Of a stretch of DNA of 64,000 nt, positions 1 through 64,000 are shown in pieces. Source of the stretch: Arthrobacter sp. KBS0703 (lineage in GTDB: Bacteria; Actinomycetota; Actinomycetes; Actinomycetales; Micrococcaceae); assembly GCF_002008315.2 (NCBI RefSeq), contig NZ_MVDG02000001.1:1488001-1552000 (forward strand). Reading direction: 5' to 3'. Positions within the stretch are counted from its first letter, which is position 1. Each line of letters starts with the position of its first letter. A model generated the notes under the pieces. It saw nothing but the letters and a program-made list of their open reading frames with translations, was not told the origin of the DNA and did no database searches. The position numbers and the translations under genes were made by a program.

Positions 1-1224
1 ATCATCGCCATGATCGTCTCGACAGGCGTAGTCTCCACTACAGCCGTGGCGCAGGCGGTTGCCGGCTACCACACCAGCGGGACCAACGTCCGAGTTAGAG
101 CCGGGGCGAACACCCAGACAGCACAGATTAATTCCATCGCATCCGCGGGCACTCCTCTCGACATGGAATGCCAAACAGCAGGTCAAACTGTCACTGCCTC
201 GGGATTCGGCACCTCGTCGGTTTGGGACAAGCTTTACGGCTACGGCGGCTACATCTCGGACCTGTTCGTTCGGGAAACCCCCTACGCGCAATTCGACTCG
301 CGGATTCCTCGTTGCGGAGCGGCAACCGCCCAACCGCCGGCCCCCACCTACAGAACGTCTGTAGCAGTTACTCAACACACCGCGCCCTCCTTCAATGCGA
401 CCATAAGTGGCAATATTGCTGCCGGCACTCCTGTATCTATCTCTTGCCAGAACTACGGTACTGCCGTTGGAGGCAGCTTCATTTGGGACAGGATAGGCTC
501 CGCATTTATCAGTGACCTATACGTGAACGGCACGCCGTTTAACGCCTTCGACAGCCGGATTCCGCGGTGCGGACTCAATTTTCAACCCGTAGACTGCAGC
601 CACACCCTATTCATCGGTGCCCGTGGATCCGCCGAGGACTTAGGAAGCGAATCCATGGGCACACCCGGCGCCACAGTGATGGAGACTTATCTTCGACTAA
701 AGCTTCGCAGGACGGACGTGGATCCGGGCGGCGTCAACTACACCGCGTACCCGGTCGAATTCCTCTATCCGTGGTACGGGCCCTATTATCTTGGCGTATA
801 TATGAGCGGCGTGGACGACGGCACCAAAAAAACGCTGGATGTACTCCGCGCCCGAACGGACGGGAATGTCTGTGGCTGGGAGCACACGAAAACCGTCCTT
901 GTGGGCTACAGCTCAGGTGCTTGGGCTGTTGGCAACGCTATCGACCAAATGACCCCACAGGAGCGACAAACGATCCGCGGCGTGGTTACCTACGGTAACC
1001 CGAGATTCAATCCATCAGCCAACGGCGCCTCCGGATGGACCGGCCAAGGTATCCGGGGAGCTCGCGGCCCATACCCTGATGGAGTGAATACCCGCTCTCG
1101 GGACTACTGCCGCCAAGACGTAGTGTGCAAAGGCATCGTAGGGAGCTGGGCGGAGCACACAAGGTACGTCGACCCCGGGCCGGAGGTCGACAACGGAGTT
1201 ACATTTCTTTCCACCCAGATCTGA
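1..1224 (+). CDS. secreted cutinase-like serine esterase with two SH3-like repeats (5' end cut by window edge)
   Basis: The frame is open from base 1, and the first ATG (base 10) lies inside a hydrophobic signal-peptide core that ends in an AVAQA-type cleavage site, so the true start is probably just outside the window. After the signal come two related ~80-residue SH3b-like repeats, each ending in a FDSRIPRCG motif, probably for cell-wall or surface binding. The C-terminal half has cutinase-family landmarks: GARGS near the start of the fold, the nucleophile elbow GYSSGA, a downstream DVVC aspartate, and a late AEHTRY histidine, giving a plausible Ser-Asp-His triad. Known cutinases hydrolyse cutin or lipid esters outside the cell; the substrate here is unknown. 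The two wall-binding-like repeats before a cutinase fold are uncommon. Confidence 0.8.
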   Translation: MIAMIVSTGVVSTTAVAQAVAGYHTSGTNVRVRAGANTQTAQINSIASAGTPLDMECQTAGQTVTASGFGTSSVWDKLYGYGGYISDLFVRETPYAQFDSRIPRCGAATAQPPAPTYRTSVAVTQHTAPSFNATISGNIAAGTPVSISCQNYGTAVGGSFIWDRIGSAFISDLYVNGTPFNAFDSRIPRCGLNFQPVDCSHTLFIGARGSAEDLGSESMGTPGATVMETYLRLKLRRTDVDPGGVNYTAYPVEFLYPWYGPYYLGVYMSGVDDGTKKTLDVLRARTDGNVCGWEHTKTVLVGYSSGAWAVGNAIDQMTPQERQTIRGVVTYGNPRFNPSANGASGWTGQGIRGARGPYPDGVNTRSRDYCRQDVVCKGIVGSWAEHTRYVDPGPEVDNGVTFLSTQI

Positions 1225-1468
1225 CGAGCCGATGCGCGCAGACTGCAAACCGGCTGCCGCAGCCAGGTTTCGCCCGTTCTCAAAGGTGAGATCTTGAACC
1301 CCTAACCAGCTCAGCCGCCTGCCGCCTGAGTGAAGGAAGGAGGAGCCGCCCCCGCTGTGTGGTGCAGGCAACTTCGGAAAACGACACAGCCCGCATATTT
1401 TGCTGGTTACAACTATGTACGTACTATGCCCGAGCCTCGACGAGCGACGAAGACCCAGTAGTACTTTG

Positions 1469-2535
1469 TTAGGTTGGGGGCGCGTGTTGGCAGTAGGGGC
1501 AGCGGGCGAGCTGTCGGATGAGGATCCGTTGGAGTTCCTTGAGGACCCCGTACAGGCTCAGGCTTCCCCTGCTTTTGGGGTGGCAAGGCGTTTCCTGGTG
1601 ATGAACAGGTGGGCCGCTGACGCGAGGGTGACGTGGTGGTGGAAGCCCGGGAAGGACTGTCCCGCGAAGTGGGAAAGGCCGAGCCCGGTTTTCAGTTCGC
1701 GGTAGTCGTGTTCGATGCGCCATCGGATTTTCGCCAGCCTGACCGGGGTCCTGGTCGGTGTGTCGGCGGGCAGGTCGGAGAGACAGTAGGCGGTGGGTTC
1801 CTTGGCGCCGGGTGTCATTCGGGGATCAGCCAGGCCTCGGGCAGCGATCCGTTTTCGCCGGGAGCGATGTGCCGGCTGGCAGGCCTGACCCGCAGTGCCA
1901 GGAAGCGGGATTTCGTGGCCGCGGTTCTGTTAATGCCGGTGTTTTTCGTGCCGTGCCGCCAGGTGACCTGTCGTAGTTGACCCCTTCCGGCGGCTACCGC
2001 GAGTTCGGCCAGGCTGGCCGGGGCCTGTCGGTAGCGGGGCACGCTGGGCCGGCCCGTGGGGCTGGAGCGTTCGGCGAGTTCGGGAACGGAATTGGCCGGG
2101 TAGACGCTGGTGGATGCCTTGACCGCTATCACCCACGGAATGGACCGCTGGGTCAGCTCAAGCCCGGAACAGCGCGTTGTCCCCGTACGCGGCGTCGGCC
2201 ACCGCGACCGGGCACTTACGGCCCCAATGGGCGAGTTCATCGATCATCTCCAGGGCGAGCTCCCACTTGGGCCGGTGCCGCACGTGATCCGGGATCCTGG
2301 CCTTTACCCGGCGGGCGACGACGGCTTCGGCGTGCTTGTTAGTGTCCGCACAGGTGTCGTCCCAGGCTCCGGGCACGAACAGGCGCCAGTCCACCGGGGC
2401 CGAGGCCTGGTCGGTGACCATGTGCACGGTGGCGGCAACCTGGCAGTTGCCGATCTTGCCCAGCGTGCCCGAGTACTGGCGCGCCACGCACGCCGAGGCG
2501 GCCCCGTCTGCGTCTGGCCGGATCGGGAAACCCAC
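1469..2535 (-). pseudogene. IS701-family transposase remnant, truncated and frameshifted
   Basis: Read on the minus strand, pieces in different frames together make a typical IS701-type DDE transposase. They include a GKIGNCQVA segment and VADAAYGDNALFR (about 2535-2160), the central part ending LPEAWLI (about 2160-1818), and KIRWRIEHDYRELKTGLG carrying the YREL signature (about 1818-1560). At least two frameshifts (near 2160 and 1818) separate them. The N-terminus is missing, cut off where the IS1182 remnant begins near 2535. The element is dead and is a scar of earlier transposition. No terminal inverted repeats were located. Confidence 0.8.
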
Positions 2536-3720
2536 ACCGGATCAGGGAGGCGATCGCGGAGGTCGTCGCGGAGACCGGAATCCTGAACGGCAAGCGCCGG
2601 CGGCGGTGGATACGACGGTCCTGGACGACGCGGTCGCGAGGCAGGACTCGATCACGCAGCCGATCGCCGGCCTCCGCCGCTTCGGCCGTGACGTCCCCGG
2701 AGCGCAGGAACTGGTGAGCACCCACGTTACGTGGTACGACTACGCCGCATCGGCAAACCGGACATCGATTGGGACGACCAGGATGCCAAGGATGGGCGTG
2801 TTTCGGCGCTGGTCACTGACGCGCTGGCGCTGCTGGCCGCGGTCGATCCCGAAATCTTGGACCGTAAGGCGGCCCATGCGTACGCGCTGCTTGCACTTGT
2901 CGCCGGGCAGGACGTGGAACCGGCTGAAGATTCGGACGGGACCGACGGGCGGTGGCGAATCGCCCGCAAGGTCGCCCCGGAACGGATGATCTCGACCGTG
3001 GACCCCGATACCCGGCACGCGCATAAGACCCAGTCCCGGCAGCAAGACGGATTCAAGGCCCACATTGTCATCGAACCCGATACCGGGCTGATCACCGCCG
3101 CGGAGCTGACCAAGGCCTCCGGGCCCGAGAACGGCGACGGAACCATCAGTGCCCGGCTGATCTCCCTGGATCCCACGATCGCCGGCACCAGCGTCCGCGT
3201 CCAGGCCGACTCGGCCTACGGTTCCGGGGAAATGCTCGCCGCTCTCGCCCGCACCGCGCATACCCCAGTGATCAAACCATGGCCGCTCCGCCCTGCCGTC
3301 GAAGGCGGGTTCACCCTCGATGACTTCACCGTCGATGAGGCAGCCGGCACCGTGACCTGCCCGCACAACCTCACCCGCGCCATCACCGCCAAAAGACGGG
3401 TCACGTTCGGCGCCGCCTGCACCGGCTGTCCTTTCAGGGCACGATGCACCATTCACCACAGGGACGCAAGCTCGTTCTCCACGAACACAACGCGTTGCAG
3501 CGCGAACACCGCCAACGCGCCGCGGATCCGGCCTTCCAGGATGACTACCGCACGCACCGGCCCATGGTCGAGCGGTCCATCGCCTGGAGGACCCGCGGCA
3601 ACCGCCGCGTACCCCACCGCGGCATCAGCCGGGCAGGTCCCTGGTGAACGCGATCAGCCGTTCATGGTGGACGTTGGCGGCGAACTGGCCGCCGACCGGG
3701 ACGCCTTTTAGGCTGGGGGC
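2536..3720 (+). pseudogene. IS1182-family transposase remnant, multiply frameshifted
   Basis: Fragments in different frames reconstruct an IS1182-type transposase: IREAIAEVVAETG (about 2541), VDTTVLDDAVARQD (about 2605-2640), a long central frame from about 2745 with HKTQSRQQDGFKAHIV, the aspartate region QADSAYGSGEM, and GCPFRARC. A frameshift near 3450 moves the rest (LHEHNALQREHRQR, RTHRPMVERSIAW) into another frame. At least three frameshifts and a missing N-terminus make it inactive. It abuts the IS701 remnant head-to-head, so one element probably inserted into or recombined with the other. Confidence 0.8.
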
Positions 3721-3811
3721 CGAAGATGTAGTCATACTCGTTCGTGTGCGGCTGCCGCCCTGCTCGCTCGTGTCTGGCCCTTCTCCAGGCCGGGAAGTCC
3801 AGCTGTTCCGG

Positions 3812-5353
3812 CTATGGCGCGGGTGTTGGCAAAGGGCTGCACAGCATTCGGGCGTCGCCCCACGCTGCTTTCTGATCGGTCCTTTTTTGCGGGTCGACCT
3901 TGGCCAGGTAGGCAACCAGCTTGAAACGGAAGACTCCCTTCAGGTCAACCTTTACGGACCTCGGTTTTCCGGTGTTCAAAACTCCTAGCTGCTCCGTCTT
4001 TCCGCCTTCCCGTTCCAGGAGGAACTTGGCGGTGACGGAGGCCGAGCTGTCGTCCATCCCAATTGTGGCTTCGAAGGTGGTGCATTTGGTGTAGGCGTTC
4101 CAGAGCGAGGTACTGCGTTGCCCTCCGCTGAGCATCCGCATCATGTAGCTTTGCGGGTAGACGTCCCCGGCGATGACGGCCGGGCCAGGCAGGAAGTTGG
4201 CGCAACCTCCCGTGCAGCTTAGTGACTCGATTTCGGTTTCGATCGGCTGCATGTCGGCCAGGTAGTACCAGGTCGGGCCCGCCGCGGGCGCGGCCGTGGG
4301 CGTTGTCTCCGACGGTGTGGGGGTTTCAGACGTCTCCGTTGCGGTGGGCGTGGGAGTCTCGGTCAGTGTATCCGTCGGCGACGAGGACGGCGTTTCGGAT
4401 GGGGTATCGGAGATTGAGGGCTGGGTTTGCGGTGGCGGGGAAGTGTTTCCGGGGCGAAGGAGGGCTATAGCCAATACAGCGGCCAGGACGACCATGGCGG
4501 CTGCCACTGCAGCCGGTATCCAACGCCGCCTTTGGGCGGGCTGCGCCGCTGCCGGTGCCGGCGTTTCCACCGTGCGGGTGAGTGTTGCCGTGTCCGTGGT
4601 GAGAGGCCCGAGTCCGCCGGTCTGGCGGACGTGCTGGAAGGCTTCCAGCAGGGCGGCGGCCGTGGGCCTTTGGTTGCTGAGTGCGACACGCACCTGGTCC
4701 GTCAGCGTGCCGGCGAATTGCCCGTCCGGGATCCCGGCGTCGGGGCTGCGGCCGGAGAAGAGCCACAGTGCCACCGCTCCGAAAGACCACACATCGGAGA
4801 GTTTTGTGGCCTCCTGGCCAGCCCGGACTTCCGGCGCCATGAATTGCGGGCTCCCGATGATGCCTGCCGTCTTCGTTGCCTCCGGATCCCTGTGCGATCT
4901 GGCGATGCCGAAGTCTGCGACGAACGCCTGCTGCCTCTGGTCGAGAAGGATGTTGGAGGGCTTCAGGTCGCGGTGCGTGACGTCCGCCTCGTCATGAAGG
5001 TAAGCGAGTGCTTCCAGCACCTCCGTGAGGATGTTTACCTTGGCACTGGCGGTGAGCGCCGTTGCCTTGCCCAGGTCCCGGCCCGGGACGTACCGCATCA
5101 CAAGGTACAGCCGGCCGTCCTCCGTGAATGTGTCAAAAATGGGCACTATCCGGGGATGGTCCAGGCCGGCCACGGTGTGCGCTTCCATTTCGAGGCGCCG
5201 CTGGTGGCCAGGCTCGGGACTCTGGCCGAGTCCTTTGATGGCGACGTCCCGGTTCAAGCGTTCGTCGCGGGCAAGCCAGACCTCGCCCATTCCGCCTTCC
5301 CCGAGCTTGCTGATGAGCCTGAACCGGCTTCCGAGTATTTGTCCTTCGTCCAT
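3812..5353 (-). CDS. transmembrane serine/threonine protein kinase with NPCBM-like extracellular domain
   Basis: The start is set at 5353 (MDEGQILG) because AGGAAGG lies about 9 nt upstream; a longer open frame to 5416 has no such site. The 513-residue product has a complete Hanks-type kinase: GEGGMGEVW loop at 18-26, catalytic Lys40, HRDLK at 127-131, DFG at 147-149, and a GSPQFMAPE segment. A membrane span follows (WIPAAVAAAMVVLAAVLAIALL), then a Ser/Thr/Pro/Glu-rich linker, then an outer domain with cysteines and a TTFEATIGMDD...VKVDLKGVFRFKLVA pattern like NPCBM/NEW2 carbohydrate-binding modules. Sensing of cell-wall glycan is inferred. The FHA gene ends 67 bp upstream, so the two look like one transcription unit, with the FHA protein a likely phospho-partner. 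Confidence 0.88.
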   Translation of the reverse strand: MDEGQILGSRFRLISKLGEGGMGEVWLARDERLNRDVAIKGLGQSPEPGHQRRLEMEAHTVAGLDHPRIVPIFDTFTEDGRLYLVMRYVPGRDLGKATALTASAKVNILTEVLEALAYLHDEADVTHRDLKPSNILLDQRQQAFVADFGIARSHRDPEATKTAGIIGSPQFMAPEVRAGQEATKLSDVWSFGAVALWLFSGRSPDAGIPDGQFAGTLTDQVRVALSNQRPTAAALLEAFQHVRQTGGLGPLTTDTATLTRTVETPAPAAAQPAQRRRWIPAAVAAAMVVLAAVLAIALLRPGNTSPPPQTQPSISDTPSETPSSSPTDTLTETPTPTATETSETPTPSETTPTAAPAAGPTWYYLADMQPIETEIESLSCTGGCANFLPGPAVIAGDVYPQSYMMRMLSGGQRSTSLWNAYTKCTTFEATIGMDDSSASVTAKFLLEREGGKTEQLGVLNTGKPRSVKVDLKGVFRFKLVAYLAKVDPQKRTDQKAAWGDARMLCSPLPTPAP

Positions 5354-5420
5354 CGGTCCCGCCTTCCTCGCCGCTAATGGCGATGTTGAATCTGTTGCGC
5401 GTTGCCGTGCCTGCATGCGC

Positions 5421-6257
5421 TCAGGCCGAATCTGGCTTGGCCGAAGTTCCGTTATCGAAGCGGATGGGTTCAGATCGGCCGATGGTGATGGTGGCCCCCG
5501 ACCGTAGCGCGGCCGGAGCGCTCACCGGCTTGCCGTCGATGTGGGTCGGGTTCGTAGAGCGTGCGGGGACCAGCGTCCACTCGGTCCCGGTGTAGGTAAT
5601 GTCGGCCTGGTGGGCCGAGATCTCGGGGTGCACCGTCACGATGTGGTTGTCTCGGGACCGGCCAAGTCTGTAGGGCGCTTCGCCCGGCCGCAGTGTCCAT
5701 TCCTGGTCTTTGAAGGTCAGCCAGGCAACACCGAAGCGCTCGGTGCTGTCGGCCGCGCGTGTCATCCCTGACCGGGTCAGCGTCCGGGTGGATCCGTCCC
5801 GCGACATTTTGAAAGTGACGATGGGACGCAGGCGCTTCAGCCGGGGGCTTGGCCACACATTGACCGGGACGGCATCCTCGCCGGCCGAAATCCAGCCCTG
5901 CTCCAGTGCGTATTTGTGGCGATAGGCGGCCAGCTGGTCGGTGAACTCCTTGATGCCGAATTGCTCGACGAAGCTGTAATCCTCCTGCGGCATCTCAACG
6001 GAGATGTTCCGGACCGGCATAATCTGCCCGGAAGGGCCCTTGATGCCGGTGCGCCGCATGCTGGCACGGTAGGTGAGATTGACCCGCCATTGCGTGAGCG
6101 GGCCCGCGTCCAGGTCTTTGCGCAGGTACAGTTTCGCTGCCTGCCAGGTTGTGATGTCGCGCAGCCGGCCGACGTTCTGGAAGAACACCCAGGTTCCAAG
6201 GAGGGGCAGTCCGATGACAAGGCCGACCACAACGGCCAGGCCAACAAGTTGATTCAT
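5421..6257 (-). CDS. membrane-anchored FHA-domain protein
   Basis: A strong ribosome site (GGAGGAACGCCG then ATG) supports the start at 6257. The N-terminus is one membrane helix (about residues 5-27). The C-terminal ~85 residues form a forkhead-associated domain: the conserved Gly-Arg in RLGRSRDNHI, SAHQADI in place of the usual SRxHA, and TNPTHIDGKPV in place of the NGT loop. FHA domains bind phosphothreonine peptides, and this one sits directly upstream of a transmembrane Ser/Thr kinase in the same orientation, so it is probably a substrate or adaptor of that kinase at the membrane. The ~150 residues between the helix and the FHA domain were not recognised. Confidence 0.82.
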   Translation of the reverse strand: MNQLVGLAVVVGLVIGLPLLGTWVFFQNVGRLRDITTWQAAKLYLRKDLDAGPLTQWRVNLTYRASMRRTGIKGPSGQIMPVRNISVEMPQEDYSFVEQFGIKEFTDQLAAYRHKYALEQGWISAGEDAVPVNVWPSPRLKRLRPIVTFKMSRDGSTRTLTRSGMTRAADSTERFGVAWLTFKDQEWTLRPGEAPYRLGRSRDNHIVTVHPEISAHQADITYTGTEWTLVPARSTNPTHIDGKPVSAPAALRSGATITIGRSEPIRFDNGTSAKPDSA

Positions 6258-7181
6258 CGGCGTTCCTCCGGCCCGCGAGCAGCAATGTGTGCCCAGCGTA
6301 CTGCTTGTGGGTGGCCGGGAGACGGAGCATCCGTTAGATGACGAAAACCGGTACCCTGTGTCACGCCGACTGTGCTTGGGTTCAGGCAGGGCCCAGCTGG
6401 GCGGCCTGAGCTTTGTGGGGATTCCGTCCCTTGGGAATGGTCCGGGACGAAAAAGACGTACTTGGTGACGCGGGCGCCGGTCACAGGTGCATAGACGATC
6501 TTTGCGATCTGGAAAGCTCTGCGTCTCGGTGCCATTCGCCGTGCGGTAGTCATCCGCAGTCGGGTATCCGAGCGTGAGGTTCGGCGATCCGCGGGCGAGA
6601 TTGCGCCGTGCAGGGCATGCGCGCCGGCAGTCGGGGGCCCGCGTGGTGGTTCCGCCCTGCTATTTCTGCAGGACTCCGCCGTTTTTGAGGCTGCCCCGCT
6701 GGACGCCTGGCGGTCGGGATGAAGACGACGAGGGCGGTGTAGGGCCTGGCCACCCGCCTGACTTCGGCCCGGATGGTGTCGGCTATGACCGCGTAGTTTT
6801 GGGTTGATTTTGCTTTTCACCGGACGCCGGTCCGGACGGAGGCCACCGACATGGAGATCTGGTTGTTGGGCGAGGCCTTCCAGTAGCTGCTGGCTGAGGT
6901 GATGCTGCCTTGGCGGCGGTGGATGGAGTTGGGCTGCGCGGCGGTCTCATCGGCCAGCTGGGCCGTCACGAGGGTGATGCGAGCGAAGCCGGAACCCCTG
7001 ATGCGGGTGCGGACTGGGGGCGCCTGTGCACCTTTGGCACAACACCTCTGGCACGGTATCTGATGAGATTTGGGCCATCTGAGGAGCTCGCGAGTTTTGC
7101 CGTTCATTGACCCGAAGACGTAACTATTGTTGGCAAAACTACAAGCCACACCAACCATGGCATCATCCCCGTAGCCAAATG
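6258..7181. other. region without a convincing gene
   Basis: Open frames exist on both strands, but none has the codon pattern, start site or recognisable domain of a real gene. Short peptide-like stretches on the minus strand (for example RPYTALVVFIPT near 6735 and KIVYAPVTGARVTKYVFFVP near 6480) lie in different frames and look like debris of decayed genes. It lies between the FHA operon and the patatin fragment. Confidence 0.4.
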
Positions 7182-7469
7182 TCATTCCTCCCACATATCC
7201 ATTCGAAACGTAGAGAAAATCGGGCTTCGAGGATAATAGCTGCCTAAGCAGGGCAGCATGCGCCTCCGGGAATTGAGCTGGGTCGCGCCGGCTATCTGGG
7301 CCGCGGCCGTCGAGCCGGCCGACGTCCCGATGGTCAGGTCGGCTGTGGTCACGTCCAAACCGGCATCGAACAGGCCGGCGACGACGCCGATCAGCCACGC
7401 ATTGCCTGTCGATCCGCCGCCACCGAGGACCAACGCTCGCTCACCCGCGGCGCACCCGCCTTGTGGCAT
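7182..7469 (-). pseudogene. patatin-like phospholipase, N-terminal fragment
   Basis: The first ~70 residues match the start of bacterial patatin-like phospholipases: RALVLGGGGSTGNAWLIGV is the glycine-rich oxyanion loop, followed by LTIGTSAGSTAAA with the catalytic serine in GTSAG. After AQIAGAT the similarity stops and the frame ends about 25 residues later, while full family members run to about 280 residues with a catalytic Asp. No continuation was found in other frames, so this is a truncated remnant. It cannot be an active lipase without the second catalytic residue. Confidence 0.7.
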
Positions 7470-7942
7470 CGACCTTCGGCTGATCCTGGCCGGACCCCGG
7501 CCGGTCCGAGGCCGTCGTCGAGGTGAAGTGCAGAGTTGAAAAAGGTGTTGTGTTCATGGGAGTCGCCTTCCGCGAATTGCCTGTCGGGCGCTCCCGGTGG
7601 CGACTAGCTCAGTCGCGCGATCTTGGACTGCAGGGGAGCACCCACTATGGATACTGCGTTCATGGGTCTCACCTCCTGCCGACGGATCACGATCACGATC
7701 ACGATCACCGAAAGAATCGCACACCGGCGGCGCGGTGCGCAACGGGCATCAAGTCTGCCGTGCTGTCGAACGCGCCGCCGGCAGCTACACCCTCATCTGT
7801 GATGGGCCCGAAAATGCCAAAGGACGCGACTCTTCTGTGGCGTAACCAGGCCCAGAACGCCTACCAATTTGCAGCCAATAGCTGTTTTGCTTCGATTTTC
7901 GACGACAAGGCCGGTGTTTCAGAGAGCGTCCGAAAGTGCCCT
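7470..7942. other. gene-poor stretch with GATCAC microsatellite and a possible short leader peptide
   Basis: There is no convincing gene. Two things are visible. Around 7680-7707 the hexamer GATCAC is repeated about four times. On the minus strand an ATG at 7663 opens a 19-codon frame (to 7604) behind an excellent ribosome site, GGAGGTGAG; a peptide this short could be a leader or a leftover gene start. The right edge is the first R1 repeat. Confidence 0.35.
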
Positions 7943-8409
7943 GGGAAAGCAAAAAGGCCCCCATTTGGGAGCCATGTGATAACCTGCGTCTCTAGAGCCG
8001 GAATATCGTTCCTCAGGTTATCACATGAGGTAAAACAGACGTCTCTCACAAATTCAGACGATCGACCGTATCCGGTCGTTCAAACGTTCGGGAACCTACC
8101 GCCGGTAGGGTGACAAAACGGCCCTACATCCCAATACTGGCGCGGATTTTGCATCCCACTTGACCCCCACTCGACCAAAACGACCTGGGAGGGGACACCT
8201 ATATGGAAGGGAAAGTGTATTAACTAGGAAGGGAGGGCCCTCTAGGAGAAGAGAACAAGGGGCCCCTTATATATATCTCTATTTCTGGTCGTTTAAGTAG
8301 AGTAGTAGTAGTAGGGGCCCTATATTCCCCGGTATTCCGCGGATTTCCCACTCGACCAACTGGTCGTTTCGTGGTCGATCGGTGGGAGTGGCCGGTAGAG
8401 CGGCGAATT
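7943..8409 (+). repeat. R1 repeat, copy a (~467 bp, non-coding)
   Basis: Nearly identical to 37191-37658 in the same orientation and related to 24574-24998 inverted. Inside are an inverted repeat TGTGATAACCT...AGGTTATCACA whose loop holds TCTCTAGAG and the small palindrome GGAATATCGTTCC; a CCTACCGCCGGTAGG palindrome; several CGACCA/TGGTCG half-sites, including CGACCAACTGGTCG near the right end; an AT-rich run TTATATATATCTC; and an AGT microsatellite. The edges are sharp at gggaaagc on the left and cggcgaatt on the right. The function is unknown. Origin or centromere iterons, a shared promoter/operator or a non-autonomous mobile element are the main options. Confidence 0.9.
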
Positions 8410-8466
8410 CATCCCCGAACGGATCAAATTCGGCCGCCGGCGCCGTTTGGGACCCTGGCCGCACAC

Positions 8467-8880
8467 ATGATGAGCATGACCACATCACAGAACCGGCAGC
8501 CCAAGGGGATCACCACCGGCGGGCAGTTCGCTCCCGACGCCCACGCCGAGTCGACCCTCCTTCTTGACCCTGCCACCCGCGACGTCATCCTCTCCCCCGG
8601 CGACGGCGACACCTTCCCGGAGTTCGCTGACGGGGACGTCATCGAGACCCTGAACGTGAGCCGCTCCGATGACGGGTCCGGCTACTGGATCTCCCCGGCC
8701 AAGATTCAAAGGTCGTCCTCCGGCTGCCCGCACGCGGCTCTCAGATGGCATCGGCCACAGGCATACGAACTGCAGCCGCCGTCTTTGAGGCCTTCGTGCC
8801 GAGCGGTGAGAGACGCGGAATTGCAATCCCTGAATTACCCGATAGGCTGAGAGCACTTAACTACCCTGAGCGGGACTGGA
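8467..8880 (+). pseudogene. QPKG/GGQFA-type small protein, degenerate copy 1
   Basis: The N-terminus (NRQPKGITTGGQFAPDAHAE, then LLDPATRDVILSPGDGDTFPEFADGDVIE) closely matches the gene at 38936. ATGs at 8467, 8470 and 8476 are all possible. After GSGYWISPAKI the frame drifts, and sequence like the other copy's C-terminus reappears in another frame (AVFEAFVPSG..., then LNYPERDW), so the copy carries at least one frameshift. The N-terminal NRQPKG-x-x-GGQF signature is common in Arthrobacter accessory proteins of unknown function. It lies directly right of R1 copy a and its tail runs into a tandem repeat. Confidence 0.6.
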
Positions 8881-9024
8881 TAACGGACCATCCAGGAGCG
8901 TCGCGACGACGGGACCCTGCAGCCATAAGGCCTCCCACCACCAACAACCCCGAGCGGGACTGGATAACAGACCATCCAGGAGCGTCGCGACGACGGGACC
9001 CTGCAGCCATAAGGCCTCCCACCC
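8861..9024 (+). repeat. 84-bp tandem repeat, two units
   Basis: Two nearly identical 84-bp units carry CCCGAGCGGGACTGGATAAC, a CGTCGCGACGACGG stretch and GCAGCCATAAGGCCTCCCACC. The CCCGAGCGGG core is an inverted repeat. The same core and the CAGCCATA.GGCCTC end occur in the 67-bp units at 39356-39818, so both arrays derive from the same sequence at the 3' end of the QPKG-type gene. Confidence 0.9.
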
Positions 9025-9144
9025 CACGGATAGTCCTCTACGTGGAATTATGCATAGACGCCACCGTGGAGGCCGTTACATCGGTCCGCGGCACGCCGGT
9101 AACCGTTTCATGTGGCGCTTCGGTCCTTCCGTAGCATTGAGCGC

Positions 9145-9642
9145 ATGGGTCTTCGAGGTCAGTCAGGCGCATCCTTGGGTGGAAGTGTTGTCCGTACACG
9201 GCAGAGGAAGCTGCAGCGCAACAGCTCCCCCTGCCCGACCTGCGGGGCCGGCAAAGGCTCTCCGTGTTTTGACAACACCCCTGGCGGCGGGCTGAGGAAG
9301 CTCTCCCGGACGCACCGGGCGCCGGCGGCACCGCAGCGGTCCGGGGGTACCGGCAAGTTGGCCAACAAGACTGTCAGGAGTGCCAGGCAGGCCTACCAGA
9401 AGGCAGAGGAGCTGGGACCGATCATCCCTGTCCGGCCGACCCGGCTCAGGATGGACCGGTCACCGCGCCTCGAACCCGGGCAGGTGTACGTGATGCGGGC
9501 TGGGTCCGTCTACCATCCGGCCTGGTGCTCGATCGTGGCCGCCAAATGGGACAGCGACCCCGGAGGGTTGCTGCTGATCGCTGAGGACACCGTGGGCGGT
9601 CGCCGTGAGTGCAAGGCCTGCGAGGAACCGCTGACCGACTAG
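9145..9642 (+). CDS. zinc-finger-like protein, copy 1
   Basis: The start is placed at 9145 because both copies of the gene share TAGCAT, then 7 nt, then ATGGGTCTTCGAGG, a leaderless promoter arrangement. The 165-residue product has a basic N-terminus, then CPTCGAGKGSPC followed by THR, the pattern of small actinobacterial zinc-finger domains (CPxCGAxxGxxC...H). Later it has HPAWC and CKACEEP near the C-terminus, which could form a second metal site. It is about 90% identical to the gene at 39977, including flanking DNA. A DNA- or RNA-binding role is an inference from the finger and basic charge. It closes the R1/QPKG/tandem-repeat module. Confidence 0.75.
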   Translation: MGLRGQSGASLGGSVVRTRQRKLQRNSSPCPTCGAGKGSPCFDNTPGGGLRKLSRTHRAPAAPQRSGGTGKLANKTVRSARQAYQKAEELGPIIPVRPTRLRMDRSPRLEPGQVYVMRAGSVYHPAWCSIVAAKWDSDPGGLLLIAEDTVGGRRECKACEEPLTD

Positions 9643-9773
9643 ACGGCCAGCGCCCCTGCCAGTGTGCTTCCGACAAGGCCCAGCAGGATCAGGACGGTGA
9701 CGCCTTGATCCTGGGCGTGGACGCAGGCGTGAGCCCCGGGCGGTGTCGTGGCCAGACCCTGCCCGGTGGACAT
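9639..9773 (-). CDS. possible 44-residue membrane peptide
   Basis: A short frame (MSTGQGLATT...) ends in a hydrophobic helix, VTVLILLGLVGSTLAGALAV. Its stop codon overlaps the stop of the convergent zinc-finger gene. There is no clear ribosome site. The flank of the second module copy does not preserve it. It may be real or chance. Confidence 0.25.
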   Translation of the reverse strand: MSTGQGLATTPPGAHACVHAQDQGVTVLILLGLVGSTLAGALAV

Positions 9774-9997
9774 GTTGTGCGCAGCCGTGATCGGCGCCGT
9801 TTTCTGCCCCTCTGAGTGTCAACGTCGGACCCGTCGGATGACCCCCAGCAGGAAGGGCGGTCTCAGATAAAACGAACACGGCAGCGGCAAGGCGATCCGC
9901 ATCCAGGCCGCCGGTGGTCTGCGGATCGCGCTCTAGCCTGATCCTGGCGCTGCTCCGCGCGGTGTTCGATGTGCCTGACGAAAAAACCGGAAATTCC
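9774..9997. other. non-coding gap
   Basis: No gene or clear repeat was seen between the zinc-finger module and the convergently placed antitoxin-like gene. Confidence 0.3.
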
Positions 9998-10519
9998 CTA
10001 CTCGAACACGCTCTGCTTGAAGGCGCGAATTGCCTCGATTACCGGGGCTGCACCGTCGATCAGGTACACGTCGATGGGTCGGGCACCCAGATACGGCTCC
10101 TGACCTTCCAGCCAAAGCCTGGCCTGCGCGGGTGTGAACGCGCTGTACAGGTGGCCCACCAGAGCATCCAGGTCGGCGAGCTGTGCGCGGTTCTCCTCGT
10201 TTGGAGCATCCTGCCCGGACACCCACCGGCCGGGCCTGTCCTTATTAACACCGAGCAGTGCTGCCACGGCGTTGTTGCCGAGCGCGTTCACCAGGCGCTG
10301 CGTGATGGCTCTCGGACCGTAGTCGGGTGCGTCTTTCAAGCCGGCCAGGTTGACCGTGACCGTCTTAGCCGACGCCTTGCCCCGGCGCGGGGCAAGGCGG
10401 GGCGAGACCTTGAACCCCTTGGGCAAAAGAATGACGCCATTCCGCATTTTGACCGGGGTCTCCCGGCCGTCGCCTTTCAGGATGACGGTGTGCTCCTCGG
10501 CCCGCGGCTGCCTTTCCAT
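9998..10519 (-). CDS. MbcA/ParS/Xre (DUF2384)-like antitoxin or regulator
   Basis: The start at 10519 is chosen because TAGCGT lies 6 nt upstream, a leaderless promoter; an ATG two codons earlier is possible. The 173-residue protein has a basic N-terminal part (LLPKGFKVSPRLAPRRGKA), then ALGNNAVAALLGVNKDRPGRWVSGQDAPNEEN, which reads as a helix-turn-helix, and a DUF2384-like tail (LYSAFTPAQARLWLEGQEPYLGARPIDVYLIDG). Family members are antitoxins of RES- or MbcT-type NAD-degrading toxins and repress their own promoter. No RES toxin lies beside it, so this is an orphan or has been separated from its partner. Family call is by pattern only. Confidence 0.6.
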   Translation of the reverse strand: MERQPRAEEHTVILKGDGRETPVKMRNGVILLPKGFKVSPRLAPRRGKASAKTVTVNLAGLKDAPDYGPRAITQRLVNALGNNAVAALLGVNKDRPGRWVSGQDAPNEENRAQLADLDALVGHLYSAFTPAQARLWLEGQEPYLGARPIDVYLIDGAAPVIEAIRAFKQSVFE

Positions 10520-10565
10520 GGCCAAACGCTATCTGTTGGGTGAAGCGACCGGAAGATCCTCGACC

Positions 10566-10907
10566 TTAAGGACCGCCCATGAGATCGCAGACGAAGACGC
10601 CGTCCGCGGTGCGGATCGAAATGGAAGTCACCACACTGTCCCCCGGCGGCGGGTCGGCGGCGTAGACGTCGGCGCCGCCGGCGGTCTTACCGCGCACGGT
10701 CAGTCCGTCCAGGGTCCGCCCCGGCCACGGCTTGGCGTCGGGCCCGCAGTTGAACTCGCGGTCATCGTACTGGACCTTCGACGGCACCTCTTTCGGCGCG
10801 AGTGTCCAATCCGAGGTCAGCAGGTGGACCTCCCACAGCCTGACCCCGACCGGGACCAGGACGATTACCAGCATGGCAGCCAACACTGCCGACAGCCCAC
10901 GCCTCAC
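10566..10907 (-). CDS. membrane-anchored or secreted protein of unknown function
   Basis: GTG start at 10907 behind ATTGGGGGAAAA, a G-run ribosome site seen at several genes here. The 113 residues start with a signal anchor (LSAVLAAMLVIVLVPVGV), then an outer domain with two cysteines (FNCGPD, VFVCDLM) that could form a disulphide. The family was not recognised. It ends 47 bp before the antitoxin-like gene starts and runs in the same direction. Confidence 0.6.
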   Translation of the reverse strand: MRRGLSAVLAAMLVIVLVPVGVRLWEVHLLTSDWTLAPKEVPSKVQYDDREFNCGPDAKPWPGRTLDGLTVRGKTAGGADVYAADPPPGDSVVTSISIRTADGVFVCDLMGGP

Positions 10908-11036
10908 TTTTCCCCCAATGTCAGTTCTGGCACCTGTAACAGGTCAATCATGGCGGTAGCCGGACCATGACCCTGGTCCGGCTACCAAATAGTGCAGCGG
11001 TGGTGATCTTCCGCAGGCGCGAGGCCCGACCGGGCT

Positions 11037-11894
11037 TTAGTTGCCCGCAAGCGTGAAGGAACTCCAGCCGCTGGTGAAGGTCTGGCGCGGGGCCCAGGAG
11101 CTCTTGCCGGTCTGGTAATAGTGCAGGACGCCTGCGATGTCCCGCGCCATCAGACCGACTGAACCGTGCGGGCCTGGCACTGAGATCGTCCGGATGGAGG
11201 TCATGCTGTTCCATCCACTGCCGATGGTCGCGCGGGTCTCGGAGATGAATGAGCCGCCACCGCTCGCCCGGTACAGCTTCATCTGGCCGGCAGCGTTCTT
11301 GGCAACGACGTCGTTGTTGCCGTCCTTGTCCCAGTCCAGCAGGTTGAAGGACAGTCCGTTCCAGAAGGCGCCGATTTTCACCCGCGGCGACAGGTTCTTT
11401 CCTGAAGGGTTTCCGTAGTTGAACAGCTCACCGGTGGCGTTGTTCCTGGCAATGATGGAGGGGTACTTGTCCGTCCGTTTCCACTCGCCAACGGTGATCT
11501 CATAGTTCTGCCAGCCACTGCCGATGGTGGAGTCCGTGAACCCACCGGTGCTGATCCCCTGGCGGAAGGTCAAGGTGCCGTTCTTGTTCTGCACGATCAG
11601 ATCCGGAACCACATCAGCGTTCCAGTCGGTCACGAAGAACGCTTTAGGGAGTGCGGCCCCAGCCGGTCCGATGGCGCGCCGCGCCGCCGTCTGCAGCCCC
11701 TGAGACACGGAGGTGTAGGACCAGAGGGTTCCGCCGGCGTCGTACGCAACGACATTGGCGGTGGAGTCAATCGAGAAGTTCCAGTTGGTATGCGGCGTTC
11801 CTGCTGCTTGCGCGGGCAGGGCGGTGACCGCTGCGAGGCCCAGGGCAAACGCGATTGCTGCGAATCCGGTCCTGGTACGAATTGTCCTTTTCAT
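11037..11894 (-). CDS. secreted FG-GAP/VCBS-repeat protein
   Basis: The start at 11894 gives a clean signal peptide (MKRTIRTRTGFAAIAFALG... ending LPAQAA); GGGGGAAGG lies about 12 nt upstream. The 285-residue product has repeated blocks of the type VTDWNADVVPDLIVQNKNGTL and LLDWDKDGNNDVVAKNAAGQM, which are calcium-binding FG-GAP/VCBS repeats that form a beta-propeller. Each is followed by an IGSGW tag. Such proteins are usually surface-associated or binding modules. No catalytic domain is attached. Confidence 0.75.
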   Translation of the reverse strand: MKRTIRTRTGFAAIAFALGLAAVTALPAQAAGTPHTNWNFSIDSTANVVAYDAGGTLWSYTSVSQGLQTAARRAIGPAGAALPKAFFVTDWNADVVPDLIVQNKNGTLTFRQGISTGGFTDSTIGSGWQNYEITVGEWKRTDKYPSIIARNNATGELFNYGNPSGKNLSPRVKIGAFWNGLSFNLLDWDKDGNNDVVAKNAAGQMKLYRASGGGSFISETRATIGSGWNSMTSIRTISVPGPHGSVGLMARDIAGVLHYYQTGKSSWAPRQTFTSGWSSFTLAGN

Positions 11895-12026
11895 GTGGCT
11901 GCTGAGCCTTCCCCCATATGTTCCGATAGATACACTTGCTGAGTTTCCGCCGCATCCCCTTTGGTTACACATGACAACAAGAATTTTCTGTGTCGTCAGC
12001 AGCCGCCAAGAAGGAACATGCGCAGA

Positions 12027-12731
12027 TTACTCGCGTGCCGGCAGAGTCCCATTCTCGACGTACCGTGAACGGGCCGCTGCCCGCTTCGGCCGGACAGCGT
12101 CTTTAGGGGCAGGCGCACCGTCGTAAGTCTTCATGTACCTGTAGAGCGTCGCCTTGGACCAGCCCACCGTCTTGGCAGCATGCGCGGCGGTCTTGCCCTC
12201 GGCCATCAGCCGGCGCGCCGTGAGGACCCGCTCTCGGGCGACCGATTCCTCCATCGGCGCCGGCCCAAACCGGACGCCGCGCTTCTGGGCGCTGATCACT
12301 CCGGCCCGGACCCGCTCATTGATGAGCTCGCGTTCGTACTCGGCCAGGGTTGCCATGATCGCCAACTGCATCCGCCCCTGGACGCTGGTTGGGTCCAGGT
12401 TGTCCATGATCGAGTGGAGCCGGACGCCGCGGGACGTGAAATCGTTGACGGTGTTCAAGACGTCGATCACGGATCGTCCGATGCGGTCCAGCCTCCAGAA
12501 GTACACGTCATCGTCTTCGCGGGCGTAATCCATCAGGGCTTTCATGCCGGGGCGCTCCTTCGCTTCCCTGGCCCCGGAGAGTTCGTCGGTGAAAATCCGC
12601 TTCGGATCCACACCGACAGAGATGAGCGCCTCGATCTGCATGCTGGCATCCTGATCGGAGGTGGAGATGCATGCGTATCCGAGTTTCACCGAAAGCTCCT
12701 GTTGTCGCAGTCCGGGTTTCTTTGAGGACAT
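12027..12731 (-). CDS. serine recombinase of the resolvase/invertase family
   Basis: The start at 12731 (MSSKKPGLRQQ) is preferred; the frame is open to 12806. The protein has the resolvase N-terminal domain: GYACISTSDQD with the nucleophilic serine, DELSGAREAKERPG, FWRLDRIGRS, and the long E helix (LAIMATLAEYERELINERVRAG). The C-terminal helix-turn-helix reads GKTAAHAAKTVGWSKATLYRYM, followed by a ~30-residue basic tail. It recombines DNA at a short site, as in cointegrate resolution or inversion. Three TGAGAC motifs lie upstream at about 12732-12830 and could be part of its site. It lies at the edge of the defence cluster and may have served in its acquisition. Confidence 0.85.
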   Translation of the reverse strand: MSSKKPGLRQQELSVKLGYACISTSDQDASMQIEALISVGVDPKRIFTDELSGAREAKERPGMKALMDYAREDDDVYFWRLDRIGRSVIDVLNTVNDFTSRGVRLHSIMDNLDPTSVQGRMQLAIMATLAEYERELINERVRAGVISAQKRGVRFGPAPMEESVARERVLTARRLMAEGKTAAHAAKTVGWSKATLYRYMKTYDGAPAPKDAVRPKRAAARSRYVENGTLPARE

Positions 12732-12871
12732 CTGAGACAACAACTTGTACCGGCTTGGTGAGACATTCTTTGCCTCCGAACGGCGGAAAAACCGGCAGTG
12801 GAACAAAAGTGTTATGACCTATAGTTCCTGAGACGCACGGCCAGGCGCACACCTTTCCGCGCCTTCGTAGG

Positions 12872-13906
12872 TCAGTTCGGCAGGGTCGGCAGCTTCAGCA
12901 ACTCGTGGAAGAACCCCGACAGCACACCTTCAGCTTTTCTACGGTCCACGAATTCCTGGCCACCGAACCGGTACACTTCGTACCCATCCAGCCGCAGCCT
13001 TCGATCTTCGGCCACCATTGAGGCGTACAGGTCGGGCCGGGGACCCCTCGCGTCCGAGTAATGCTGCTTGCCGTCCAGCTCTATGACGACACGGCGACGG
13101 TTCGGTAAGAGCAGAAGGAAGTCCATCCGCTGGCGGACCAGCGGGCTGCCTTCCCTCTTGCTGTACGGGTCGTAGTGCAGGTACACCTGCGGGATCAGGG
13201 CAGGCAAGTCGAAGCCGTGGGTTCTGTAGAGGGCGCAATAGCTGTCGAAGATAAGCTTCTCTGCGGCGTTGTCACCCATGGACAGCTTGAGCCGGCGGTA
13301 GAGGTCCCTGGCGACTTCCGGCTCGGCGTCGTCCGGGACCTTTTCCGTCTTGGCCCACCAGGCGACGAGAGCTCGCCACGTCAGCCCCTCAGGGGGAAGG
13401 GCCCTGTCGTAGACGAGACAACGGTCGGCGTGCTCAACGATCTGGATGTCGTTATTAACAGCGTCCCGCAGTACGATCCTGGGCTTGGGTCCGTCCGCGG
13501 CGAAGATGAGGTTCTTCAGCTCCCCCGCGACGCCGCCAGCCCCCACCAGTGTGAGGAGATGCTCAAGTTCGTCTGACGGGTAATCCTCATGCACTTTGTG
13601 CCCAAGGGAGATGAGCTCATCGAGCGTGAGCCCGTTCAGCTTCTTTTCCACATATCGGGACTTGCCCGACCAGGGGTCCTCACTTTCCCCTGCCAGTTCG
13701 AGCCCGTAGCGGATGCATTCTTCGGCTACCTCATAGGCCTTCGCCTCCGAAAGCGCTCCGGCGATGGCACTCCGCAGGGTCTTCACGGTTGCTTGCCGGG
13801 GTAGCTCGCGGGCCGCTGGGCCTTGGAGTAGTCCAGCGAGGACGTCAAGGGGGTTGCCAGTGGCGGGGCCTGGGTGCGAAGTCACATGCCAAGTTTCCCA
13901 GCGCAT
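12872..13906 (-). CDS. AbiJ-like abortive-infection protein with PD-(D/E)XK nuclease domain
   Basis: The start at 13906 has GAAGGA about 8 nt upstream. The N-terminal part (ALSEAKAYEVAEECIRYGLEL...SKSRYVEKKL) follows the pattern of AbiJ N-terminal domains. The C-terminal part reads QRMDFLLLLPNRRRVVIELDGKQHYSD...MVAEDRRLRLDGYEVYRFGGQEF: Asp, then E-x-D/K with the Lys in DGKQHY, as in DUF559/Vsr-like nucleases. AbiJ proteins stop phage by killing or halting the infected cell; nuclease attack on nucleic acid is the inferred mechanism. It runs in the same direction as the large NACHT gene, which ends 64 bp upstream. The AbiJ subgroup is not certain. Confidence 0.65.
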   Translation of the reverse strand: MRWETWHVTSHPGPATGNPLDVLAGLLQGPAARELPRQATVKTLRSAIAGALSEAKAYEVAEECIRYGLELAGESEDPWSGKSRYVEKKLNGLTLDELISLGHKVHEDYPSDELEHLLTLVGAGGVAGELKNLIFAADGPKPRIVLRDAVNNDIQIVEHADRCLVYDRALPPEGLTWRALVAWWAKTEKVPDDAEPEVARDLYRRLKLSMGDNAAEKLIFDSYCALYRTHGFDLPALIPQVYLHYDPYSKREGSPLVRQRMDFLLLLPNRRRVVIELDGKQHYSDARGPRPDLYASMVAEDRRLRLDGYEVYRFGGQEFVDRRKAEGVLSGFFHELLKLPTLPN

Positions 13907-13970
13907 GTGAGGATTCCTTCGCTCGCCACGGCAGTGCCAGGTTTCGAGATGCTGAAAACCATGGACCCAC

Positions 13971-16900
13971 CTAGACTCTGGGGACGCTGGGTACCCACTC
14001 TTTATCCTTCGCTTCGTCGGCCAGTGCTGATTCCCGGTTGGAGGCAGAATGCCAGCTTTCTGCTGCGCTTACCCAGGCGCTCGGGTACGCTGCAGGGTCC
14101 TGGAGGATGAGGCGCGTGATCCTCGCATCCGCCGGGGACCCGACATGCCCGAGTGTGACGGGACAGTCAGGCCCGAGCGCGGCTAAGGCCCGCACCAGAT
14201 GGTCGCTGAATCCGTGAACCAGCCGGTAGGTAACGGCCTCGGCGACGCTCCAGTTGTGAGGCGCCGGCGAGGCCATCTCCAGGAGCTGCTCATCACTCAG
14301 GGGCTCCAAGGGGTCGCCATCGTGGTCGGCCGTGAAGTGGGATACGACAAGTGCCACGCGATTCGACAAGTGCGCAGCGGCAGCGAGGACCTCATCACTG
14401 AGCCGGCGCGGAATACGGGTTGCCCCAAGTCGGCTTGTTGACGTGGCAAAGGCATGAAAGTCGTCGTCCGATGCATCCGCCAGGATACCGGCAACATTCA
14501 CCAAATGTTCCTCCACGATACTGTCATCAGCCGTCGCCAGGAGGGCAAAGGCCCACGTCCGCCGTGAAAGAGAATCCTGGTACTTCTCATAGTTGGCTTC
14601 CCACCATCCAGCCTGCGGCTTCTTGCGAAGGGCCATGACAAGAGTCCCGTAGTCCACGTCGGGACCGAAAAACTTTCCGTCCCTGTCGGCCGAGCCTTCA
14701 GGTTGCGTATCCCGGGTGGCGGCTCCAATGACTGCTATGTCCGCGGCAAGCCAGCACGGACCATGCAGCCGGGCCAGTTCCCGTGCCGCATTCTGCCAAG
14801 GCTCCGTGGTGCCTCTCTGACCCATCGCCTGTGATCGCGCCGCCTGCTGAAGACGCCTGTACCGGTCATCCTTGGCGACGAGAGACTTGAAGAACTCTGA
14901 TCGGGGAGGACGGTCCGTCTGCTCGGTCCAGAAATGCCGGGAGGGAACGAGCGTCCCCTCCCGGTCTTCGCCGGCAAGGCGGATGAACCAAAACGGCCGC
15001 ATGCTCCGGAGCAGGTAGCCCGCCTGGCTTGTGCTGGTGGTTTCCACCTCGGAACACCAGCCATCGAGGACTGACCGGAGGAGCCGGGTGTCTTGGTCTG
15101 CCCCCCACTCAGGTGATGCACCTGCCAGCAGAGCGGAACGGCAGGAGTCCGCGTCGATTAGTCCGAGTCGCTCCGTTACGGGGTGACTAAGCCCGGGGAC
15201 TCCAAAGGTGCCACCGACTTCCAGCCAGGCAGACTCCAGGCGGGTGCCGAGAGCAGCCTCTGCCTTCGGGCGCCACCATGCTGCAAAGGACTTGGCGTCG
15301 GTCAGGTGGTGCTTGCGCAGCATGGAGACGCGCGTGAGGGAGATGTGAGCATCGGGCGCCCGCTCAACGCTGTCCATCAATGCCGACGCCAAGTCGTCCC
15401 CGCCAGACGTTGCCGCCAGCCTTGGAAAGCTCGTCCCGCGAGCCTCGGGCGAGGTTGCCAGTCTGACCGTAAGGTCATCGGTAAGCAGCTTGGCGACGTC
15501 ACGCTGCACCGCCTGCTTATTGGCAAAGATTCCGTCACTTAGCAAGGTCCAGACTGCGAGGCGTTCCTGCAGAGGATGCGCCCCGTCGGCCAGTGCCTCC
15601 TCCAAGCCATACCTCAAACTGGCCAGCTCGTTTGGATTGGCAAAGCCCGCGTAAAACCTGGCAGTGTTCATCCAGTAGTTCCGCTTGATGAGTTCCTTCA
15701 GTACGTCGGATTTTGGAAGCGGATCGCGGCGGTCCTGCCCAGCCCATTCGGCGAGGAACTTCGCAGCGAAGTATTCCCGGACGGGCTGCACGGCAAACTC
15801 GAAGGTCCCTTCGGACTTGCTTGTGAGCGCCCAAAATCGGTCAGTTACGGCCTGGAAGAGATCCTCAGCACGGTCAGCTGGCCCACCGGTTCGACGGAAG
15901 TAGAGAAGCAGGGTGTCCTGGATAGCCTGCAGCGTCATGCGGTCGGCCCCCCGCTCACTCTCGACTCCGGACTGCATGTGCCATCCGAGGAAGGACGTTA
16001 CTTCAATGACGTGCGGAACATGGTCTCGATGGATCTGCTGCTTGTTCACCTCTCGGTCCATGAATGTAGCCATGTAATCCGTATACAGAGGCGTCCTGTT
16101 TATCGGCACAGCATCACCTTTCCTGCTTATCAGGAACAGCAGGATCGTCAGCTGCATCGGGTTGTCAGCGAGCTGGGCTACATGGTCGTAGGTCGTCCGC
16201 TCCTCAAAAGTGCGTCGCAGCTTCTGAAGCGCCAGGCCTCGGATCCCGTTCACGTCCGTCCAGCGCTCGACAAATTCCCGCTGCAGCTTGGCATCCAAGG
16301 GGCACAATTCAAGGGTCTGGAACTTCTCCTTGTCCGGTTCAGGCAAGCTTGCGGCGTTCGGACGTGCCGTCACGAGGATCTGGAAACGGCGCTTTGCCTC
16401 AGAACGGCCCATTCTCCACGAGAATCGATCGATCTCTTCCAGAACCATTTTTCGCAGGCGTGGATCACCGACCTCGTCTAGACCATCCAAGACAAGCAGG
16501 CTCGGATATCTCTCCAGGAGGCTCTGAAGCTGCTCCACCGTCACACGCCGGCCGCCACTGTGGAAGGTGCAGAGAGCCACCAAGAACAGCTCCAGGGAAC
16601 GCTCGTCCCTGCGCCGATCGCGGGCCCTGCGGGTGATTTCTTCTTCGCCAAACGGGTCTCGGCCCGAGAGCCACAATGCGTAGTCGCTAAGGTCGACTCG
16701 GAGGGGCAGTTTAGGGTCGGTGACCGCCGGCAAGTCCGTGGCGGCCGCGAGGTCAGGTTTGATTGAGGCTCTGTGAATCTGGCAGAGGTACTGGCCAAGC
16801 GTGGATTTGCCCTGACCTGGAACACCAAGAAGGTATGTCAGCGGAAACAGGGAGTTCAGCAAATAGGCGACGGCGCCGGTGGCCTCCTCTAGGTCGTCAT

Positions 16901-17744
16901 GATCTGCAAAGAAGCGCTCCTTTGAAGAACCTGGCTGTGGGACCTTTCGTGCCTGGACGTCTACGAAAAGGTCGGCGATGTCTATCCGATCCATGTCGAG
17001 CTGGGAAAACTTTATCTTCGAGTCGTCTCCCCACTGTGAAGCCATAACTTTGAGGATTGTTTCCCTCATCTCATGCGCCGCGCCATCCTTACTGGCGCCA
17101 AAGATCAGGTATCGGATCGCTTCCGTCCCGGCCAGCATCTCCTGGTAGGACCACTTCAGCGCATCAGGCGCTGAGTCCACTTCGGCGTCGATGTCTGCCT
17201 GCCACCAGCACTCCACCGGAATCCCGAATTCCTTGCTGAACTCGTCGAGTGACACCTGGAGTTTTTGCATGCTGCCGGTGTCATTTCCGGTGGTTGTACC
17301 GGCAACAGAGGTCATCAGGATGTAGCGGGAGATGCCCTTCTCACGCACCAGTTCCAATATCCTTGGGCGCTCACCCTCGATGGTGGTCTTCAGCCACGTG
17401 TGGGGGTTCTGCTGGACCTTGCTGGACCACTTAACCTGGTAAATGATGCTGCCGTCAGAGATGGCATCAATACCCCCGTCGGACATCCCCACGGGGAAGC
17501 ATCTGACGGGGTCGTATTTCAGGCGAAGCAGTGCCCCGCACAGTTGCTGGAAAGAACCTTCACTGAGCCGGGGGTACAGGTACTTGAACGAGTTTCCCGG
17601 CTGCTCCGAGGCGGCCCGCGGAGCCCGCCGAGGGCCGGATTGCTGTTTTCCCCGTGACGCCCGGACAACCGGCCGGGGCGCGCCAAGGGCCGTCGCGAAG
17701 GGATTCGATCCTGGTCGCGGCCTACCGGGAGTTCCTGAGTCCAT
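13971..17744 (-). CDS. STAND NTPase with N-terminal REase-like and central NACHT domain (Avs/bNACHT-type defence protein)
   Basis: The start is placed at 17744 because CAGGAT lies 7 nt upstream in a GGCAGGATGG context shared with the starts at 46998 and 50264; ATG 17753 and GTG 17786 are alternatives. The 1257-residue protein begins with an Mrr-like PD-(D/E)XK module: LSEGSFQQLCGALLRLKYD, then GGIDAISDGSIIYQVKWSS with the acidic and QVK catalytic positions. The NTPase follows: Walker A GVPGQGKSTL, Walker B LLVLDGLDEVGD, sensor-like LVTARPN, and a winged-helix-like stretch. The remaining ~600 residues are helical and unrecognised, probably a target sensor. Such proteins detect phage proteins and activate the nuclease. 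It is divergent from the CoiA-like gene at 17909. Confidence 0.78.
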   Translation of the reverse strand: MDSGTPGRPRPGSNPFATALGAPRPVVRASRGKQQSGPRRAPRAASEQPGNSFKYLYPRLSEGSFQQLCGALLRLKYDPVRCFPVGMSDGGIDAISDGSIIYQVKWSSKVQQNPHTWLKTTIEGERPRILELVREKGISRYILMTSVAGTTTGNDTGSMQKLQVSLDEFSKEFGIPVECWWQADIDAEVDSAPDALKWSYQEMLAGTEAIRYLIFGASKDGAAHEMRETILKVMASQWGDDSKIKFSQLDMDRIDIADLFVDVQARKVPQPGSSKERFFADHDDLEEATGAVAYLLNSLFPLTYLLGVPGQGKSTLGQYLCQIHRASIKPDLAAATDLPAVTDPKLPLRVDLSDYALWLSGRDPFGEEEITRRARDRRRDERSLELFLVALCTFHSGGRRVTVEQLQSLLERYPSLLVLDGLDEVGDPRLRKMVLEEIDRFSWRMGRSEAKRRFQILVTARPNAASLPEPDKEKFQTLELCPLDAKLQREFVERWTDVNGIRGLALQKLRRTFEERTTYDHVAQLADNPMQLTILLFLISRKGDAVPINRTPLYTDYMATFMDREVNKQQIHRDHVPHVIEVTSFLGWHMQSGVESERGADRMTLQAIQDTLLLYFRRTGGPADRAEDLFQAVTDRFWALTSKSEGTFEFAVQPVREYFAAKFLAEWAGQDRRDPLPKSDVLKELIKRNYWMNTARFYAGFANPNELASLRYGLEEALADGAHPLQERLAVWTLLSDGIFANKQAVQRDVAKLLTDDLTVRLATSPEARGTSFPRLAATSGGDDLASALMDSVERAPDAHISLTRVSMLRKHHLTDAKSFAAWWRPKAEAALGTRLESAWLEVGGTFGVPGLSHPVTERLGLIDADSCRSALLAGASPEWGADQDTRLLRSVLDGWCSEVETTSTSQAGYLLRSMRPFWFIRLAGEDREGTLVPSRHFWTEQTDRPPRSEFFKSLVAKDDRYRRLQQAARSQAMGQRGTTEPWQNAARELARLHGPCWLAADIAVIGAATRDTQPEGSADRDGKFFGPDVDYGTLVMALRKKPQAGWWEANYEKYQDSLSRRTWAFALLATADDSIVEEHLVNVAGILADASDDDFHAFATSTSRLGATRIPRRLSDEVLAAAAHLSNRVALVVSHFTADHDGDPLEPLSDEQLLEMASPAPHNWSVAEAVTYRLVHGFSDHLVRALAALGPDCPVTLGHVGSPADARITRLILQDPAAYPSAWVSAAESWHSASNRESALADEAKDKEWVPSVPRV

Positions 17745-17908
17745 GGGGACCATCCTGCCGTATTTCCACTCGCCCTTACCTCTCACGCTGCCCGACCCGT
17801 TCCACGCGTGTCCAAGCGAAATTGTCTATTGACATACAGGCGGGCCACCGTGGTCGAATCTCTCCCAAAGCCGGAAACCCGGCTCTTAACTATGGGGGTA
17901 ACGGGACA

Positions 17909-19312
17909 ATGCTGCTGACAGCCATGCTCGACGGGAGCCGGGTCGATGCCACCACGTACACAGGTGCGGCGTGGTCCGAGCTGCAGGAGTCCGAGGAGCG
18001 GAAACGGCTGGTCATGCCGCTGTGTGGCATCCGGGCGGTGGCCAAGAGCCGCGGCGCGTCCACACAGTACTTCGCCCATTACCGGACGGCCGAATGCAAA
18101 GCTGATCATGGTGGGGAGTCACCTCAGCACCTTGCAATGAAAACGGCGCTGCGGGACCGGATCAACGCGACCGAACGATGGCATGCCATCGTCGAATTCC
18201 CGCATCCTTCGCGGGAATGGACCATTGACGTCCTGGCGGAATCCGATGACAGGAAGCGTCGAATAGCCTTCGAGGTCCAGCTCTCTTCGCAGGCCCCCGA
18301 GAGATACCAGCACAGGAGCCAGCGCTACTTCAACGATGACGTGTTCCCCGTCTGGATCGTCCCCCGCCGCCTGGAGTACAGCCGGATTGAAATACCGTTG
18401 GTCGTGACGGGCTTTGGAAAGAGCTCGGAAGTCCCTGAGGACCCGGTGGCGTTGATGGACCTGGCTGTCACCACTGATTTCCGGGATGAGGCTACCCTCG
18501 GCGCCTTGGTGGACAGCCTGCTCCGACGCGGCCACGGATGGCAACATGGCAGCCCTGCCGTGCAGATCGCCAGGCTCCAACGAGAAGAAGAGCGTGCGGC
18601 CCGGGCACGGGACGAGGAAAAACGTCGCCGGGAAGCCCTCGAAGCCCGCATCGAGGAGATGAACAGGAACAGCGCGCCGCCCGAAGCAGCCTTTGGCACG
18701 CATACTGTTCACACCGAGGACGGCCCGTTCGTCTGGGCAACGCTCAACCAGTGCTGGAGCTGCGAGCACCCCATGGTGCTCTGGAACGCGGAGTCGGCCA
18801 AACCTGGCCGCACCTATTCAACAGCCCCGGCCCTAGTCGTCAGGCGCGAAGTGGGGCTGAAGCGGTACGAGAACCACCCGGACGTCCACAAGGTCGTCAA
18901 TACATGGATGCGCGCCACCCGTTGCGATGTCGAGAAGGCCAGCATCCAGCCACGGCGCAGCAAGCAGAAGGCCGCCGAATACAGCGCGTTCGTCTGCCCC
19001 GAATGCGATGCGCTGATCGGCCAGATGTTCATCTCCTGCGTCAGGACCGAGAAGTGGTCCCTCATCAGCGCCCCGCTGCTGAAAAAGACCGAAAGCCGCC
19101 AGCCAACCAACTTATCCGCTGGCAAGGAAGATCCGCGAAAAGGTAAGCCGGCAAGGCAGAAGCCGCCCGCAGCCACGCCTGCACCAAGAGCGTACTACGG
19201 ACGGCCAACCGTCCCAGAAGAGCTGCAGACCGACCGGAAGAAAACCTTCGCCGAGCTCCATTCACCGGAAGGGGTTGCCGAAGCCCGGCGCAGGTTCATG
19301 GGAACGCTCTAA
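17909..19312 (+). CDS. CoiA-family nuclease-like protein
   Basis: The start at 17909 gives the typical family opening (MLLTAMLDGSRVDATTY). TATGGGGG lies 11 nt upstream. In the 467-residue product, FAHYRTAECKADHGGESPQHLAMKTALRDR and WTIDVLAES...IAFEVQLSSQAPERYQHRSQRYF form the CoiA-type PD-(D/E)XK core (E-x-Q). A coiled-coil (RLQREEERAARARDEEKRRREALEARIEEMNR) follows, then two CxxC pairs (QCWSCEHP, VCPECDAL) for a zinc site. CoiA was named in DNA uptake, but CoiA-like nucleases are common in actinobacterial accessory DNA. It sits back-to-back with the NACHT gene over a 165-bp gap, so a defence link is plausible. Confidence 0.75.
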   Translation: MLLTAMLDGSRVDATTYTGAAWSELQESEERKRLVMPLCGIRAVAKSRGASTQYFAHYRTAECKADHGGESPQHLAMKTALRDRINATERWHAIVEFPHPSREWTIDVLAESDDRKRRIAFEVQLSSQAPERYQHRSQRYFNDDVFPVWIVPRRLEYSRIEIPLVVTGFGKSSEVPEDPVALMDLAVTTDFRDEATLGALVDSLLRRGHGWQHGSPAVQIARLQREEERAARARDEEKRRREALEARIEEMNRNSAPPEAAFGTHTVHTEDGPFVWATLNQCWSCEHPMVLWNAESAKPGRTYSTAPALVVRREVGLKRYENHPDVHKVVNTWMRATRCDVEKASIQPRRSKQKAAEYSAFVCPECDALIGQMFISCVRTEKWSLISAPLLKKTESRQPTNLSAGKEDPRKGKPARQKPPAATPAPRAYYGRPTVPEELQTDRKKTFAELHSPEGVAEARRRFMGTL

Positions 19313-19477
19313 GCTGGGCAGCCTGATCAAGCGGCCACAGTAACCGAGCCTGGATTACGGGGACATAGGTCTGCACCGCCGGTAGTCTGCTGAGGACCGA
19401 AGACGTCGAGAACTTCCCGGGGGGAGCAGGCAGTATAGTTCCGGACACGAGAGCAGCTCGGTTATTAAGGGGGAAGC

Positions 19478-20839
19478 GTGGGTCTCTTCGGCAGTTGGAA
19501 GCGGTCAGCGGGCTGGCACGCCACAGAGAACCCCGGGGTAGTCCGGTTCTTCGATGGTCAGCGTTGGCATGGATACGGGCGACTCACCGCGCTGGATGCG
19601 GAGGGCCCGCTGCCGTTCACCGTGGAGGCTCAAAAGCAGAGAACGATCGACGAGCTGGCCGAGCAACAGGACAAGATCGAGGCGAAGCTTCGGGAGGCGA
19701 AGGCCACCTGCGAAGACCTGGGCCGGCAGCGTTCCCAACTTGAACGGCAAATAGCCCATCTGCGCGAAGACCATGCCGAGGCCGCTCATGAGAACTTCCT
19801 GCGTGAAATCAACCTCCGGGGCTTTCCCACTGCTGCCGACGGCTCAGCAAAAATCGCGGAGGCAATCAAGGAGGTTCGCGCCCGGGCACGACAGCTCGTC
19901 AAAGACGGCAAGGCGATCTCCACTCACGACAACCTTGCTGAGTTCTTCGACACACACAGCGGCGTTGACGGCCCAATCAGGAAAGTGCTGCGCAAGGACA
20001 TCACAACGATGGTGCTCGGCATTTTCAATGCTGAGTGCGAAGCAGCCACTCGGGCAATGCGCTCTATGACGAGTCTCAGCTCGGCCTACAGCCGGATTCT
20101 CCAAAGCCATGAAAAACTACACGCAGCGACGTTGGCCATCGGGGTGAGCATCTCCCTGGAGTATCGCGACCTAAAACTCCAGGAGAGTCACCTCGTTTGG
20201 GACCATTTGGTGGCCAAGGCCAAAGAACGGGCCGAAGCCCAGGATGCGCGTGATCGGCAGCGGGAGGAAGCCAGGGCGCAGGCAGAGTACGAGGTCGCCC
20301 TGGATCGCTTGGAAAAGGAACTTGAGCACTATCTGAACATGCTGGCAACCATGCGGCGCCAGGGTGACGCCGAAGGAATCGCGCGGTTCGAAGGGCTGAT
20401 AAAAGAAATCAACGGCCGGATCGCCGCCATCGAGGAGCGGTCAGCCAACATCCGCGTCGGTTACGTTTACGTCATCTCCAACATCGGCAGCTTCGGCGAG
20501 GGCGTCGTAAAGATAGGCCTCACCCGGAGGCTTGAGCCCATGGACCGGGTGCGCGAACTCAGCAGCGCGTCGGTGCCATTCCGGTACGACGTGCACGCCA
20601 TGATCTTTTCGATGGACGCAGTCAGCCTGGAGACCAAGCTGCACCAGCACTTCGACGGGCACCGCATCAACGGGATCAACCGCCGCCGTGAATTCTTCCG
20701 TGTCACTCCGCACCAGGTCCTGGAAGCACTCAAGGCCCACGAGGCTGACATTGTGGAGTGGATAGAGGACCCTGAAGCTGAGGAATATCGTCTGACGCTG
20801 GACCAGGTTCAATTGGAACTTGAGGATTCTGACGCCTGA
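19478..20839 (+). CDS. DUF4041-GIY-YIG (T5orf172) protein with N-terminal DUF2510-like motif
   Basis: GTG start behind AAGGGGGAAGC. The 453-residue product starts with a WKRSAGWHATENPGVVRFFDGQRWHGY motif typical of short actinobacterial DUF2510 units, followed by a coiled-coil (about 55-105), a DUF4041-type central region (VRKVLR-like, MTTMVLGIFNAECEA pattern), a second coiled-coil, and a C-terminal T5orf172/GIY-YIG nuclease domain (GYVYVISNIGSFGEGVVKIGLTRR, then the Glu-bearing LETKLHQHF). Proteins with DUF4041 plus T5orf172 occur in phages and defence loci. The combination with a DUF2510 start suggests membrane-linked placement, but no membrane helix is seen. It follows the CoiA-like gene by 165 bp. 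Confidence 0.82.
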   Translation: MGLFGSWKRSAGWHATENPGVVRFFDGQRWHGYGRLTALDAEGPLPFTVEAQKQRTIDELAEQQDKIEAKLREAKATCEDLGRQRSQLERQIAHLREDHAEAAHENFLREINLRGFPTAADGSAKIAEAIKEVRARARQLVKDGKAISTHDNLAEFFDTHSGVDGPIRKVLRKDITTMVLGIFNAECEAATRAMRSMTSLSSAYSRILQSHEKLHAATLAIGVSISLEYRDLKLQESHLVWDHLVAKAKERAEAQDARDRQREEARAQAEYEVALDRLEKELEHYLNMLATMRRQGDAEGIARFEGLIKEINGRIAAIEERSANIRVGYVYVISNIGSFGEGVVKIGLTRRLEPMDRVRELSSASVPFRYDVHAMIFSMDAVSLETKLHQHFDGHRINGINRRREFFRVTPHQVLEALKAHEADIVEWIEDPEAEEYRLTLDQVQLELEDSDA

Positions 20840-20900
20840 CACACTTTCCGGGCGCCAGCTGTGGGTTCGCCACTGCTGATCGCCGGGAGCATACTGAGGC

Positions 20901-21299
20901 ATGACCGACACCGATGAATTCCTGGCCTGGGTAAGGACGTCCCTGTACGAGGCGGAGCTGGCCATCCACAACGGCGACGCTGCACCCAGGCGGGCGCTCT
21001 GGTCCCGCAACGAGCCGGTCAGTGTCCTGGGTGCCTGGCGCAACGCCTTCGGGCAGCAGGAGCTCGATGATCTGTTCACCGGCCTGGCCCGGCAGTTCTC
21101 CAACTGCACGTCGTACCGGTTTGAGCTGCTCTCCTACGACGTTGTGGGCGACATGGCGTACACGGCCGGCTTGGAGCACACCACCGCGTCCGTGGACGGT
21201 GAACCTCGGAGCTACACGCTGCGGGCCACCCAGGTTTATAGGCGCGAAGACGGCAAGTGGAAGGTCGCTCACCGGCACGGGGACACCGTCACCGCATAG
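20901..21299 (+). CDS. SnoaL/NTF2-like (DUF4440-type) protein
   Basis: Leaderless start: CATACT lies 5 nt before ATG. The 132-residue product has the NTF2-like pattern: an N-terminal helix, RRALWSRNEPVSVLGAW, YDVVGDMAYTAGLEHTT, and the closing RATQVYRREDGKWKVAHRHGD. This small fold serves in enzymes and binding proteins; the role here cannot be told. It is convergent with the GIY-YIG gene at 21307 with only 7 bp between stops. Confidence 0.75.
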   Translation: MTDTDEFLAWVRTSLYEAELAIHNGDAAPRRALWSRNEPVSVLGAWRNAFGQQELDDLFTGLARQFSNCTSYRFELLSYDVVGDMAYTAGLEHTTASVDGEPRSYTLRATQVYRREDGKWKVAHRHGDTVTA

Positions 21300-21306
21300 C
21301 CGACCC

Positions 21307-22149
21307 CTAGTTCAGGTTCATGCCGAACTGCCGGGTCAGGAGCGCCCGCTTGTAGTGGGCTTCTGCTGCATCGACCTGTGCGGCCGGAGCGCTCGGCGAG
21401 AAGACCTGCAGGATGCTGAACTGGAAGTGCTGCCGGTGCCGGGCGTCGGCGGCTGCCAGCTCCCGGAGTGCGACGTTGCCGCCGTGGCCGTTACGGGCGT
21501 ACTCGCTCCAGCGGCCGAAGAAGCGTTCGGCGCCGTCGGCCTTCCCCACGTACAGCCGGCCGGTGCTGGTGTCGGCGATGAGGTAGATGCCCTGCACGGA
21601 GCTCAGAGCTGTCCGCCATTGAACATACCGGTCGTCACTTATGACGGCCTGGAGTTCGTCGAAGCTGACCAGGAGCGAATCGAACCCCGGGAAGGGCACG
21701 CTGGACGGGTCGGAGATCTCGACGACCGTCATGGATGTTGCCTGGTCGCCCGTCTTGGCCCAGTTCACCGCGTCCTTGGTCCACTCGATCACGAGCCGGT
21801 CCGCCAGGGCGGCGAACACCGGGGTGGGCCGGAGGTCAAAGAAGCGGCGGTCCTCGGTGCGTTCGGCAAGCACTTCACCGTGGTTCTCGTGCGCGGTGAT
21901 GAAGCGGGCGCGCCGGCCGGTTGTGGCGAGGAAGTTCAACCAGTACCTCGGAGGCGTCGCGGGGAGCTTGCTGTTGCGGATGCCCTGTTCCCGCACATAC
22001 GGCAGCAGGCTGGGTCCCATCGCATCCGCCCGGGTTCTCAGTCCGTCCGGCTTGAGCGTATGCCGGATGACCTGCACGTCCTCTGGCGCCAGCCCGGCAG
22101 CCTGGAAGAGATGCCGAAGGCTCAGTTCCCCTGAGTTGCCTTTATTCAT
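21307..22149 (-). CDS. GIY-YIG nuclease family protein
   Basis: The start is taken at 22149 (MNKGNSGELSLRHLFQAAG), although the frame is open much further upstream without coding character. The N-terminal half (LLPYVREQGIRNSKLPATPPRYWLNFLATTGRRARF...) resembles restriction-like or DUF-type DNA-binding regions and is unassigned. The C-terminal GIY-YIG domain reads VQGIYLIADTSTGRLYVGKADG, then FFGRWSEYARNGHGGN, with the catalytic Glu in QVDAAEAHYKRAL. It could act in restriction, repair or mobile-element defence. It lies next to the DUF4041/GIY-YIG gene, making two GIY-YIG proteins within 2.7 kb. Confidence 0.75.
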   Translation of the reverse strand: MNKGNSGELSLRHLFQAAGLAPEDVQVIRHTLKPDGLRTRADAMGPSLLPYVREQGIRNSKLPATPPRYWLNFLATTGRRARFITAHENHGEVLAERTEDRRFFDLRPTPVFAALADRLVIEWTKDAVNWAKTGDQATSMTVVEISDPSSVPFPGFDSLLVSFDELQAVISDDRYVQWRTALSSVQGIYLIADTSTGRLYVGKADGAERFFGRWSEYARNGHGGNVALRELAAADARHRQHFQFSILQVFSPSAPAAQVDAAEAHYKRALLTRQFGMNLN

Positions 22150-22286
22150 GCCTTGCCTTCGCTCAGTCCTGCTGTCCGGTCGCCTCCAAGGTCGGGTCTG
22201 CGACTGCGCCAGGACATAAGAAGGCTGCCCTCCTCGCCGGCACTGCACGGTCCAGCACAACACCCAGAAGGGCAACCTCAGCCATC

Positions 22287-22751
22287 CTATGAGTGGCGGC
22301 GCCCGGGATACGAATCGGGGACGTCGGTGGACCCTGCCACATCGTCCGGAAGCTCTGCTCCCCCGCTCAACTCCAGTCCCGCTGGGGTGTTTCCGCTGGT
22401 GAGAACCCTGTGGGACTGCAAATAGCCGTCCGCGACGAAGCGGACAAGTGGACTGCTGTCCTGGCCCAGGGCGCCAAGGACCTCCCGGGGCACGTCTGGG
22501 TTCATGGCGACGAGAATAGCCAGGTCGACGCTTCGACCGGCGAGTTCGACGAGCAAATCCTGTGGTGTCGCGCCGTTGAAGGCGACTACCTGACGGACCT
22601 GGTCGTCGGCGTCGCCGGCAAGTAAGCGCAGGACGGCGGCTGGAGTGTTCGGGTTGGCAGCCACGGCCCGGCGCACCTGAGCACTCCTTCGTTCGCCTCC
22701 AAGCATCGTCAGCAGGTCGGCATCGGCGGCGGGGCTGAAGGCGACGTCCAT
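22287..22751 (-). CDS. leucine-rich-repeat-variant (LRV)-like protein
   Basis: The 154-residue product has three to four ~24-residue repeats of the form VRRAVAANPNTPAAVLRLLAGD, VRQVVAFNGATPQDLLVELA, and LAILVAMNPDVPREVLGALGQD, matching LRV/HEAT-like helical repeats (a V-A-x-N-P-x-x-P core). These make a curved scaffold for protein binding. The C-terminal 40 residues are low-complexity and may be disordered. The start at 22751 (MDVAFSP) or 22757 cannot be separated. Confidence 0.6.
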   Translation of the reverse strand: MDVAFSPAADADLLTMLGGERRSAQVRRAVAANPNTPAAVLRLLAGDADDQVRQVVAFNGATPQDLLVELAGRSVDLAILVAMNPDVPREVLGALGQDSSPLVRFVADGYLQSHRVLTSGNTPAGLELSGGAELPDDVAGSTDVPDSYPGRRHS

Positions 22752-22784
22752 GCGCACCTCCGCCCTCGTATCTGCACCATCTGC

Positions 22785-23177
22785 TCAAGGACCGCACGGC
22801 CGGGTCCCGTCCGCTGCCAGGGCGGCAGGCGGTGCGGTCAGGTCAGTGACCGGGAGATCGGTCTTGGCACGGAGCAGCTCCGCGGTAGCCCAGTCGCCGG
22901 TAAACACCTGTGCCGGCTTTTCGCCGGTGCGCTTGGCGATCCGGGCGACGGCCTGAGTGATCTGGGCAGCCAGTTCCCGGTTGGAGGGGTTGTTCGGTTC
23001 GCCCTTGGCGGGGCCGGAAACGATGAAGTCCCTGCCGCCGACAAGAGTGTGCACCGCCCAGCGGCACAGGTTCGGCTGGCGATCCACCAGGACGGCCACC
23101 CCGTGGCGTTCGCTCACTGCCTTCAGGGCCGGGACGAACCGGGCCGTCGGCGGCACCGGCATCGGAACGGCGGTCAC
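22785..23177 (-). CDS. conserved-looking protein of unknown function
   Basis: A 130-residue product with no recognised domain; it contains RHGVAVLVDRQPNLCRWAVHTLVGGRDFIVSGPAKGEPNNPSNRELAAQI and AQVFTGDWATAELLRAKT. Its ATG overlaps the stop of the upstream gene by 4 bp, so the two are translationally coupled. It is the last gene of the operon that begins at 24510. Confidence 0.6.
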   Translation of the reverse strand: MTAVPMPVPPTARFVPALKAVSERHGVAVLVDRQPNLCRWAVHTLVGGRDFIVSGPAKGEPNNPSNRELAAQITQAVARIAKRTGEKPAQVFTGDWATAELLRAKTDLPVTDLTAPPAALAADGTRPCGP

Positions 23178-23937
23178 CGGACACCGCCTGCGATGTCTTC
23201 AAGGGTGATCGGCTTCAGGCTGGACTGGATGCCTGCCTGGTGTTCGGGGATAGAGGCGTGGAAAGCCATCAGCTCCGAGGGGCTCGTGAACTCCTGGCTG
23301 TTGTGCAGCTCGTGGATGGCGTGGTAGATCCGCTGCTCGGTGGTGGGCATGGCGGCGAAGACGTCGGCGGCGCGGTTGATCAGATCGGCGTCCGGGTAGG
23401 TGGAGCCGACTTCGATGGTGAACATGCCCTTGGGCTCCAGCGGGTTGGCGCCGCGCAGGACCCTGGTCCAGGTCGCTGCCCGGTGCGCCCATTCGGCGGC
23501 GAGACGCCGGTGGGCCGGGGCTGGTCGACGTCTTCCTCTTTCCAGTACGGGTAGTAGTCCCCGAGCTCCATTTCGTCCAGCTCCTGCGCGAAGGCTTGCT
23601 GCTTGGGGAACACGAGGGCGTACACCTCGCCTGTTTCGGGGTCGTCGGTGACGGCGACCTTGATCATGTTCGGGGCGCAGCTGTGTTCGCCGGAGAGGAT
23701 CTGCCCGACGTGGACGGTCTGGGCCTGGACGGCGTCGAAGATGACCGACTCCGGCCGGGGTGTCCCGGCCAGGTCGGCGGCATCCAGGGCCTTGGCGGCG
23801 AACTCGGCGATCTGTTCGATTTCGATCCGGTCCCGGATCGGTTCCATCGTTTCGCGCAGCCGGGCCGCCAGGTCCAGCAGGTCAGTGCCGGGGTTCAGGC
23901 GGTAGCCGTGCGGGACGTTCAGGGTCAGGTCAGTCAT
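23174..23937 (-). pseudogene. unknown-function gene split by one frameshift
   Basis: The N-terminal 160 residues (MTDLTLNVPHGYRLNPGTDL ... LGDYYPYWKEEDVDQPRP) run in one frame from 23937. The frame for the rest (WAHRAATWTRVLRGANPLEPKGMFTIEVGSTYPDADL ... LEDIAGGVR) is shifted by one base near 23515. Joined, they give about 255 residues of even coding character. The start overlaps the upstream gene by 8 bp and the end overlaps the downstream gene by 4 bp, so the operon structure is intact. The frameshift may be an assembly error. The function is not recognised. Confidence 0.6.
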
Positions 23938-24510
23938 TGTCCTTGACCTCCACCAGCTTGGCCCACTCGGGCACGTTGTCGATCCAGTGCTGGGACCGGA
24001 CGTTGACCAGCAGGACGATCACCGGAACGGACGGGCGCTCAGCGGGCCAGCCGGTTTCACCGTCGGTGGCAATCACGATGGCCGAAGGCTTCTTGGGCAG
24101 GGACAGGGCGTGCTCGATGGCTTCGCACATGTCGGTGCCGCCTCGTCCGGCGATTTCCGTGACCGAGTCCTTGCCGTTGAACTTCACGGACTGGTGGACG
24201 ATCGTGTCGACATCCGCAACGACCAGGTCGTCGCCCCTGATGTTCAGCTTCCGGGCAATGCCGATGACTTCGTTCGGTCAGGAGCTCGGCGAGCTTGTCC
24301 GGGGAGAGATCCATGGCGGGAGCGTTCAGCGGGTGATACTTGAGTCCCTTGCCGCGGGAGTAGATCATCCCGGTGGCCGGAAGACCGAGGCCGGGAAAGT
24401 CTGAACGGTCGCCGGGGCGTCCGTCGGCCGTGGCCTTTTGCGCGGGCATCGGCACGGTAAGCGGGGAGGATGTCCTTGGGGGACGTGGGGGCGATTGCAG
24501 TGGCTGTCAT
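23930..24510 (-). pseudogene. DUF2201/VWA-like metallopeptidase-family remnant
   Basis: The start at 24510 has CATACT 4 nt upstream. Joined over two frameshifts (near 24440 and 24270) the product reads MTATAIAPTSPKDILPAYR, then DFPGLGLPATGMIYSRGKGLKYHPL, then IARKLNIRGDDLVVADVDTIVHQ, then AGRGGTDMCEAIEHALSLPKKPSAIVIATDGETGWP. The last part is typical of the VWA-like C-terminus of DUF2201 proteins (GGTDM, TDGxTxWP). The DxSxS metal motif is not visible, and the zinc-peptidase N-terminus is absent, so the copy is shortened as well as frameshifted. It starts 64 bp from the edge of R1 copy c. Confidence 0.55.
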
Positions 24511-24573
24511 GCTCAGTATGTGTACGGCGCCGGCCGCTGCGCTCACCGGATCAAGGCCCTGCTCTCCCCTGGT

Positions 24574-24998
24574 GCCGCTCTGCCGGCCACTCCCACCGAA
24601 CGACCAGAAAACGACCACTTGGTCGAGTGGGGAAATCCGGGGAATATAGGGCCCCTACTACTCTACTTAAACGACCTTAAAAGAGAGATATATATAATGG
24701 CTGCCTTGTTCTCTCTCTAATGGGCACCCTCCTTTCCTAGTTAATACACTTCTTCTTCCATAGAGGGCCTATCCTCCGCGGTCGTTTTGGTCGAGTGAGG
24801 GCCCTGCGGGGTTCAAGATCTGCGCCAGCGTTGGGATGCGAGGCCATTTGGCCACCCTACCGGCGGTAGGTTGCCGGGCGATTAAGGGACCGAATGTGGT
24901 GGAGTGGCTGCTTGACACCCCCGGTGAGAGACGTCCGTTTTAGGCCTCGTGATAACCCGAGGAACGATATTCCGGCTCTAGAGACGATGGTTATCACG
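24574..24998 (-). repeat. R1 repeat, copy c (inverted, diverged)
   Basis: The reverse complement matches R1 copies a and b with scattered changes and small gaps. The CGTCTCTAGAGCCGGAATAT core with its GTGATAACC/GGTTATCAC arms, the CCTACCGCCGGTAGG palindrome, the CGACCA sites and the AT-rich run are kept. The AGT microsatellite is shorter. As with the other copies, the CGACCA-rich end points to a leaderless gene start (24510, minus strand). Confidence 0.85.
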
Positions 24999-25130
24999 TT
25001 TCCCATTGCGCCATGGAAACCCCTTTTTCACGTTGGCAGCCGTATGCCGCAAAAAACGCGTTGACTCGTAAAACTCCCCTCCATTCCTGTCTTCGCCACG
25101 TCCGCGGATCCTCGATGGGGCATACTTTCA

Positions 25131-25973
25131 GTGCCAGCATCACGCGAAGCCTCACTGCCCGCGCGAGACCAGAAACCGCTGGCCTTGCATAAGGAGCGCG
25201 GTTTGGCACAGCAAAGTCGGGGACGAAAGCAAGCGGGCAGGCCCGCCGGCCCTGGACGCGGGGCTATTGAACCGTTTACCGCCCAGACAGTTGATGCCGC
25301 GCTGAAATCACAGGCTCACCGTGCCGTCCGCCATGTAGTACGACTACGGAACGAGCATCCTGATCTGTCAGATGCTGACATTCTCAAGAAACTGGAGAGC
25401 AAGTTCCGCCGTGATGCCTTCGAGATTGGTCGCAAGGCTGGTGCGGCCGCGGCGTCTGAGGGCACAGCTCCGACTGCGACGGTCGACACAATCGCGGGAA
25501 GATTGACCCTCGAGTCCGCGGTCTTCTTCGTTCTCGCCGCGACCGAAGCCTACGAAGTTCCCCTCGCCGAGCTTGAGGACCGAGAGGATCTGGTTCGGGC
25601 TGTACTCCTCGCTGAAGGTACCAACAAGGCCGTCCGCCGGCTGGCGTCGCGGGCAGCCCCGCATGTGGCCAGAAAGATTGTGGTCAAGATTCCCGCATCA
25701 TCCTTCAAACCGATCAACGATGCCTTTGGCTACCGCATCGTCACGAAACGCGGCCAGACAGGTGACATCGTGCTTGAGGATGCCGCAGCTAAAATCGCGG
25801 GGAGTCTCATAGGAATCGGGACCCATGTACTCTTCACCCAAAACGTCATTCGGGTCACCAAACGAACCTTGGAAGGCATCCGGGAGGCCTCAGGTCGCAA
25901 GGGTGATGTCCTGGACGAACCTGTCGAAGTTGTGGACGAAGGCACATCGGGGCCTGACCTCGCGGCTAGGTAG
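25131..25973 (+). CDS. EcsC-like/actinobacterial membrane-associated protein, full copy
   Basis: GTG start at 25131 with CATACT 4 nt upstream (leaderless); the same start context survives in the decayed copy at 35008. The 280-residue product has a disordered Pro/Arg-rich N-terminus, then VRHVVRLRNEHPDLSDADILKKLESKF, a hydrophobic stretch LESAVFFVLAATEAYEVPLAELEDREDLVRAVLLAEG, FKPINDAFGYRIVTKRGQTGDIVLEDAAAKIAGSLIGIGTHVLFTQNVIRVTKRTLEGI, and an acidic tail. The pattern resembles EcsC-like membrane proteins of actinobacteria; the assignment is tentative. The inverted R1 copy ends about 130 bp upstream. Confidence 0.6.
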   Translation: MPASREASLPARDQKPLALHKERGLAQQSRGRKQAGRPAGPGRGAIEPFTAQTVDAALKSQAHRAVRHVVRLRNEHPDLSDADILKKLESKFRRDAFEIGRKAGAAAASEGTAPTATVDTIAGRLTLESAVFFVLAATEAYEVPLAELEDREDLVRAVLLAEGTNKAVRRLASRAAPHVARKIVVKIPASSFKPINDAFGYRIVTKRGQTGDIVLEDAAAKIAGSLIGIGTHVLFTQNVIRVTKRTLEGIREASGRKGDVLDEPVEVVDEGTSGPDLAAR

Positions 25974-26027
25974 GGCCGTGCGCTGTGGGCGGTGACACCG
26001 CTGCCCTGCTCCGTACACATGAGAGGC

Positions 26028-26616
26028 ATGACATCCCTCGGAATTGATCTCTCAGACCTCGGCATCACGCCAATTGTTGACGCGCCGGAGCAGGCGCCGG
26101 CCGAACCCGCCGACGACGGACGAACCCTTATCGTTGGTTCCACCCTGGCCAAGGCCCTCTACAGCGTGTGGTCCGGCGCTCCGATCACAATCGTGGATTC
26201 CCCTCCCGGTGCCGGTAAGACCACCTTGGTAGCCCAGGCTGTGGCCTACTTCCGCGAACGTTCCAACCTGAAGATCATCGTCGCGTGCGCCACTCGCCGC
26301 GCGGCTTACGACATTGCCGAGCGGATCGCTGCCGAGCTGGGCCCGGACCGAGAGGGCAACCCGCAGGTCGCCCACCGCGGGCGCCACGTACGCGGTCGGA
26401 CAGTTCCTCACTGAATGGGGTGTCCTGGACGGCACCGACAAAACCCCGGGTACGGCACACTCGAGCACCGACGGTTGGACTGTAGCCGTCAACGGCTCCG
26501 AGCAGACCGGGAAGATCACCGACGTCGTCCTGATAGCCCACGACGAGATCGTGCTGTTCCACGGCAAGACTCCTGACCCGCTCCCGTTCACGTTCACGTT
26601 CCCGGACGGGCTGTAG
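26028..26616 (+). pseudogene. P-loop NTPase (AAA/helicase-like) remnant
   Basis: The first ~125 residues from ATG 26028 (TACACA 8 nt upstream) carry TLAKALYSVWSGAPITIVDSPPGAGKTTLVAQ, a Walker A motif at about residues 64-71, and LKIIVACATRRAAYDIAERIA, a helicase-like motif Ia. The frame is lost near 26370, and the end (GATYAVGQFLTEWGVLDGTD ... FPDGL, stop 26616) lies in another frame. The second Walker motif and helicase core are absent, so this is a deletion or frameshift remnant of a larger ATPase. Confidence 0.55.
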
Positions 26617-26952
26617 CCGTCATGAGCAACGGCAGGATGCGGCTACGCGTTCGGACGCCCAGCCGGGTCCTGCCGTTGACGTATCCACCAGGTTCTCCGC
26701 ACACGTTGAGCCACGACCCAGCCTTTCGGGCCTCCTTCCATAGGTGCAAGCCCATTCCTCAGCCTGGACCGCCCATAACCAGTCCGATTAAAACGCCGCG
26801 TCGACCAAAATAGGAACGACTGCAGTACTAGTTATCTTCCAGGCTCAAGCGCAGAATAAGTGAACGCATCTGGGCCCGACTCTTGTTACTGAGGCGGGTG
26901 GCGCGTAACGGTCTCGTCATTCAGAAGACACTTTTTCTTCGGAGGAAAGAAA
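26617..26952. other. non-coding gap with the ribosome site of the DUF805 gene
   Basis: No convincing gene. A strong site GGAGGAAAGAAA immediately precedes the ATG at 26953. Confidence 0.35.
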
Positions 26953-28185
26953 ATGACGCTTCAAGAGGCCGTTTCGACTTGCCTGTCCAAATATGCAACT
27001 TTTTCGGGCCGTGCCCGCCGTTCGGAGTTCTGGATGGCCAACCTCGCCTTTTGCCTGGCGTTATTTGCGTGGGGCATCTTGGCTATGCTCACGCAATGGG
27101 AGATCCTCAGATTCCTTGGGACACTTTTCTTCCTGGCGTGTTTGCTGCCCCTTTTGACGGTGTCGGTCCGTCGGCTTCATGACGTGGGGCGATCAGGGCT
27201 GTGGCTATTGATCGGATTTGTCCCCTTCGGGAGCATCGTTACTTTCGTCTTTTCCTGCATGGACAGTGTGCCCTATACCAATCGATACGGCCCGCCTCCC
27301 AAGCCAGTTCCTTACTACTACCTACCGACAGCAGGCCCGCTGCCGCCGGTCCCACCACCAGCTGATGAGTCGGAGCTTCCCTTCTATCGGGCGCGCCGAA
27401 AGGCGGCCCTTGAGGAGTCGGGCAAGCAGCGCTACGAATCCGTTGAGCCAGGCCTGGACTCCCAAAAAGTCGAGGACTACTTCGCCAGGGCAAAGGAGCA
27501 GAAAACGGCCCCAAACAGGGAGCCGAAGCCTGCCTTTAGCTTCTCGACGATGAGTCGAAGGACGCTTGGCATCGCTGCCTCCGGCTTCGTCTTCGTGGTC
27601 CTCTTGGTCGGCATCTTCCTGGGCCAGAACTCGTGGCGGCCCACAGGCCAGGATCCAGTCCAGGCCGGAGCCACCGTTCCCCAGCCGGCCCCGGCGCCAT
27701 ACACGCCTCCCGCGCAAGCCACTCCCAGCCCACCCGAGACGACCCAGGCTGCTGGGGCCGCGGCAGTGCCGCCCGCAATTCCAACCACGACATCCCAGGC
27801 CGAGCCACAGCCCGTCCTGCCGCCAACACAGGCCACCGCTCTTCAGCCCGGCGACCTGGGGCTCACATCGCCACTGCGCCCCGTGGGCTGCACGGGCCAG
27901 TACATCGTCGTCTACCACTCGTCGACAGACCCGACGGTCTACGCCCAGGACATCCAAACGAACCTGCAGAGCCATCCGGGATCCAAGTACCTGCTGACCC
28001 TTGGGAGCTGCTCGTCACTGAATCAGATCTCAAATGCAGGGACCATGATTTACGCGGTTTACGGCGGCCCTTTCGTCACGTTGACCCAAGCGTGCGTGGC
28101 GGCTTCCCGGTTCCCTGGTGATTCGTATGTGAAGATCTTGGACGCCGCCACCGCACCTGATCAGGCCATACGTTCCTGCCAATGA
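26953..28185 (+). CDS. DUF805-domain membrane protein with proline-rich linker and extracellular C-terminal domain
   Basis: The start follows GGAGGAAAGAAA. The N-terminal ~110 residues are a DUF805 domain: YATFSGRARRSEFW, membrane helices, and VRRLHDVGRSGLWLLIGFVPFGSIV. A second part has a soluble segment, another membrane helix (GIAASGFVFVVLLVGIFL), a long Pro/Ala/Thr-rich stretch, and a C-terminal domain (GLTSPLRPVGCTGQYIVVYHSS...GSKYLLTLGSCSSLNQ...CVAASRFPGDSYVKIL) like the ectodomains of some actinobacterial kinases. The whole is a sensor-like arrangement. Its stop overlaps the ATG of the lipoprotein gene by 4 bp, so they are coupled. Confidence 0.78.
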   Translation: MTLQEAVSTCLSKYATFSGRARRSEFWMANLAFCLALFAWGILAMLTQWEILRFLGTLFFLACLLPLLTVSVRRLHDVGRSGLWLLIGFVPFGSIVTFVFSCMDSVPYTNRYGPPPKPVPYYYLPTAGPLPPVPPPADESELPFYRARRKAALEESGKQRYESVEPGLDSQKVEDYFARAKEQKTAPNREPKPAFSFSTMSRRTLGIAASGFVFVVLLVGIFLGQNSWRPTGQDPVQAGATVPQPAPAPYTPPAQATPSPPETTQAAGAAAVPPAIPTTTSQAEPQPVLPPTQATALQPGDLGLTSPLRPVGCTGQYIVVYHSSTDPTVYAQDIQTNLQSHPGSKYLLTLGSCSSLNQISNAGTMIYAVYGGPFVTLTQACVAASRFPGDSYVKILDAATAPDQAIRSCQ

Positions 28186-30041
28186 AAGACACAGGAGGGC
28201 ACCCGGGGGCGCAGTGCCGTCGCTCCAGCCGCCTCAGTATGCGGCTGACATGCCTGGGCACGGCCGGCATTGTAGGGGTGCTGGCTGCTTGCACCGGCCC
28301 CCCTCCGGAGCATCCTGCCGCCACCCCCGAAACACCTTCGGTGCAATCCGCCGCCACCACGCCGACCTCTTTAGCTCGGGCCGAAGTCACCGTCAACTTT
28401 CCCGGGGCATCGGGCTTGGAAGCCACCGTGACAAACCGTCCCCAAACGCCCGACATGCAAGTCGCGCTGCCGCCCCAAGCATCCTTGGACCAAGTCGTGG
28501 ACCTCGACATGAAAACCGGCGCGTTTCCCGCATCGGGCGCCCAAGTCACCTTCGCATTGAATCAACCTGTGCCAGGTGACAAGGTCGCGTTTGTTGCCAA
28601 CTGGGACCCCGGCAGCCAAAGCTGGGTTCCCCTGGCCAGCGAAACATCCCCAGATGGAAAATCAATCAGCGCGAAACTGGCTCACTTCTCGACCTACGGT
28701 TTGGCCTTCTGGAGCAACCTCACCGGGAAACTGCTGAGTGTCCGCACGAGTCGTCCCGATTGCCCGGCACCACCCCCAAACTGGGACGACAACTCAGCGC
28801 CGCAGTTCTTCGACGACATCAACGGGCCCGTCCTCTGGTGCGCCACCACCGACCCGGCCCACCCCGACGACCTCGAGATTAAGCTCAAGTTGAACCGTGG
28901 AGCCGCCGCCGCCATCACAACGGCCATCAAGCCGAATTGGTCTCACAGCGACCTGTGGCAAGGCAATACCCCAGAAACCTGGTCCACCATGGTCCTTAGC
29001 GGTCCGGATGCCCTGGTGCCGGACCCAGGGGCATATTTCATCCAGCCCACGGGCGAGTACGAGTTCGGCTTCGGCAAAGCCGATGTGCTCAACTTCTGGC
29101 ACTCGAACCGAACCAAGCCGCTAATACAGGTGGACGCAACCGTCCCATACGTTCTCGCCGGACTGATCTACACCCAGATTTCTGATGCATCAGTCGTCCC
29201 AGCGTTGTCCTTGATAACGACCACTATGGCTATTGCCCAGTGCTCATCAGAAATCTATGGGGCGGGCGTCGATCTGACGCTATCAAGCTCGTCTCTCAAG
29301 TCTCTTGGAGCGCAGCTACCCGGGTTGATGGGAGCCCTCGCGTCGTGCATGTCCGGCCAGAGCGATTCCGTTGCTCAGGCTGCCGCCAATTATTGGGCAA
29401 CCAGGAATCCCGCGTCGACCATCACGGAGGTCGAAAAGAGCGCTCACCTTGCCGCTAAGAGAATCCTGGTAGCGGCCCGTATCTATGCAGCCGCACAAGC
29501 ACTGGCCCCGGTCGCTGATGCAGCCACCGACTTGCTGCTCGACCCGATCGCACGGCAGTTCATATTCCAGCCCAGCGACCAAGCACTAAAGGACTACGTT
29601 CAGAACAACAGGCCTACAGTTCCAGGCCTCCCGGTAGTGCTGGAGGGCAAATGGTGCTCACAATTGAACCCCAGCAACTGCTTCAGCGTCGCGGATGAGA
29701 AGGCCAAGCACCCCGACCTGTTCGTATACTACAGCGGCCCTGCGAAAGATGCGCCCGGCGCAACGGACTACGCCTTCTGCATCGGACATACGCCCGGAGC
29801 GGGAAACACATGTTCTACCGCAGGGTCCATATTTGTTCGTTATTTTCCCGTAGGGGTTGGATGGGACTGCTCAAAGAACCACGCATACTACGACCAAATT
29901 CCCATATGCGATCCGGATTACTCGGCGGCGCACGACCTGTCCAGACCAAGAATCATCCACCCTCCGAACCATCAGCAGGGCAGTGTTTACCACGATTCTG
30001 AGCCAATGTATCTGGTCAGCGGGGGCGGAGGCTCGAATTGA
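28182..30041 (+). CDS. large lipoprotein, unknown function
   Basis: The start overlaps the upstream stop by 4 bp (ATGA). A lipobox LAACTGPPP ends the signal region near residue 38. The 619-residue product has a Pro/Thr-rich linker, then an Ig-like or beta-rich domain (VTVNFPGASGLEATV...DMKTGAFPASGAQVTFALNQPVPGDKV, resembling bacterial adhesin-type folds), a central hydrophobic region (IYTQISDASVVPALSLITTTMAIAQCSSEIYGAG) and a cysteine-rich C-terminal domain (about 490-600). It probably works with the DUF805 protein at the outer face of the membrane. The central region resembles the frameshifted gene at 30609. Confidence 0.75.
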   Translation: MKDTGGHPGAQCRRSSRLSMRLTCLGTAGIVGVLAACTGPPPEHPAATPETPSVQSAATTPTSLARAEVTVNFPGASGLEATVTNRPQTPDMQVALPPQASLDQVVDLDMKTGAFPASGAQVTFALNQPVPGDKVAFVANWDPGSQSWVPLASETSPDGKSISAKLAHFSTYGLAFWSNLTGKLLSVRTSRPDCPAPPPNWDDNSAPQFFDDINGPVLWCATTDPAHPDDLEIKLKLNRGAAAAITTAIKPNWSHSDLWQGNTPETWSTMVLSGPDALVPDPGAYFIQPTGEYEFGFGKADVLNFWHSNRTKPLIQVDATVPYVLAGLIYTQISDASVVPALSLITTTMAIAQCSSEIYGAGVDLTLSSSSLKSLGAQLPGLMGALASCMSGQSDSVAQAAANYWATRNPASTITEVEKSAHLAAKRILVAARIYAAAQALAPVADAATDLLLDPIARQFIFQPSDQALKDYVQNNRPTVPGLPVVLEGKWCSQLNPSNCFSVADEKAKHPDLFVYYSGPAKDAPGATDYAFCIGHTPGAGNTCSTAGSIFVRYFPVGVGWDCSKNHAYYDQIPICDPDYSAAHDLSRPRIIHPPNHQQGSVYHDSEPMYLVSGGGGSN

Positions 30042-30263
30042 TGAACTAGACCGAGCCCAACCAGCTCTAGAGGATGCACGCAGGGCGCGACCCGTGTGCG
30101 GACTTGGGACCGCAACGGGTACGCAAAGGCCCGATTCGTCAGCGTGAAGGGGCCGGGATGGCAGAGAGGTAGCGCTTCATGTCCAATTTCAGCGTGTGCG
30201 TGTTGGTGCGCCCCGCTTATTGAGGCCAAGGGACCGGTAACCCCGAACCGGTGCCAGTGGTAG
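30042..30263. other. non-coding gap
   Basis: No gene, terminator hairpin or repeat was recognised in this gap between the lipoprotein gene and the FlgE-tail-like frame. Confidence 0.3.
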
Positions 30264-30527
30264 TTGGTCCCCCCGGATGCACAGTATCCGGAGTTCACCA
30301 ACCTGACGGTCGCCCAGCGCGGCTTCCAGGCGAACGCCCGCATCATCACCACCTCCGACCAGGTCCTGCACGGCTCACCCGATGCGATCACCCTGGTAGC
30401 TGTCCTGCAAAGCAAGGACATTCCGCTCGACCAGGGCACCCTCACGGCCGCGCTCCGCGGCTGGAACCACACCCGCTATGTCGCCACCGTGGCGCAGGAA
30501 CTGCGGACCAATCCCGCCCAGCCGTAA
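30264..30527 (+). CDS. short frame with flagellar hook (FlgE/FlgF-type) C-terminal tail, likely a remnant
   Basis: TTG start. Residues 9-33 (EFTNLTVAQRGFQANARI plus ITTSDQVL) match the C-terminal helix of flagellar hook/rod proteins (VAQRGFQANARVITTSDEVL). In those proteins this motif ends the polypeptide. Here another ~50 residues follow (AITLVAVLQSKDIPLDQGTL...RTNPAQP), not recognised. No other flagellar gene is near, so this looks like a fragment left by recombination and fused to another frame. Expression is doubtful. Confidence 0.45.
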   Translation: MVPPDAQYPEFTNLTVAQRGFQANARIITTSDQVLHGSPDAITLVAVLQSKDIPLDQGTLTAALRGWNHTRYVATVAQELRTNPAQP

Positions 30528-30608
30528 CAAATCCAGCCTGCCGACCGTGGCCATGGACAATAATCCTCGGACCGGCAGAGCCGCGCAGAGAGCACTCCGG
30601 GCATTTCC

Positions 30609-31762
30609 TTGACCGCCCGCGGCGCCGTCATCGAGCAGATACCGCCTCCACTACTCAAATACGTCAGCATCCCTTCAAAAGGACCGAATAAAGTCACGAT
30701 CCTGGGACCGGGTGAAACCGTCGAATATAAAGTCGACACAACGGCGGCACCAAGCATGGGGATCATGATCAAGCCCTCCCCGCCCGCCTATCTAGCCACC
30801 GCATTACATTTCGTGATGGAGACCGCGGCCGTGATGTACGGCAGGTTTCACAAGGTCGCCGACTCCCTGGCCGTGAGCGCTGTCCTGAACGCAATGGAAG
30901 CGGCTAGCTGCGCCTCCGCTATACAGGGCATGGCCGAATCTGCTGATGTGAGTACCTCGGAGGCCGCAGCGACCTATCTGAAAACGGCCTTGCGGGCGGT
31001 CTGGCCATGCCTCGGCCGAACGATGGAACACCTCACGGCCGGAACGTCCGATGCTTTCGCCGTCATGGTTGGCGGCGTCGTTTCGTGGGTAGAGACAGGG
31101 ATCGAGATTGTGACCAACGGCGTCCACGCCATGGCGGACACGATTTTGGACCCCAACGGGTATCGATCGTCGTCACTGTCCCGTCAGGGCTCCAGACCTA
31201 CAGCGGGAGTCTCGGCACGGGCACGACAATGCTAGGAGAGAAATCGCCGTACCAGGCCGCCGTGGTCTTCCAGTATCCTGCTGCCTGGTCAATCAGCCCT
31301 GTTCCGTTGCCGCCACTAATGGCTGACACGGAAAACGGCGTCGGCGTTGTCAGCAACACGGGTCTGCACGAATTCCAGCTTGTTTTCTACGCAGACTTGG
31401 AGGGGCCATGCGGTCCCGTGCCAGCAAAACTCGTCGAGGTCACCCCGGTGACGGTAAACCCCGGCAACGATTCCAGGACGGGTCAGCAATCCATCGTCGC
31501 TACTCTGCTGCACCCAGCGCAGAGCTACGGCTACAGCTTCCCGGTCGTGCTGACACTGCAATTAACCGATTCCCCGGACACGGTCGCCGCGAACGGTCAA
31601 GACTGTCCCGGCCGGCCGAGCTTCAGAGCCGGCCCTGTGTTCGGTCGCTTCCTCCATCAGAGGGGCTTCAATACCGAGCAGGAGGCTCTCGCCTACCTGC
31701 ACGGGGAAGACGCACGGCAAATCAAAGCCGTTATGGCATCGCTGACTGTCAGCATCCACTGA
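30609..31762 (+). pseudogene. exported-protein gene split by a frameshift, distant paralogue of the 28182 lipoprotein
   Basis: The first part (YKVDTTAAPSMGIMIKPSPPAYLATALHFVMETAAVMYG ... ILDPNG) is in one frame to about 31160; the rest (VSIVVTVPSGLQTYSGSLGTGTTMLGEKSPYQAAVVFQY ... SLTVSIH) is in the next. Joined, they make about 385 residues. The region around VDTTAAPSMG...SCASAIQGMAESADVSTSEAAATYLKTALRAVWPC resembles the VDATVPYVLA...SCMSGQSDSVAQAAANYW region of the lipoprotein just upstream, so the two look like a decayed tandem duplication. No signal peptide is seen, as the 5' end also seems lost. Confidence 0.55.
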
Positions 31763-31833
31763 CTCGGGCCGAATGATCCGCAGAGGGGGAGCCTCGGCGT
31801 CCCACCAGAAACCGCCGAGGCCATCCCTGTTGA

Positions 31834-33433
31834 TCAGACGAGGACTGCCTGCGCGGCTTCCTGCCGGCGGCGGATGTCCTCCGGGTTGGTCGATGCGATT
31901 GTCAGGAACGTCGGCGGCAGGACGACCTCAACCGGAACGGCACGGCCGGTCAGGTCCGCGTAGGTGCCGACTCCCCCTTGGGGCCGCGCGGAGCCATTCC
32001 GGGTGGAGCAGCAGCTCGCGTGGCACGGAGGCCTTCTTCGGGTCCCACTCCTCGGGCCGGTAGCCCAGGATCGATTCGGGTCCGGTGACGGTGGCGGTGA
32101 AGTCCCGGCCGTTCAGATGCCAGGAGACTTCAATCTCGACCTGGGCGTCGTCGATGTCCTCGTACTTGACGTTCGGGTTGAAGATGCCGGTCTTCAGTTC
32201 CTGGTCGGTGGGCTGGCGGCGGGCTTCGAGGGCCACGACGCGGCCGCCGATTTCGACCCGGGTCTCCCACCGGTATTCGCCGATGGTGCCGCCGGCGCCG
32301 GTGGCCAGGGAGACGCATTCCTCGACAAACTGCCCGGTCTTGCCGACACGCCAGTTGCCGGCCTTGTCTTCGGCGTTCTTCGCCGGAGCGTCGGGCATGA
32401 CGTCATCAAGCTGGTTGATCAGGGCGGCCCAGTTGCCCCGCTTGGCCAGGAAGTCGTCCACGCCGTCTTTGGTGGTCGACCCGTCATCCCCCGCGGTGGT
32501 CTGCGGGTTCAGGTACAGGACCTCGGCCATCTTGGACTTCTCGAACAGCTGCGTGGAGAGTTTGTTGGCTGCGGCGTGCACGGCCGGGTTGACGGCAATG
32601 TCGGCGTCGAACGCGATCCAGCCGATACGGTCCTTCAACTGGATTTCGCGCCAGTCCACGGCGTTGCCGGAAGCGTTGTAGACGCCGCCGATGGAGACGA
32701 TCAGAACCCGGTCATCGTGCGGGATGCGCTCGAGCAGTTCGCGCAGCTTCGCCACCGGGTTCTCGACCCCTTCAGAGCGCAGCTCGGAGTAGGTGATGCC
32801 GTTGTGGACCAGGTACGCCGAGAGAGCCGAGTCGCCTTTGAGCATGCCTTCGGCAAACATCACGACCGGGGTGGTGTCGACCCAGTCGGTCGGGATGGCC
32901 GGGTGCAGATCCAGCGGGGTGCCGATGTTGGAGACGAACTCGTACTTCAGCGGCTTGCCGGCCTCGTTGTTCTCGGGGAACTCGGGGCGGACCTGGTAGG
33001 TGTGCGGGACGGGCCGCTCATTCTCACGCTTGGCCTTCACGATGCCGGCCAGGGAGTACCACGGCATGACCATGCCGTCCTTGCCGGGGGCCGAGAGGGT
33101 GCGCTTGAACCGTTTGCCCTGACCGGAGTTTCCGACCACCTGCATCTTGCGGGCCATCTCGGCGTAGTTGGTCTTGTCGATACGGGTGTAGCCGCGCGCG
33201 GCCGCAACGAGCGGTGCGACGCCCGAGTCCTTCAGCTTGAAGGCACCGGAACCGGTGATGCTGGAAGCGTAGTCGGACGCCTCCCACGGCGGCAGTCCGG
33301 TGAAGTTGGGGTCGAGCCCGTTCAGGCTGGTGAGGTCAATGCTGCCGGCCGCGGACTGGACGGAGGGCTGCGCCGCGTCCCCGTCTGCCTGCACGCCGGA
33401 GTCCGGATCGGTTTGGTTTGTAATCTCTTCCAT
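31834..33433 (-). pseudogene. DUF3854/TOPRIM primase-like protein, frameshifted near the 3' end
   Basis: The main frame gives 501 residues from ATG 33433. The TOPRIM-like part has TTPVVMFAEGMLKGDSALSAYL (glutamate motif) and DRIGWIAFDADIAVNPAVHAAANKL (D-x-D), as in DUF3854 proteins that act as primase-like modules of plasmids and integrative elements. At about 32000 the frame is lost; the other frame continues naturally (QGGVGTYADLTGRAVPVEVVLPP ... QEAAQAVLV) to a stop at 31834. No helicase domain follows. It is the best candidate replication gene in the window, but a role in initiating replication is inferred only. Confidence 0.65.
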
Positions 33434-33584
33434 GGTGAACCCCTATGCGCCCCGGAAGAGCACGGGCGTCACTATGCTGCATGGCACCGATGGATCGGGC
33501 GGCAGCCGGTGTGGCTAAAGTCCTTCCCCGAGCAGTCGGATTGGCGGCTCAAGGCTGTCCGGGGTCCTCGGGATGCGGCTGTAG

Positions 33585-33609
33585 GTAGGGTCATGCCTGT
33601 TGACCCTAC
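33585..33609. promoter_or_regulatory. 9-bp inverted repeat with 7-nt loop
   Basis: GTAGGGTCA and TGACCCTAC face each other over TGCCTGT. There is no T-run. It lies in the divergent gap between the primase-like gene and the secreted-protein gene at 33697, so it may be an operator. Confidence 0.5.
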
Positions 33610-33696
33610 CGATCATGAGGTAGAGAATAATCCGACGCCGGGGGGACTCGCGCACTCAATGGTGAGTGTGGCGAAGAAACGACCCTAGGAGATGCA

Positions 33697-34143
33697 ATGA
33701 AGCTTAAAGCAATCGCGTCCTGTATCGCGTCGATCGGCCTGTTGGGCCTATCAGCCGCCCCGGCAGGCGCCAACCCGGCGGTGCCGTTCAGCTTCCCGGA
33801 GGAGTGTGGATTCTCGCCATTTACACAAAGCACTTTCTGCACCACCATCAGCGGCGTCATCATCATTAATCCGGCCAATCATGGCGGCGTGCAAACTGCT
33901 GTGGGCCACACGACGACTGTCACGGCGGAATACGCGGGCTTCGGGAAGGACGGTCCGTTATTGCAGCAAACTACGGACACGCGTCACTCCGTGTCAGTGT
34001 TCAAAGACGGCATTTCACAGGCGTCATACGAAAATATTGTGTTGCTGACCGCCGCGAACGGTGCCACGTGCACCCTTCGCGTCACCTTCATTCTGAGCCA
34101 AGACGTGGTGAGGCATATCGACGAGGGCTTCGTTTGTAGGTAG
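33697..34143 (+). CDS. small secreted protein of unknown function
   Basis: ATG 33697 follows AGGAGATGCA. A signal peptide (MKLKAIASCIASIGLLGL...APAGA) is followed by ~125 residues with four cysteines (EECGF, TFCTT, ATCTL, GFVCR) that probably form two disulphides, and beta-rich segments. The family is not recognised. A terminator-like hairpin lies just downstream. Confidence 0.7.
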   Translation: MKLKAIASCIASIGLLGLSAAPAGANPAVPFSFPEECGFSPFTQSTFCTTISGVIIINPANHGGVQTAVGHTTTVTAEYAGFGKDGPLLQQTTDTRHSVSVFKDGISQASYENIVLLTAANGATCTLRVTFILSQDVVRHIDEGFVCR

Positions 34144-34162
34144 TCAGACCTTCCACCACCAT

Positions 34163-34208
34163 CAAGGGCGTCCCGTCAGCAACAGATCATGCCGGCCGGA
34201 CGCCCTTG
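34163..34208. terminator. bidirectional terminator-like hairpin
   Basis: An 11-bp perfect stem, CAAGGGCGTCC/GGACGCCCTTG, lies over a 24-nt loop, placed between the convergent ends of the 33697 and 34236 genes. Confidence 0.6.
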
Positions 34209-34235
34209 TGTTGACCCTCCCCGAATGTGTCCGGC

Positions 34236-34913
34236 TTAGAGGTCGTCCTCGGTGATGGCGAACTCGTCCTGGGCGACCAGGACTGCGTACTCCTTGATCT
34301 TGCGGACGTAGGCCCGGGCGGTGGAGCGGGACACATCCAAGGCATCGGCGATCTCATCGACCGTGGCGATCCTCGGTTCATGGTCTTCGCTGTACAGGCC
34401 CGAAAGCCACAACTCAGCGGCCTTCCCCAGCCGCTCGTTGTAGGCGCTGGTGCGTTCCACGATCAGCTGGATGAACCGCGGGCCCTCGACCGGGTGCAGG
34501 ACGAAGTCGGTGTCGATCGGCTCGGAGTAATCATGGTCGGCGATGTCATCCTGTGCCCGGCTGACCCGGAGGTCCTCCACGGTGGCGATGACACCCTGTT
34601 TGACCGGGTTGGACCGCTTCTCCCACATCTTCGCGTTGTGGGTGTCCACGATCTCCTGGTCTGAGGGTTCGCGGCCCATTTCCTTGCGGATCTCGTCCCT
34701 GGTGGCGTCGAGGACACGCTTGCGCCGCAGCGCGGAGGTCATCTCCGCCCTCGGCGCGCCTTCTTTATCGATGTAGTCGCGGACGGCGGCACGGGCCTGG
34801 ACGCGGAGCATTCCTTCCCAGTTTTCGATGCCGTCGAGCAGCTCGTCGTCTTCGAATTCCTCGGTGAGCATCTTCAGCGCGGTCATGGACACGATGGACG
34901 CGAAGTCCCCCAA
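34236..34913 (-). pseudogene. sigma-70-like factor lacking its N-terminus
   Basis: The frame enters from upstream without a proper start; TTG 34913 is the first candidate. The product has VQARAAVRDYIDKEG...VLDATRDEIRKEMGREPSDQEIVD, like sigma region 3, and a C-terminal helix-turn-helix (ATVDEIADALDVSRSTARAYVRKIKEY), like region 4. The region-2 core-binding helix is not seen, and the sequence is interrupted near 34950 where it meets the decayed copy of the 25131 gene. It could be a truncated plasmid sigma or whiB-type regulator; activity is doubtful without region 2. Confidence 0.5.
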
Positions 34914-35007
34914 GTGCTGGTCCGGTTCGTGTAGTCCGTTGTTCGAAAATCATCGGCCTTTCGCTGGACTCATGTAAGAGGCCGGCCCGCTATCAGTCAT
35001 ACCTTCA

Positions 35008-35260
35008 GTGCCGGCGTCACGCGAAGTCTCACTCTCATCACGATAATGTGGCAATGCCGGCATTAGACGAGGAGAAGCCGTTTGGTAGAGCAAAGAGGCG
35101 GTCGTAGATCTGGTAGAAGGCCCGCCGGCCGGCCGGTCACCCGCGGCGGTTGAAGTGGTTGCGAAAGGAGAATCCGGCCAGGTCGCGGGATGACCTTGCC
35201 AGGGAACTTGAACGCAGATTGTGGCGGGAAACGCGTCGCATCGGAAGTTCGAACGGCCAA
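35008..35260 (+). pseudogene. decayed paralogue of the 25131 gene (5' part)
   Basis: The sequence from CATACCTTCAGTGCC onward matches the start region of the gene at 25131 (CATACTTTCAGTGCC, then TCACGCGAAG.CTCACT and AGGCCCGCCGGCC). Further on, WLRKENPARSRDDLARELERRLWRET parallels VVRLRNEHPDLSDADILKKLESKF in that protein. Stops and frame changes interrupt it throughout. Even the leaderless -10 box is preserved, so the duplication included the promoter. Confidence 0.6.
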
Positions 35261-35601
35261 GGAAACCGCGTTCTGTCCACCAAATCGTTCCGCGCACTGG
35301 ACGCCACCCGTACGGTGGCCGCAAACAGTCAGATGAGCTGGTCCAGCTTGGCCCAGAAGGCCTGGCGAAGCTCCCGTCGCACACCTTGCAGATCCGTCTT
35401 GTACTCCCCGATCCGCTGCGCGCAGTCCTTCAGCAGCACCCGGTCCACATCAGCGGAAAGGATTGGCCGGTCGGCCGGAAGCTCGTTCAAAGACATCCTG
35501 GACAGCAACAGCTTCGACGAAAACCGGCAGTACGAAGTGCTGGAAAACCTCAAGGACCGGGTCGGCCAGTTTGCTGACCGTGAAGAAACACTCCGACTAA
35601 C
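35261..35601. other. degenerate region
   Basis: Open frames overlap on both strands, but none is convincing. A stretch SFKDILDSNSFDENRQYEVL (about 35490-35550, plus strand) has coding flavour and may be the tail of a broken gene ending at the terminator at 35602. Confidence 0.35.
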
Positions 35602-35640
35602 GTCGAAGGACCGCCACAGCGATCGTGGCGGTCCTTCGAC
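35602..35640. terminator. strong terminator hairpin
   Basis: A perfect 16-bp stem, GTCGAAGGACCGCCAC and its complement, with loop AGCGATC, followed by TTTC on the plus strand. Confidence 0.8.
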
Positions 35641-35701
35641 TTTCATCCCGGCAGCAAGTCTTTGCCCCGACGTCGTGGTAGCCGCCACGCAGGGGCACCG
35701 A

Positions 35702-36562
35702 TTACCTAAGGATGGTCCATGTCCCGTCGCTGACAGTCAGAACTCCCTTCAATTGGAGAGATCGGAGCCGATTGCGAAGTTCCTCTGGGTCACCTGGCCA
35801 CATCCGGACGACTTCGTCGATATGGGCTCCTCGCACGTATAGGTCACCATTTGACGCCCTGGCGATTCGGCGGATGATTTCGCCCTCGTCTTCAGTCAGC
35901 AGCTTGATCTTCGTAAAGACTTTCAAAGCGGCGGCAGCGAGAGCGGCCACGTCCAAGCGGTAGCCAGGCAGGATGGAATTCGCATACAGGACAAGAGTCT
36001 CGAAGCGGAAGTCCTTGCAAGCCTCAATGTTGATGAAGATGTTTGTCCGCGCGATGATGACAACACTTCGGTCCCGTGTGTCGGGGATACTGGCGGTCTC
36101 TGACTTCATGTAGCCTTCCCGCTCAAGTCGCGGGGCTAACGCCATAGCGATGAGTCCTTGGCATGGCCCGTGCGGAATCGGGCATTCCTCCAAAACCAGC
36201 CCCATCCAGTTGTCTTCGTCTTGGAGCAACTCCCAAGCCATGTCGACACCTCCGAGTCCAGTGTGGTGGATCGCGGAGTTCTGCGCCAGACACCTTGTGC
36301 CCTTCGAAAGCTCGCTTGCCAAGGCGAAGAAGCTATGGGGGTCGACATCGGCTGCGGGCGCAAGCCTATACCGGCTTGTACTCCTCCAGGCCAGCGCGGC
36401 GAGGTCCAAGGACACCAGGTTCCCGTCGTGGAACTCCCGGTTGAGAACATGCACGCGGGTCTCCATCCTTGGCACGAGGCCGGTGCGATGCTGGTGCCAG
36501 TACCCCGAGAACAGGAATTGTTTGTCGATCGAGTAGGCACCGCCCAGGGCCCCGAACCGCAC
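35702..36562 (-). CDS. unknown-function protein, probably truncated at the N-terminus
   Basis: The C-terminal ~285 residues show coding character: GLVPRMETRVHVLNREFHDGNLVSLDLAAL, VVIIARTNIFINIEACKDFRFETLVLYANSILPGYRLDVAAL, EIIRRIARASNGDLYVRGAHIDEVVRMWPGDPEELRNRLRSLQLKGVLTV. The last part looks like a winged-helix segment. The frame continues upstream to 37099, but that part is antisense to a decayed nucleotidase gene and is not coding, so the real start is lost or near GTG 36562. The family is not recognised. Confidence 0.45.
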   Translation of the reverse strand: MRFGALGGAYSIDKQFLFSGYWHQHRTGLVPRMETRVHVLNREFHDGNLVSLDLAALAWRSTSRYRLAPAADVDPHSFFALASELSKGTRCLAQNSAIHHTGLGGVDMAWELLQDEDNWMGLVLEECPIPHGPCQGLIAMALAPRLEREGYMKSETASIPDTRDRSVVIIARTNIFINIEACKDFRFETLVLYANSILPGYRLDVAALAAAALKVFTKIKLLTEDEGEIIRRIARASNGDLYVRGAHIDEVVRMWPGDPEELRNRLRSLQLKGVLTVSDGTWTILR

Positions 36563-36618
36563 TCCCCCGAGGCTCCAGCGGCGCCCGCGGGGGGGCGTAC
36601 AGCAGCCGGTCGCTGATG

Positions 36619-36990
36619 ACTCCAAACGGTCAGCTTCGACTGGGGCAACGCCCTTAACCGCATCCTCCTGCAGCTGGACCCGAAGTACCCGATCGTGCCC
36701 GTGGGCCAGCAGATGGATTACAACCACCTCTGCGGCCCCTGGCCCCCCATTTAAGAGCACCTCGGGAACCGCTGGGTTAACCGTGTCATTCTTGCCCATG
36801 ACAAGACCCTGGTCCGCGGGGACGTGCTCATTGACGACAAGCCGGGCATTACCGGAAACATGACGCCGACCTGGCAGCACCTCGTCTTCGACCAGTCCTA
36901 CAACCGCAGCCTCGCGGAAGCTCCGCGGCTTCGGGAGTGGAAGGACTGGGAAGCCGCCCTCTATCCCCTGCTGGAGATGGCCGCCGCCTA
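36619..36990 (+). pseudogene. 5'(3')-deoxyribonucleotidase (HAD family) remnant
   Basis: The first segment (FDWGNALNRILLQLDPKYPIVP...DYNHLCGP) and, after an in-frame stop, EHLGNRWVNRVILAHDKTLVRGDVLIDDKPGI...WQHLVFDQSYNR match the start and end of NT5C-type nucleotidases. DDKP is HAD motif III/IV. The middle ~60 residues and the N-terminal DxDxT motif are missing. The remnant is inactive. Phages and plasmids often carry this gene for nucleotide recycling. Confidence 0.65.
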
Positions 36991-37015
36991 GTAGGAGCCC
37001 ACCGCAGTCACCCTG

Positions 37016-37041
37016 GAAGCCGCATCGAGAGGTGCGGCTTC
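37016..37041 (+). terminator. terminator-like hairpin
   Basis: A 9-bp stem, GAAGCCGCA/TGCGGCTTC, with an 8-nt loop, 26 bp after the nucleotidase remnant's stop. Confidence 0.5.
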
Positions 37042-37190
37042 TGTCATGTCCGGTGGTGTTCCCTCTGTCCTTGGACGCAGTTTTACGTGTCCCTCCCACA
37101 ATGGGTCTGGGCCGGCGGCAAAAATCACGTCTTCACAATGACCCGGTATACGCATTTTCGGAGGTTTCCGGGTCCCGCCCTAATCTCCCC

Positions 37191-37658
37191 GGGAAAGCAA
37201 CATGGCCCCCATTTGGGAGCCATGTGATAACCATCGTCTCTAGAGCCGGAATATCGTTCCTCAGGTTATCACATGAGGTAAAACAGACGTCTCTCACAAA
37301 TACAACCGATCGACCGTATCCGGTCGTTCAAACGTTCGGGAACCTACCGCCGGTAGGGTGACAAAACGGCCCTGCATCCCAATACTGGCGCGGATTTTGC
37401 CACCGGCTTGACCCCCACTCGACCAAAACGACCTGGGAGGAGACACCTATATGGAAGGGAAAGTGTATTAACTAGGAAGGGAGGGCCCTCTAGGAGAAGA
37501 GAACAAGGGGCCCCCTTATATATATCTCTATTTCTGGTCGTTTAAGTAGAGTAGTAGTAGTAGGGGCCCTATATTTCCCGGTATTCCGCGGATTTCCCAC
37601 TCGACCAGGTGGTCGTTTCATGGTCGATCGGTGGGAGTGGCCGGTAGAGCGGCGAATT
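37191..37658 (+). repeat. R1 repeat, copy b
   Basis: Almost identical to copy a (7943-8409) over 468 bp with a few substitutions and single-base length changes. All palindromes, the CGACCA sites and the AT-rich run are kept. Beyond both edges the sequences diverge at once. The EcsC gene starts 128 bp to the right. Confidence 0.92.
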
Positions 37659-37786
37659 GGGCTCTTTTGCAGCCCGGGAGGTATTCGGGACAGCCCAGCC
37701 AGTTGCGGCTCATCCGACCCACGCCGGCCCCTGCACCCCAGTCGGATCGTTGCCTGCCCGCCGGCCCGGGCCACTACACTTACGGA

Positions 37787-38878
37787 ATGACAGAACCTTC
37801 GGCCTACGAACTCGAAGCGTGGCGCAACGTCAAACTGTTCAAGGGCCGACCCATTTCAAACGGAATGAGAAGCGCCGGCGAGCAAGTGACCAACGGCGCC
37901 ACGAAGTTCAAGGGACGCGCCACGCAGTACCTGGCCAACCGCCCGGGAGCCGACTTCGTTGCCAAGAGCGCCAAAACCGTCGGCACTAAAGCCCGTCAGG
38001 CCGTCGACGCCATCCCCGACGGCCTGACCGACTGGGGCGGCGCAGTTCTTGGATCGGCGCAGCAGACCGCGGCAAGGATCGCCCGCGTAGGGCTCTCGCC
38101 CAAAGGGATGGTGAAGAAGCACGTCAAGCTCGGGCACGACGTTGCGCTGCTTTCCGACCTGCGCCGTCTCGACCTCCAGCAGATCGACGCCGTCCGTGGA
38201 CGGGGAGCGCAATGGGGCTACCCGATCATCGCCGCAGCCTCCGGGGCGGTGGCAGGAGTTCTGATCACTGGCGGGGAACTCGCCGTCCCTCTCACCGGCG
38301 GCGCCGCGGCAGCGCCTTCGGGAGGGGTAATCGCCGGCGCCTTCTTTGGCGACGCCGCAGTTGTTCTCAGCCTCTCCTCCCGCTGCGTCGGCGCAACGTC
38401 GCTGCTCTACGGCTACGATCCGGAAGATCCTGCCGAGAAGCTCTTCATTATGTCCGTTGTAAACGCCGGAACAGCGATGTCGGCCAGCGCAAAGACCGCC
38501 GCCATGGCCGACATCTCGCGGCTCACCCAGGCACTCGTCCGCGGCAGAACCTGGGCCGTCCTGGACAGGTCGCTGGTCTCCCAGGTCTCGAAGCAATTCG
38601 CGAAGGCGTTCGGAACCCGCCTGACCAAACAGGGGCTCGGCAAAGTGATCCCTGCAGCGGGGACCCTCATTGGATTCACACTTAACTGGGCGACGCTGGA
38701 ATCGATCGTTGACGTCGCAAACAACGAATACCGCAAGCGATTCCTTCTCGAGAAGTACGCGCACCTCGCGGCCGAGGAGGCATCCGCACCGTTCACCGAT
38801 GGCGTCCCGGACGAGGCTGACGAGGTCATCAGCGTGATCGGTGAGATCGTCGAAGCGGGCGGACCCGACCTCCACTGA
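37787..38878 (+). CDS. EcsC-family protein
   Basis: Leaderless start: TACACT lies 6 nt before ATG. The 363-residue product has a variable N-terminus, then SPKGMVKKHVKLGHDVALLSDLRRLDLQQIDAVRG, glycine-rich hydrophobic segments (PIIAAASGAVAGVLITGGELAVPLTGGAAAAPSGGVIAGAFFGDAAVVLSLS), YGYDPEDPAEKLFIMSVVNAGTA, and a late FAKAFGTRLTKQGLGKVIPAAGTLIGFTLNWATLESIVDVANNEYRKRFL. This is the pattern of the EcsC family, membrane-associated proteins of uncertain role. It sits in the second module copy, between R1 and the QPKG-type gene, and has no counterpart in the first copy. Confidence 0.8.
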   Translation: MTEPSAYELEAWRNVKLFKGRPISNGMRSAGEQVTNGATKFKGRATQYLANRPGADFVAKSAKTVGTKARQAVDAIPDGLTDWGGAVLGSAQQTAARIARVGLSPKGMVKKHVKLGHDVALLSDLRRLDLQQIDAVRGRGAQWGYPIIAAASGAVAGVLITGGELAVPLTGGAAAAPSGGVIAGAFFGDAAVVLSLSSRCVGATSLLYGYDPEDPAEKLFIMSVVNAGTAMSASAKTAAMADISRLTQALVRGRTWAVLDRSLVSQVSKQFAKAFGTRLTKQGLGKVIPAAGTLIGFTLNWATLESIVDVANNEYRKRFLLEKYAHLAAEEASAPFTDGVPDEADEVISVIGEIVEAGGPDLH

Positions 38879-38935
38879 CCCGGGGCAGGTCACAGGCGGG
38901 CCGTGGCGGCGACGTTTCAGTGCAAGGCCACACAC

Positions 38936-39377
38936 ATGTCGGACATGATGACATCACCGAACCGGCAGCCCAAGGGACCATCGCCGGGCGGACAGTTTGC
39001 CACCGACCTGCAGGCCGAACCGGTCCTGCTTCTTGACTCTTCCCGGCGCGAGCTCATCCTCTCCCCCGGCGCCGCCGACACGTTTCCGGAACTGGCCGAC
39101 GGAGACGTCATTGAGGCCGTCAACGTGAGCCTGCTCCGACAACGGGGTCCGGCTACTGGATCTCCCGGCCGAAACGGAGAACATCAAAGACCTCATCACC
39201 GACTCCGATTCCGGCTACGGCCACACTCTGGACTCTTGTCTTGAGACGAACGGCGCAGTCATCGAGGAGTTCAAGGCACCGAATGCGCCGTCAGGGAGCT
39301 CGGTCTCTCAACTAGCTTTCCCATCCGTCTCTCAGCTAGGCTACTTCTACAAGACCTACCCGAGCGGGACTGGATAA
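38936..39377 (+). pseudogene. QPKG/GGQFA-type small protein, degenerate copy 2
   Basis: Starts SDMMTSPNRQPKGPSPGGQF and stays in frame to VIEAVNV. Three single-base changes relative to copy 1 (an extra T and an extra G near 39130-39150, a missing C near 39160) shift the frame. In the corrected frame the protein continues as ENIKDLITDSDSGYGHTLDSCLETNGAVIEEFKAPNAPSG ... GYFYKTYPSGTG and stops at 39377, inside the first tandem-repeat unit. The intact ancestor would be about 145 residues. The tandem repeat therefore grew from the 3' end of this gene. Confidence 0.65.
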
Positions 39378-39818
39378 CAGGGACTCCAGCCTCCGTAACG
39401 GACCCCGCAGCCATAGGCCTCACCACACACCTACCCGAGCGGGACTGGACAGAACCAGCCCGCAACGGACCCCACAGCCATAGGCCTCACCACACACCTA
39501 CCCGAGCGGGACTGGACAGAACCAGCCCGCAACGGACCCCACAGCCATAGGCCTCACCACACACCTACCCGAGCGGGACTGGACAGAACCAGCCCGCAAC
39601 GGACCCCACAGCCATAGGCCTCACCACACACCTACCCGAGCGGGACTGGACAGAACCAGCCCGCAACGGACCCCACAGCCATAGGCCTCACCACACACCT
39701 ACCCGAGCGGGACTGGACAGAACCAGCCCGCAACGGACCCCACAGCCATAGGCCTCACCACACACCTACCCGAGCGGGACTGGACAGAACCAGCCCGCAA
39801 CGGACCCCACAGCCATAC
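39356..39818 (+). repeat. 67-bp tandem repeat array, seven units
   Basis: One variant 75-bp unit (39356) is followed by five identical 67-bp units (39431, 39498, 39565, 39632, 39699) and a truncated last unit (39766-39818). Each has CTACCCGAGCGGGACTGGA, then AACCAGCCCGCAACGGACC, then CAGCCATAGGCCTCACC. The CCCGAGCGGG core is an inverted repeat. There are no spacers, so this is not CRISPR. Identity between units means recent expansion by slippage or unequal exchange. Confidence 0.95.
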
Positions 39819-39976
39819 GGCCATCCTGATGCGTCGCGTAGCCGATCTATCTGGCTCCGGACGCAAATCTACTCGCGATGCAATGCAGTGGGCCCGGCGC
39901 CGCCCGCTGCATTTGCGGCTAGGCGCGCCGTGTGCCTTTCCGCAGGCTGCCCGCAACGCTCCGTAGCATTGAGGTC

Positions 39977-40474
39977 ATGGGTCTTCGAGGTCAGTCAGGT
40001 GCATCCCTGGGTGGAAGTGTTGTCCGCACACGGCAGCGGAAGCTGCAGCGCAACAGCTCCCCCTGTCCGACCTGCGGAGCCGGCAAAGGCTCGGCGTGCT
40101 TCGACAATACCCTTGGCGGCGGGCTAAGGAAGCTCGCCCGGACGCATCGGGCGCCTGCAGCACCGCAGCCGTCCGGCGGCTCCGGCAAATCGGCCAACAA
40201 GACCGTCAGGAGTGCCAGGCAGGCCTACCAGAAGGCGGAGGAGCTCGGGCCGATCATCCCTGTTCGGCCGACCCGGCTCCGGATGGACCGGTCGCCGCGG
40301 CTTGGACCCGGGCAGATGTACGTGATGCGGGCAGGGGCCGTCTACCACCCCGCCTGGTGCTCGATGGTGGCCGCCAAGTGGGACAGCGACCCCGAGGGGC
40401 TGCTGCTGATCGCGGAGGACACCGTGGGCGGGCGCCGCGACTGCAAGGCCTGCGAGGAACCGCTGACCGACTAG
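39977..40474 (+). CDS. zinc-finger-like protein, copy 2
   Basis: Same start context as copy 1 (TAGCAT, 7 nt, ATGGGTCTTCGAGG). CPTCGAGKGSAC then THR, HPAWC and CKACEEP are all kept, and differences from copy 1 are mostly conservative, so the gene seems to be under selection in both places. An IS481 element inserted exactly at its stop codon; the ACTAGA duplication preserves the TAG so the reading frame is intact. Confidence 0.75.
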   Translation: MGLRGQSGASLGGSVVRTRQRKLQRNSSPCPTCGAGKGSACFDNTLGGGLRKLARTHRAPAAPQPSGGSGKSANKTVRSARQAYQKAEELGPIIPVRPTRLRMDRSPRLGPGQMYVMRAGAVYHPAWCSMVAAKWDSDPEGLLLIAEDTVGGRRDCKACEEPLTD

Positions 40475-40475
40475 A
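40470..40475 (+). repeat. target-site duplication of the IS481 element (left)
   Basis: ACTAGA here is repeated at 43734-43739, directly outside the element's terminal inverted repeats. Confidence 0.85.
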
Positions 40476-41400
40476 TGTACTGCTCAGGGACGTTGGTTGG
40501 GTGAATGTGATGACTCGCTGGAGTCGTTGACTCATGGGTGAGGACCTCCGGTTGCACAGTGGAGTTGCTTAGACAACCGCTGAGGCGACCAGGAGGTCCT
40601 CAATGTCCCACGCTAATGCCGCTTTGACTCCGCGCCAACGGTTACGCGTCACGCGTCTCGTCATTGACCACGGCTGGCCGGTGTCTCGGGCTGCCGAACA
40701 GTTCAATTGCTCATGGCCCACGGCCAAACGGTGGGCGGCCCGATATGCCGCTATGGGCGAAGCCGGTATGACCGACAGATCCTCGCGCCCACACCGGGTG
40801 GCGAACCGGACCCCGCCGCAACTGGTTCGCCAGGTCGTGCACCTGCGCTGGAAGCAAAGGCTGGGGCCGGTCGCGATCGGAGCGAAACTGGCCATGCCCG
40901 CCTCCACGGTCCACGCGGTCCTGGTGCGCTGCCGGCTGAACCGGTTGCATCACGTGGACAAGCGCACCGGGGAAGTCATCCGCCGCTACGAACACGGGAC
41001 ACCGGGGGCGATGATCCATGTCGACGTGAAAAAACTCGGCAATATTCCCGACGGCGGCGGCTGGCGCTACGTCGGCCCGAAGGAAGGCAACAGGAATCGG
41101 GCAGGTACACCTGACAAACCGCAAAGCAGCCACCGCAACCGGTTGATCGGCACCTCCTACGTGCACACCGTCATCGATGACCATTCCAGGGTCGCCTACG
41201 CCGAGATCCACGGCGACGAAACAGCGCCCACCGCAGCCGCCGTCCTGAAACGCGCCGTGTCCTGGTTCGCCGCCCGCGGCGTCACCGTCGAGCGGGTCCT
41301 CTCCGACAACGGTTCAGCCTACAAATCCCACCTCTGGTGTCAGCGATGGTCGAAAAGTGAGCCATTTCGCGGGTTGAAAACTGAGCCACTTTGACGTTGG

Positions 41401-42188
41401 TTATTCTGCCGTATTTTCCGGCCTTGTCGAGGGCAACGAGTCCGCCAGGGTGTGTTTGAGTCGGTAGCTTGAGCCTTTGAGGGTGATGACTTCGGCGTGG
41501 TGGACGATGCGGTCGATCATGGCCGAGGCCACGACCTGGTCTCCGAAGACGTCACCCCAGCGGGCGAAGGGCAGGTTCGAGGTGAGGACCAGCGAAGCGT
41601 GCTCGTAGCGCGATGAGACGAGCTGGAAGAACAGGTTCGCGGCGTCCTGCTCGAAGGGATGTAGCCGACCTCGTCGACGATGATCAGCCCGTAACGGCGC
41701 AGCCTGATGAGTTCTTGGGGCAGTCTGCCGTTCTGATGGGCGGACTGGAGCCGGGCGACCCAGTCGATGGCGGTCGCGAAAAGGACCCGGTGGCCCAGTT
41801 GGGTGGCACGTAGGCCGAGCCCGGTAGCGAGATGTGTCTTGCCCGTCCCGGGCGGGCCGAGCAGGACAATGTTGGATGCTTCACTGAGGAATGCGCCCGT
41901 GGCCAGGTGCGCGATGGTGTCGCGCCTGAGGCCGGGCTGGTGGTCGAAGCTGGAGTCCTCGAGCGATTTTCGGGCCGGGAATCCCGCGGCCCTGGCCCGG
42001 GCTTCAGCTCCGGAGGCCTCCCTGGCGGCGACTTCCCGGGACAGGACCGCGGCGAGGTATTCCTCATGGGTCCAGCCTCCGTCTCGGGCCTGGTCAGCGA
42101 GCCGGGCTGCTGCTTCCCGGATACGGGGCGCCTTCATGGCCCGGGAGTAGTACTCGATCTGTCCGGCGGTTTCCTTGGCCTCGGGCAT
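41401..42188 (-). pseudogene. istB: IstB-like ATP-binding helper, frameshifted
   Basis: The ATG overlaps the istA stop (ATGA). NIVLLGPPGTGKTHLA is Walker A and LIIVDEVGYIP is Walker B. At EVGYIP, near 41660, one base is missing, and the usual FEQDAANLFFQLVSSRYE continuation appears in the next frame through LTSNLPFARWGDVFGD to a stop at 41401. IstB stimulates the IstA transposase and gives target-site control. A single lost base in an otherwise perfect gene could be a sequencing error. Confidence 0.8.
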
Positions 42189-43402
42189 CAGGCGACCTGC
42201 CCGTCATCGAGGACGACACCGAAAGCGCGGTCGTAGTCGGCCAGGTCCCGTACTCCGGCGGACTCGGCAGGCACCGGGTTCTGGAAGGCTTTCCGCAGGG
42301 TCCGGGCAGCGTCGACGTGGTCCGGATCGGTGATCGTCAGGCCAGTGCCCCAGGACCGGGCATGGTCTCCGACGCTTCTGCCGTCCAAGCTGATGCGGAC
42401 AGTGTCCAGGTCTGCGGTGACCTCGACGAACCTGCCGATGGCCTGCGGGTGGACGGAGTAGTCGTTGGATCCCATCCGGACGTAGTAATCCCGTGGGAGC
42501 CTGACCCTCGCGGCGAACCCTGTCACCGGCGGAAGCGGAGGCAGTCCCAGCATCGCCGCCTTGTCCTGAGGGAGCAGTTCCGTGGGCCGGGCACCAATCC
42601 GGCGGACCATCCGGGTGTTGGCTTTGGGCAGCCAATGCGCGAGTTGGGCGTTGAAGTCCTCCGGCGAAGCGAAGGACCGTCCTGGCAGGAACGAGGTTTC
42701 CAGAAACTGGTTCGTCCTTTCCACGACTCCTTTGCTCTCCGGGTCGTAGGGCTTGACCTGCACGATCCTGGTCGCGAGCACGCCGGCGAACGCTGGAACC
42801 CCGGCGGCGAAGCTGTTCCGGCGACCGATGCCGGTTTCGTTGTCCCAGATCAGCCGCCGCGGCACCGCGCCCAGGGACCCGATCAGGTCCCACATGCCGG
42901 CCAGCAGGTCCCCGGTCATGCGGGACGGGATCATCCGGGCCATGATGAACCGCGAATGCGAGGACACCATGACCAGCACCGGTAGGATCCTTGGCTTTCC
43001 GGCCCCGACGGGTATCCGCACCTCCGGGAACCACAGGTCGCACTGGGCCTGGTCGCCGGGTTCGTAACTGATCCGGTCCGCGGGATCCGCTGGTGCATAC
43101 TCCGGCCGGATCCTGGCCACGTTTTCCCGGAACCAGGCCGGCGACCCGGTCCAGCCCACGCGCTCCGCGAGCACCGTGGCGGGCATTCGCGGGTTCTCCT
43201 TCAGCAGCGCCTGTATGGCCGGCTCGACCGCTTTGATCCAAGAGTCCCTTGGCGCCCGCGCGTACGTCGGCGGACTCTGGGCGCTGACCGCTTTCGCGAC
43301 CGTGTTCCGGGAAATCCCCAGACGTGCCGCTATCGACCTCATCGACTCACCCTCGGCAAGATGCAACCGCCGAATAAGCGCCCAATCCTCCACTGTGATC
43401 AC
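42188..43402 (-). CDS. istA: IS21-family transposase IstA
   Basis: A 404-residue product from GTG 43402. The N-terminal helix-turn-helix is GESMRSIAARLGISRNTVAKAV. The DDE residues are in QCDLWFPEVRIP, IWDNETGIG and GVVERTNQFLETSF. The C-terminal part has the usual beta-barrel (RLPRDYYVRMGSNDYSVHP). It cuts and joins the element's ends together with IstB. It looks complete. Confidence 0.9.
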   Translation of the reverse strand: MITVEDWALIRRLHLAEGESMRSIAARLGISRNTVAKAVSAQSPPTYARAPRDSWIKAVEPAIQALLKENPRMPATVLAERVGWTGSPAWFRENVARIRPEYAPADPADRISYEPGDQAQCDLWFPEVRIPVGAGKPRILPVLVMVSSHSRFIMARMIPSRMTGDLLAGMWDLIGSLGAVPRRLIWDNETGIGRRNSFAAGVPAFAGVLATRIVQVKPYDPESKGVVERTNQFLETSFLPGRSFASPEDFNAQLAHWLPKANTRMVRRIGARPTELLPQDKAAMLGLPPLPPVTGFAARVRLPRDYYVRMGSNDYSVHPQAIGRFVEVTADLDTVRISLDGRSVGDHARSWGTGLTITDPDHVDAARTLRKAFQNPVPAESAGVRDLADYDRAFGVVLDDGQVA

Positions 43403-43739
43403 CCACCCAATCGTTTGGAACGGGTGGCTCAGTTTTCAACCGTCACAATGGCTCAGTTTTCGACCGTCACCGACAACTGGCGGGACACCTGCCGGGAGCT
43501 GAACATCAACGTCAAGAAGACCCGCCCATACCGTCCGCAGACCAACGGCAAGATCGAACGGTTCCACCGCACCTTGGCCGACGGATGGGCATTCAAACGC
43601 TTCTACGCCACCGAATCAGCCCGCAGAAACGCCCTCCCGGCATGGCTGCACCACTACAATCACCACAGGCCCCACACCGCAATCGGAGGCCACCCGCCCA
43701 TCAGCCGCTTAACCAACCTGCCTGGGCAGTACAACTAGA

Positions 43740-43951
43740 AGGCCAAGGGCCCGGCCAACGAGTGCAAGGTATCGGGAAGGCAACGGCTCCCGTCCGGCGC
43801 TCCGGTGACTGGGCGCAGCGCTGTCCGCGGCAGCCCTGAACACTGCGGTGACCAGCTTCATGGACCGGAGGCCGGCTACCGCTTCGCCCAGACCGCGGAC
43901 AACCTCAGCGTCGTCCAGGAGGCTCGAGGATTATCGGGTTGCACGGCGCCC
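43740..43951. other. flank of the second module
   Basis: No gene. The first bases (GGCCAAGGGCCC) resemble the sequence right of the first zinc-finger copy at 9643, then similarity fades. Confidence 0.35.
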
Positions 43952-44827
43952 TCACTTCGCTGCTTCAAACCATGCCCGGCCGTGGCGGTATCGGAACGCG
44001 AAACCGTTGTACCCGGCAGGTCGCAGGTCGATGGTGTCTAATAGCCCGGCCGCGGGACGGTCAGACTTGTCCCAGCCAGGCTCAGCAACTTCCGAAATGC
44101 CCTCCCGTGCAAGCCCGATTTCCGGGAAGGCCGCATCGACGAGTCCGGCACGCGGCCGCAGGGGTATGCCAGTGAACCCGTGACCGGCGAACCCGTACAG
44201 CAGCAGGCGCTTCTCATCCGAGCCTGCGCGTCCCGGCAGGTCGGACTGCTCATCCCACAACCATGATTCCCCCACCAACGCTGCAAAATCCTTGGGAGAG
44301 AGGCCATTGACCCTGTCGATCCCGTGGAGGGGACAGTAGTCCGAGGCGTGGATACCCTCCTCTTCAATGACGTGGTCGTCGGCGCCAGGGAAGGAGCGGC
44401 GGAACTCCGCCAAACAGATGCACCCACCCGACCTCACCTCCTCCGTTCCTACCAGCCCGGACTCCTCACCCTCGAAAGGCCACGACGGGGCCAAGCCGGC
44501 TCCCGCCGGGACCTCCCAGACGAGGCGGGTCCCAACCTGGCCCATCGTGAAGAGCCGCCAAATCTGCCCGCCAATCACGGCGAGGGCCAGGATGCTGAAT
44601 CCGGCGGCCACGGCCGCAAAGCCGCTGGACTGTGATGCCTCGCCCAGTTCCCCATACGTTCGGCCCAGTTCACCAGGGAGGACCGCGAAGGTTGCGGCCC
44701 AGCCCACGCAGGCTGCCGCCAACGATGCCGCAGGCCCAACGAGGCCGTGCCGGAGCACCCGCTTCCTGGCCTGAACCGCCACGGGCCCCACTTCCGTGGT
44801 GCTCCCCGTTGCTGCCGCCCGCGCCAT
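43952..44827 (-). CDS. membrane protein of unknown function
   Basis: A 291-residue product with two N-terminal membrane helices (GPAASLAAACVGWAATFAVL and AAVAAGFSILALAVIGGQIW), then a ~200-residue cytosolic domain with cysteines (GGCICL, DYCPLHG) and FRYRHGRAWF near the end. The family is not recognised. It follows the smaller membrane protein at 44900 in the same direction. Confidence 0.6.
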   Translation of the reverse strand: MARAAATGSTTEVGPVAVQARKRVLRHGLVGPAASLAAACVGWAATFAVLPGELGRTYGELGEASQSSGFAAVAAGFSILALAVIGGQIWRLFTMGQVGTRLVWEVPAGAGLAPSWPFEGEESGLVGTEEVRSGGCICLAEFRRSFPGADDHVIEEEGIHASDYCPLHGIDRVNGLSPKDFAALVGESWLWDEQSDLPGRAGSDEKRLLLYGFAGHGFTGIPLRPRAGLVDAAFPEIGLAREGISEVAEPGWDKSDRPAAGLLDTIDLRPAGYNGFAFRYRHGRAWFEAAK

Positions 44828-44899
44828 CGCACAAACGGCGCCCAGCTGCCGCCATGACCGTCCAGCAACCAGCGCCGCAACGACCGTCCCCGCCGCAGA

Positions 44900-45254
44900 C
44901 TAGAGCCACCACACCGGGGCCGAGGCATAGCCGTCCAGCGTGTGGGGCACGGCGGCGAAGGCGAGGACTAACGGGGCTGCTACGACGGCTTTTCGACCCA
45001 GCATCCATCCGAAGACAGAAAACGCCACGGCCAGGAGGACGCCGGCAATTCCCATCATGTCGATGAAACGGAAGGCTCCGAACCATCCAGGATCATCGAG
45101 GGACTCCCAGCCCCGGTCCGTGACAAAAGCCGACCCGGTCCCAAGTAGTCCCGTGAGCCAGCCAAGGATCCTCTGCCTGCGGGATGAAAACGGCTTCGGC
45201 AAGACGGCCCAGGCGTCGGCGCCCGGGCGCACGACAGCGCAGGTAACGGTCACG
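44900..45254 (-). CDS. small membrane protein
   Basis: GTG start at 45254 with GGAAG 6-7 nt upstream; the open frame extends further but without support. Two or three membrane helices (ILGWLTGLLGTGSAFV, MGIAGVLLAVAFSVFGWML, VVAAPLVLAFAAV). No family was recognised. It may form a unit with the larger membrane protein downstream. Confidence 0.5.
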
Positions 45255-45305
45255 TATCTTCCTTCGATCGAGTGGTGGAGGGAGCCTGGCGCTGGATCGA
45301 GCCGA

Positions 45306-45575
45306 CTAGCGGTAGGCGTCACCGCGGTGTGCGATGGAGACGATCTCGACCAGGACCACGTCCTCCTCGATCCGGTAAATGACGCGGTAGTCGCCCCGCC
45401 TAGCCGAATACAGCGGGAACAACGGTTCCTTCAGCTGCTTGCCTACGCGGTGGGGGTTTTCGCTAAGGGCCCCGGTGATGAACTCAAACGCCGCCGCTGC
45501 CACCTTCTCGGGCAGGTCATGCGTTAGGGCCCGTTTCGCCGACTTGGAGAACCTGACCTCGTAGCGCGGGCTCAT
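45306..45575 (-). CDS. relE: RelE/ParE-superfamily toxin
   Basis: The 89-residue product has the RelE fold pattern: YEVRFSKSAKRAL, LSENPHRVGKQLKEPLFPLYSARRGDYRVIYRIEEDVVLVEIVSIAHRGDAY. R and Y near the C-terminus (RGDYRVIYRI, HRGDAYR) are the usual ribosome-dependent mRNA-cleaving residues. Its ATG overlaps the antitoxin stop by 4 bp. Confidence 0.88.
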   Translation of the reverse strand: MSPRYEVRFSKSAKRALTHDLPEKVAAAAFEFITGALSENPHRVGKQLKEPLFPLYSARRGDYRVIYRIEEDVVLVEIVSIAHRGDAYR

Positions 45576-45853
45576 GCCCCATGCTTCGTTGAGCGCATTT
45601 GCGCCCGGACCTGTTCGATGGTGAAAGACTCACCATTGGACAGCTCTTTGATCCCTTGACCGATCTCCTGGACAAGCTTCGCGTCGGACAGAACTGCGAC
45701 CGTTTCAATCAGGGCATCGTAATCATCGGCACCCAGGAGCACGGCGGCGCGTGAACCGTTACGAGTGATCTCGAATCGTTCATGCGTGGTTGATGCCTGC
45801 TCCACAATGCGCGAAAAGCTCGAGCGGGCCTCTGCTACCGGAAGGGTGGTCAT
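45572..45853 (-). CDS. relB: Phd/YefM-family antitoxin
   Basis: Start at 45853 with a perfect TAGAAT 7 nt upstream (leaderless). MTTLPVAEARSSFSRIVEQA...FEITRNGSRAAVLLGADDYDALIETV is the Phd/YefM N-terminal DNA-binding dimer, and the tail wraps the toxin. It neutralises the RelE toxin and represses the operon. Such pairs stabilise plasmids or act in stress and phage defence. Confidence 0.88.
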   Translation of the reverse strand: MTTLPVAEARSSFSRIVEQASTTHERFEITRNGSRAAVLLGADDYDALIETVAVLSDAKLVQEIGQGIKELSNGESFTIEQVRAQMRSTKHGA

Positions 45854-45970
45854 GTACACAATTCTAGCGCACAGCGAGACGATGTTGCTGATCCTCATCC
45901 TGACATACGGGCGGCGAATTCCAACCCGAACCTGGGCGGCTTCGATGCGTGCAACACCTAGGATTCAGGA

Positions 45971-46405
45971 ATGAGAGAGGAGCCGGCGGTGTGGCAGCGC
46001 TATGACCGCGACAAACTTCCCCAGGGGTGGGCATATCCGGTTGGCCGTGACCAAGTCGCTGAGGCTCTGGTCTTCGCCAGGGCCACCGTCGGCAGTCTGT
46101 CCTTCAGCGCGGGCACACTGCGCCCCGACGACCTCTACGTCCTTCGCGTCTACTGGCCATCAGACGCCAAAGCAAGATACTTCCACTCAACAGATTTTGA
46201 GCCATACCCGCTGATGTTGTCCGTCCAAGCCGTCCCGTCGTCGCTGCGGCTTCCCATAAGTAAGGCGCTGCGCGACACCTGGCTGGAACAGGCCATGGAG
46301 TGGGCCCGCCATGCCCCTCGGCGGGGCAACGCCTGGACAGCATCAGACCATCATTGGAACCTCATATACCGTCCGGACACGGGATTCATAGTCGACGCTG
46401 GCTAA
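45971..46405 (+). CDS. unknown-function protein
   Basis: Leaderless start: TAGGAT lies 6 nt before ATG. The 144-residue product is rich in aromatic residues (WQRYDRDKLPQGWAYPV, LRVYWPSDAKARYFHSTDF, DHHWNLIYRPDTGFIV) and has no signal or membrane segment. The family is not recognised. The clear promoter-start arrangement supports it as a real gene. Confidence 0.6.
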   Translation: MREEPAVWQRYDRDKLPQGWAYPVGRDQVAEALVFARATVGSLSFSAGTLRPDDLYVLRVYWPSDAKARYFHSTDFEPYPLMLSVQAVPSSLRLPISKALRDTWLEQAMEWARHAPRRGNAWTASDHHWNLIYRPDTGFIVDAG

Positions 46406-46410
46406 GCCGC

Positions 46411-46515
46411 CTATAGCCCCATCACTTCAGGGCGCCAGATAATCCAGGCCACGATGATTGCCACGACAACGACCACCATCAGCAGTGCGGTAGCGAGGAT
46501 GGCCTTGGGCTTCAT
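46411..46515 (-). CDS. 34-residue single-span membrane protein
   Basis: MKPKAILATALLMVVVVV, then AIIVAWIIW and RPEVMGL. TACGCT lies 7 nt upstream of the ATG, the same leaderless pattern as its neighbours. Its stop codon lies 6 bp from the convergent stop of the 45971 gene. The role is unknown. Confidence 0.55.
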   Translation of the reverse strand: MKPKAILATALLMVVVVVAIIVAWIIWRPEVMGL

Positions 46516-46746
46516 AGGTGCAAGCGTAGCCCCGGTATTTGCTTCTGACGGTCACTTCTGGGATGAGGAAGAAGCTCGGCGGGCGGACTGGGATCGTCGG
46601 GGCAGGAGGCTCTAATCCGAGTGGAGGATCCTGAACGAAGCACGGACGGGCGGTCGGCTAGCGCGGCGTCGGTTCTTGCCCCACCACCCATGCAACAGTC
46701 CTCGGAGCAGCCGTGTCGGGATTCCTTGAGTCAATAGGCTGTGTCT

Positions 46747-46959
46747 ATGGCAACCATGTGGTGGAAATCCTTGTCTGATTTTGAACGGGACCTAAAATCC
46801 GCGGATGATGCCCGCGTTGAAGTGATGCGTCAGTGGGCAAGCGACCACGAGGATTCCGCTGACGCCCCCGGTACCGGGCGTGCACCGAAGGCCAGACGCC
46901 ATTTCAGGCTGATGCGGGTCGCTGCCGAACAGGAACTGGCCAGGCGACGGCCGTTGTGA
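46747..46959 (+). CDS. small unknown protein
   Basis: Start at 46747 with TAGGCT 6 nt upstream. The 70-residue product is mostly charged helix (FERDLKSADDARVEVMRQWASDHED, then HFRLMRVAAEQELARRRPL). No domain was recognised. Confidence 0.5.
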   Translation: MATMWWKSLSDFERDLKSADDARVEVMRQWASDHEDSADAPGTGRAPKARRHFRLMRVAAEQELARRRPL

Positions 46960-46997
46960 GTTGATGGCGCCTGGGAGGTAACTGGCAGGATGGATCC

Positions 46998-47662
46998 GTG
47001 GCGACTACGAGACGGGATGCGGCTCCGAACCCGGCGTGGGTGTTGATGTACCGGGGCGGGCTGACCCGTGGCCAGATCGCGAAGCTCGTCGGCGCGGCAA
47101 CGTCGACCGTCGGCTACCGCCTCACCATCGCCCGATCCACCGATCCGGGCCTGCATGCCGCGCATGAGGCGGCCGCGGCGCTGAAGACCAGGCATGCAGC
47201 GACGCCCCAGGGTCTGGACCACACCCGCGAACTTCTGGCGTTCGTGAAGGAGACAGGCCGCTACCCGTCCCGGACGGGCGAAACGCTCATTGAGCGGACC
47301 TTGCGGCGTGGCTGCAGCGGCGCCGGGAGGACTCCCGGGACGGGACGCTCGCCCGGGCTTACGGTGACGCTTTGGCGGAGCTGTCCAGCTGGCAGACGCC
47401 ATCGCGGGCAGAGGCTGGCGAGGCCAGATGGGCGGAACGGCTCGCTGCGCTGGTCGAGTACCGGTCTGCCGGCAATGACTGGCCCCGGCACAAAGCGTTC
47501 GTGGAAGGACTGGAGCATGACCTCGGTGTCTGGCTGCACTACCAACGGGCCAAGCTGCACCGCGGCGAATTGGACGAAGCCAAGGTGCGGGCACTGGACA
47601 AGGCCCTGCCTGGTTGGCGGGAAGGCCGGAAGCTAGGAAGGAAACCTGTCAACGTGCCATAG
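46998..47662 (+). pseudogene. helicase-associated-domain/HTH protein, frameshifted copy 1
   Basis: GTG start with CAGGAT 6 nt upstream. The N-terminal HTH (RGGLTRGQIAKLVGAATSTVGYRL) is followed by ELLAFVKETGRYPSRTGE. The frame is then lost near 47305 and continues in another as WLQRRREDSRDGTLARAYG ... EGLEHDLGVWLHYQRAKLHRGELDEAKVRALDKALPGW, a helicase-associated (HA) domain (W-x-x-x-QR). The same gene recurs at 50264. HA domains bind DNA or RNA in mobile-element proteins. Confidence 0.65.
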
Positions 47663-47751
47663 GTGACCTGCTCCAAGCGGTGGCGGGTTCCCTATGCCGT
47701 GTCTAGCGCATTTCGAAGGCGCGGCGCAACTCGCACCCGCGGCCCTCCTGT

Positions 47752-48201
47752 TCACAGCCCAGCCTTATCCACCCCATATTTGGCCTCAGCCGCCGTGAAT
47801 CCTTCAAACGTCAACTGCTGGATCAAGCCATCACGGGAGAAGGCCTGAGTTTCCAGGTACGACTTCGCAGATTTCGCCGCCTGCTCATTCCAGTTGACCT
47901 TGACGTGCTCCACCGCCCATGTGGCATCCGCCTTGGAGTATTTTTCGAACTCCAGCTGCTTTATCAGGCCGGTACGCGAGAATGGCGCCGTGGCGAGGTA
48001 GCTCTCGGCAGCGCGCTGGGCGTTTTTCTGTCCGGGGGTCCGCGTATCGGCCGGCGCTTTTTTGGCCGGCGGTGCGGCGGATGGAGCCGCAGAGGGGGCA
48101 ACGGACGGCGTCGCCGTATCCTCCGTAACGCCGCCGCATCCAGCAGTCACCCCGAGGATGAATGCGCCGCCCACTACCGCGGTTAGGAGTGTTTTTTTCA
48201 T
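47752..48201 (-). CDS. Ltp-family lipoprotein (host cell surface-exposed lipoprotein)
   Basis: Start at 48201: a lipobox VTAGCGG ends the signal. A Pro/Ala/Ser linker follows, then two ~45-residue repeats (AAESYLATAPFSRTGLIKQLEFEKYSKADATWAVEH and AKSYLETQAFSRDGLIQQLTFEGFTAAEAKYGVD) of the Lipoprotein_Ltp type. The best-known member, from Streptococcus phage TP-J34, blocks injection by other phages (superinfection exclusion). Homologues are common in Gram-positive genomes. Its role here is inferred from that family. A CCCCTC/GGGGG inverted motif lies about 215 bp upstream. Confidence 0.78.
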   Translation of the reverse strand: MKKTLLTAVVGGAFILGVTAGCGGVTEDTATPSVAPSAAPSAAPPAKKAPADTRTPGQKNAQRAAESYLATAPFSRTGLIKQLEFEKYSKADATWAVEHVKVNWNEQAAKSAKSYLETQAFSRDGLIQQLTFEGFTAAEAKYGVDKAGL

Positions 48202-48289
48202 TTCCAGCTGCCTTTCATTTCCTGCAGAGAGGCTGGCGATTGCCGCCCGCCGCTGGTTGTCATTCACCTGTATGTAGGTTTGTATTGAG

Positions 48290-48727
48290 GCCGGCTAGCG
48301 TGCTCCACGCGTTCCTGGACCATACGAAGGGTCTGCGCCGATCGTTACGAACGTCGTCCGTTCCCTGAGCAGGAGCGCTCTAAATGAGAGCAGCATCCGC
48401 ACCTTGGGAAAACCTTGAAGACCCCTCACATAGGGGGTCTAAGTGTGCTCCTGCTCTCAGGTCTGCCCCCGGATTTCATAGTGTGCCTGGCGCACACTGG
48501 TCTTGTCGCTGAAGCACAGGTATCCGCGAACCGCAGCTTCAGATCGCCGCGTCCGGAACGCATTCCCCCCTTGCACCCGGAGCCGGCGGACAACCACGTA
48601 AGGCCGAGAAAAGCACTGATCCGTCCCACCTCTGGCTCGTCGTAGCCGCAAGCAGCACGCCGTCAGGTCAGGCCCGGTCACGTTACCGGACAAACGCCCG
48701 AGGTCGGACCGCTGCGGAGGCTGACTT
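48290..48727. other. intergenic with an inverted motif and a gene fragment
   Basis: GACCCCTCACATAGGGGGTC at about 48420-48440 is an imperfect inverted repeat. At 48465-48600 (minus) the frame reads RSGRGDLKLRFADTCASA, similar to RSLPGDLKREVRGNLCGF in the 52709 gene, so this is a decayed copy of its tail. Confidence 0.45.
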
Positions 48728-49347
48728 TCACATGCCGCAGGACGTAGGCCTGCCGGGGGGCGCACCGCTGGACAACTCCCCGGCGCGGCGGACCGCCGCC
48801 TTGATGTAATCCAATACTGCCTGGTCTTCGCTGTTGGGCTCCGTGGGAAGGATGGCAAGCGTCTGCAGCATGTGGCCCAGATCAACCGACGTGATCGTGT
48901 AGGTGTCCGTGCTGACGGTCAGGGTGCCTCTGTACTGAGGGTCCTCGAGATTCGTCAGTGCCGCGGTCAGCGATCCGCTGTCCTCCACGATGGGCCGGCT
49001 GGCGTCCGGCTGCCAGTCATCATCTACCCGGCCCAGGAAGGTCGAGTACCGCGGCAACACCAGCGACCACGGAGGAAAACGCGGCGGCAGGCCACCCCTG
49101 TCCGGGGCTTCCTCGAAATACCCTGAGTCCTGCTCAAACCGCATTCCCACGGCGCCATAAGGAACCGGCCGCCGCCGTCGAGCGTTACCTCCCAGAAACC
49201 GCCCGGGAAGTACCGGAAAGAGCCCGTCTCGCCCTCCGGCCCGGAAGCACTCCTGGACCTGGTCGCAAAATCCCCGGCGACAAAGCCAGGATCGGAATGG
49301 GACAAGAGTCCGATCAGTTGCTGGTGATTCAGTGTCGTCGGGTGCAT
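48728..49347 (-). pseudogene. unknown-function gene split by a frameshift
   Basis: MHPTTLNHQQLIGLLSHSD...FWEVTLDGGGRFLMAP in one frame to about 49150, then MRFEQDSGYFEEAPDRGGLPPRFPPW...TLTVSTDTYTITSVDLGHMLQTLAILP in the next. Joined they give about 206 residues. The ATG lies 1 bp after the stop of the membrane-anchored gene at 49349 (TAGCATG), so it belongs to that operon. The LGHMLQTL region is shared with the small gene at 52709. The function is unknown. Confidence 0.6.
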
Positions 49348-49348
49348 G

Positions 49349-50188
49349 CTAGCTGTCCAGCGGAGCGGGCAGGGTGAGTCCCTTGAAAGGCTCCATGCGC
49401 TTCTTGAACTCTTCCCGGTCAGCCTCGTGAAGGAGCCCGTTCGCGCCGTAGCTCAGCATGAGCGTGTTGGGTTGACCGAACGAACCGTCAGTTGGCCAAA
49501 GCCGTTCATCAAACCGGCCTTCCTTGTCCTTCGACGGGTCTTGGAAGGTGAAGGACAGCCACTGCCCGGCCGGACCCAGCGCCCTTCCGGAGACGATCAC
49601 TTGGGTCTCCGGAGTGGGCCCTCCCAGTTCACGGATTCGGTCCTCATCAGACCAGAGGTCGTATGTATCCAGCCTGGGCGCCTCGTACCCGTATCTAGCG
49701 GTTACCTTCCCGATGATTTGGATCGCCCGCTGCTTGTCCCCCCAGGCCCGGGGCACGCCGGTGCTTTGGGAGGTCGGCGCGTTCACGATCGCCAGCAGCG
49801 ATTCCCCGCCAAACCAATTCGTGGTTCTTTCCTGAAACACGTCAGCGTCACTCTGCCCTTGCTGCCCGGCTGCCCACTCGAGCTGAAGCTCCTTGCTGAG
49901 TGCTGACCGGAGCTCTCCCACCATTCCCTGCCCGGCAGCGTACCCCTCCTCCGGGGTGGGGCCGTCGAGGGTCTTCTGCGGATCGACGCCGGCAATGCCC
50001 GGGTAGTCGCGCCAGTACACCGTCCGCTGCGTGCCGTCGGGGTTCGTTGCCATCGTGGTGCGCCCGACGGCCTGGCTGATCATGCCAAGGGCGATCTCAC
50101 CGGCTGGAATCGCGACCAAGAGCCCCATGAGCAGGAATGCCCCCATGAGCCACCGGTGCCGCTTGTGCCTTGCATTGTCGTCCGTCAT
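49349..50188 (-). CDS. membrane-anchored extracytoplasmic protein, unknown function
   Basis: The start follows AAGGGGGCTGGACTA. A single N-terminal membrane helix (WLMGAFLLMGLLVAIPAGEIALGM) is followed by ~240 residues outside the cell (PEEGYAAGQGMVGELRSAL, TNWFGGESLLAIVNAPTSQSTGVPRAWGDKQRAIQII, LSFTFQDPSKDKEGRFDERLWPTDGSFG). The family is not recognised. It is first gene of a two-gene operon. Confidence 0.65.
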   Translation of the reverse strand: MTDDNARHKRHRWLMGAFLLMGLLVAIPAGEIALGMISQAVGRTTMATNPDGTQRTVYWRDYPGIAGVDPQKTLDGPTPEEGYAAGQGMVGELRSALSKELQLEWAAGQQGQSDADVFQERTTNWFGGESLLAIVNAPTSQSTGVPRAWGDKQRAIQIIGKVTARYGYEAPRLDTYDLWSDEDRIRELGGPTPETQVIVSGRALGPAGQWLSFTFQDPSKDKEGRFDERLWPTDGSFGQPNTLMLSYGANGLLHEADREEFKKRMEPFKGLTLPAPLDS

Positions 50189-50563
50189 TAGTCCAGCCCC
50201 CTTAATACCGTTCTTGCCACGACCCTAACGGCATTCCACGGATGGTTTGGCAGGATGGATGCCGTGGCGACTACGAGACAGGATGCGGCTCCGAATCCGG
50301 AGTGGGTGCTGATGTACCGGGGCGGCCTCAGCCGGCGCAAGATCGCGGCGCTGGCCGGCGTCCCTGCGTCGACGGTCGGCTACCACTTGCGCATCGCGTG
50401 CGCGGCCGATCCTTTGCTCCGGGCAGCGCACGAGGAGGCCACCGGCAATGGAGCCTCGCGGGTGACGGCCCAGGGCCGGGAGCGCATGTACCAGCTGGTG
50501 ACCATGGTCCAGGAGACGGGACGCTACCCGTGCCGGAACGCGGAGAGCACCTCGGAGCGGACC

Positions 50564-50601
50564 CTGTCTCTTATACACATCTAGATGTGTATAAGAGACA
50601 G
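50564..50601. other. back-to-back Tn5 mosaic ends, sequencing adaptor artefact
   Basis: CTGTCTCTTATACACATCT is followed directly by its reverse complement. This 19-bp sequence is the mosaic end used in transposase-based library kits. No transposon lies between the two ends. Confidence 0.93.
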
Positions 50602-50792
50602 CGGGCCGGGACACTTGCCCCTGCGTTCCGTGAGGGCCTGGCGGTTCTGCCCGGCTGGGAGGGCACGCCGCGCGCCGAGGCCGACGAGGCCCGGTGGCAG
50701 GCGCGGCTCACCGCCCTGATCGCCTACCGGGCGGCCGGTAACAACTGGCCGCGGCACAAGGCCACCATCACCGGAGAAGAGCACGAGCTGGG

Positions 50793-50810
50793 TGTCTCTT
50801 ATACACATCT
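50793..50810 (+). other. partial Tn5 mosaic end, sequencing adaptor artefact
   Basis: TGTCTCTTATACACATCT, 18 of the 19 bases, replaces the few bases expected between GV and the next residues of the HA domain. Confidence 0.88.
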
Positions 50811-51017
50811 CACTCCCAGCGCTTCAAGGCCCGCAGCGGCGAGCTCGATGCGGGTAAGCTCGAAGCCCTGGACTCCGCCATGCCCGGGTGGCGCGTGGGA
50901 CGGAAACGGGGCAGAGTGACGACGACCCGTTCCTGACAGATGATGCCCCGACTGGGCAATCATCTGTCCGGACCCAAGAGAATCTGCCGTTCTTGAATTG
51001 AGGTGCGGCGGTTGGCT

Positions 51018-52349
51018 TCAGCAGTTTGGTGAGTCGTATTCGTAGGCGCCGGCGTCTGCTGTGGCCGTTCCGTTGCAGTTGCCGTCCTGGGGCACGGGTC
51101 GGCCATCCAGGTCAAGGGCGGAGCTGGTGGAGGAGGTGAGGTCGACGGCTGCGCTGGCGGCTGTCAGGCGGAAGTCGGTTCCGGTGGTCACGAAACCCGC
51201 TGAGGGTAACCGCCGCGAAGTCGGGCTCGGAGTGACGTTGATCGGACCAGTGAACACGTTTTCTTTCTCGGTCCAGCCTGAGCCGTTGATCCAGAGTGAG
51301 TTCTTGACACCCACCAGGATGTTCCCCCTGATGACGGTCGAGGCGGGGCACTGGGCATGGCAAACGACTGCCTGTGACTGTGGACCGGTCAGGTAGACGG
51401 TGTTGAATTCAAAGACGGTGCTGTTGGTCGGTCCGAAGCTGGTGCTGGGACCGCGGGCGACGAGGCCTTTGGCTTGCGAACAGTTGGTTCCGCATGTTGA
51501 ACGGACGAGGTTGTACCGGTAGGTGTTCCCATCGGCTGTGCCCGATGAGCGTCCGATTTCGGAGAAGCTGTTGTCGTCGAGGGCGATGTTGTGATGGATG
51601 TTGTTCCGGTTGCCGTTGAAAATCTCGATGGCGCCGCCGTCGAGGACGAAGTCGAATGACGCGGCGGCCGAGCCGGTGACGGTGTTGGCGGTGACCTCGT
51701 TGTCGTTGCCGTTGATGAGGATGCCAAAAGCGCCTGAATCATCGCTGCAATTGACGGCCTGGGCGGTCCCGCAGTTGGTCCCCTGCGTGTTCACGTTCAT
51801 GATGTTGTTGTCCGTGAGCGTATTGCCGGCGTATCTGCCGAAATCGGAGCCGGTGCCGATTTTGATGCCTGCGGCGTTCTTGGACGCGCTCGAGTTCTGC
51901 ACGGTGTCCCGGTCGCCGGTGATACTGAAGCCCGCGTAGCCGCAGGAGACAGCACGGAGACCGTCGACGACCGTGAAATTTCCGTTGATCCGAACGCAGT
52001 TTCCGGACTTGCCGCCGGTGATAGCGGGGGCGGCGCCGGTTCCGTAGCCGTTCACGGTGATCGGCGCGGTGGCGGTCCCGCTCTGGCCCGTAATCAGTCC
52101 CCCGGTGAAGGTGTCGCCCCTGCGGAGGCTGACGGTGTCGCCGGGCTGGAGAACCGCCGTATTGAGCTTGCCGAGGGTTTTCCAGGGCGTTGCGCTGGAC
52201 GTTCCTGAGTTGCTGTCGCTACCCGCGGCGCTGAGGAAGTAGGTGATGCTCGCTGCTGACGCTGGTGCGGCCGTGCCGTCGAAAAACAGGCTGGCCAACA
52301 TGAAGGCCATGAGCACGGCAGCATAGCGGGACCTGATAATTCTGCGCAT
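51018..52349 (-). CDS. secreted right-handed beta-helix protein
   Basis: The start at 52349 follows GGAGAAATTC. A signal peptide (MRRIIRSRYAAVLMAFMLASLF...PASA) is followed by YFLSAAGSDSNSGTSSATPWKTLGKLN, the usual opening of parallel beta-helix (pectate-lyase or DUF1565-like) proteins, then ~300 residues of N/G/T-rich coils (TLTDNNIMNVN, NDNEVTANTVTGSAA, NRNNIHHNIALDDNSF). The end, LDLDGRPVPQDGNCNGTATADAGAYEY, is the typical choice-of-anchor-Q closing. Polysaccharide binding or cleavage is possible; no catalytic residue could be assigned. Confidence 0.8.
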   Translation of the reverse strand: MRRIIRSRYAAVLMAFMLASLFFDGTAAPASAASITYFLSAAGSDSNSGTSSATPWKTLGKLNTAVLQPGDTVSLRRGDTFTGGLITGQSGTATAPITVNGYGTGAAPAITGGKSGNCVRINGNFTVVDGLRAVSCGYAGFSITGDRDTVQNSSASKNAAGIKIGTGSDFGRYAGNTLTDNNIMNVNTQGTNCGTAQAVNCSDDSGAFGILINGNDNEVTANTVTGSAAASFDFVLDGGAIEIFNGNRNNIHHNIALDDNSFSEIGRSSGTADGNTYRYNLVRSTCGTNCSQAKGLVARGPSTSFGPTNSTVFEFNTVYLTGPQSQAVVCHAQCPASTVIRGNILVGVKNSLWINGSGWTEKENVFTGPINVTPSPTSRRLPSAGFVTTGTDFRLTAASAAVDLTSSTSSALDLDGRPVPQDGNCNGTATADAGAYEYDSPNC

Positions 52350-52379
52350 GAATTTCTCCGTCTCTTTGGGACGCCGCAT

Positions 52380-52708
52380 GCGCCCGGCTAGGGGAAGCGT
52401 ATTTCCACGGCCCTAGAAGAAGCCTGCAGAAAGCCAAAACCCGGTTGATGCGGGGTCCGCTGGCGCAGCCACATGGAATCTGATGATGCGCCGGTTGTCG
52501 GTTGTCAGCTGCCGATAAACGGAGTCCGGGACATCATCAGCTCCATCGTCGCCACCCGCCAGGGCAGACCGGGCGGCACCGGGGCAGACAGCCCGCCGGA
52601 ATGATGGATGAGCTCGGGAAGACCTTAAAGGCACACTGCTGTTCCCCCTCATATGAAGGGACAAGTTGAGGTGCTGCTGTCCTCCACCGGCAAACACATT
52701 TCATAGCA
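52380..52708. other. upstream region of the beta-helix gene
   Basis: No gene. A CCCCCTCATATGAAGGG inverted motif lies at about 52650, similar to those at 48420 and 54265. Confidence 0.4.
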
Positions 52709-52942
52709 TCAGGGGCGCACGCCGGTCATCTCGCTGAAGCCGCAGAGGTTGCCGCGAACCTCCCGCTTCAGATCGCCGGGCAAGGAACGCATCTGCCTTG
52801 TACTCGGGCCCGGCATCGACGCCACTATCGCACCGGACACTCGTGGATTCGGCTGGATGAACTTGATGTCGTCGAGAACCGCAAGGTCGCCCCGGCCTGG
52901 TTCGGTGCGTGCGGCGGTGAGCGTCTGGACCATGTGGCCCAC
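52709..52942 (-). CDS. small unknown protein related to the 48728 gene
   Basis: GTG start at 52942 behind GGAG, directly after a stop. GHMVQTLTAARTEPGRGDLAVLDDIKFI parallels GHMLQTLAILPTEPNSEDQAVLDYIKAA of the 48728 product, and the tail parallels the fragment at 48465-48600. It is 77 residues long, so either a short paralogue or a remnant. Confidence 0.45.
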   Translation of the reverse strand: MGHMVQTLTAARTEPGRGDLAVLDDIKFIQPNPRVSGAIVASMPGPSTRQMRSLPGDLKREVRGNLCGFSEMTGVRP

Positions 52943-52990
52943 GGGTTACTCTCCGATCTCCGGCATCAAATCTGGATTGGGGAGGCGCAA

Positions 52991-53164
52991 ATGACACAGG
53001 GCGTATGGATCGAGCCCATGAGCCACTTGAACGCTTATGGTTTCATCCATCCTGACGGCAGCATGAAGAAAGCATCGGTCGACGACAACAATGGAACGAC
53101 GAGGACGCGTGACCGCACGTTTTCCTCGAAGGAAGACTTTTTCTCCTGGATTGAGCGCCAGTAA
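52991..53164 (+). CDS. 57-residue unknown protein
   Basis: ATG 52991 follows GGGGAGGCGCAA. MTQGVWIEPMSHLNAYGFIHPDG... ends TFSSKEDFFSWIERQ. The ribosome site is good. No domain was recognised. Confidence 0.5.
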   Translation: MTQGVWIEPMSHLNAYGFIHPDGSMKKASVDDNNGTTRTRDRTFSSKEDFFSWIERQ

Positions 53165-53519
53165 GCCTCGTCAGTCCCTGAAAAAAAGGCACCCAGCGGT
53201 CAACTTCGGCCGCCGCGTTGCTCATTTGGAGAGTGGTGCAACGCCGGGCCCGACAGGCCGCTGCCGGCTCCCAGTACCAGCTCCGGTGGCTGCGAGTTCG
53301 GCGTCGGCGCGGACCAGATGCTCTCTGAGGGCATCCAACCGACTCCGAGCACGATTAGTCCGTCCGGCCATGGTTTCAAGGCGCAGAGGTTTCGAGACAC
53401 CGAAACGGATTGGGAAGGGGCTTCATGCGGCGCCTCCGGATGGAGCTGCCCGACTTCAACAGCTGTCAGCAAGTGGGCGTTCAACCTTTGGCGCCGACGA
53501 TTGGAAGCCTCGGACGGAA
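53165..53519. other. no convincing gene
   Basis: Several open frames cross this stretch on both strands, but none has a start site or domain. Confidence 0.35.
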
Positions 53520-53557
53520 GGGTGCCCCCCAACCTGGTGCGGGATTGGGGGGCGCCC
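53520..53557 (-). terminator. strong terminator hairpin
   Basis: A 13-bp stem with one G.T pair, GGGTGCCCCCCAA/TTGGGGGGCGCCC, with a 12-nt loop, 15 bp after the stop of the secreted-protein gene at 53572. Confidence 0.7.
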
Positions 53558-53571
53558 TGCGTTTGTCGGGG

Positions 53572-54042
53572 TTACGGCGCTACCAATTGGCAGACGTCGG
53601 TCACCAGGCCCTTGCCTGAAAACAGTGTATTTTCCGATCCGTCGGGATTGAGTTTCCAGCTGACGGTGCCGACCGTTAGGAACAGCCCGGCCTGATGCCC
53701 GTTGGCCTGAGGAACCAGGATGACATTCCGTCCGGTCGCAGTGACGTTCTGGCTGCCGTCGGGCAGGATCTGAACGTGGGTCGCCCCGGTGATGACATAG
53801 CTGACCGACTTCCCGGTGGGACCTGTGATAGTGACCCTCAGGTTGGGACCGGTGAACGTAAGCCGGTCACCTGGTAGGACGATGGTTCCTCCCTTGCCCG
53901 TGGCGTGAAGTGTGGCATCGAAGGTTGGACAGGGTTGGGTGAATGTTACATCGACCGGAACGGGAGTGGCGGCGGCGACAGCCGGACCGGCGCCTGTGGC
54001 GAGTCCTGCTGCGATGGCCAAGGGAGCGAGCCAGCGTTTCAT
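53572..54042 (-). CDS. secreted protein of unknown function
   Basis: The start at 54042 follows AGGAGGATCTTC, one of the best ribosome sites in the window. A signal peptide (MKRWLAPLAIAAGLATGAGPAVAA) is followed by ~130 residues of Ig-like beta sheet (VDVTFTQPCPTFDATLHATGKGGTIVLPGDRLTFTGPNLRVTITGPTGKSVSYVI...GLVTDVCQ) with one likely disulphide. No family was recognised, though it resembles small actinobacterial exported beta-sandwich proteins. Confidence 0.72.
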   Translation of the reverse strand: MKRWLAPLAIAAGLATGAGPAVAAATPVPVDVTFTQPCPTFDATLHATGKGGTIVLPGDRLTFTGPNLRVTITGPTGKSVSYVITGATHVQILPDGSQNVTATGRNVILVPQANGHQAGLFLTVGTVSWKLNPDGSENTLFSGKGLVTDVCQLVAP

Positions 54043-54126
54043 GAAGATCCTCCTTTGTAGCTTTCTGATTGTCCCCCCAGAGCTACGGGACAAGTCCCTG
54101 ACTTCGGCGCCTTCGCATGAGGGCAA

Positions 54127-54551
54127 AAGGATGCGCGCGGTGCACTTGACGGATTTGATCGTCCGCCACTAATGGAGTCGTCGGGATGAGAATTGGCGTC
54201 ATGCGGAAGGGGTTAACATTTAGTTTCGGAACCTTGCAGAAACCATGGAGTTTGCTGAAAGTCCCCCCTCGTTATGGGGGTCGGATGGCATTTCTGATAC
54301 CGGCACATGCTGGCTTAGGAATGCCGCGTAAATTACCATGGCGACAGTATGAGCCGACGGGCCGACTTTCCCGCGTCATCGCATGTTGAAGGGGTGACGC
54401 CTCGTCCATTCGTCTTTCACAATCATGAATTCTCAAGCCGTAGTGACGGGTGTTAGGCGCCGTGATCATGGCCCGACTGTAGTAACCACCACCCATGTTC
54501 CAGCGGTGCCGGCAAGGGACCGCGCCATGACCTCCGTCGCCCGAGGACCTC
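54127..54551. other. non-coding stretch with an inverted motif
   Basis: No gene. CCCCCCTCGTTATGGGGGTC at about 54266-54285 is one of three similar inverted repeats in the window. Confidence 0.4.
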
Positions 54552-54770
54552 GCCGTGCTGAAACAGCGCGGCCCGGACCAACGACTGGACCGGGCCCTGC
54601 TCGATGCCATTGACCGCGCTGCCGACGGACCCGGCGAGGGCCGCGGCTACTACATCGTCCGCGGCAGCCTGGAACCGCTGGAGGAACGGCAGTACTACCT
54701 TCGCGACGACGTCGTTGCCGCAATGTTTGTCCAGCCGGCGCTGGAGGACGCCGCCGGGACAGACCAGTAG
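54552..54770 (+). CDS. small unknown protein
   Basis: GTG start at 54552 with GAGG upstream and a stop just before. The 72-residue product (LKQRGPDQRLDRALLDAIDRAADGPG...YYIVRGSLEPLEERQYYLRDDVV) is a plausible folded domain. No family was recognised. Confidence 0.5.
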   Translation, partial: AVLKQRGPDQRLDRALLDAIDRAADGPGEGRGYYIVRGSLEPLEERQYYLRDDVVAAMFVQPALEDAAGTDQ

Positions 54771-54951
54771 CCGCCAAGACAGGGGTTCCCTTGACGTCCG
54801 ACGGGCGTAGGCGCCCCGAAGCGGCCCTCGGCGCTCACGGCGTCGAGCAGTTCCTCGGGAATGAAACGCGGCTGCAGCCGCGTGGTCTCCGCTGACCTTC
54901 AGCGGACAGCGCTGATGGACGCCGCCACACCCTGGCCTCAGACTGAACGAC

Positions 54952-55189
54952 ATGGACGACGCGGAAAAGCAGACACCATCGCCAAGGTCACGGACCTGAT
55001 CGTCGCGCGCCCTCCCGACGCGCCCCGCGCCGTGATAGCCGGGTCGTCCCGGAGGAATACGACTCACTGGATACGACCAAGATCCAGACGTTCATCCCCA
55101 CGCTGGTGGAGCACGCCGCCAAGGACAGACTCCACCACGAGTACGGCACCGGACCCGCGGACTTAGAGGCCCCGGAATCCTCGACCTGA
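54952..55189 (+). pseudogene. three-helix-bundle dimerisation-domain protein, frameshifted
   Basis: MDDAEKQ, then (frame +) TIAKVTDLIVARPPDAPRAVI, then (frame shifted again) VVPEEYDSLDTTKIQTFIPTLVEHAAKDRL, stop 55189. The order of these pieces matches the short three-helix-bundle dimerisation-domain proteins common in actinobacteria (about 75 residues). Two frameshifts, near 54970 and 55040, break it. Confidence 0.55.
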
Positions 55190-55208
55190 GCCCATCAGGA
55201 ATCACGCC

Positions 55209-55382
55209 GTGAACGACCCCTCTACTCTGGGCTTCGCCCTGACCTACGCAGGGACCCTCGGAGTCGCGGCCCTGATGTTTCTCGCCCAGGTCATCGCATT
55301 CACGGGCCTGCTGGTCCTGGCCGGAACCACGAGCCTGCTGGCTTGGATCGGCCACGTCATCATGCACCGCCTCAGCCGGTAG
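55209..55382 (+). CDS. 57-residue membrane protein with two helices
   Basis: GTG start at 55209 with AGGA upstream. Two hydrophobic helices (FALTYAGTLGVAALMFLAQV and FTGLLVLAGTTSLLAWI) are followed by a basic tail. It lies 19 bp after the three-helix-bundle remnant. Confidence 0.5.
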   Translation: MNDPSTLGFALTYAGTLGVAALMFLAQVIAFTGLLVLAGTTSLLAWIGHVIMHRLSR

Positions 55383-55447
55383 GAGCCGCCAACCAGGCCG
55401 GGTGAAAGTCAGTGCTTTAGCCGGGGCGCGGCCCCGGCCGGGCGCAT

Positions 55448-55714
55448 TCAGACCCTGCTTCGACGCCCGCTAACCGCACCGAAGATCGCCAGCACGATGA
55501 TGGCGCCCAGGATCGACAGCAGCCAAGTCCGCAGATCGAAGAAGTCGCCGAGGCCGCCGCCAAAGATCAGAGAACCGATCCATCCGCCAAGGATCGCGCC
55601 GACGACGCCCAGGACCAGGGTGAGCAGCCAGCCACCACCCTGCCTTCCGGGAAGGATGGCCTTTGCAATGGCTCCCGCGATGAGACCGAGCAGGAGAAAA
55701 GCGAGAAATCCCAT
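55448..55714 (-). CDS. GlsB/YeaQ/YmgE-family stress-response membrane protein
   Basis: The start at 55714 follows AAAGGAAGTGCGTC. The 88-residue product has the family pattern MGFLAFLLLGLIAGAIAKAI, PGRQGGGWLLTLVLGVVGAILGGWIG, then ILGAIIVLAIF, giving three membrane helices. These small proteins are induced by stress; their mechanism is unknown. Confidence 0.88.
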   Translation of the reverse strand: MGFLAFLLLGLIAGAIAKAILPGRQGGGWLLTLVLGVVGAILGGWIGSLIFGGGLGDFFDLRTWLLSILGAIIVLAIFGAVSGRRSRV

Positions 55715-55748
55715 GACGCACTTCCTTTTCAACAGAGAATCTGGCACC

Positions 55749-56118
55749 GGTTTGGCGCTTCGCTAACGAGTCAATCAGCATGCTTAGTATTGGGCAAGGG
55801 CCGGACGAGGAGGAAAACATCCCGGCGACATGGCGGGGCCTTGGCGCACCACGGCTAGGAACCCGGCCAGAGGGTTCATGGAATGGTTTAACACGGCGTC
55901 CGCACAGGGAGCACCGCACACTCACGCATAGACTCCAGGCGGATAATCCGCGGGGCGAAGTTTTGTTTCCGAGGAATTCTCGACGGAAGGCAGGCCGCGT
56001 GCCGCGAGGGCTTGCTGGTGGCGGTAGAGCGAGTCCCCTGCACGGACCTGCATTCCGCTCAATAGTCCTCTGCACCAAGCGTCACTTTTCAGGAGTCGCC
56101 TGCACCAAACAGCAGCGA
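55749..56118. other. no convincing gene
   Basis: No domain or good start was seen. A 196-residue minus-strand frame here has no coding character and is antisense to nothing known. Confidence 0.3.
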
Positions 56119-56700
56119 CTACTGCGTCGAAGCGCCCGTCCGGCCTGCTGCCGGGACCCACCGGTAGAGCGTCGGGACGGAGACGCCGAGGCCGGTGGCC
56201 ACTTCCCGGGGCGGTGTTCCCTGGTTGAGTAGTTTTCGGGCTGAGCGGATCTTGGCTTCCGTCATGATGCGTTTGCGGCCGCCGACCCGTCCCTGTTCGC
56301 GCGCGGCCAGCAGCCCGGCTTGGGTGCGTTCGACCATGAGCTCCCGTTCCATCTGGGCCAGGGATGCCATCACGTTGAAGAAAAAGCGCCCGGAAGCCGT
56401 GGTGGTATCGATCGCGTCGGTGAGGCTGACGAAGCCTACGCCGCGGTTGTTCAGGCCGCCGGCGAAGTCCAGGAGGTCTTTCACGCTCCGGCCCAGGCGG
56501 TCTAGCTTCCACACCACCAGGGTGTCACCGTCGCGCAGGGTGTCCAGCGCCTGATCGAGCCCGGGGCGGTGAGACTTGGTGCCACTGATCGTGTCTTCGT
56601 AGATTTTGTCGCATCCGGCCTTCTTCAGGGCGTCGATCTGCAAGCCCAGGTTCTGGTCCGGGGTGGAGACTCGGGCGTAGCCGATTCGGTGTGCGGTCAT
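56119..56700 (-). CDS. serine recombinase of the resolvase family
   Basis: Start at 56700 (MTAHRIGYARVSTPDQNLGLQ). The 193-residue product has the nucleophile serine in RVSTPDQ, ISGTKSHRPGLD, WKLDRLGRSVKDLL, the long helix LAQMERELMVERTQAG, and a C-terminal helix-turn-helix (GTPPREVATGLGVSVPTLYRWV). This is the usual size of a Tn3-type resolvase or invertase. A cluster of TTCTCAAA/TTTGAGAA motifs lies just upstream, as expected for its recombination site. Confidence 0.9.
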   Translation of the reverse strand: MTAHRIGYARVSTPDQNLGLQIDALKKAGCDKIYEDTISGTKSHRPGLDQALDTLRDGDTLVVWKLDRLGRSVKDLLDFAGGLNNRGVGFVSLTDAIDTTTASGRFFFNVMASLAQMERELMVERTQAGLLAAREQGRVGGRKRIMTEAKIRSARKLLNQGTPPREVATGLGVSVPTLYRWVPAAGRTGASTQ

Positions 56701-56710
56701 GGGGTGTTCT

Positions 56711-56925
56711 CTTCTCAAAACTCAGTCCGGTGCGTTGGTTCGACTGTACAGTTTTGAGAACTATTTGTGAGAACGACCAGCCCTGAGCTCGGTTTTCCGT
56801 CCCAACGGCGGTTTTCCGCAAAAAGATGCCCGTTTGCAACAGCTCGCTCCGAACACTACGATTCTCAAATCAACCTGTTCTTGAAATCCTTCGTTTCTGA
56901 GAATGACTCAATCGACCCGATGGGT
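56711..56925. promoter_or_regulatory. res-like recombination and promoter region
   Basis: Imperfect copies of a TTCTCAAA-type motif occur at about 56713, 56750 (inverted, making TTCTCAAAACT...AGTTTTGAGAA), 56768, 56862, 56885 and 56898. Such spaced, paired half-sites are typical of resolvase sub-sites. A related AATCCTTCGTTCTTGAGAA occurs alone near 58410. Confidence 0.55.
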
Positions 56926-57166
56926 GGGCTGTCATGGAGGTCTCGACCATGAGACCAGCGGATGGCTCACTGGCGATGGTTCCAGACGGGTTCGGTCAGC
57001 GACGTCTGTGGCGCTTCGTCGTATGCCGTAGAGCACGCATCGCAGGAAAATGAGAACCCAATCGGCGCACCTGATCACTAAGCTCGGACAACGGGCTCCA
57101 CCACACGGGCGCTTGGTGCGCCGCGCTCATCATTTTTTGGAATGGATGACAGGTTTCAGCCGGTCT
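56926..57166. other. intergenic gap
   Basis: No gene or hairpin was recognised. Confidence 0.3.
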
Positions 57167-58015
57167 TCACCGCCCAAGATGGGCAATCCATGACGGGTCA
57201 GTGGGTGAGATCCCGTTCTTAAGCAGCCAAGTCGCACGCTGTTGACCCTTATAGTCCGCAAAGGTCGTGTATTCATAAGTTTCCTGGCTCGTCTCATGAA
57301 GGTACTCGTCACTTCCCTGAACTATTTTGGTAACTACCCCTGCCGACTCTTTGATGGGCGATTCGCTGACGACGATCATGTCTGCGCCACATCTCATCGT
57401 GTTCCTAAACTCCGTTTGAGACATCAGCTGGTCCGTATCAATGGCATAGATCTTGGATTCAGTGGATACGCGGAGTGCTTCCAATTTTTGTGCGTCTGTT
57501 CGATCGCTGGAAAGCCGCCCGGGGCCGCCGCGACTTGTCACGGTCAACGAATACCACTGCACACATCGAGTAATTGCCGCGTTGTTGACAATTTCCTGGC
57601 CCGTATTATTCGGAGAGATGACGGGGATGGTGTCTACAGCAAGGTGCTCGTTGGCGTAGTTGTTGTCTTTCGCTTTGCGCAGCGCCCAGTCCTGGTAGAC
57701 ATCCATGAGGAGGCTACCGTACTGGAGCTTGTCCTCCTTCGCTTGGACGGCAAACTCAGCAGGGCTCATAACACGCAACTTATTCAGCTTATTCTGCAAG
57801 TCCTCTGGCAGCGATTTCCACTCCGAACTGTCAGTAATATCTGCCGGAGGAAGTACAGCTTGTTCGGGGCTTGCTACAGATGAAGATGCTTCGCCTGTTC
57901 CAATCGCTGAATCCCCTTTTGGCGCTAAGAAAAATGCCGTCGCGGCCGCTACTGCTACGGCCGCACCAGCAATGATCGCAATGGAACGTGCCTTAGGCTT
58001 CCTAGTTATTTCCAT
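57167..58015 (-). CDS. exported or membrane-anchored protein of unknown function
   Basis: The start at 58015 has a weak AAAGTGA site. An N-terminal membrane helix or signal (SIAIIAGAAVAVAAATAFFL) is followed by ~250 residues with SEWKSLPEDLQNKLNKLRVMSPAEFAVQ, RCVQWYSLTVTSRGGPGRL, EFRNTMRCGADMIVVSESPIKES and a C-terminal YEYTTFADYKGQQRATWLLK. Two cysteines may pair. Its composition is less GC-rich than its neighbours, hinting at transfer together with the recombinase. The family is not recognised. Confidence 0.65.
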   Translation of the reverse strand: MEITRKPKARSIAIIAGAAVAVAAATAFFLAPKGDSAIGTGEASSSVASPEQAVLPPADITDSSEWKSLPEDLQNKLNKLRVMSPAEFAVQAKEDKLQYGSLLMDVYQDWALRKAKDNNYANEHLAVDTIPVISPNNTGQEIVNNAAITRCVQWYSLTVTSRGGPGRLSSDRTDAQKLEALRVSTESKIYAIDTDQLMSQTEFRNTMRCGADMIVVSESPIKESAGVVTKIVQGSDEYLHETSQETYEYTTFADYKGQQRATWLLKNGISPTDPSWIAHLGR

Positions 58016-58531
58016 AGTTTCACTTTCTGGCTGTTATTGACGTGCATGCCGTGGCCTTGGGACCGATTCTCGATCCACGAGGTGGTCATGTTGAGGATAA
58101 GGGAAAGAGGAACGCTGAATAGAAGTAAGTGGGAATGTTTTGAGCATCTCACAAGTCCGTTGATAGCTACTGCTTGTCATCCACCATTCGCGTGCGGACT
58201 GTCGGCTGATATTTATGGCGCGGCCGACATCCGCACAGGGCGCACCGACTGCCCTCGGAGCAGCGGCGGTTTATCCGACCGGCGCCCTGCCTGGCTGTAC
58301 TCACGGACCGCCGCTTCGACACCAGGATGGCTTCAAATGGTGCGATGTGGGCATTGCGAGAGGCACAGCTGAAAAATGGCAGTCACTTGAGTCTCGATTG
58401 GCCCCCTACTTAGAATCCTTCGTTCTTGAGAAGGCTGGTTGTGTTGTCTTGAGCCAACCTTGAGCTTGACTGTGTATAGCTAATCGGTTGAGCTACGATC
58501 GGCAGGTTTGCTATTGAAAGGTAAGCCCGCT
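58016..58531. other. intergenic region with decayed sequence
   Basis: No convincing gene. AAGGCTGGTTGTG...CAACCTT near 58430-58462 is an imperfect hairpin, and AATCCTTCGTTCTTGAGAA near 58410 repeats a motif of the res-like region at 56.9 kb. Confidence 0.4.
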
Positions 58532-58678
58532 TTGGATTTCACCCGGTACTTGGTCGGCCTCGCCGCCCTGATGGGCTTCATGCTCTTGTCTCTGCTGTGC
58601 GCGCATTTCCTCTTCCGGTGGGGGATACGCCGCCAGCACCGGTGTAAGAAGCGGAGCAAGCCTGGCATGGTGAAATAG
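58532..58678 (+). CDS. 48-residue membrane protein
   Basis: TTG start at 58532 or 58514; GAAAGG precedes the first. One hydrophobic helix (YLVGLAALMGFMLLSLLCAHFLF) is followed by a strongly basic tail (RRQHRCKKRSK). The next small membrane gene starts 2 bp later. Confidence 0.4.
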   Translation: MDFTRYLVGLAALMGFMLLSLLCAHFLFRWGIRRQHRCKKRSKPGMVK

Positions 58679-58680
58679 CC

Positions 58681-58800
58681 TTGCCGTATATCGACATCAA
58701 CCCGCACCGCCGTCGGCCGAGGTGGTTGGCATACTCCGGTCTCGGCATCCTCACCATCGTGACCGCCCTAGTCGTGGTTCTGGCACTGACCTCGCGTTAG
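58681..58800 (+). CDS. 39-residue membrane protein
   Basis: TTG start directly after the previous stop. The basic N-terminus (NPHRRRPRW) is followed by one helix (LAYSGLGILTIVTALVVVLAL). Opposite charge placement relative to its neighbour suggests a paired two-peptide membrane unit. It is too short to assign. Confidence 0.35.
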   Translation: MPYIDINPHRRRPRWLAYSGLGILTIVTALVVVLALTSR

Positions 58801-59045
58801 TCGGCACTGCTTCTGGCGGATGCGCCATGGGGGGATTCTCACGGAACACAAAAGTGGACGAGCGGAAACAAGAGTGGACGAGGGACGGCCTACCCTTCGA
58901 ACTGGCTGCTTTATGAAGCCTGACATGCCGGGAACGGTGAAGCCGCGTCATAATGAGCGGCGTAGGCAAGTCCTTTGGCGATGATGCTGAACCGGGCGAC
59001 GGTCAGTTGGCTCCCCGCCGGGAAACGGGGAAGAAGGGCCGGGAC

Positions 59046-60173
59046 TCAAAAAGCTTGAGTTTTCGGTCCGGTGCTGGTGGCGGCGGTTTCTGCCTGAATG
59101 ATCCAGGCAGACCAGTCCAGGGGATGCACCGAGGGCCTACCCAGCAGGTAACCCTGGCCTTCGGTGAGGCCTGCTTCCACGACGGCGGCGAGTTCTGCCT
59201 CTGTTTCTACGCCTTCAGCGGCCAGGACGGCACCCACTTCGAGGGCAAGCGAGACCACGTCATGGCTATCCCCTGACGGCGAGGCGGTGATGGCGGTGAT
59301 GAAGGGCCGGTCGAGTCTGATGATGTCCGGCCGCAGGCTCAGGATCTGTGCCGGTGTCGGCGCGTCGCTGCCTGAGCCGTCTACTGCGATGCGCAGGCCG
59401 CGCCGCCGGAGCCGGTCCAGGGCACGGGCCGCGGCTTCCCAGTCCCCGGTTCCGGCCGGTCCGGTCAGGTCCACGACGATCCTGTCCACGGCCACCTGGG
59501 AGTGTTCCAGCAGCTCCCGGATGGGCGCATGGACGAATGTCGTGGGGCTGAGGTTGAAGGCAATGAACAAATGCGGGGGGATTTCCCTGGCCGCGGAGAG
59601 TGCGCATTGGAGAGCAGCGAGTTCCAGCTCGGTGCCAAGGCCGATGGCGGCGGCCTCCCTGAACCAGGTGTCGGCGCTGGCCCCGTCCTTGCTGACAAAC
59701 CTCGTCAGGGCCTCGAAGCCGGTAACTCTTCCTACCGGCAGTTCCCTGATGGGCTGAAAGGCCGTCAGCAGCATCCTGTTGCCCAGCACGGCTTGGATTC
59801 TCTTTTTCGTGCGCCGTTCGAAGGGAACGGGCCGGGGACCGGCAGGCACCGACACGGAGGTTTCCCTGCCCGCGCCCTTCTCCGAGGGGGCGGTGTTTTC
59901 CTCGGCGAAGTCAGTCTGATTTCGTGTGGCGACCAGGTGTTCCAGCAGCGCCCGCTCCGGATTCCCCGGGTACGCGGCAAGGAAGTCCCGCAGCTGGGCC
60001 CTGGCCCAATCACGGTCAGGATCAGGATCGTTCAGGACGTCCTCGATCAGCTCCATGACCTGCCGGCGCAGAGTCAGGCCGTCCACGTCCTGTGGCGGCT
60101 GCATCGCCGGTCCCCCCGGATCCGGCATCTGTTCTGCGCCGGTGGCCGGAAGAGAAAACTCGTCCCTGCACAT
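59046..60173 (-). CDS. EAL-domain protein with degenerate active site
   Basis: The start at 60173 follows AAAGGAATAAGCCG. The N-terminal ~110 residues are unassigned. The EAL domain runs from about 125: LLTAFQPIRELPVGRVTGFEALTRF keeps the EAL motif, NLSPTTF keeps Asn, but the ExTE motif reads VDLTG, and DDFG/GxG reads VDGSGSDAPTPAQ. AEGVETEAEL keeps the last Glu. With two metal ligands changed, hydrolysis of cyclic di-GMP is unlikely, and it may be a cyclic di-GMP or protein-binding relative. It lies next to a degenerate Hpt gene. Confidence 0.72.
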   Translation of the reverse strand: MCRDEFSLPATGAEQMPDPGGPAMQPPQDVDGLTLRRQVMELIEDVLNDPDPDRDWARAQLRDFLAAYPGNPERALLEHLVATRNQTDFAEENTAPSEKGAGRETSVSVPAGPRPVPFERRTKKRIQAVLGNRMLLTAFQPIRELPVGRVTGFEALTRFVSKDGASADTWFREAAAIGLGTELELAALQCALSAAREIPPHLFIAFNLSPTTFVHAPIRELLEHSQVAVDRIVVDLTGPAGTGDWEAAARALDRLRRRGLRIAVDGSGSDAPTPAQILSLRPDIIRLDRPFITAITASPSGDSHDVVSLALEVGAVLAAEGVETEAELAAVVEAGLTEGQGYLLGRPSVHPLDWSAWIIQAETAATSTGPKTQAF

Positions 60174-60416
60174 CGGCTTATTCCTTTATAGGTTGATGCC
60201 TGCCGGCTGAGCCCGGCAGCGGGCCCGCGCACCCTGTCTTTCAGGGACAGGAACGCGGTGGCTTGAGAGAACCATACCGCTGGATGAAAGGAATAAGACC
60301 GGGACCGTATTTATTTTGACCGGAATTGTCTGATTCCGCTTGTCTTCCGTTTCGGGAAAGGGCCGGCCCATTCCAGTGGATTGGGCGTGAGGGTGATGCT
60401 GCATCCACCACGGGAA
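60174..60416. other. intergenic gap
   Basis: No gene or strong hairpin was seen. Confidence 0.3.
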
Positions 60417-60872
60417 TTAGTGGCTTATCAGAAGGCCTTGGCGTCGGGATTCTGTGAGGATCCGGAGAATGTTCGCGGAGAGCAGGCGTTTAGTGGCGTC
60501 GATGGCGGGCGTGTGGCCCCGCCGTAATTGCCGTTCCAGCGCTCCGGCGCATTCTTCCATCTGCCGGGCGCCGATCATCGCGGAAACTACCCTCAGGCTC
60601 ACCGCGTGATCCAGTGCCCGCTCCCGGTCTTCCACTGCAATACCGGCAACGATGCCGCCAGTGCGTACCGGCAACAGAGCCAGGTAATCCTGGAAAAACT
60701 TCGCAGCCACGCTGCGCCCGGCCTGTTCTTCGAGTATCCGCAAGACCGTGGCATCCATAATCGGCAGGGGCTCACCTGCCGTCAAATGCCCGTGTTCGGC
60801 TGGGCTGGAGGATGACCGGTCGGCCGCGGTCGTTTGCCCGTGCCGTGTGGGCTGGCCTGGGGAGTGGTGCAC
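60417..60872 (-). CDS. Hpt-like protein lacking the phospho-histidine
   Basis: GTG start at 60872. The C-terminal ~100 residues follow the Hpt helical bundle (VLRILEEQAGRSVAAKFFQDYLALLPVRTGGIVAGI, then DHAVSLRVVSAMIGARQMEECAGALERQL). In true Hpt proteins the middle motif is AHSLK..S...GA with the phosphorylated His; here it is AVSLRVVSAMIGA, with Val. It therefore cannot carry the phosphoryl group at the usual place. A disordered N-terminus of about 40 residues precedes the domain. Confidence 0.6.
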   Translation of the reverse strand: MHHSPGQPTRHGQTTAADRSSSSPAEHGHLTAGEPLPIMDATVLRILEEQAGRSVAAKFFQDYLALLPVRTGGIVAGIAVEDRERALDHAVSLRVVSAMIGARQMEECAGALERQLRRGHTPAIDATKRLLSANILRILTESRRQGLLISH

Positions 60873-60985
60873 ACTGGTTCCGTTCTGTTAAAGACACGCG
60901 CGCCGCTGCTGCACGCCGCTTCGCCCATTCTGGCCACGAATTCTCAAGACCGGTGCACCATATCCACCAATTAGGCCCAATTTTC

Positions 60986-61010
60986 CAGGGCGGTCGGAGA
61001 GACCGCCCTG
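60986..61010 (-). terminator. terminator-like hairpin
   Basis: A 10-bp perfect stem, CAGGGCGGTC/GACCGCCCTG, with a 5-nt loop, 25 bp beyond the stop of the TPR-like gene. There is no long T-run. Confidence 0.5.
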
Positions 61011-61035
61011 ACTGAGTGCTGTTTGCTGCGGTTCC

Positions 61036-61533
61036 CTAGCGGGGAGCTGGCAACTGGTGGGCAGCGTGGGCCTGCCGGGCGCGTTCCATCGCTTGCCGCG
61101 ACATCCTGGACAACTGCTCACGCCCGGTCACCCGGTACAGGTCGCTGGCCCATTCGAATTCGGCAGCGGCGTCCCGGTACCGGGCCTCATCAAAGAGACG
61201 CCGGCCAATCTCATGGCGGACCATCGCTTCCCGGGCCCGGGACCAGGCCAGCCGGAGCGCTTCCTCCTGCAGCCTCGCCGCCTCATGCCACCGGTAACTG
61301 CGCTGATAAACCTGGGCCGTGACCAGCAGCGGCTTGAGCCGGTCCCGGGATTCCGCCAGCAACCTCAGGCCCTCGTCCAGCGCTTCATCATCCCGGTCCA
61401 GCAACGTCAGGAACCAGACACGCTCCAGCGGAGGGCAACCGGCCAGCCGGCTTTCCACTGCCTCCCGGTCAAGGACCACATCCTGCAGCGTGCGTGGATC
61501 AGTACGCCAAATCTCTGCGCCGCTACTCACCAA
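61036..61533 (-). CDS. TPR-like repeat protein
   Basis: The 165-residue product is almost all helix with TPR-like pairs: RVWFLTLLDRDDEALDEGLRLLAES, YRWHEAARLQEEALRLAW, and MVRHEIGRRLFDEARYRDAAAEFEWASDLYR. Such scaffolds bind partner proteins. Its place beside EAL- and Hpt-like genes suggests a signalling role. Confidence 0.65.
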   Translation of the reverse strand: MVSSGAEIWRTDPRTLQDVVLDREAVESRLAGCPPLERVWFLTLLDRDDEALDEGLRLLAESRDRLKPLLVTAQVYQRSYRWHEAARLQEEALRLAWSRAREAMVRHEIGRRLFDEARYRDAAAEFEWASDLYRVTGREQLSRMSRQAMERARQAHAAHQLPAPR

Positions 61534-61829
61534 TAAGCACCTGCCCTTTTTCGGAATCCTGATTCACCGGACAGTCGGGCCTGTGCGCACCACCGCTCCA
61601 TCAATCCGGTCTGCCCATGCTTTCATGCACGCACATATCCGGCCGTCCACCGGGTTACACCCGCCTGCCCACCAGGGGTATGAACACAAGCAACCCTCGC
61701 GCGCCTCGGGAAAACGCCTGACGCTTCCCTCGCCGATACTTAACACCAAACGCTGAGCTCGCACCGGGGCACGCCCAGCTCAGATTACGCAGCATTCTCT
61801 GAAGCGGACAATCAGGCAGGAGAAGGAAA
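61534..61829. other. divergent intergenic gap
   Basis: No gene was seen between the TPR-like gene (minus) and the 61830 gene (plus). Promoters for both must lie here, but no strong box was recognised. Confidence 0.3.
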
Positions 61830-62060
61830 ATGACCGCTCTGTCCTCCGGCAATGCAGATCCTGGCGCGGAGGCCAACGAGATCCTGTCACGCCTTCTGGC
61901 ACGTCTGGACGAAGTCCTTGGCACCACGTCTGTGGACTCCGCGGGCCTTCCGTTGTTCGCTGTGGAAGGAAGGATCGGCGACAGGCTGCGTACTGCCCTC
62001 CCCGGCGTCCGCTTCGCACCTGAAGACATCAGGGAATGGGCGTCACAAATTTCGAGCTGA
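61830..62060 (+). CDS. small unknown protein
   Basis: ATG 61830 follows AGGAGAAGGAAA. The 76-residue product has ANEILSRLLARLDEVLGTTSVDSAGLPLF, then EGRIGDRLRTALPGVRFAPEDIREW, mostly helical. No family was recognised. Confidence 0.6.
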   Translation: MTALSSGNADPGAEANEILSRLLARLDEVLGTTSVDSAGLPLFAVEGRIGDRLRTALPGVRFAPEDIREWASQISS

Positions 62061-62194
62061 AGTGGAAACCCGCACAAACTGATACGGCAACTAACCCGGT
62101 TTTTCACGCCAGACGGGGCATAATCATCCACTGGATATGTTTGATATGGTTCCCTCAAAGGTGGTGCTGGGGCAGCGATAGGAGATGTGTCATA

Positions 62195-62565
62195 TTGGGG
62201 ACCCGAACGGCTGTTGTAATTGAGGACGACGCGGACGTCCGCGGTCTCATCCAGGCAATCCTTGAGGCTTCAGATATTGACGTCCGGACTGCGGCAAGAG
62301 GTGCCTCCGGCATCAATGCGGTCCGTAGAATATCCCTGACATTGTGATCCTCGATTTCGGTCTTCCTGACATCAACGGGCTTGAAGTCATCAACCGGATA
62401 AGGGCCTTCAGCGACGTCTACATTCTCATGCTCACGGGGCACGAAGATGTGGCAGAACAGGTCACCGCGGCGGGAGCCAACGCGGTCATGATCAAGCCGT
62501 TCCGCCCGCGTGCCTTGAAGGAACGCATCTACGAAGCACTGCAGCTTCAACTCCAAAAACCCTAA
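62195..62565 (+). pseudogene. CheY-like receiver protein with a frameshift
   Basis: TTG start with AGGAG about 10 nt upstream. TAVVIEDDADVRGLIQAILE has the acidic pair, VILDFGLPDINGLEVI has the phosphorylated Asp, MLTGHED has the Thr, and VMIKPF has the Lys. Between AVRRI and PDIVILDF, near 62330, one base is wrong, so the two halves are in different frames. All catalytic residues are otherwise kept, so a sequencing error is as likely as decay. The whole receiver would be about 122 residues. Confidence 0.75.
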
Positions 62566-62668
62566 AACAGGCTATCGGTGGTGAATGATTAACAGCGGCT
62601 TCCGGTGGCGCAGCGCCACGTGCACTCAATGCCCAATTCGCTTGGGAGAACGCTGTTAGAATTTTCTG

Positions 62669-62989
62669 ATGGCAATTAGAAGAATCATCGTTCTTGAAGA
62701 CGACATCGACGGGTCGGCAGCCGAAGAAACCGTGCGGTTTGCCATAGATGGCAATTCCTATGAAATTGATCTCAACTCCGCTCATGCCGAGGAACTGCGC
62801 GCAACCATTAACCGGTATACGTCAGCAGGCCGCAGGACGGCAGGACCGGCGGGAAAGACCCGCAGGCCAACCTCCGGAAGAAGCCGGTCCGCGCAGATCC
62901 GGGCCTGGGCCCAGGCGCAAGGCCTGAGCGTGAACAGCCGCGGAGCCATCAACCGGGAAATCACCGCGAAATACGAGGCAGCCCACTAG
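62669..62989 (+). CDS. lsr2: Lsr2 family nucleoid-associated silencer
   Basis: Leaderless start with perfect TAGAAT 6 nt before ATG. The N-terminal dimerisation part (RRIIVLEDDIDGSAAEETVRFAIDGNSYEIDLNSAHAEELRATI) and the C-terminal DNA-binding part (RSAQIRAWAQAQGLSVNSRGAINREITAKYEAAH) are typical, over 106 residues. The usual RGR minor-groove hook reads NSRG here. Lsr2 coats AT-rich foreign DNA and silences it, so it may control transferred genes of this window. Confidence 0.92.
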   Translation: MAIRRIIVLEDDIDGSAAEETVRFAIDGNSYEIDLNSAHAEELRATINRYTSAGRRTAGPAGKTRRPTSGRSRSAQIRAWAQAQGLSVNSRGAINREITAKYEAAH

Positions 62990-63027
62990 CTCGCCGAGAG
63001 ACCACGCGAGGGCCGGGGTAATTAAAA

Positions 63028-63069
63028 GGCCGTAGCCCGGCATATTGGGGGGCATACCGGGCTACGGCC
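63028..63069. terminator. strong hairpin downstream of lsr2
   Basis: A perfect 13-bp stem, GGCCGTAGCCCGG/CCGGGCTACGGCC, with a 16-nt loop, 36 bp after the lsr2 stop. There is no T-run. Confidence 0.7.
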
Positions 63070-63199
63070 CCAACTGTACGCCGAGACCGGCACCAAACGC
63101 CAAACGCGACCAGGGGCAAAAGGCTTTGCCTTGTCACCTATCGGCTAGGTCATGAACTACTGTCAGGGCGGATACAAAAACTCCGAGGATGAGGACCGG

Positions 63200-63568
63200 A
63201 TGCGCAGTCTCGACATTGCCGATAAGGGCACCATGGATCTCACTGACGGATTCCTGCGGCTGCGCTGGAGAGCAGGCGAGACGATAGGGCCGGACGAGGC
63301 TCACGCCGCACTGGGTGCCATCGACGCTTTGGGCCAGGGCGCCAGCCTTCCGATGCTCATCCATGTTCAAGGGGTAAATTTCTCGCGGGCTGCCAGGAGG
63401 ATCTTTCCATCACCCTCGCGCGTTTCCCGGATCGCGCTGCTGGGGTCATCCCCGGTGGATTACGTGATCGCCCTTTTCGTTTTGCGGATGATCCCCCTGC
63501 CGTTCCCCATCAGGTACTTCACGTCCTCACAGGAAGCCATAACGTGGCTTCGCCGGGACCGCGAATGA
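63200..63568 (+). CDS. STAS-like DUF7793-type protein
   Basis: Start at 63200 (MRSLDIADKGTMDLTDGFLRLRW); an ATG at 63152 is possible. The 122-residue product has a beta-alpha layout ending LPMLIHVQGVNFSRAARRIFPSPSRVSRIALLGSSPVDYVIALFVLRMIPLPFPIRYFTSSQEAITWL, matching the STAS/SpoIIAA-like proteins common in Arthrobacter. The family is proposed to bind a ligand or partner; its role is unknown. Confidence 0.72.
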   Translation: MRSLDIADKGTMDLTDGFLRLRWRAGETIGPDEAHAALGAIDALGQGASLPMLIHVQGVNFSRAARRIFPSPSRVSRIALLGSSPVDYVIALFVLRMIPLPFPIRYFTSSQEAITWLRRDRE

Positions 63569-63807
63569 CACTGGCTCGAACCACCGGCCGGGCCGACGAC
63601 TGGAGCGCTGATCATCCGTTTAACGCCAACGGAACCTCGAAGACCGCCATCTTGAACTGCGATTTAACCGCCATTCTCCGCTAACAGTCACAGCTTGACC
63701 TATGACGCGGACAACAAGTCAGAAACGGTCGTTTTAGCCACTGCTGACGGCCAACACGATCGTGGATGTTTCTCCGCCCGAGATACCCGGGCTGCTACAA
63801 CTAAACG

Positions 63808-64000
63808 ATGGGATGGTTCGACACGTGGTTCGACGAAACGGATTGGCCGACGGGTGCGCGTCTGGATCCGTTTCGTGATGCAGTGTGGCAGCTGTCGTTG
63901 AACGGCGAGATCAAAGGGTGGGTGACAACCTCGGTCACCCCCATGCGCTCATTCCCCTTCTTCTGGTCCAAGCTCGAGTGCATGCGGAACCAGGTGCATT
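63808..64000 (+). CDS. unknown protein, cut by the window edge
   Basis: ATG 63808 has TACAAC 6 nt upstream, the leaderless pattern. MGWFDTWFDETDWPTGARLD, then FRDAVWQLSLNGEIKGWVTT, remains open to the end of the window. Rich in tryptophan. No family was recognised. Confidence 0.5.
   Translation, partial: MGWFDTWFDETDWPTGARLDPFRDAVWQLSLNGEIKGWVTTSVTPMRSFPFFWSKLECMRNQVH

Follow-up and report, generated by a model that had tools for sequence, protein, structure and literature searches.

R1, a dispersed origin-like repeat of Micrococcaceae megaplasmids, and its chromosomal fossils in Arthrobacter sp. KBS0703

Introduction

A single origin per replicon is the usual assumption for bacteria, and several spaced origins per replicon are known from archaeal replicons with multiple origins and from phage T4. 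Described systems with which the element treated here can be compared include both origin modules and centromeres. The part of PMC7581432 drawn on here describes the SaPI origin with its Rep helicase alongside the Cch and Cch2 modules of SCC elements, with inverted repeats at the Cch2 site that could form hairpins. The unwinding module of oriC is set out, in the portion of PMC8287927 used here, as a DnaA-box/DnaA-trio, and dispersed centromere-like sites are reported for pMF1 in the sections of PMC3235114 used here, where N15, RK2 and pSM19035 are also cited.

The element in question, R1, came to attention in a window of Arthrobacter sp. KBS0703 (the window being the whole 64,000-nucleotide stretch analysed), in which a sequence-only reading had described a three-copy non-coding repeat and proposed an origin or partition site, a shared regulatory switch or a non-autonomous mobile element. 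Sequence comparison across plasmids and genomes establishes R1 as a conserved, family-specific, multi-copy and spaced non-coding element of Micrococcaceae megaplasmids. Set beside what that part of PMC7581432 describes, the R1 plasmids encode an initiator helicase with, in predicted models, the same fold, and carry origin-like DNA with short repeats and potential hairpins directly downstream of the helicase gene; R1 differs in lying in 4-5 dispersed copies rather than one, on a plasmid of 375-440 kb, and in having an extra GTGATAACC dyad. A single origin per element is a trait of the SaPI/Cch systems, and because there are 4-5 R1 per plasmid, R1 would be said to work like a SaPI/Cch module, as a variant rather than a plain member.

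Distribution and placement of R1

Base-by-base alignment confirmed that the repeat is real and that the window holds three copies (Table 1). Copies 1 and 3 are identical at 450 of 467 positions (96%, one gap column), and copy 1 and the inverted copy 2 at 334 of 415 (80%, 62 gap columns). The description as three-copy holds for the window, but the genome has a fourth copy at C1:602134-602600, 0.9 Mb away on the same 4.42-Mb contig and 92% identical. The elements GTGATAACC/GGTTATCAC, TCTCTAGAG, GGAATATCGTTCC, CCTACCGCCGGTAGG and TATATATAT each occur once per copy and are otherwise absent from the window; of the 73 occurrences of CGACCA/TGGTCG across the whole window, the three copies have 5, 5 and 4. 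Substitutions between copies 1 and 2 were said to spare the named elements, and they do (1 of 94 positions within them as against 80 of 321 outside), a contrast that is partly circular because these elements had been picked as shared ones.

Table 1. Coordinates of R1 copies and associated features (positions are those of the window unless a plasmid is named)
Feature	Position	Strand	Remarks
R1 copy 1	7943..8409	+	site D type; right flank is the site-D gene
GTGATAACC...GGTTATCAC dyad module, copy 1	7976..8024	+	
Left half-site pair CGACCAAAACGACC, copy 1	8172..8185	+	
GC-clamped AT-rich hairpin core, copy 1	8259..8325	+	inner stem, half-site in loop, TAG triplets, GGGGCCC
Right half-site cluster CGACCAACTGGTCG...TGGTCG, copy 1	8353..8377	+	
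Plasmid-type leaderless start motif (8458-8478) and truncated site-D gene relic with QPKGITTGGQFA N-terminus	8458..8850	+	D-gene match
Site-C operon relic fragments (RNase H, hypothetical, VWA-like)	22785..24187	-	73-98% identical to pACHL01
R1 copy 2	24574..24998	-	site C; between relics of the C operon and its divergent ATPase gene
N-terminal half of Cch/SaPI-Rep-like initiator, 501 aa	31928..33433	-	93% identical to residues 1-486 of 1050
Relic of HTH (weakly sigma-like) gene, the initiator's neighbour in pACHL01	34236..34913	-	96%
R1 copy 3	37191..37658	+	site D type; left flank is the gene preceding site D
R1 in pACHL01	7967+, 131373+, 222164-, 335056+		whole-record search
R1 in pYJN5-1	1+, 85747+, 202997+, 336912-		whole-record search
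R1 in pA453 (NZ_CP099467)	123594-, 167654-, 279846-, 369515+		whole-record search
R1 in pZ1110 (NZ_CP104273)	115867-, 164534-, 291138-, 393384+		whole-record search
R1 in pB2242 (NZ_CP061722)			five copies; profile search (nhmmer)

A search of Micrococcaceae plasmids and genomes, suggested by the sequence-only reading, gave 4-5 copies per plasmid, with their orientations to genes. Among 72,556 plasmid records only pACHL01 and pYJN5-1 matched at 1e-5; raising the limit to 10 added NZ_CP099467 and NZ_CP104273 (E 2e-4) and, amid chance-level matches, NZ_CP061722 (E 2). These five complete Micrococcaceae plasmids of 375-440 kb carry 4, 4, 4, 4 and 5 copies (pZ1110 and pB2242 being read to base 400,000) and have 103 genes in common by reciprocal best hit to pACHL01; pA453 and pZ1110 are hereafter the zg plasmids. 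A core model built from 23 copies over 110 positions, which recovers only two of the five pB2242 copies, located four R1 at sites A, B, C and D on two contigs of draft genome G117, taken as a sixth plasmid. Under strict filters, with nine candidates scored per genome in the results shown, the core matched at 0.001 in 7 of 395 family genomes, one being that of the window and two, G086 and G342, matching weakly. Neither D40 nor six genomes with distant backbone homologues had a core match, and Curtobacterium pS16 gave a weak core match and no dispersed noncoding repeats like R1. R1 had no match at 1e-5 among 50,697 phage records, and a 21-base R1 core had no exact match in viral contigs. Scanning genome contigs with an 18-base pattern gave three stretches; a MAG stretch (L008) was rejected as an R1 carrier, since no plasmid protein matched it at 1e-6 and its repeat match was at chance level (E 0.09). 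The open-licence literature yielded almost nothing on this megaplasmid family: two papers listed for pACHL01, none for pYJN5-1, and no title on R1 under multiple origins, Micrococcaceae megaplasmid repeats or evenly spaced repeats.

The copies fall mostly at four recurrent sites, the gene calls made for this analysis being by simple codon scores. Site A lies between the gene for a 1050-aa initiator and a PD-(D/E)XK gene; B and C each precede a gene with others behind it, SecG/SecY-like genes in the case of B and VWA and RNase H genes in that of C, and D precedes a gene without known family. A and B are occupied in all six plasmids, D in five (nearby in pB2242) and C in four; E is limited to the two zg plasmids and F to pB2242. 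Gaps between copies span 91-123 kb in pACHL01 and 86-134 kb in pYJN5, about a quarter-circle each. Compared with random intergenic sites, the spacing was more even at P 0.0025, 0.0062, 0.053, 0.038 and 0.0058 in the five plasmids, values that are not to be multiplied because the plasmids share sites.

R1 copies show a pattern of concerted evolution within plasmids. In a tree of 30 copies those of pA453, pZ1110 and pB2242 group by plasmid (bootstrap 99-100), and their flanking genes are mostly orthologous by site. Mean identity is 74-96% within a plasmid as against 43-74% at the same site across plasmids, and all pA453 copies have shifted together from a CGACC to a CCAAC type of half-site. The pACHL01 and pYJN5 copies are partly mixed, pACHL01 C joining the window's C (bootstrap 100) and pYJN5 B joining G098 (51).

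Sharp edges, several near-identical copies and the gain or loss of one or two sites between plasmids might suggest a non-autonomous mobile element, the third of the original proposals. The R1 flanks are too diverged for target duplications to be read. Set against a mobile element are the 4-5 copies at mostly orthologous positions, a core found in so few family genomes and the lack of any phage match; the transposon reading is rejected because a transposon would not leave most positions conserved as they are here, and we regard it as extremely unlikely.

Regulation of neighbouring genes

The sequence-only reading also held that the CGACCA end of each copy points to a leaderless gene. Copies 1 and 2 do face genes with a leaderless-type start (GCCGCACACATGATGAGCATG and GCCGTACACATACTGAGCATG); copy 3 faces a 415-aa reading frame without match in the five plasmids. 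Such starts share a motif, GCCGYACACATRN4-7ATG, with 30, 26, 40 and 28 occurrences in four plasmids (0-1 for the reversed control). It occurs six times in the KBS0703 genome (at 8458-8478 and 24508-24528 of the window, and four times at C1 0.57-0.62 Mb), 41 times in genome G320 (40 on its plasmid) and not at all in G246. The motif has the look of a leaderless class of promoter that is specific to the plasmids and may be served by a sigma factor of its own. An N-terminal tag resembling RQPKGIPxGGQFAxxxHAE was seen on 18-31 predicted proteins per plasmid, including one read as a DNA ligase (pACHL01 303213), and in the window from about 8476 onward.

If R1 were a shared cis-regulatory region, it would switch four large operons (nuclease/transfer, Sec-like, VWA/RNase H and site-D). 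At sites A-D the same end of R1 faces the same downstream gene in pACHL01, pYJN5 and G117, with a gap of about 50-80 bp to the annotated start in the two annotated plasmids. However, backbone synteny alone would preserve such positions, and several arrangements are at odds with a switch. In pA453 and pZ1110, site E is bounded by the 3' ends of two genes, the start motif of the 90-aa gene being on that gene's far side; the C operon of these plasmids has no R1, and in pA453 both divergent C genes retain the start motif; in pB2242 two of the five copies, A and D', are turned the other way round with respect to the gene beside them; and four plasmids have 26-40 start motifs for only 4-5 R1. The convergent site E, the C operon without a copy and the flipped pB2242 copies weaken the proposal, which is distinctly unlikely.

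Anatomy of R1

R1 measures 230-470 bp. After the outer dyad, GTGATAACC...GGTTATCAC, come half-sites, a core of 58-116 bp with 54-66% AT, and further half-sites. The dyad is present in every pACHL01/pYJN5-type copy looked at, in one of four copies (E) of each zg plasmid, in none of the five pB2242 copies and in none of three Curtobacterium plasmids. By half-site patterns and core borders set by the author beforehand, half-sites flank the core on both sides in all 30 copies, and their density is near the plasmid-wide background in three (pYJN5 B, pYJN5 C and G098). CCTACCGCCGGTAGG is poorly kept in the more distant plasmids, and TATATATAT is confined to R1 in all five.

Several diverged versions of the core fold into a nested hairpin that is GC-clamped and carries a half-site within or close to its loop; hairpin z-scores are modest (+0.8 to -3.9, for the 24 of 30 copies whose core matched the pattern). 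Alignment folding z-scores reach -5.8 for the two sequence groups folded, the pB2242 group being left out, and are not used as evidence for RNA because DNA dyads give such values too. A structured RNA was rejected as an explanation, the window having no Rfam match at gathering thresholds.

Compared with the DnaA-trio, as described in the portion of PMC8287927 used here, copies of the pACHL01, pYJN5 and pB2242 groups combine TAG triplets with an adjoining GC-rich stretch and AT run, and two Curtobacterium plasmids have a shorter triplet run beside GGGCCC. Unlike the DnaA-trio, R1 of the zg plasmids has no TAG triplets, and the order of elements differs among groups; because of both, membership of R1 in that class is only suggestive.

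Chromosomal fossils in KBS0703

What the window preserves is the decayed remains of pACHL01-like plasmids in a chromosome, its R1 copies included; it is taken as chromosomal because contig C1 is 4.42 Mb long. The window's copies lie among fragments of a plasmid resembling pACHL01 of Pseudarthrobacter chlorophenolicus, with more on both sides: the C operon adjoins 24574, the D gene follows 7943 and the D-preceding gene comes before 37191, whose left flank ends ...LREWKDWEAALYPLLEMAAA (compare pACHL01 222834-223544). A second set of relic pieces lies around 602134, and the backbone FtsK-like marker gene has no match at 1e-60 in the KBS0703 genome. Site D is thus represented three times, at 7943 and 37191, which come from two relics in tandem or rearranged, and at 602134. 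Integration by crossover between R1 copies was considered; two tandem relics fit equally well, because 7943 and 37191 both carry site-D flanks.

Elsewhere in the window lie a 67-bp tandem array (39326-39928; registered 201-nt copies 64-99% identical) and a 106-aa protein (62669-62989) 45% identical to the plasmids' Lsr2-type core protein. On a chromosome-size contig of G246, position C1:4097456 has only the GTGATAACC dyad half of R1, amid plasmid-like genes, and is likely another fossil; the scan that gave it scored at most two candidates per genome, and its per-genome counts are low.

Origin, centromere or transfer site

In all six plasmids one R1 copy, at site A, lies directly downstream of the gene for the Cch/SaPI-Rep-like initiator helicase; in Curtobacterium a weak core match lies upstream, not downstream, of the helicase gene. 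The 1050-aa protein matches, in its predicted structure, an initiator helicase with the Cch/SaPI-Rep fold. Alignments for AlphaFold used hand-chosen relatives (43 of 120 listed, and 38 of 57 found), the first set being without intein-bearing long forms; 7 of the 120 listed relatives of the 1050-aa gene are such forms, of about 1500 aa, carrying the intein/homing-endonuclease domains PF14528 and PF05204.

Of the three original proposals, the origin or partition reading is the best supported, and it is partly upheld: R1 is a megaplasmid element, has half-sites round an AT-richer core and adjoins an initiator gene. That R1 is an iteron-type origin element, the initiator helicase's binding and loading site in 4-5 dispersed copies per megaplasmid, appears to us an evenly balanced proposition. 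The initiator would bind short half-sites, of the GGTCG type or, in the zg plasmids, the GTTGG/CCAAC type, open the AT-rich core and then load itself. Several spaced sites may allow fast copying or amplification of a 375-440 kb circle, perhaps in a mode distinct from that of the plasmids' other rep/par locus, such as at about the time of transfer. The copies in the window would be fossils brought in by integrated plasmids, the initiator gene there being cut in half.

A bolder proposition is that these plasmids are natural bacterial replicons on which 4-5 origins, at roughly even distances, are all at work, a single Cch/SaPI-Rep-like helicase firing them and gene conversion keeping them alike. 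They resemble archaeal multi-origin replicons and phage T4 in having several spaced origin-like sites per replicon, and differ in being bacterial plasmids whose sites are origin-like by sequence alone. We hold this proposition doubtful. Transcription-corrected strand skew showed no switch at individual R1 copies and so does not support multiple origins. One broad minimum lies at 149, 174 and 298 kb in pACHL01, pYJN5 and pB2242 (P 0.002, 0.042 and 0.001; not significant in the zg plasmids, 0.49 and 0.27), and the maximum, at 320, 406 and 62 kb, is 15-35 kb away from site A; such a skew maximum usually marks the side of the terminus.

Another Rep-like gene (pACHL01 194321, with Pfam HTH matches) is common to all five plasmids, and a ParA-like gene lies 2-13 kb from it in the two plasmids where the distance was read; by sequence the pair makes a normal-looking vegetative locus. 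Because it exists, R1 is not the sole candidate origin and may act as a second origin, as one used conditionally, in copy control or as a centromere; additional sites of iteron type could alternatively be there for copy control, for partition or for regulation.

The main rival to the origin reading is a dispersed centromere or anchor, in which a plasmid protein would bind the half-site clusters, a ParA/MinD-like ATPase would move the plasmid and even spacing would organise the circle. Each of the five plasmids has, about 6-10 kb from site A, a ParA/MinD-like ATPase gene or its orthologue (Pfam assignment for pACHL01 only), a likely counterpart annotated as an AAA family ATPase adjoins the core site region in Curtobacterium, and the even spacing of R1 is as such a system would have it. 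The dispersed sites reported for pMF1 also lend it support and, going by those sections of PMC3235114, R1 is like the systems of pMF1, N15, RK2 and pSM19035 in placing several repeat-type sites across one plasmid, and unlike them in having no ParB family protein, a length of 230-470 bp, an AT-rich hairpin core and near quarter-circle spacing. ParB (PF02195) was found in none of the five plasmids, the same search being positive in 11 of 14 control genomes and in the window's own genome. Further against a centromere, the other ParA-like gene beside the other rep gene, with short noncoding tandem repeats alongside in pA453, resembles an ordinary par locus, and a centromere does not need an AT-rich hairpin core. 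Between the ParA-like and initiator genes of pACHL01 lie an HTH/sigma-70-like gene (330638-331642; a weak match, below cut-off) and a gene for 362 aa (329276-330364). The predicted fold of the 362-aa protein has no significant PDB match, and it too speaks against a centromere, being without clear likeness (best PDB matches sigma factors, E 0.9). On this evidence a centromere is unlikely.

A transfer-related site (oriT, clt-like or single-strand initiation) would suit the nested hairpins of R1 and the site-A operon, with genes read as transfer-type (a VirB4-like ATP-binding protein and others), but several copies in mixed orientation are ill-suited to one transferred strand, and we consider it very unlikely.

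Conclusions

A megaplasmid family with 4-5 near-identical, spaced, origin-like elements and its own initiator helicase would offer a testable bacterial multi-origin case. Should R1 prove a centromere, it would represent a partition system of large size, with several evenly spaced sites and no ParB match. In both cases R1 marks a megaplasmid family and its chromosomal fossils.
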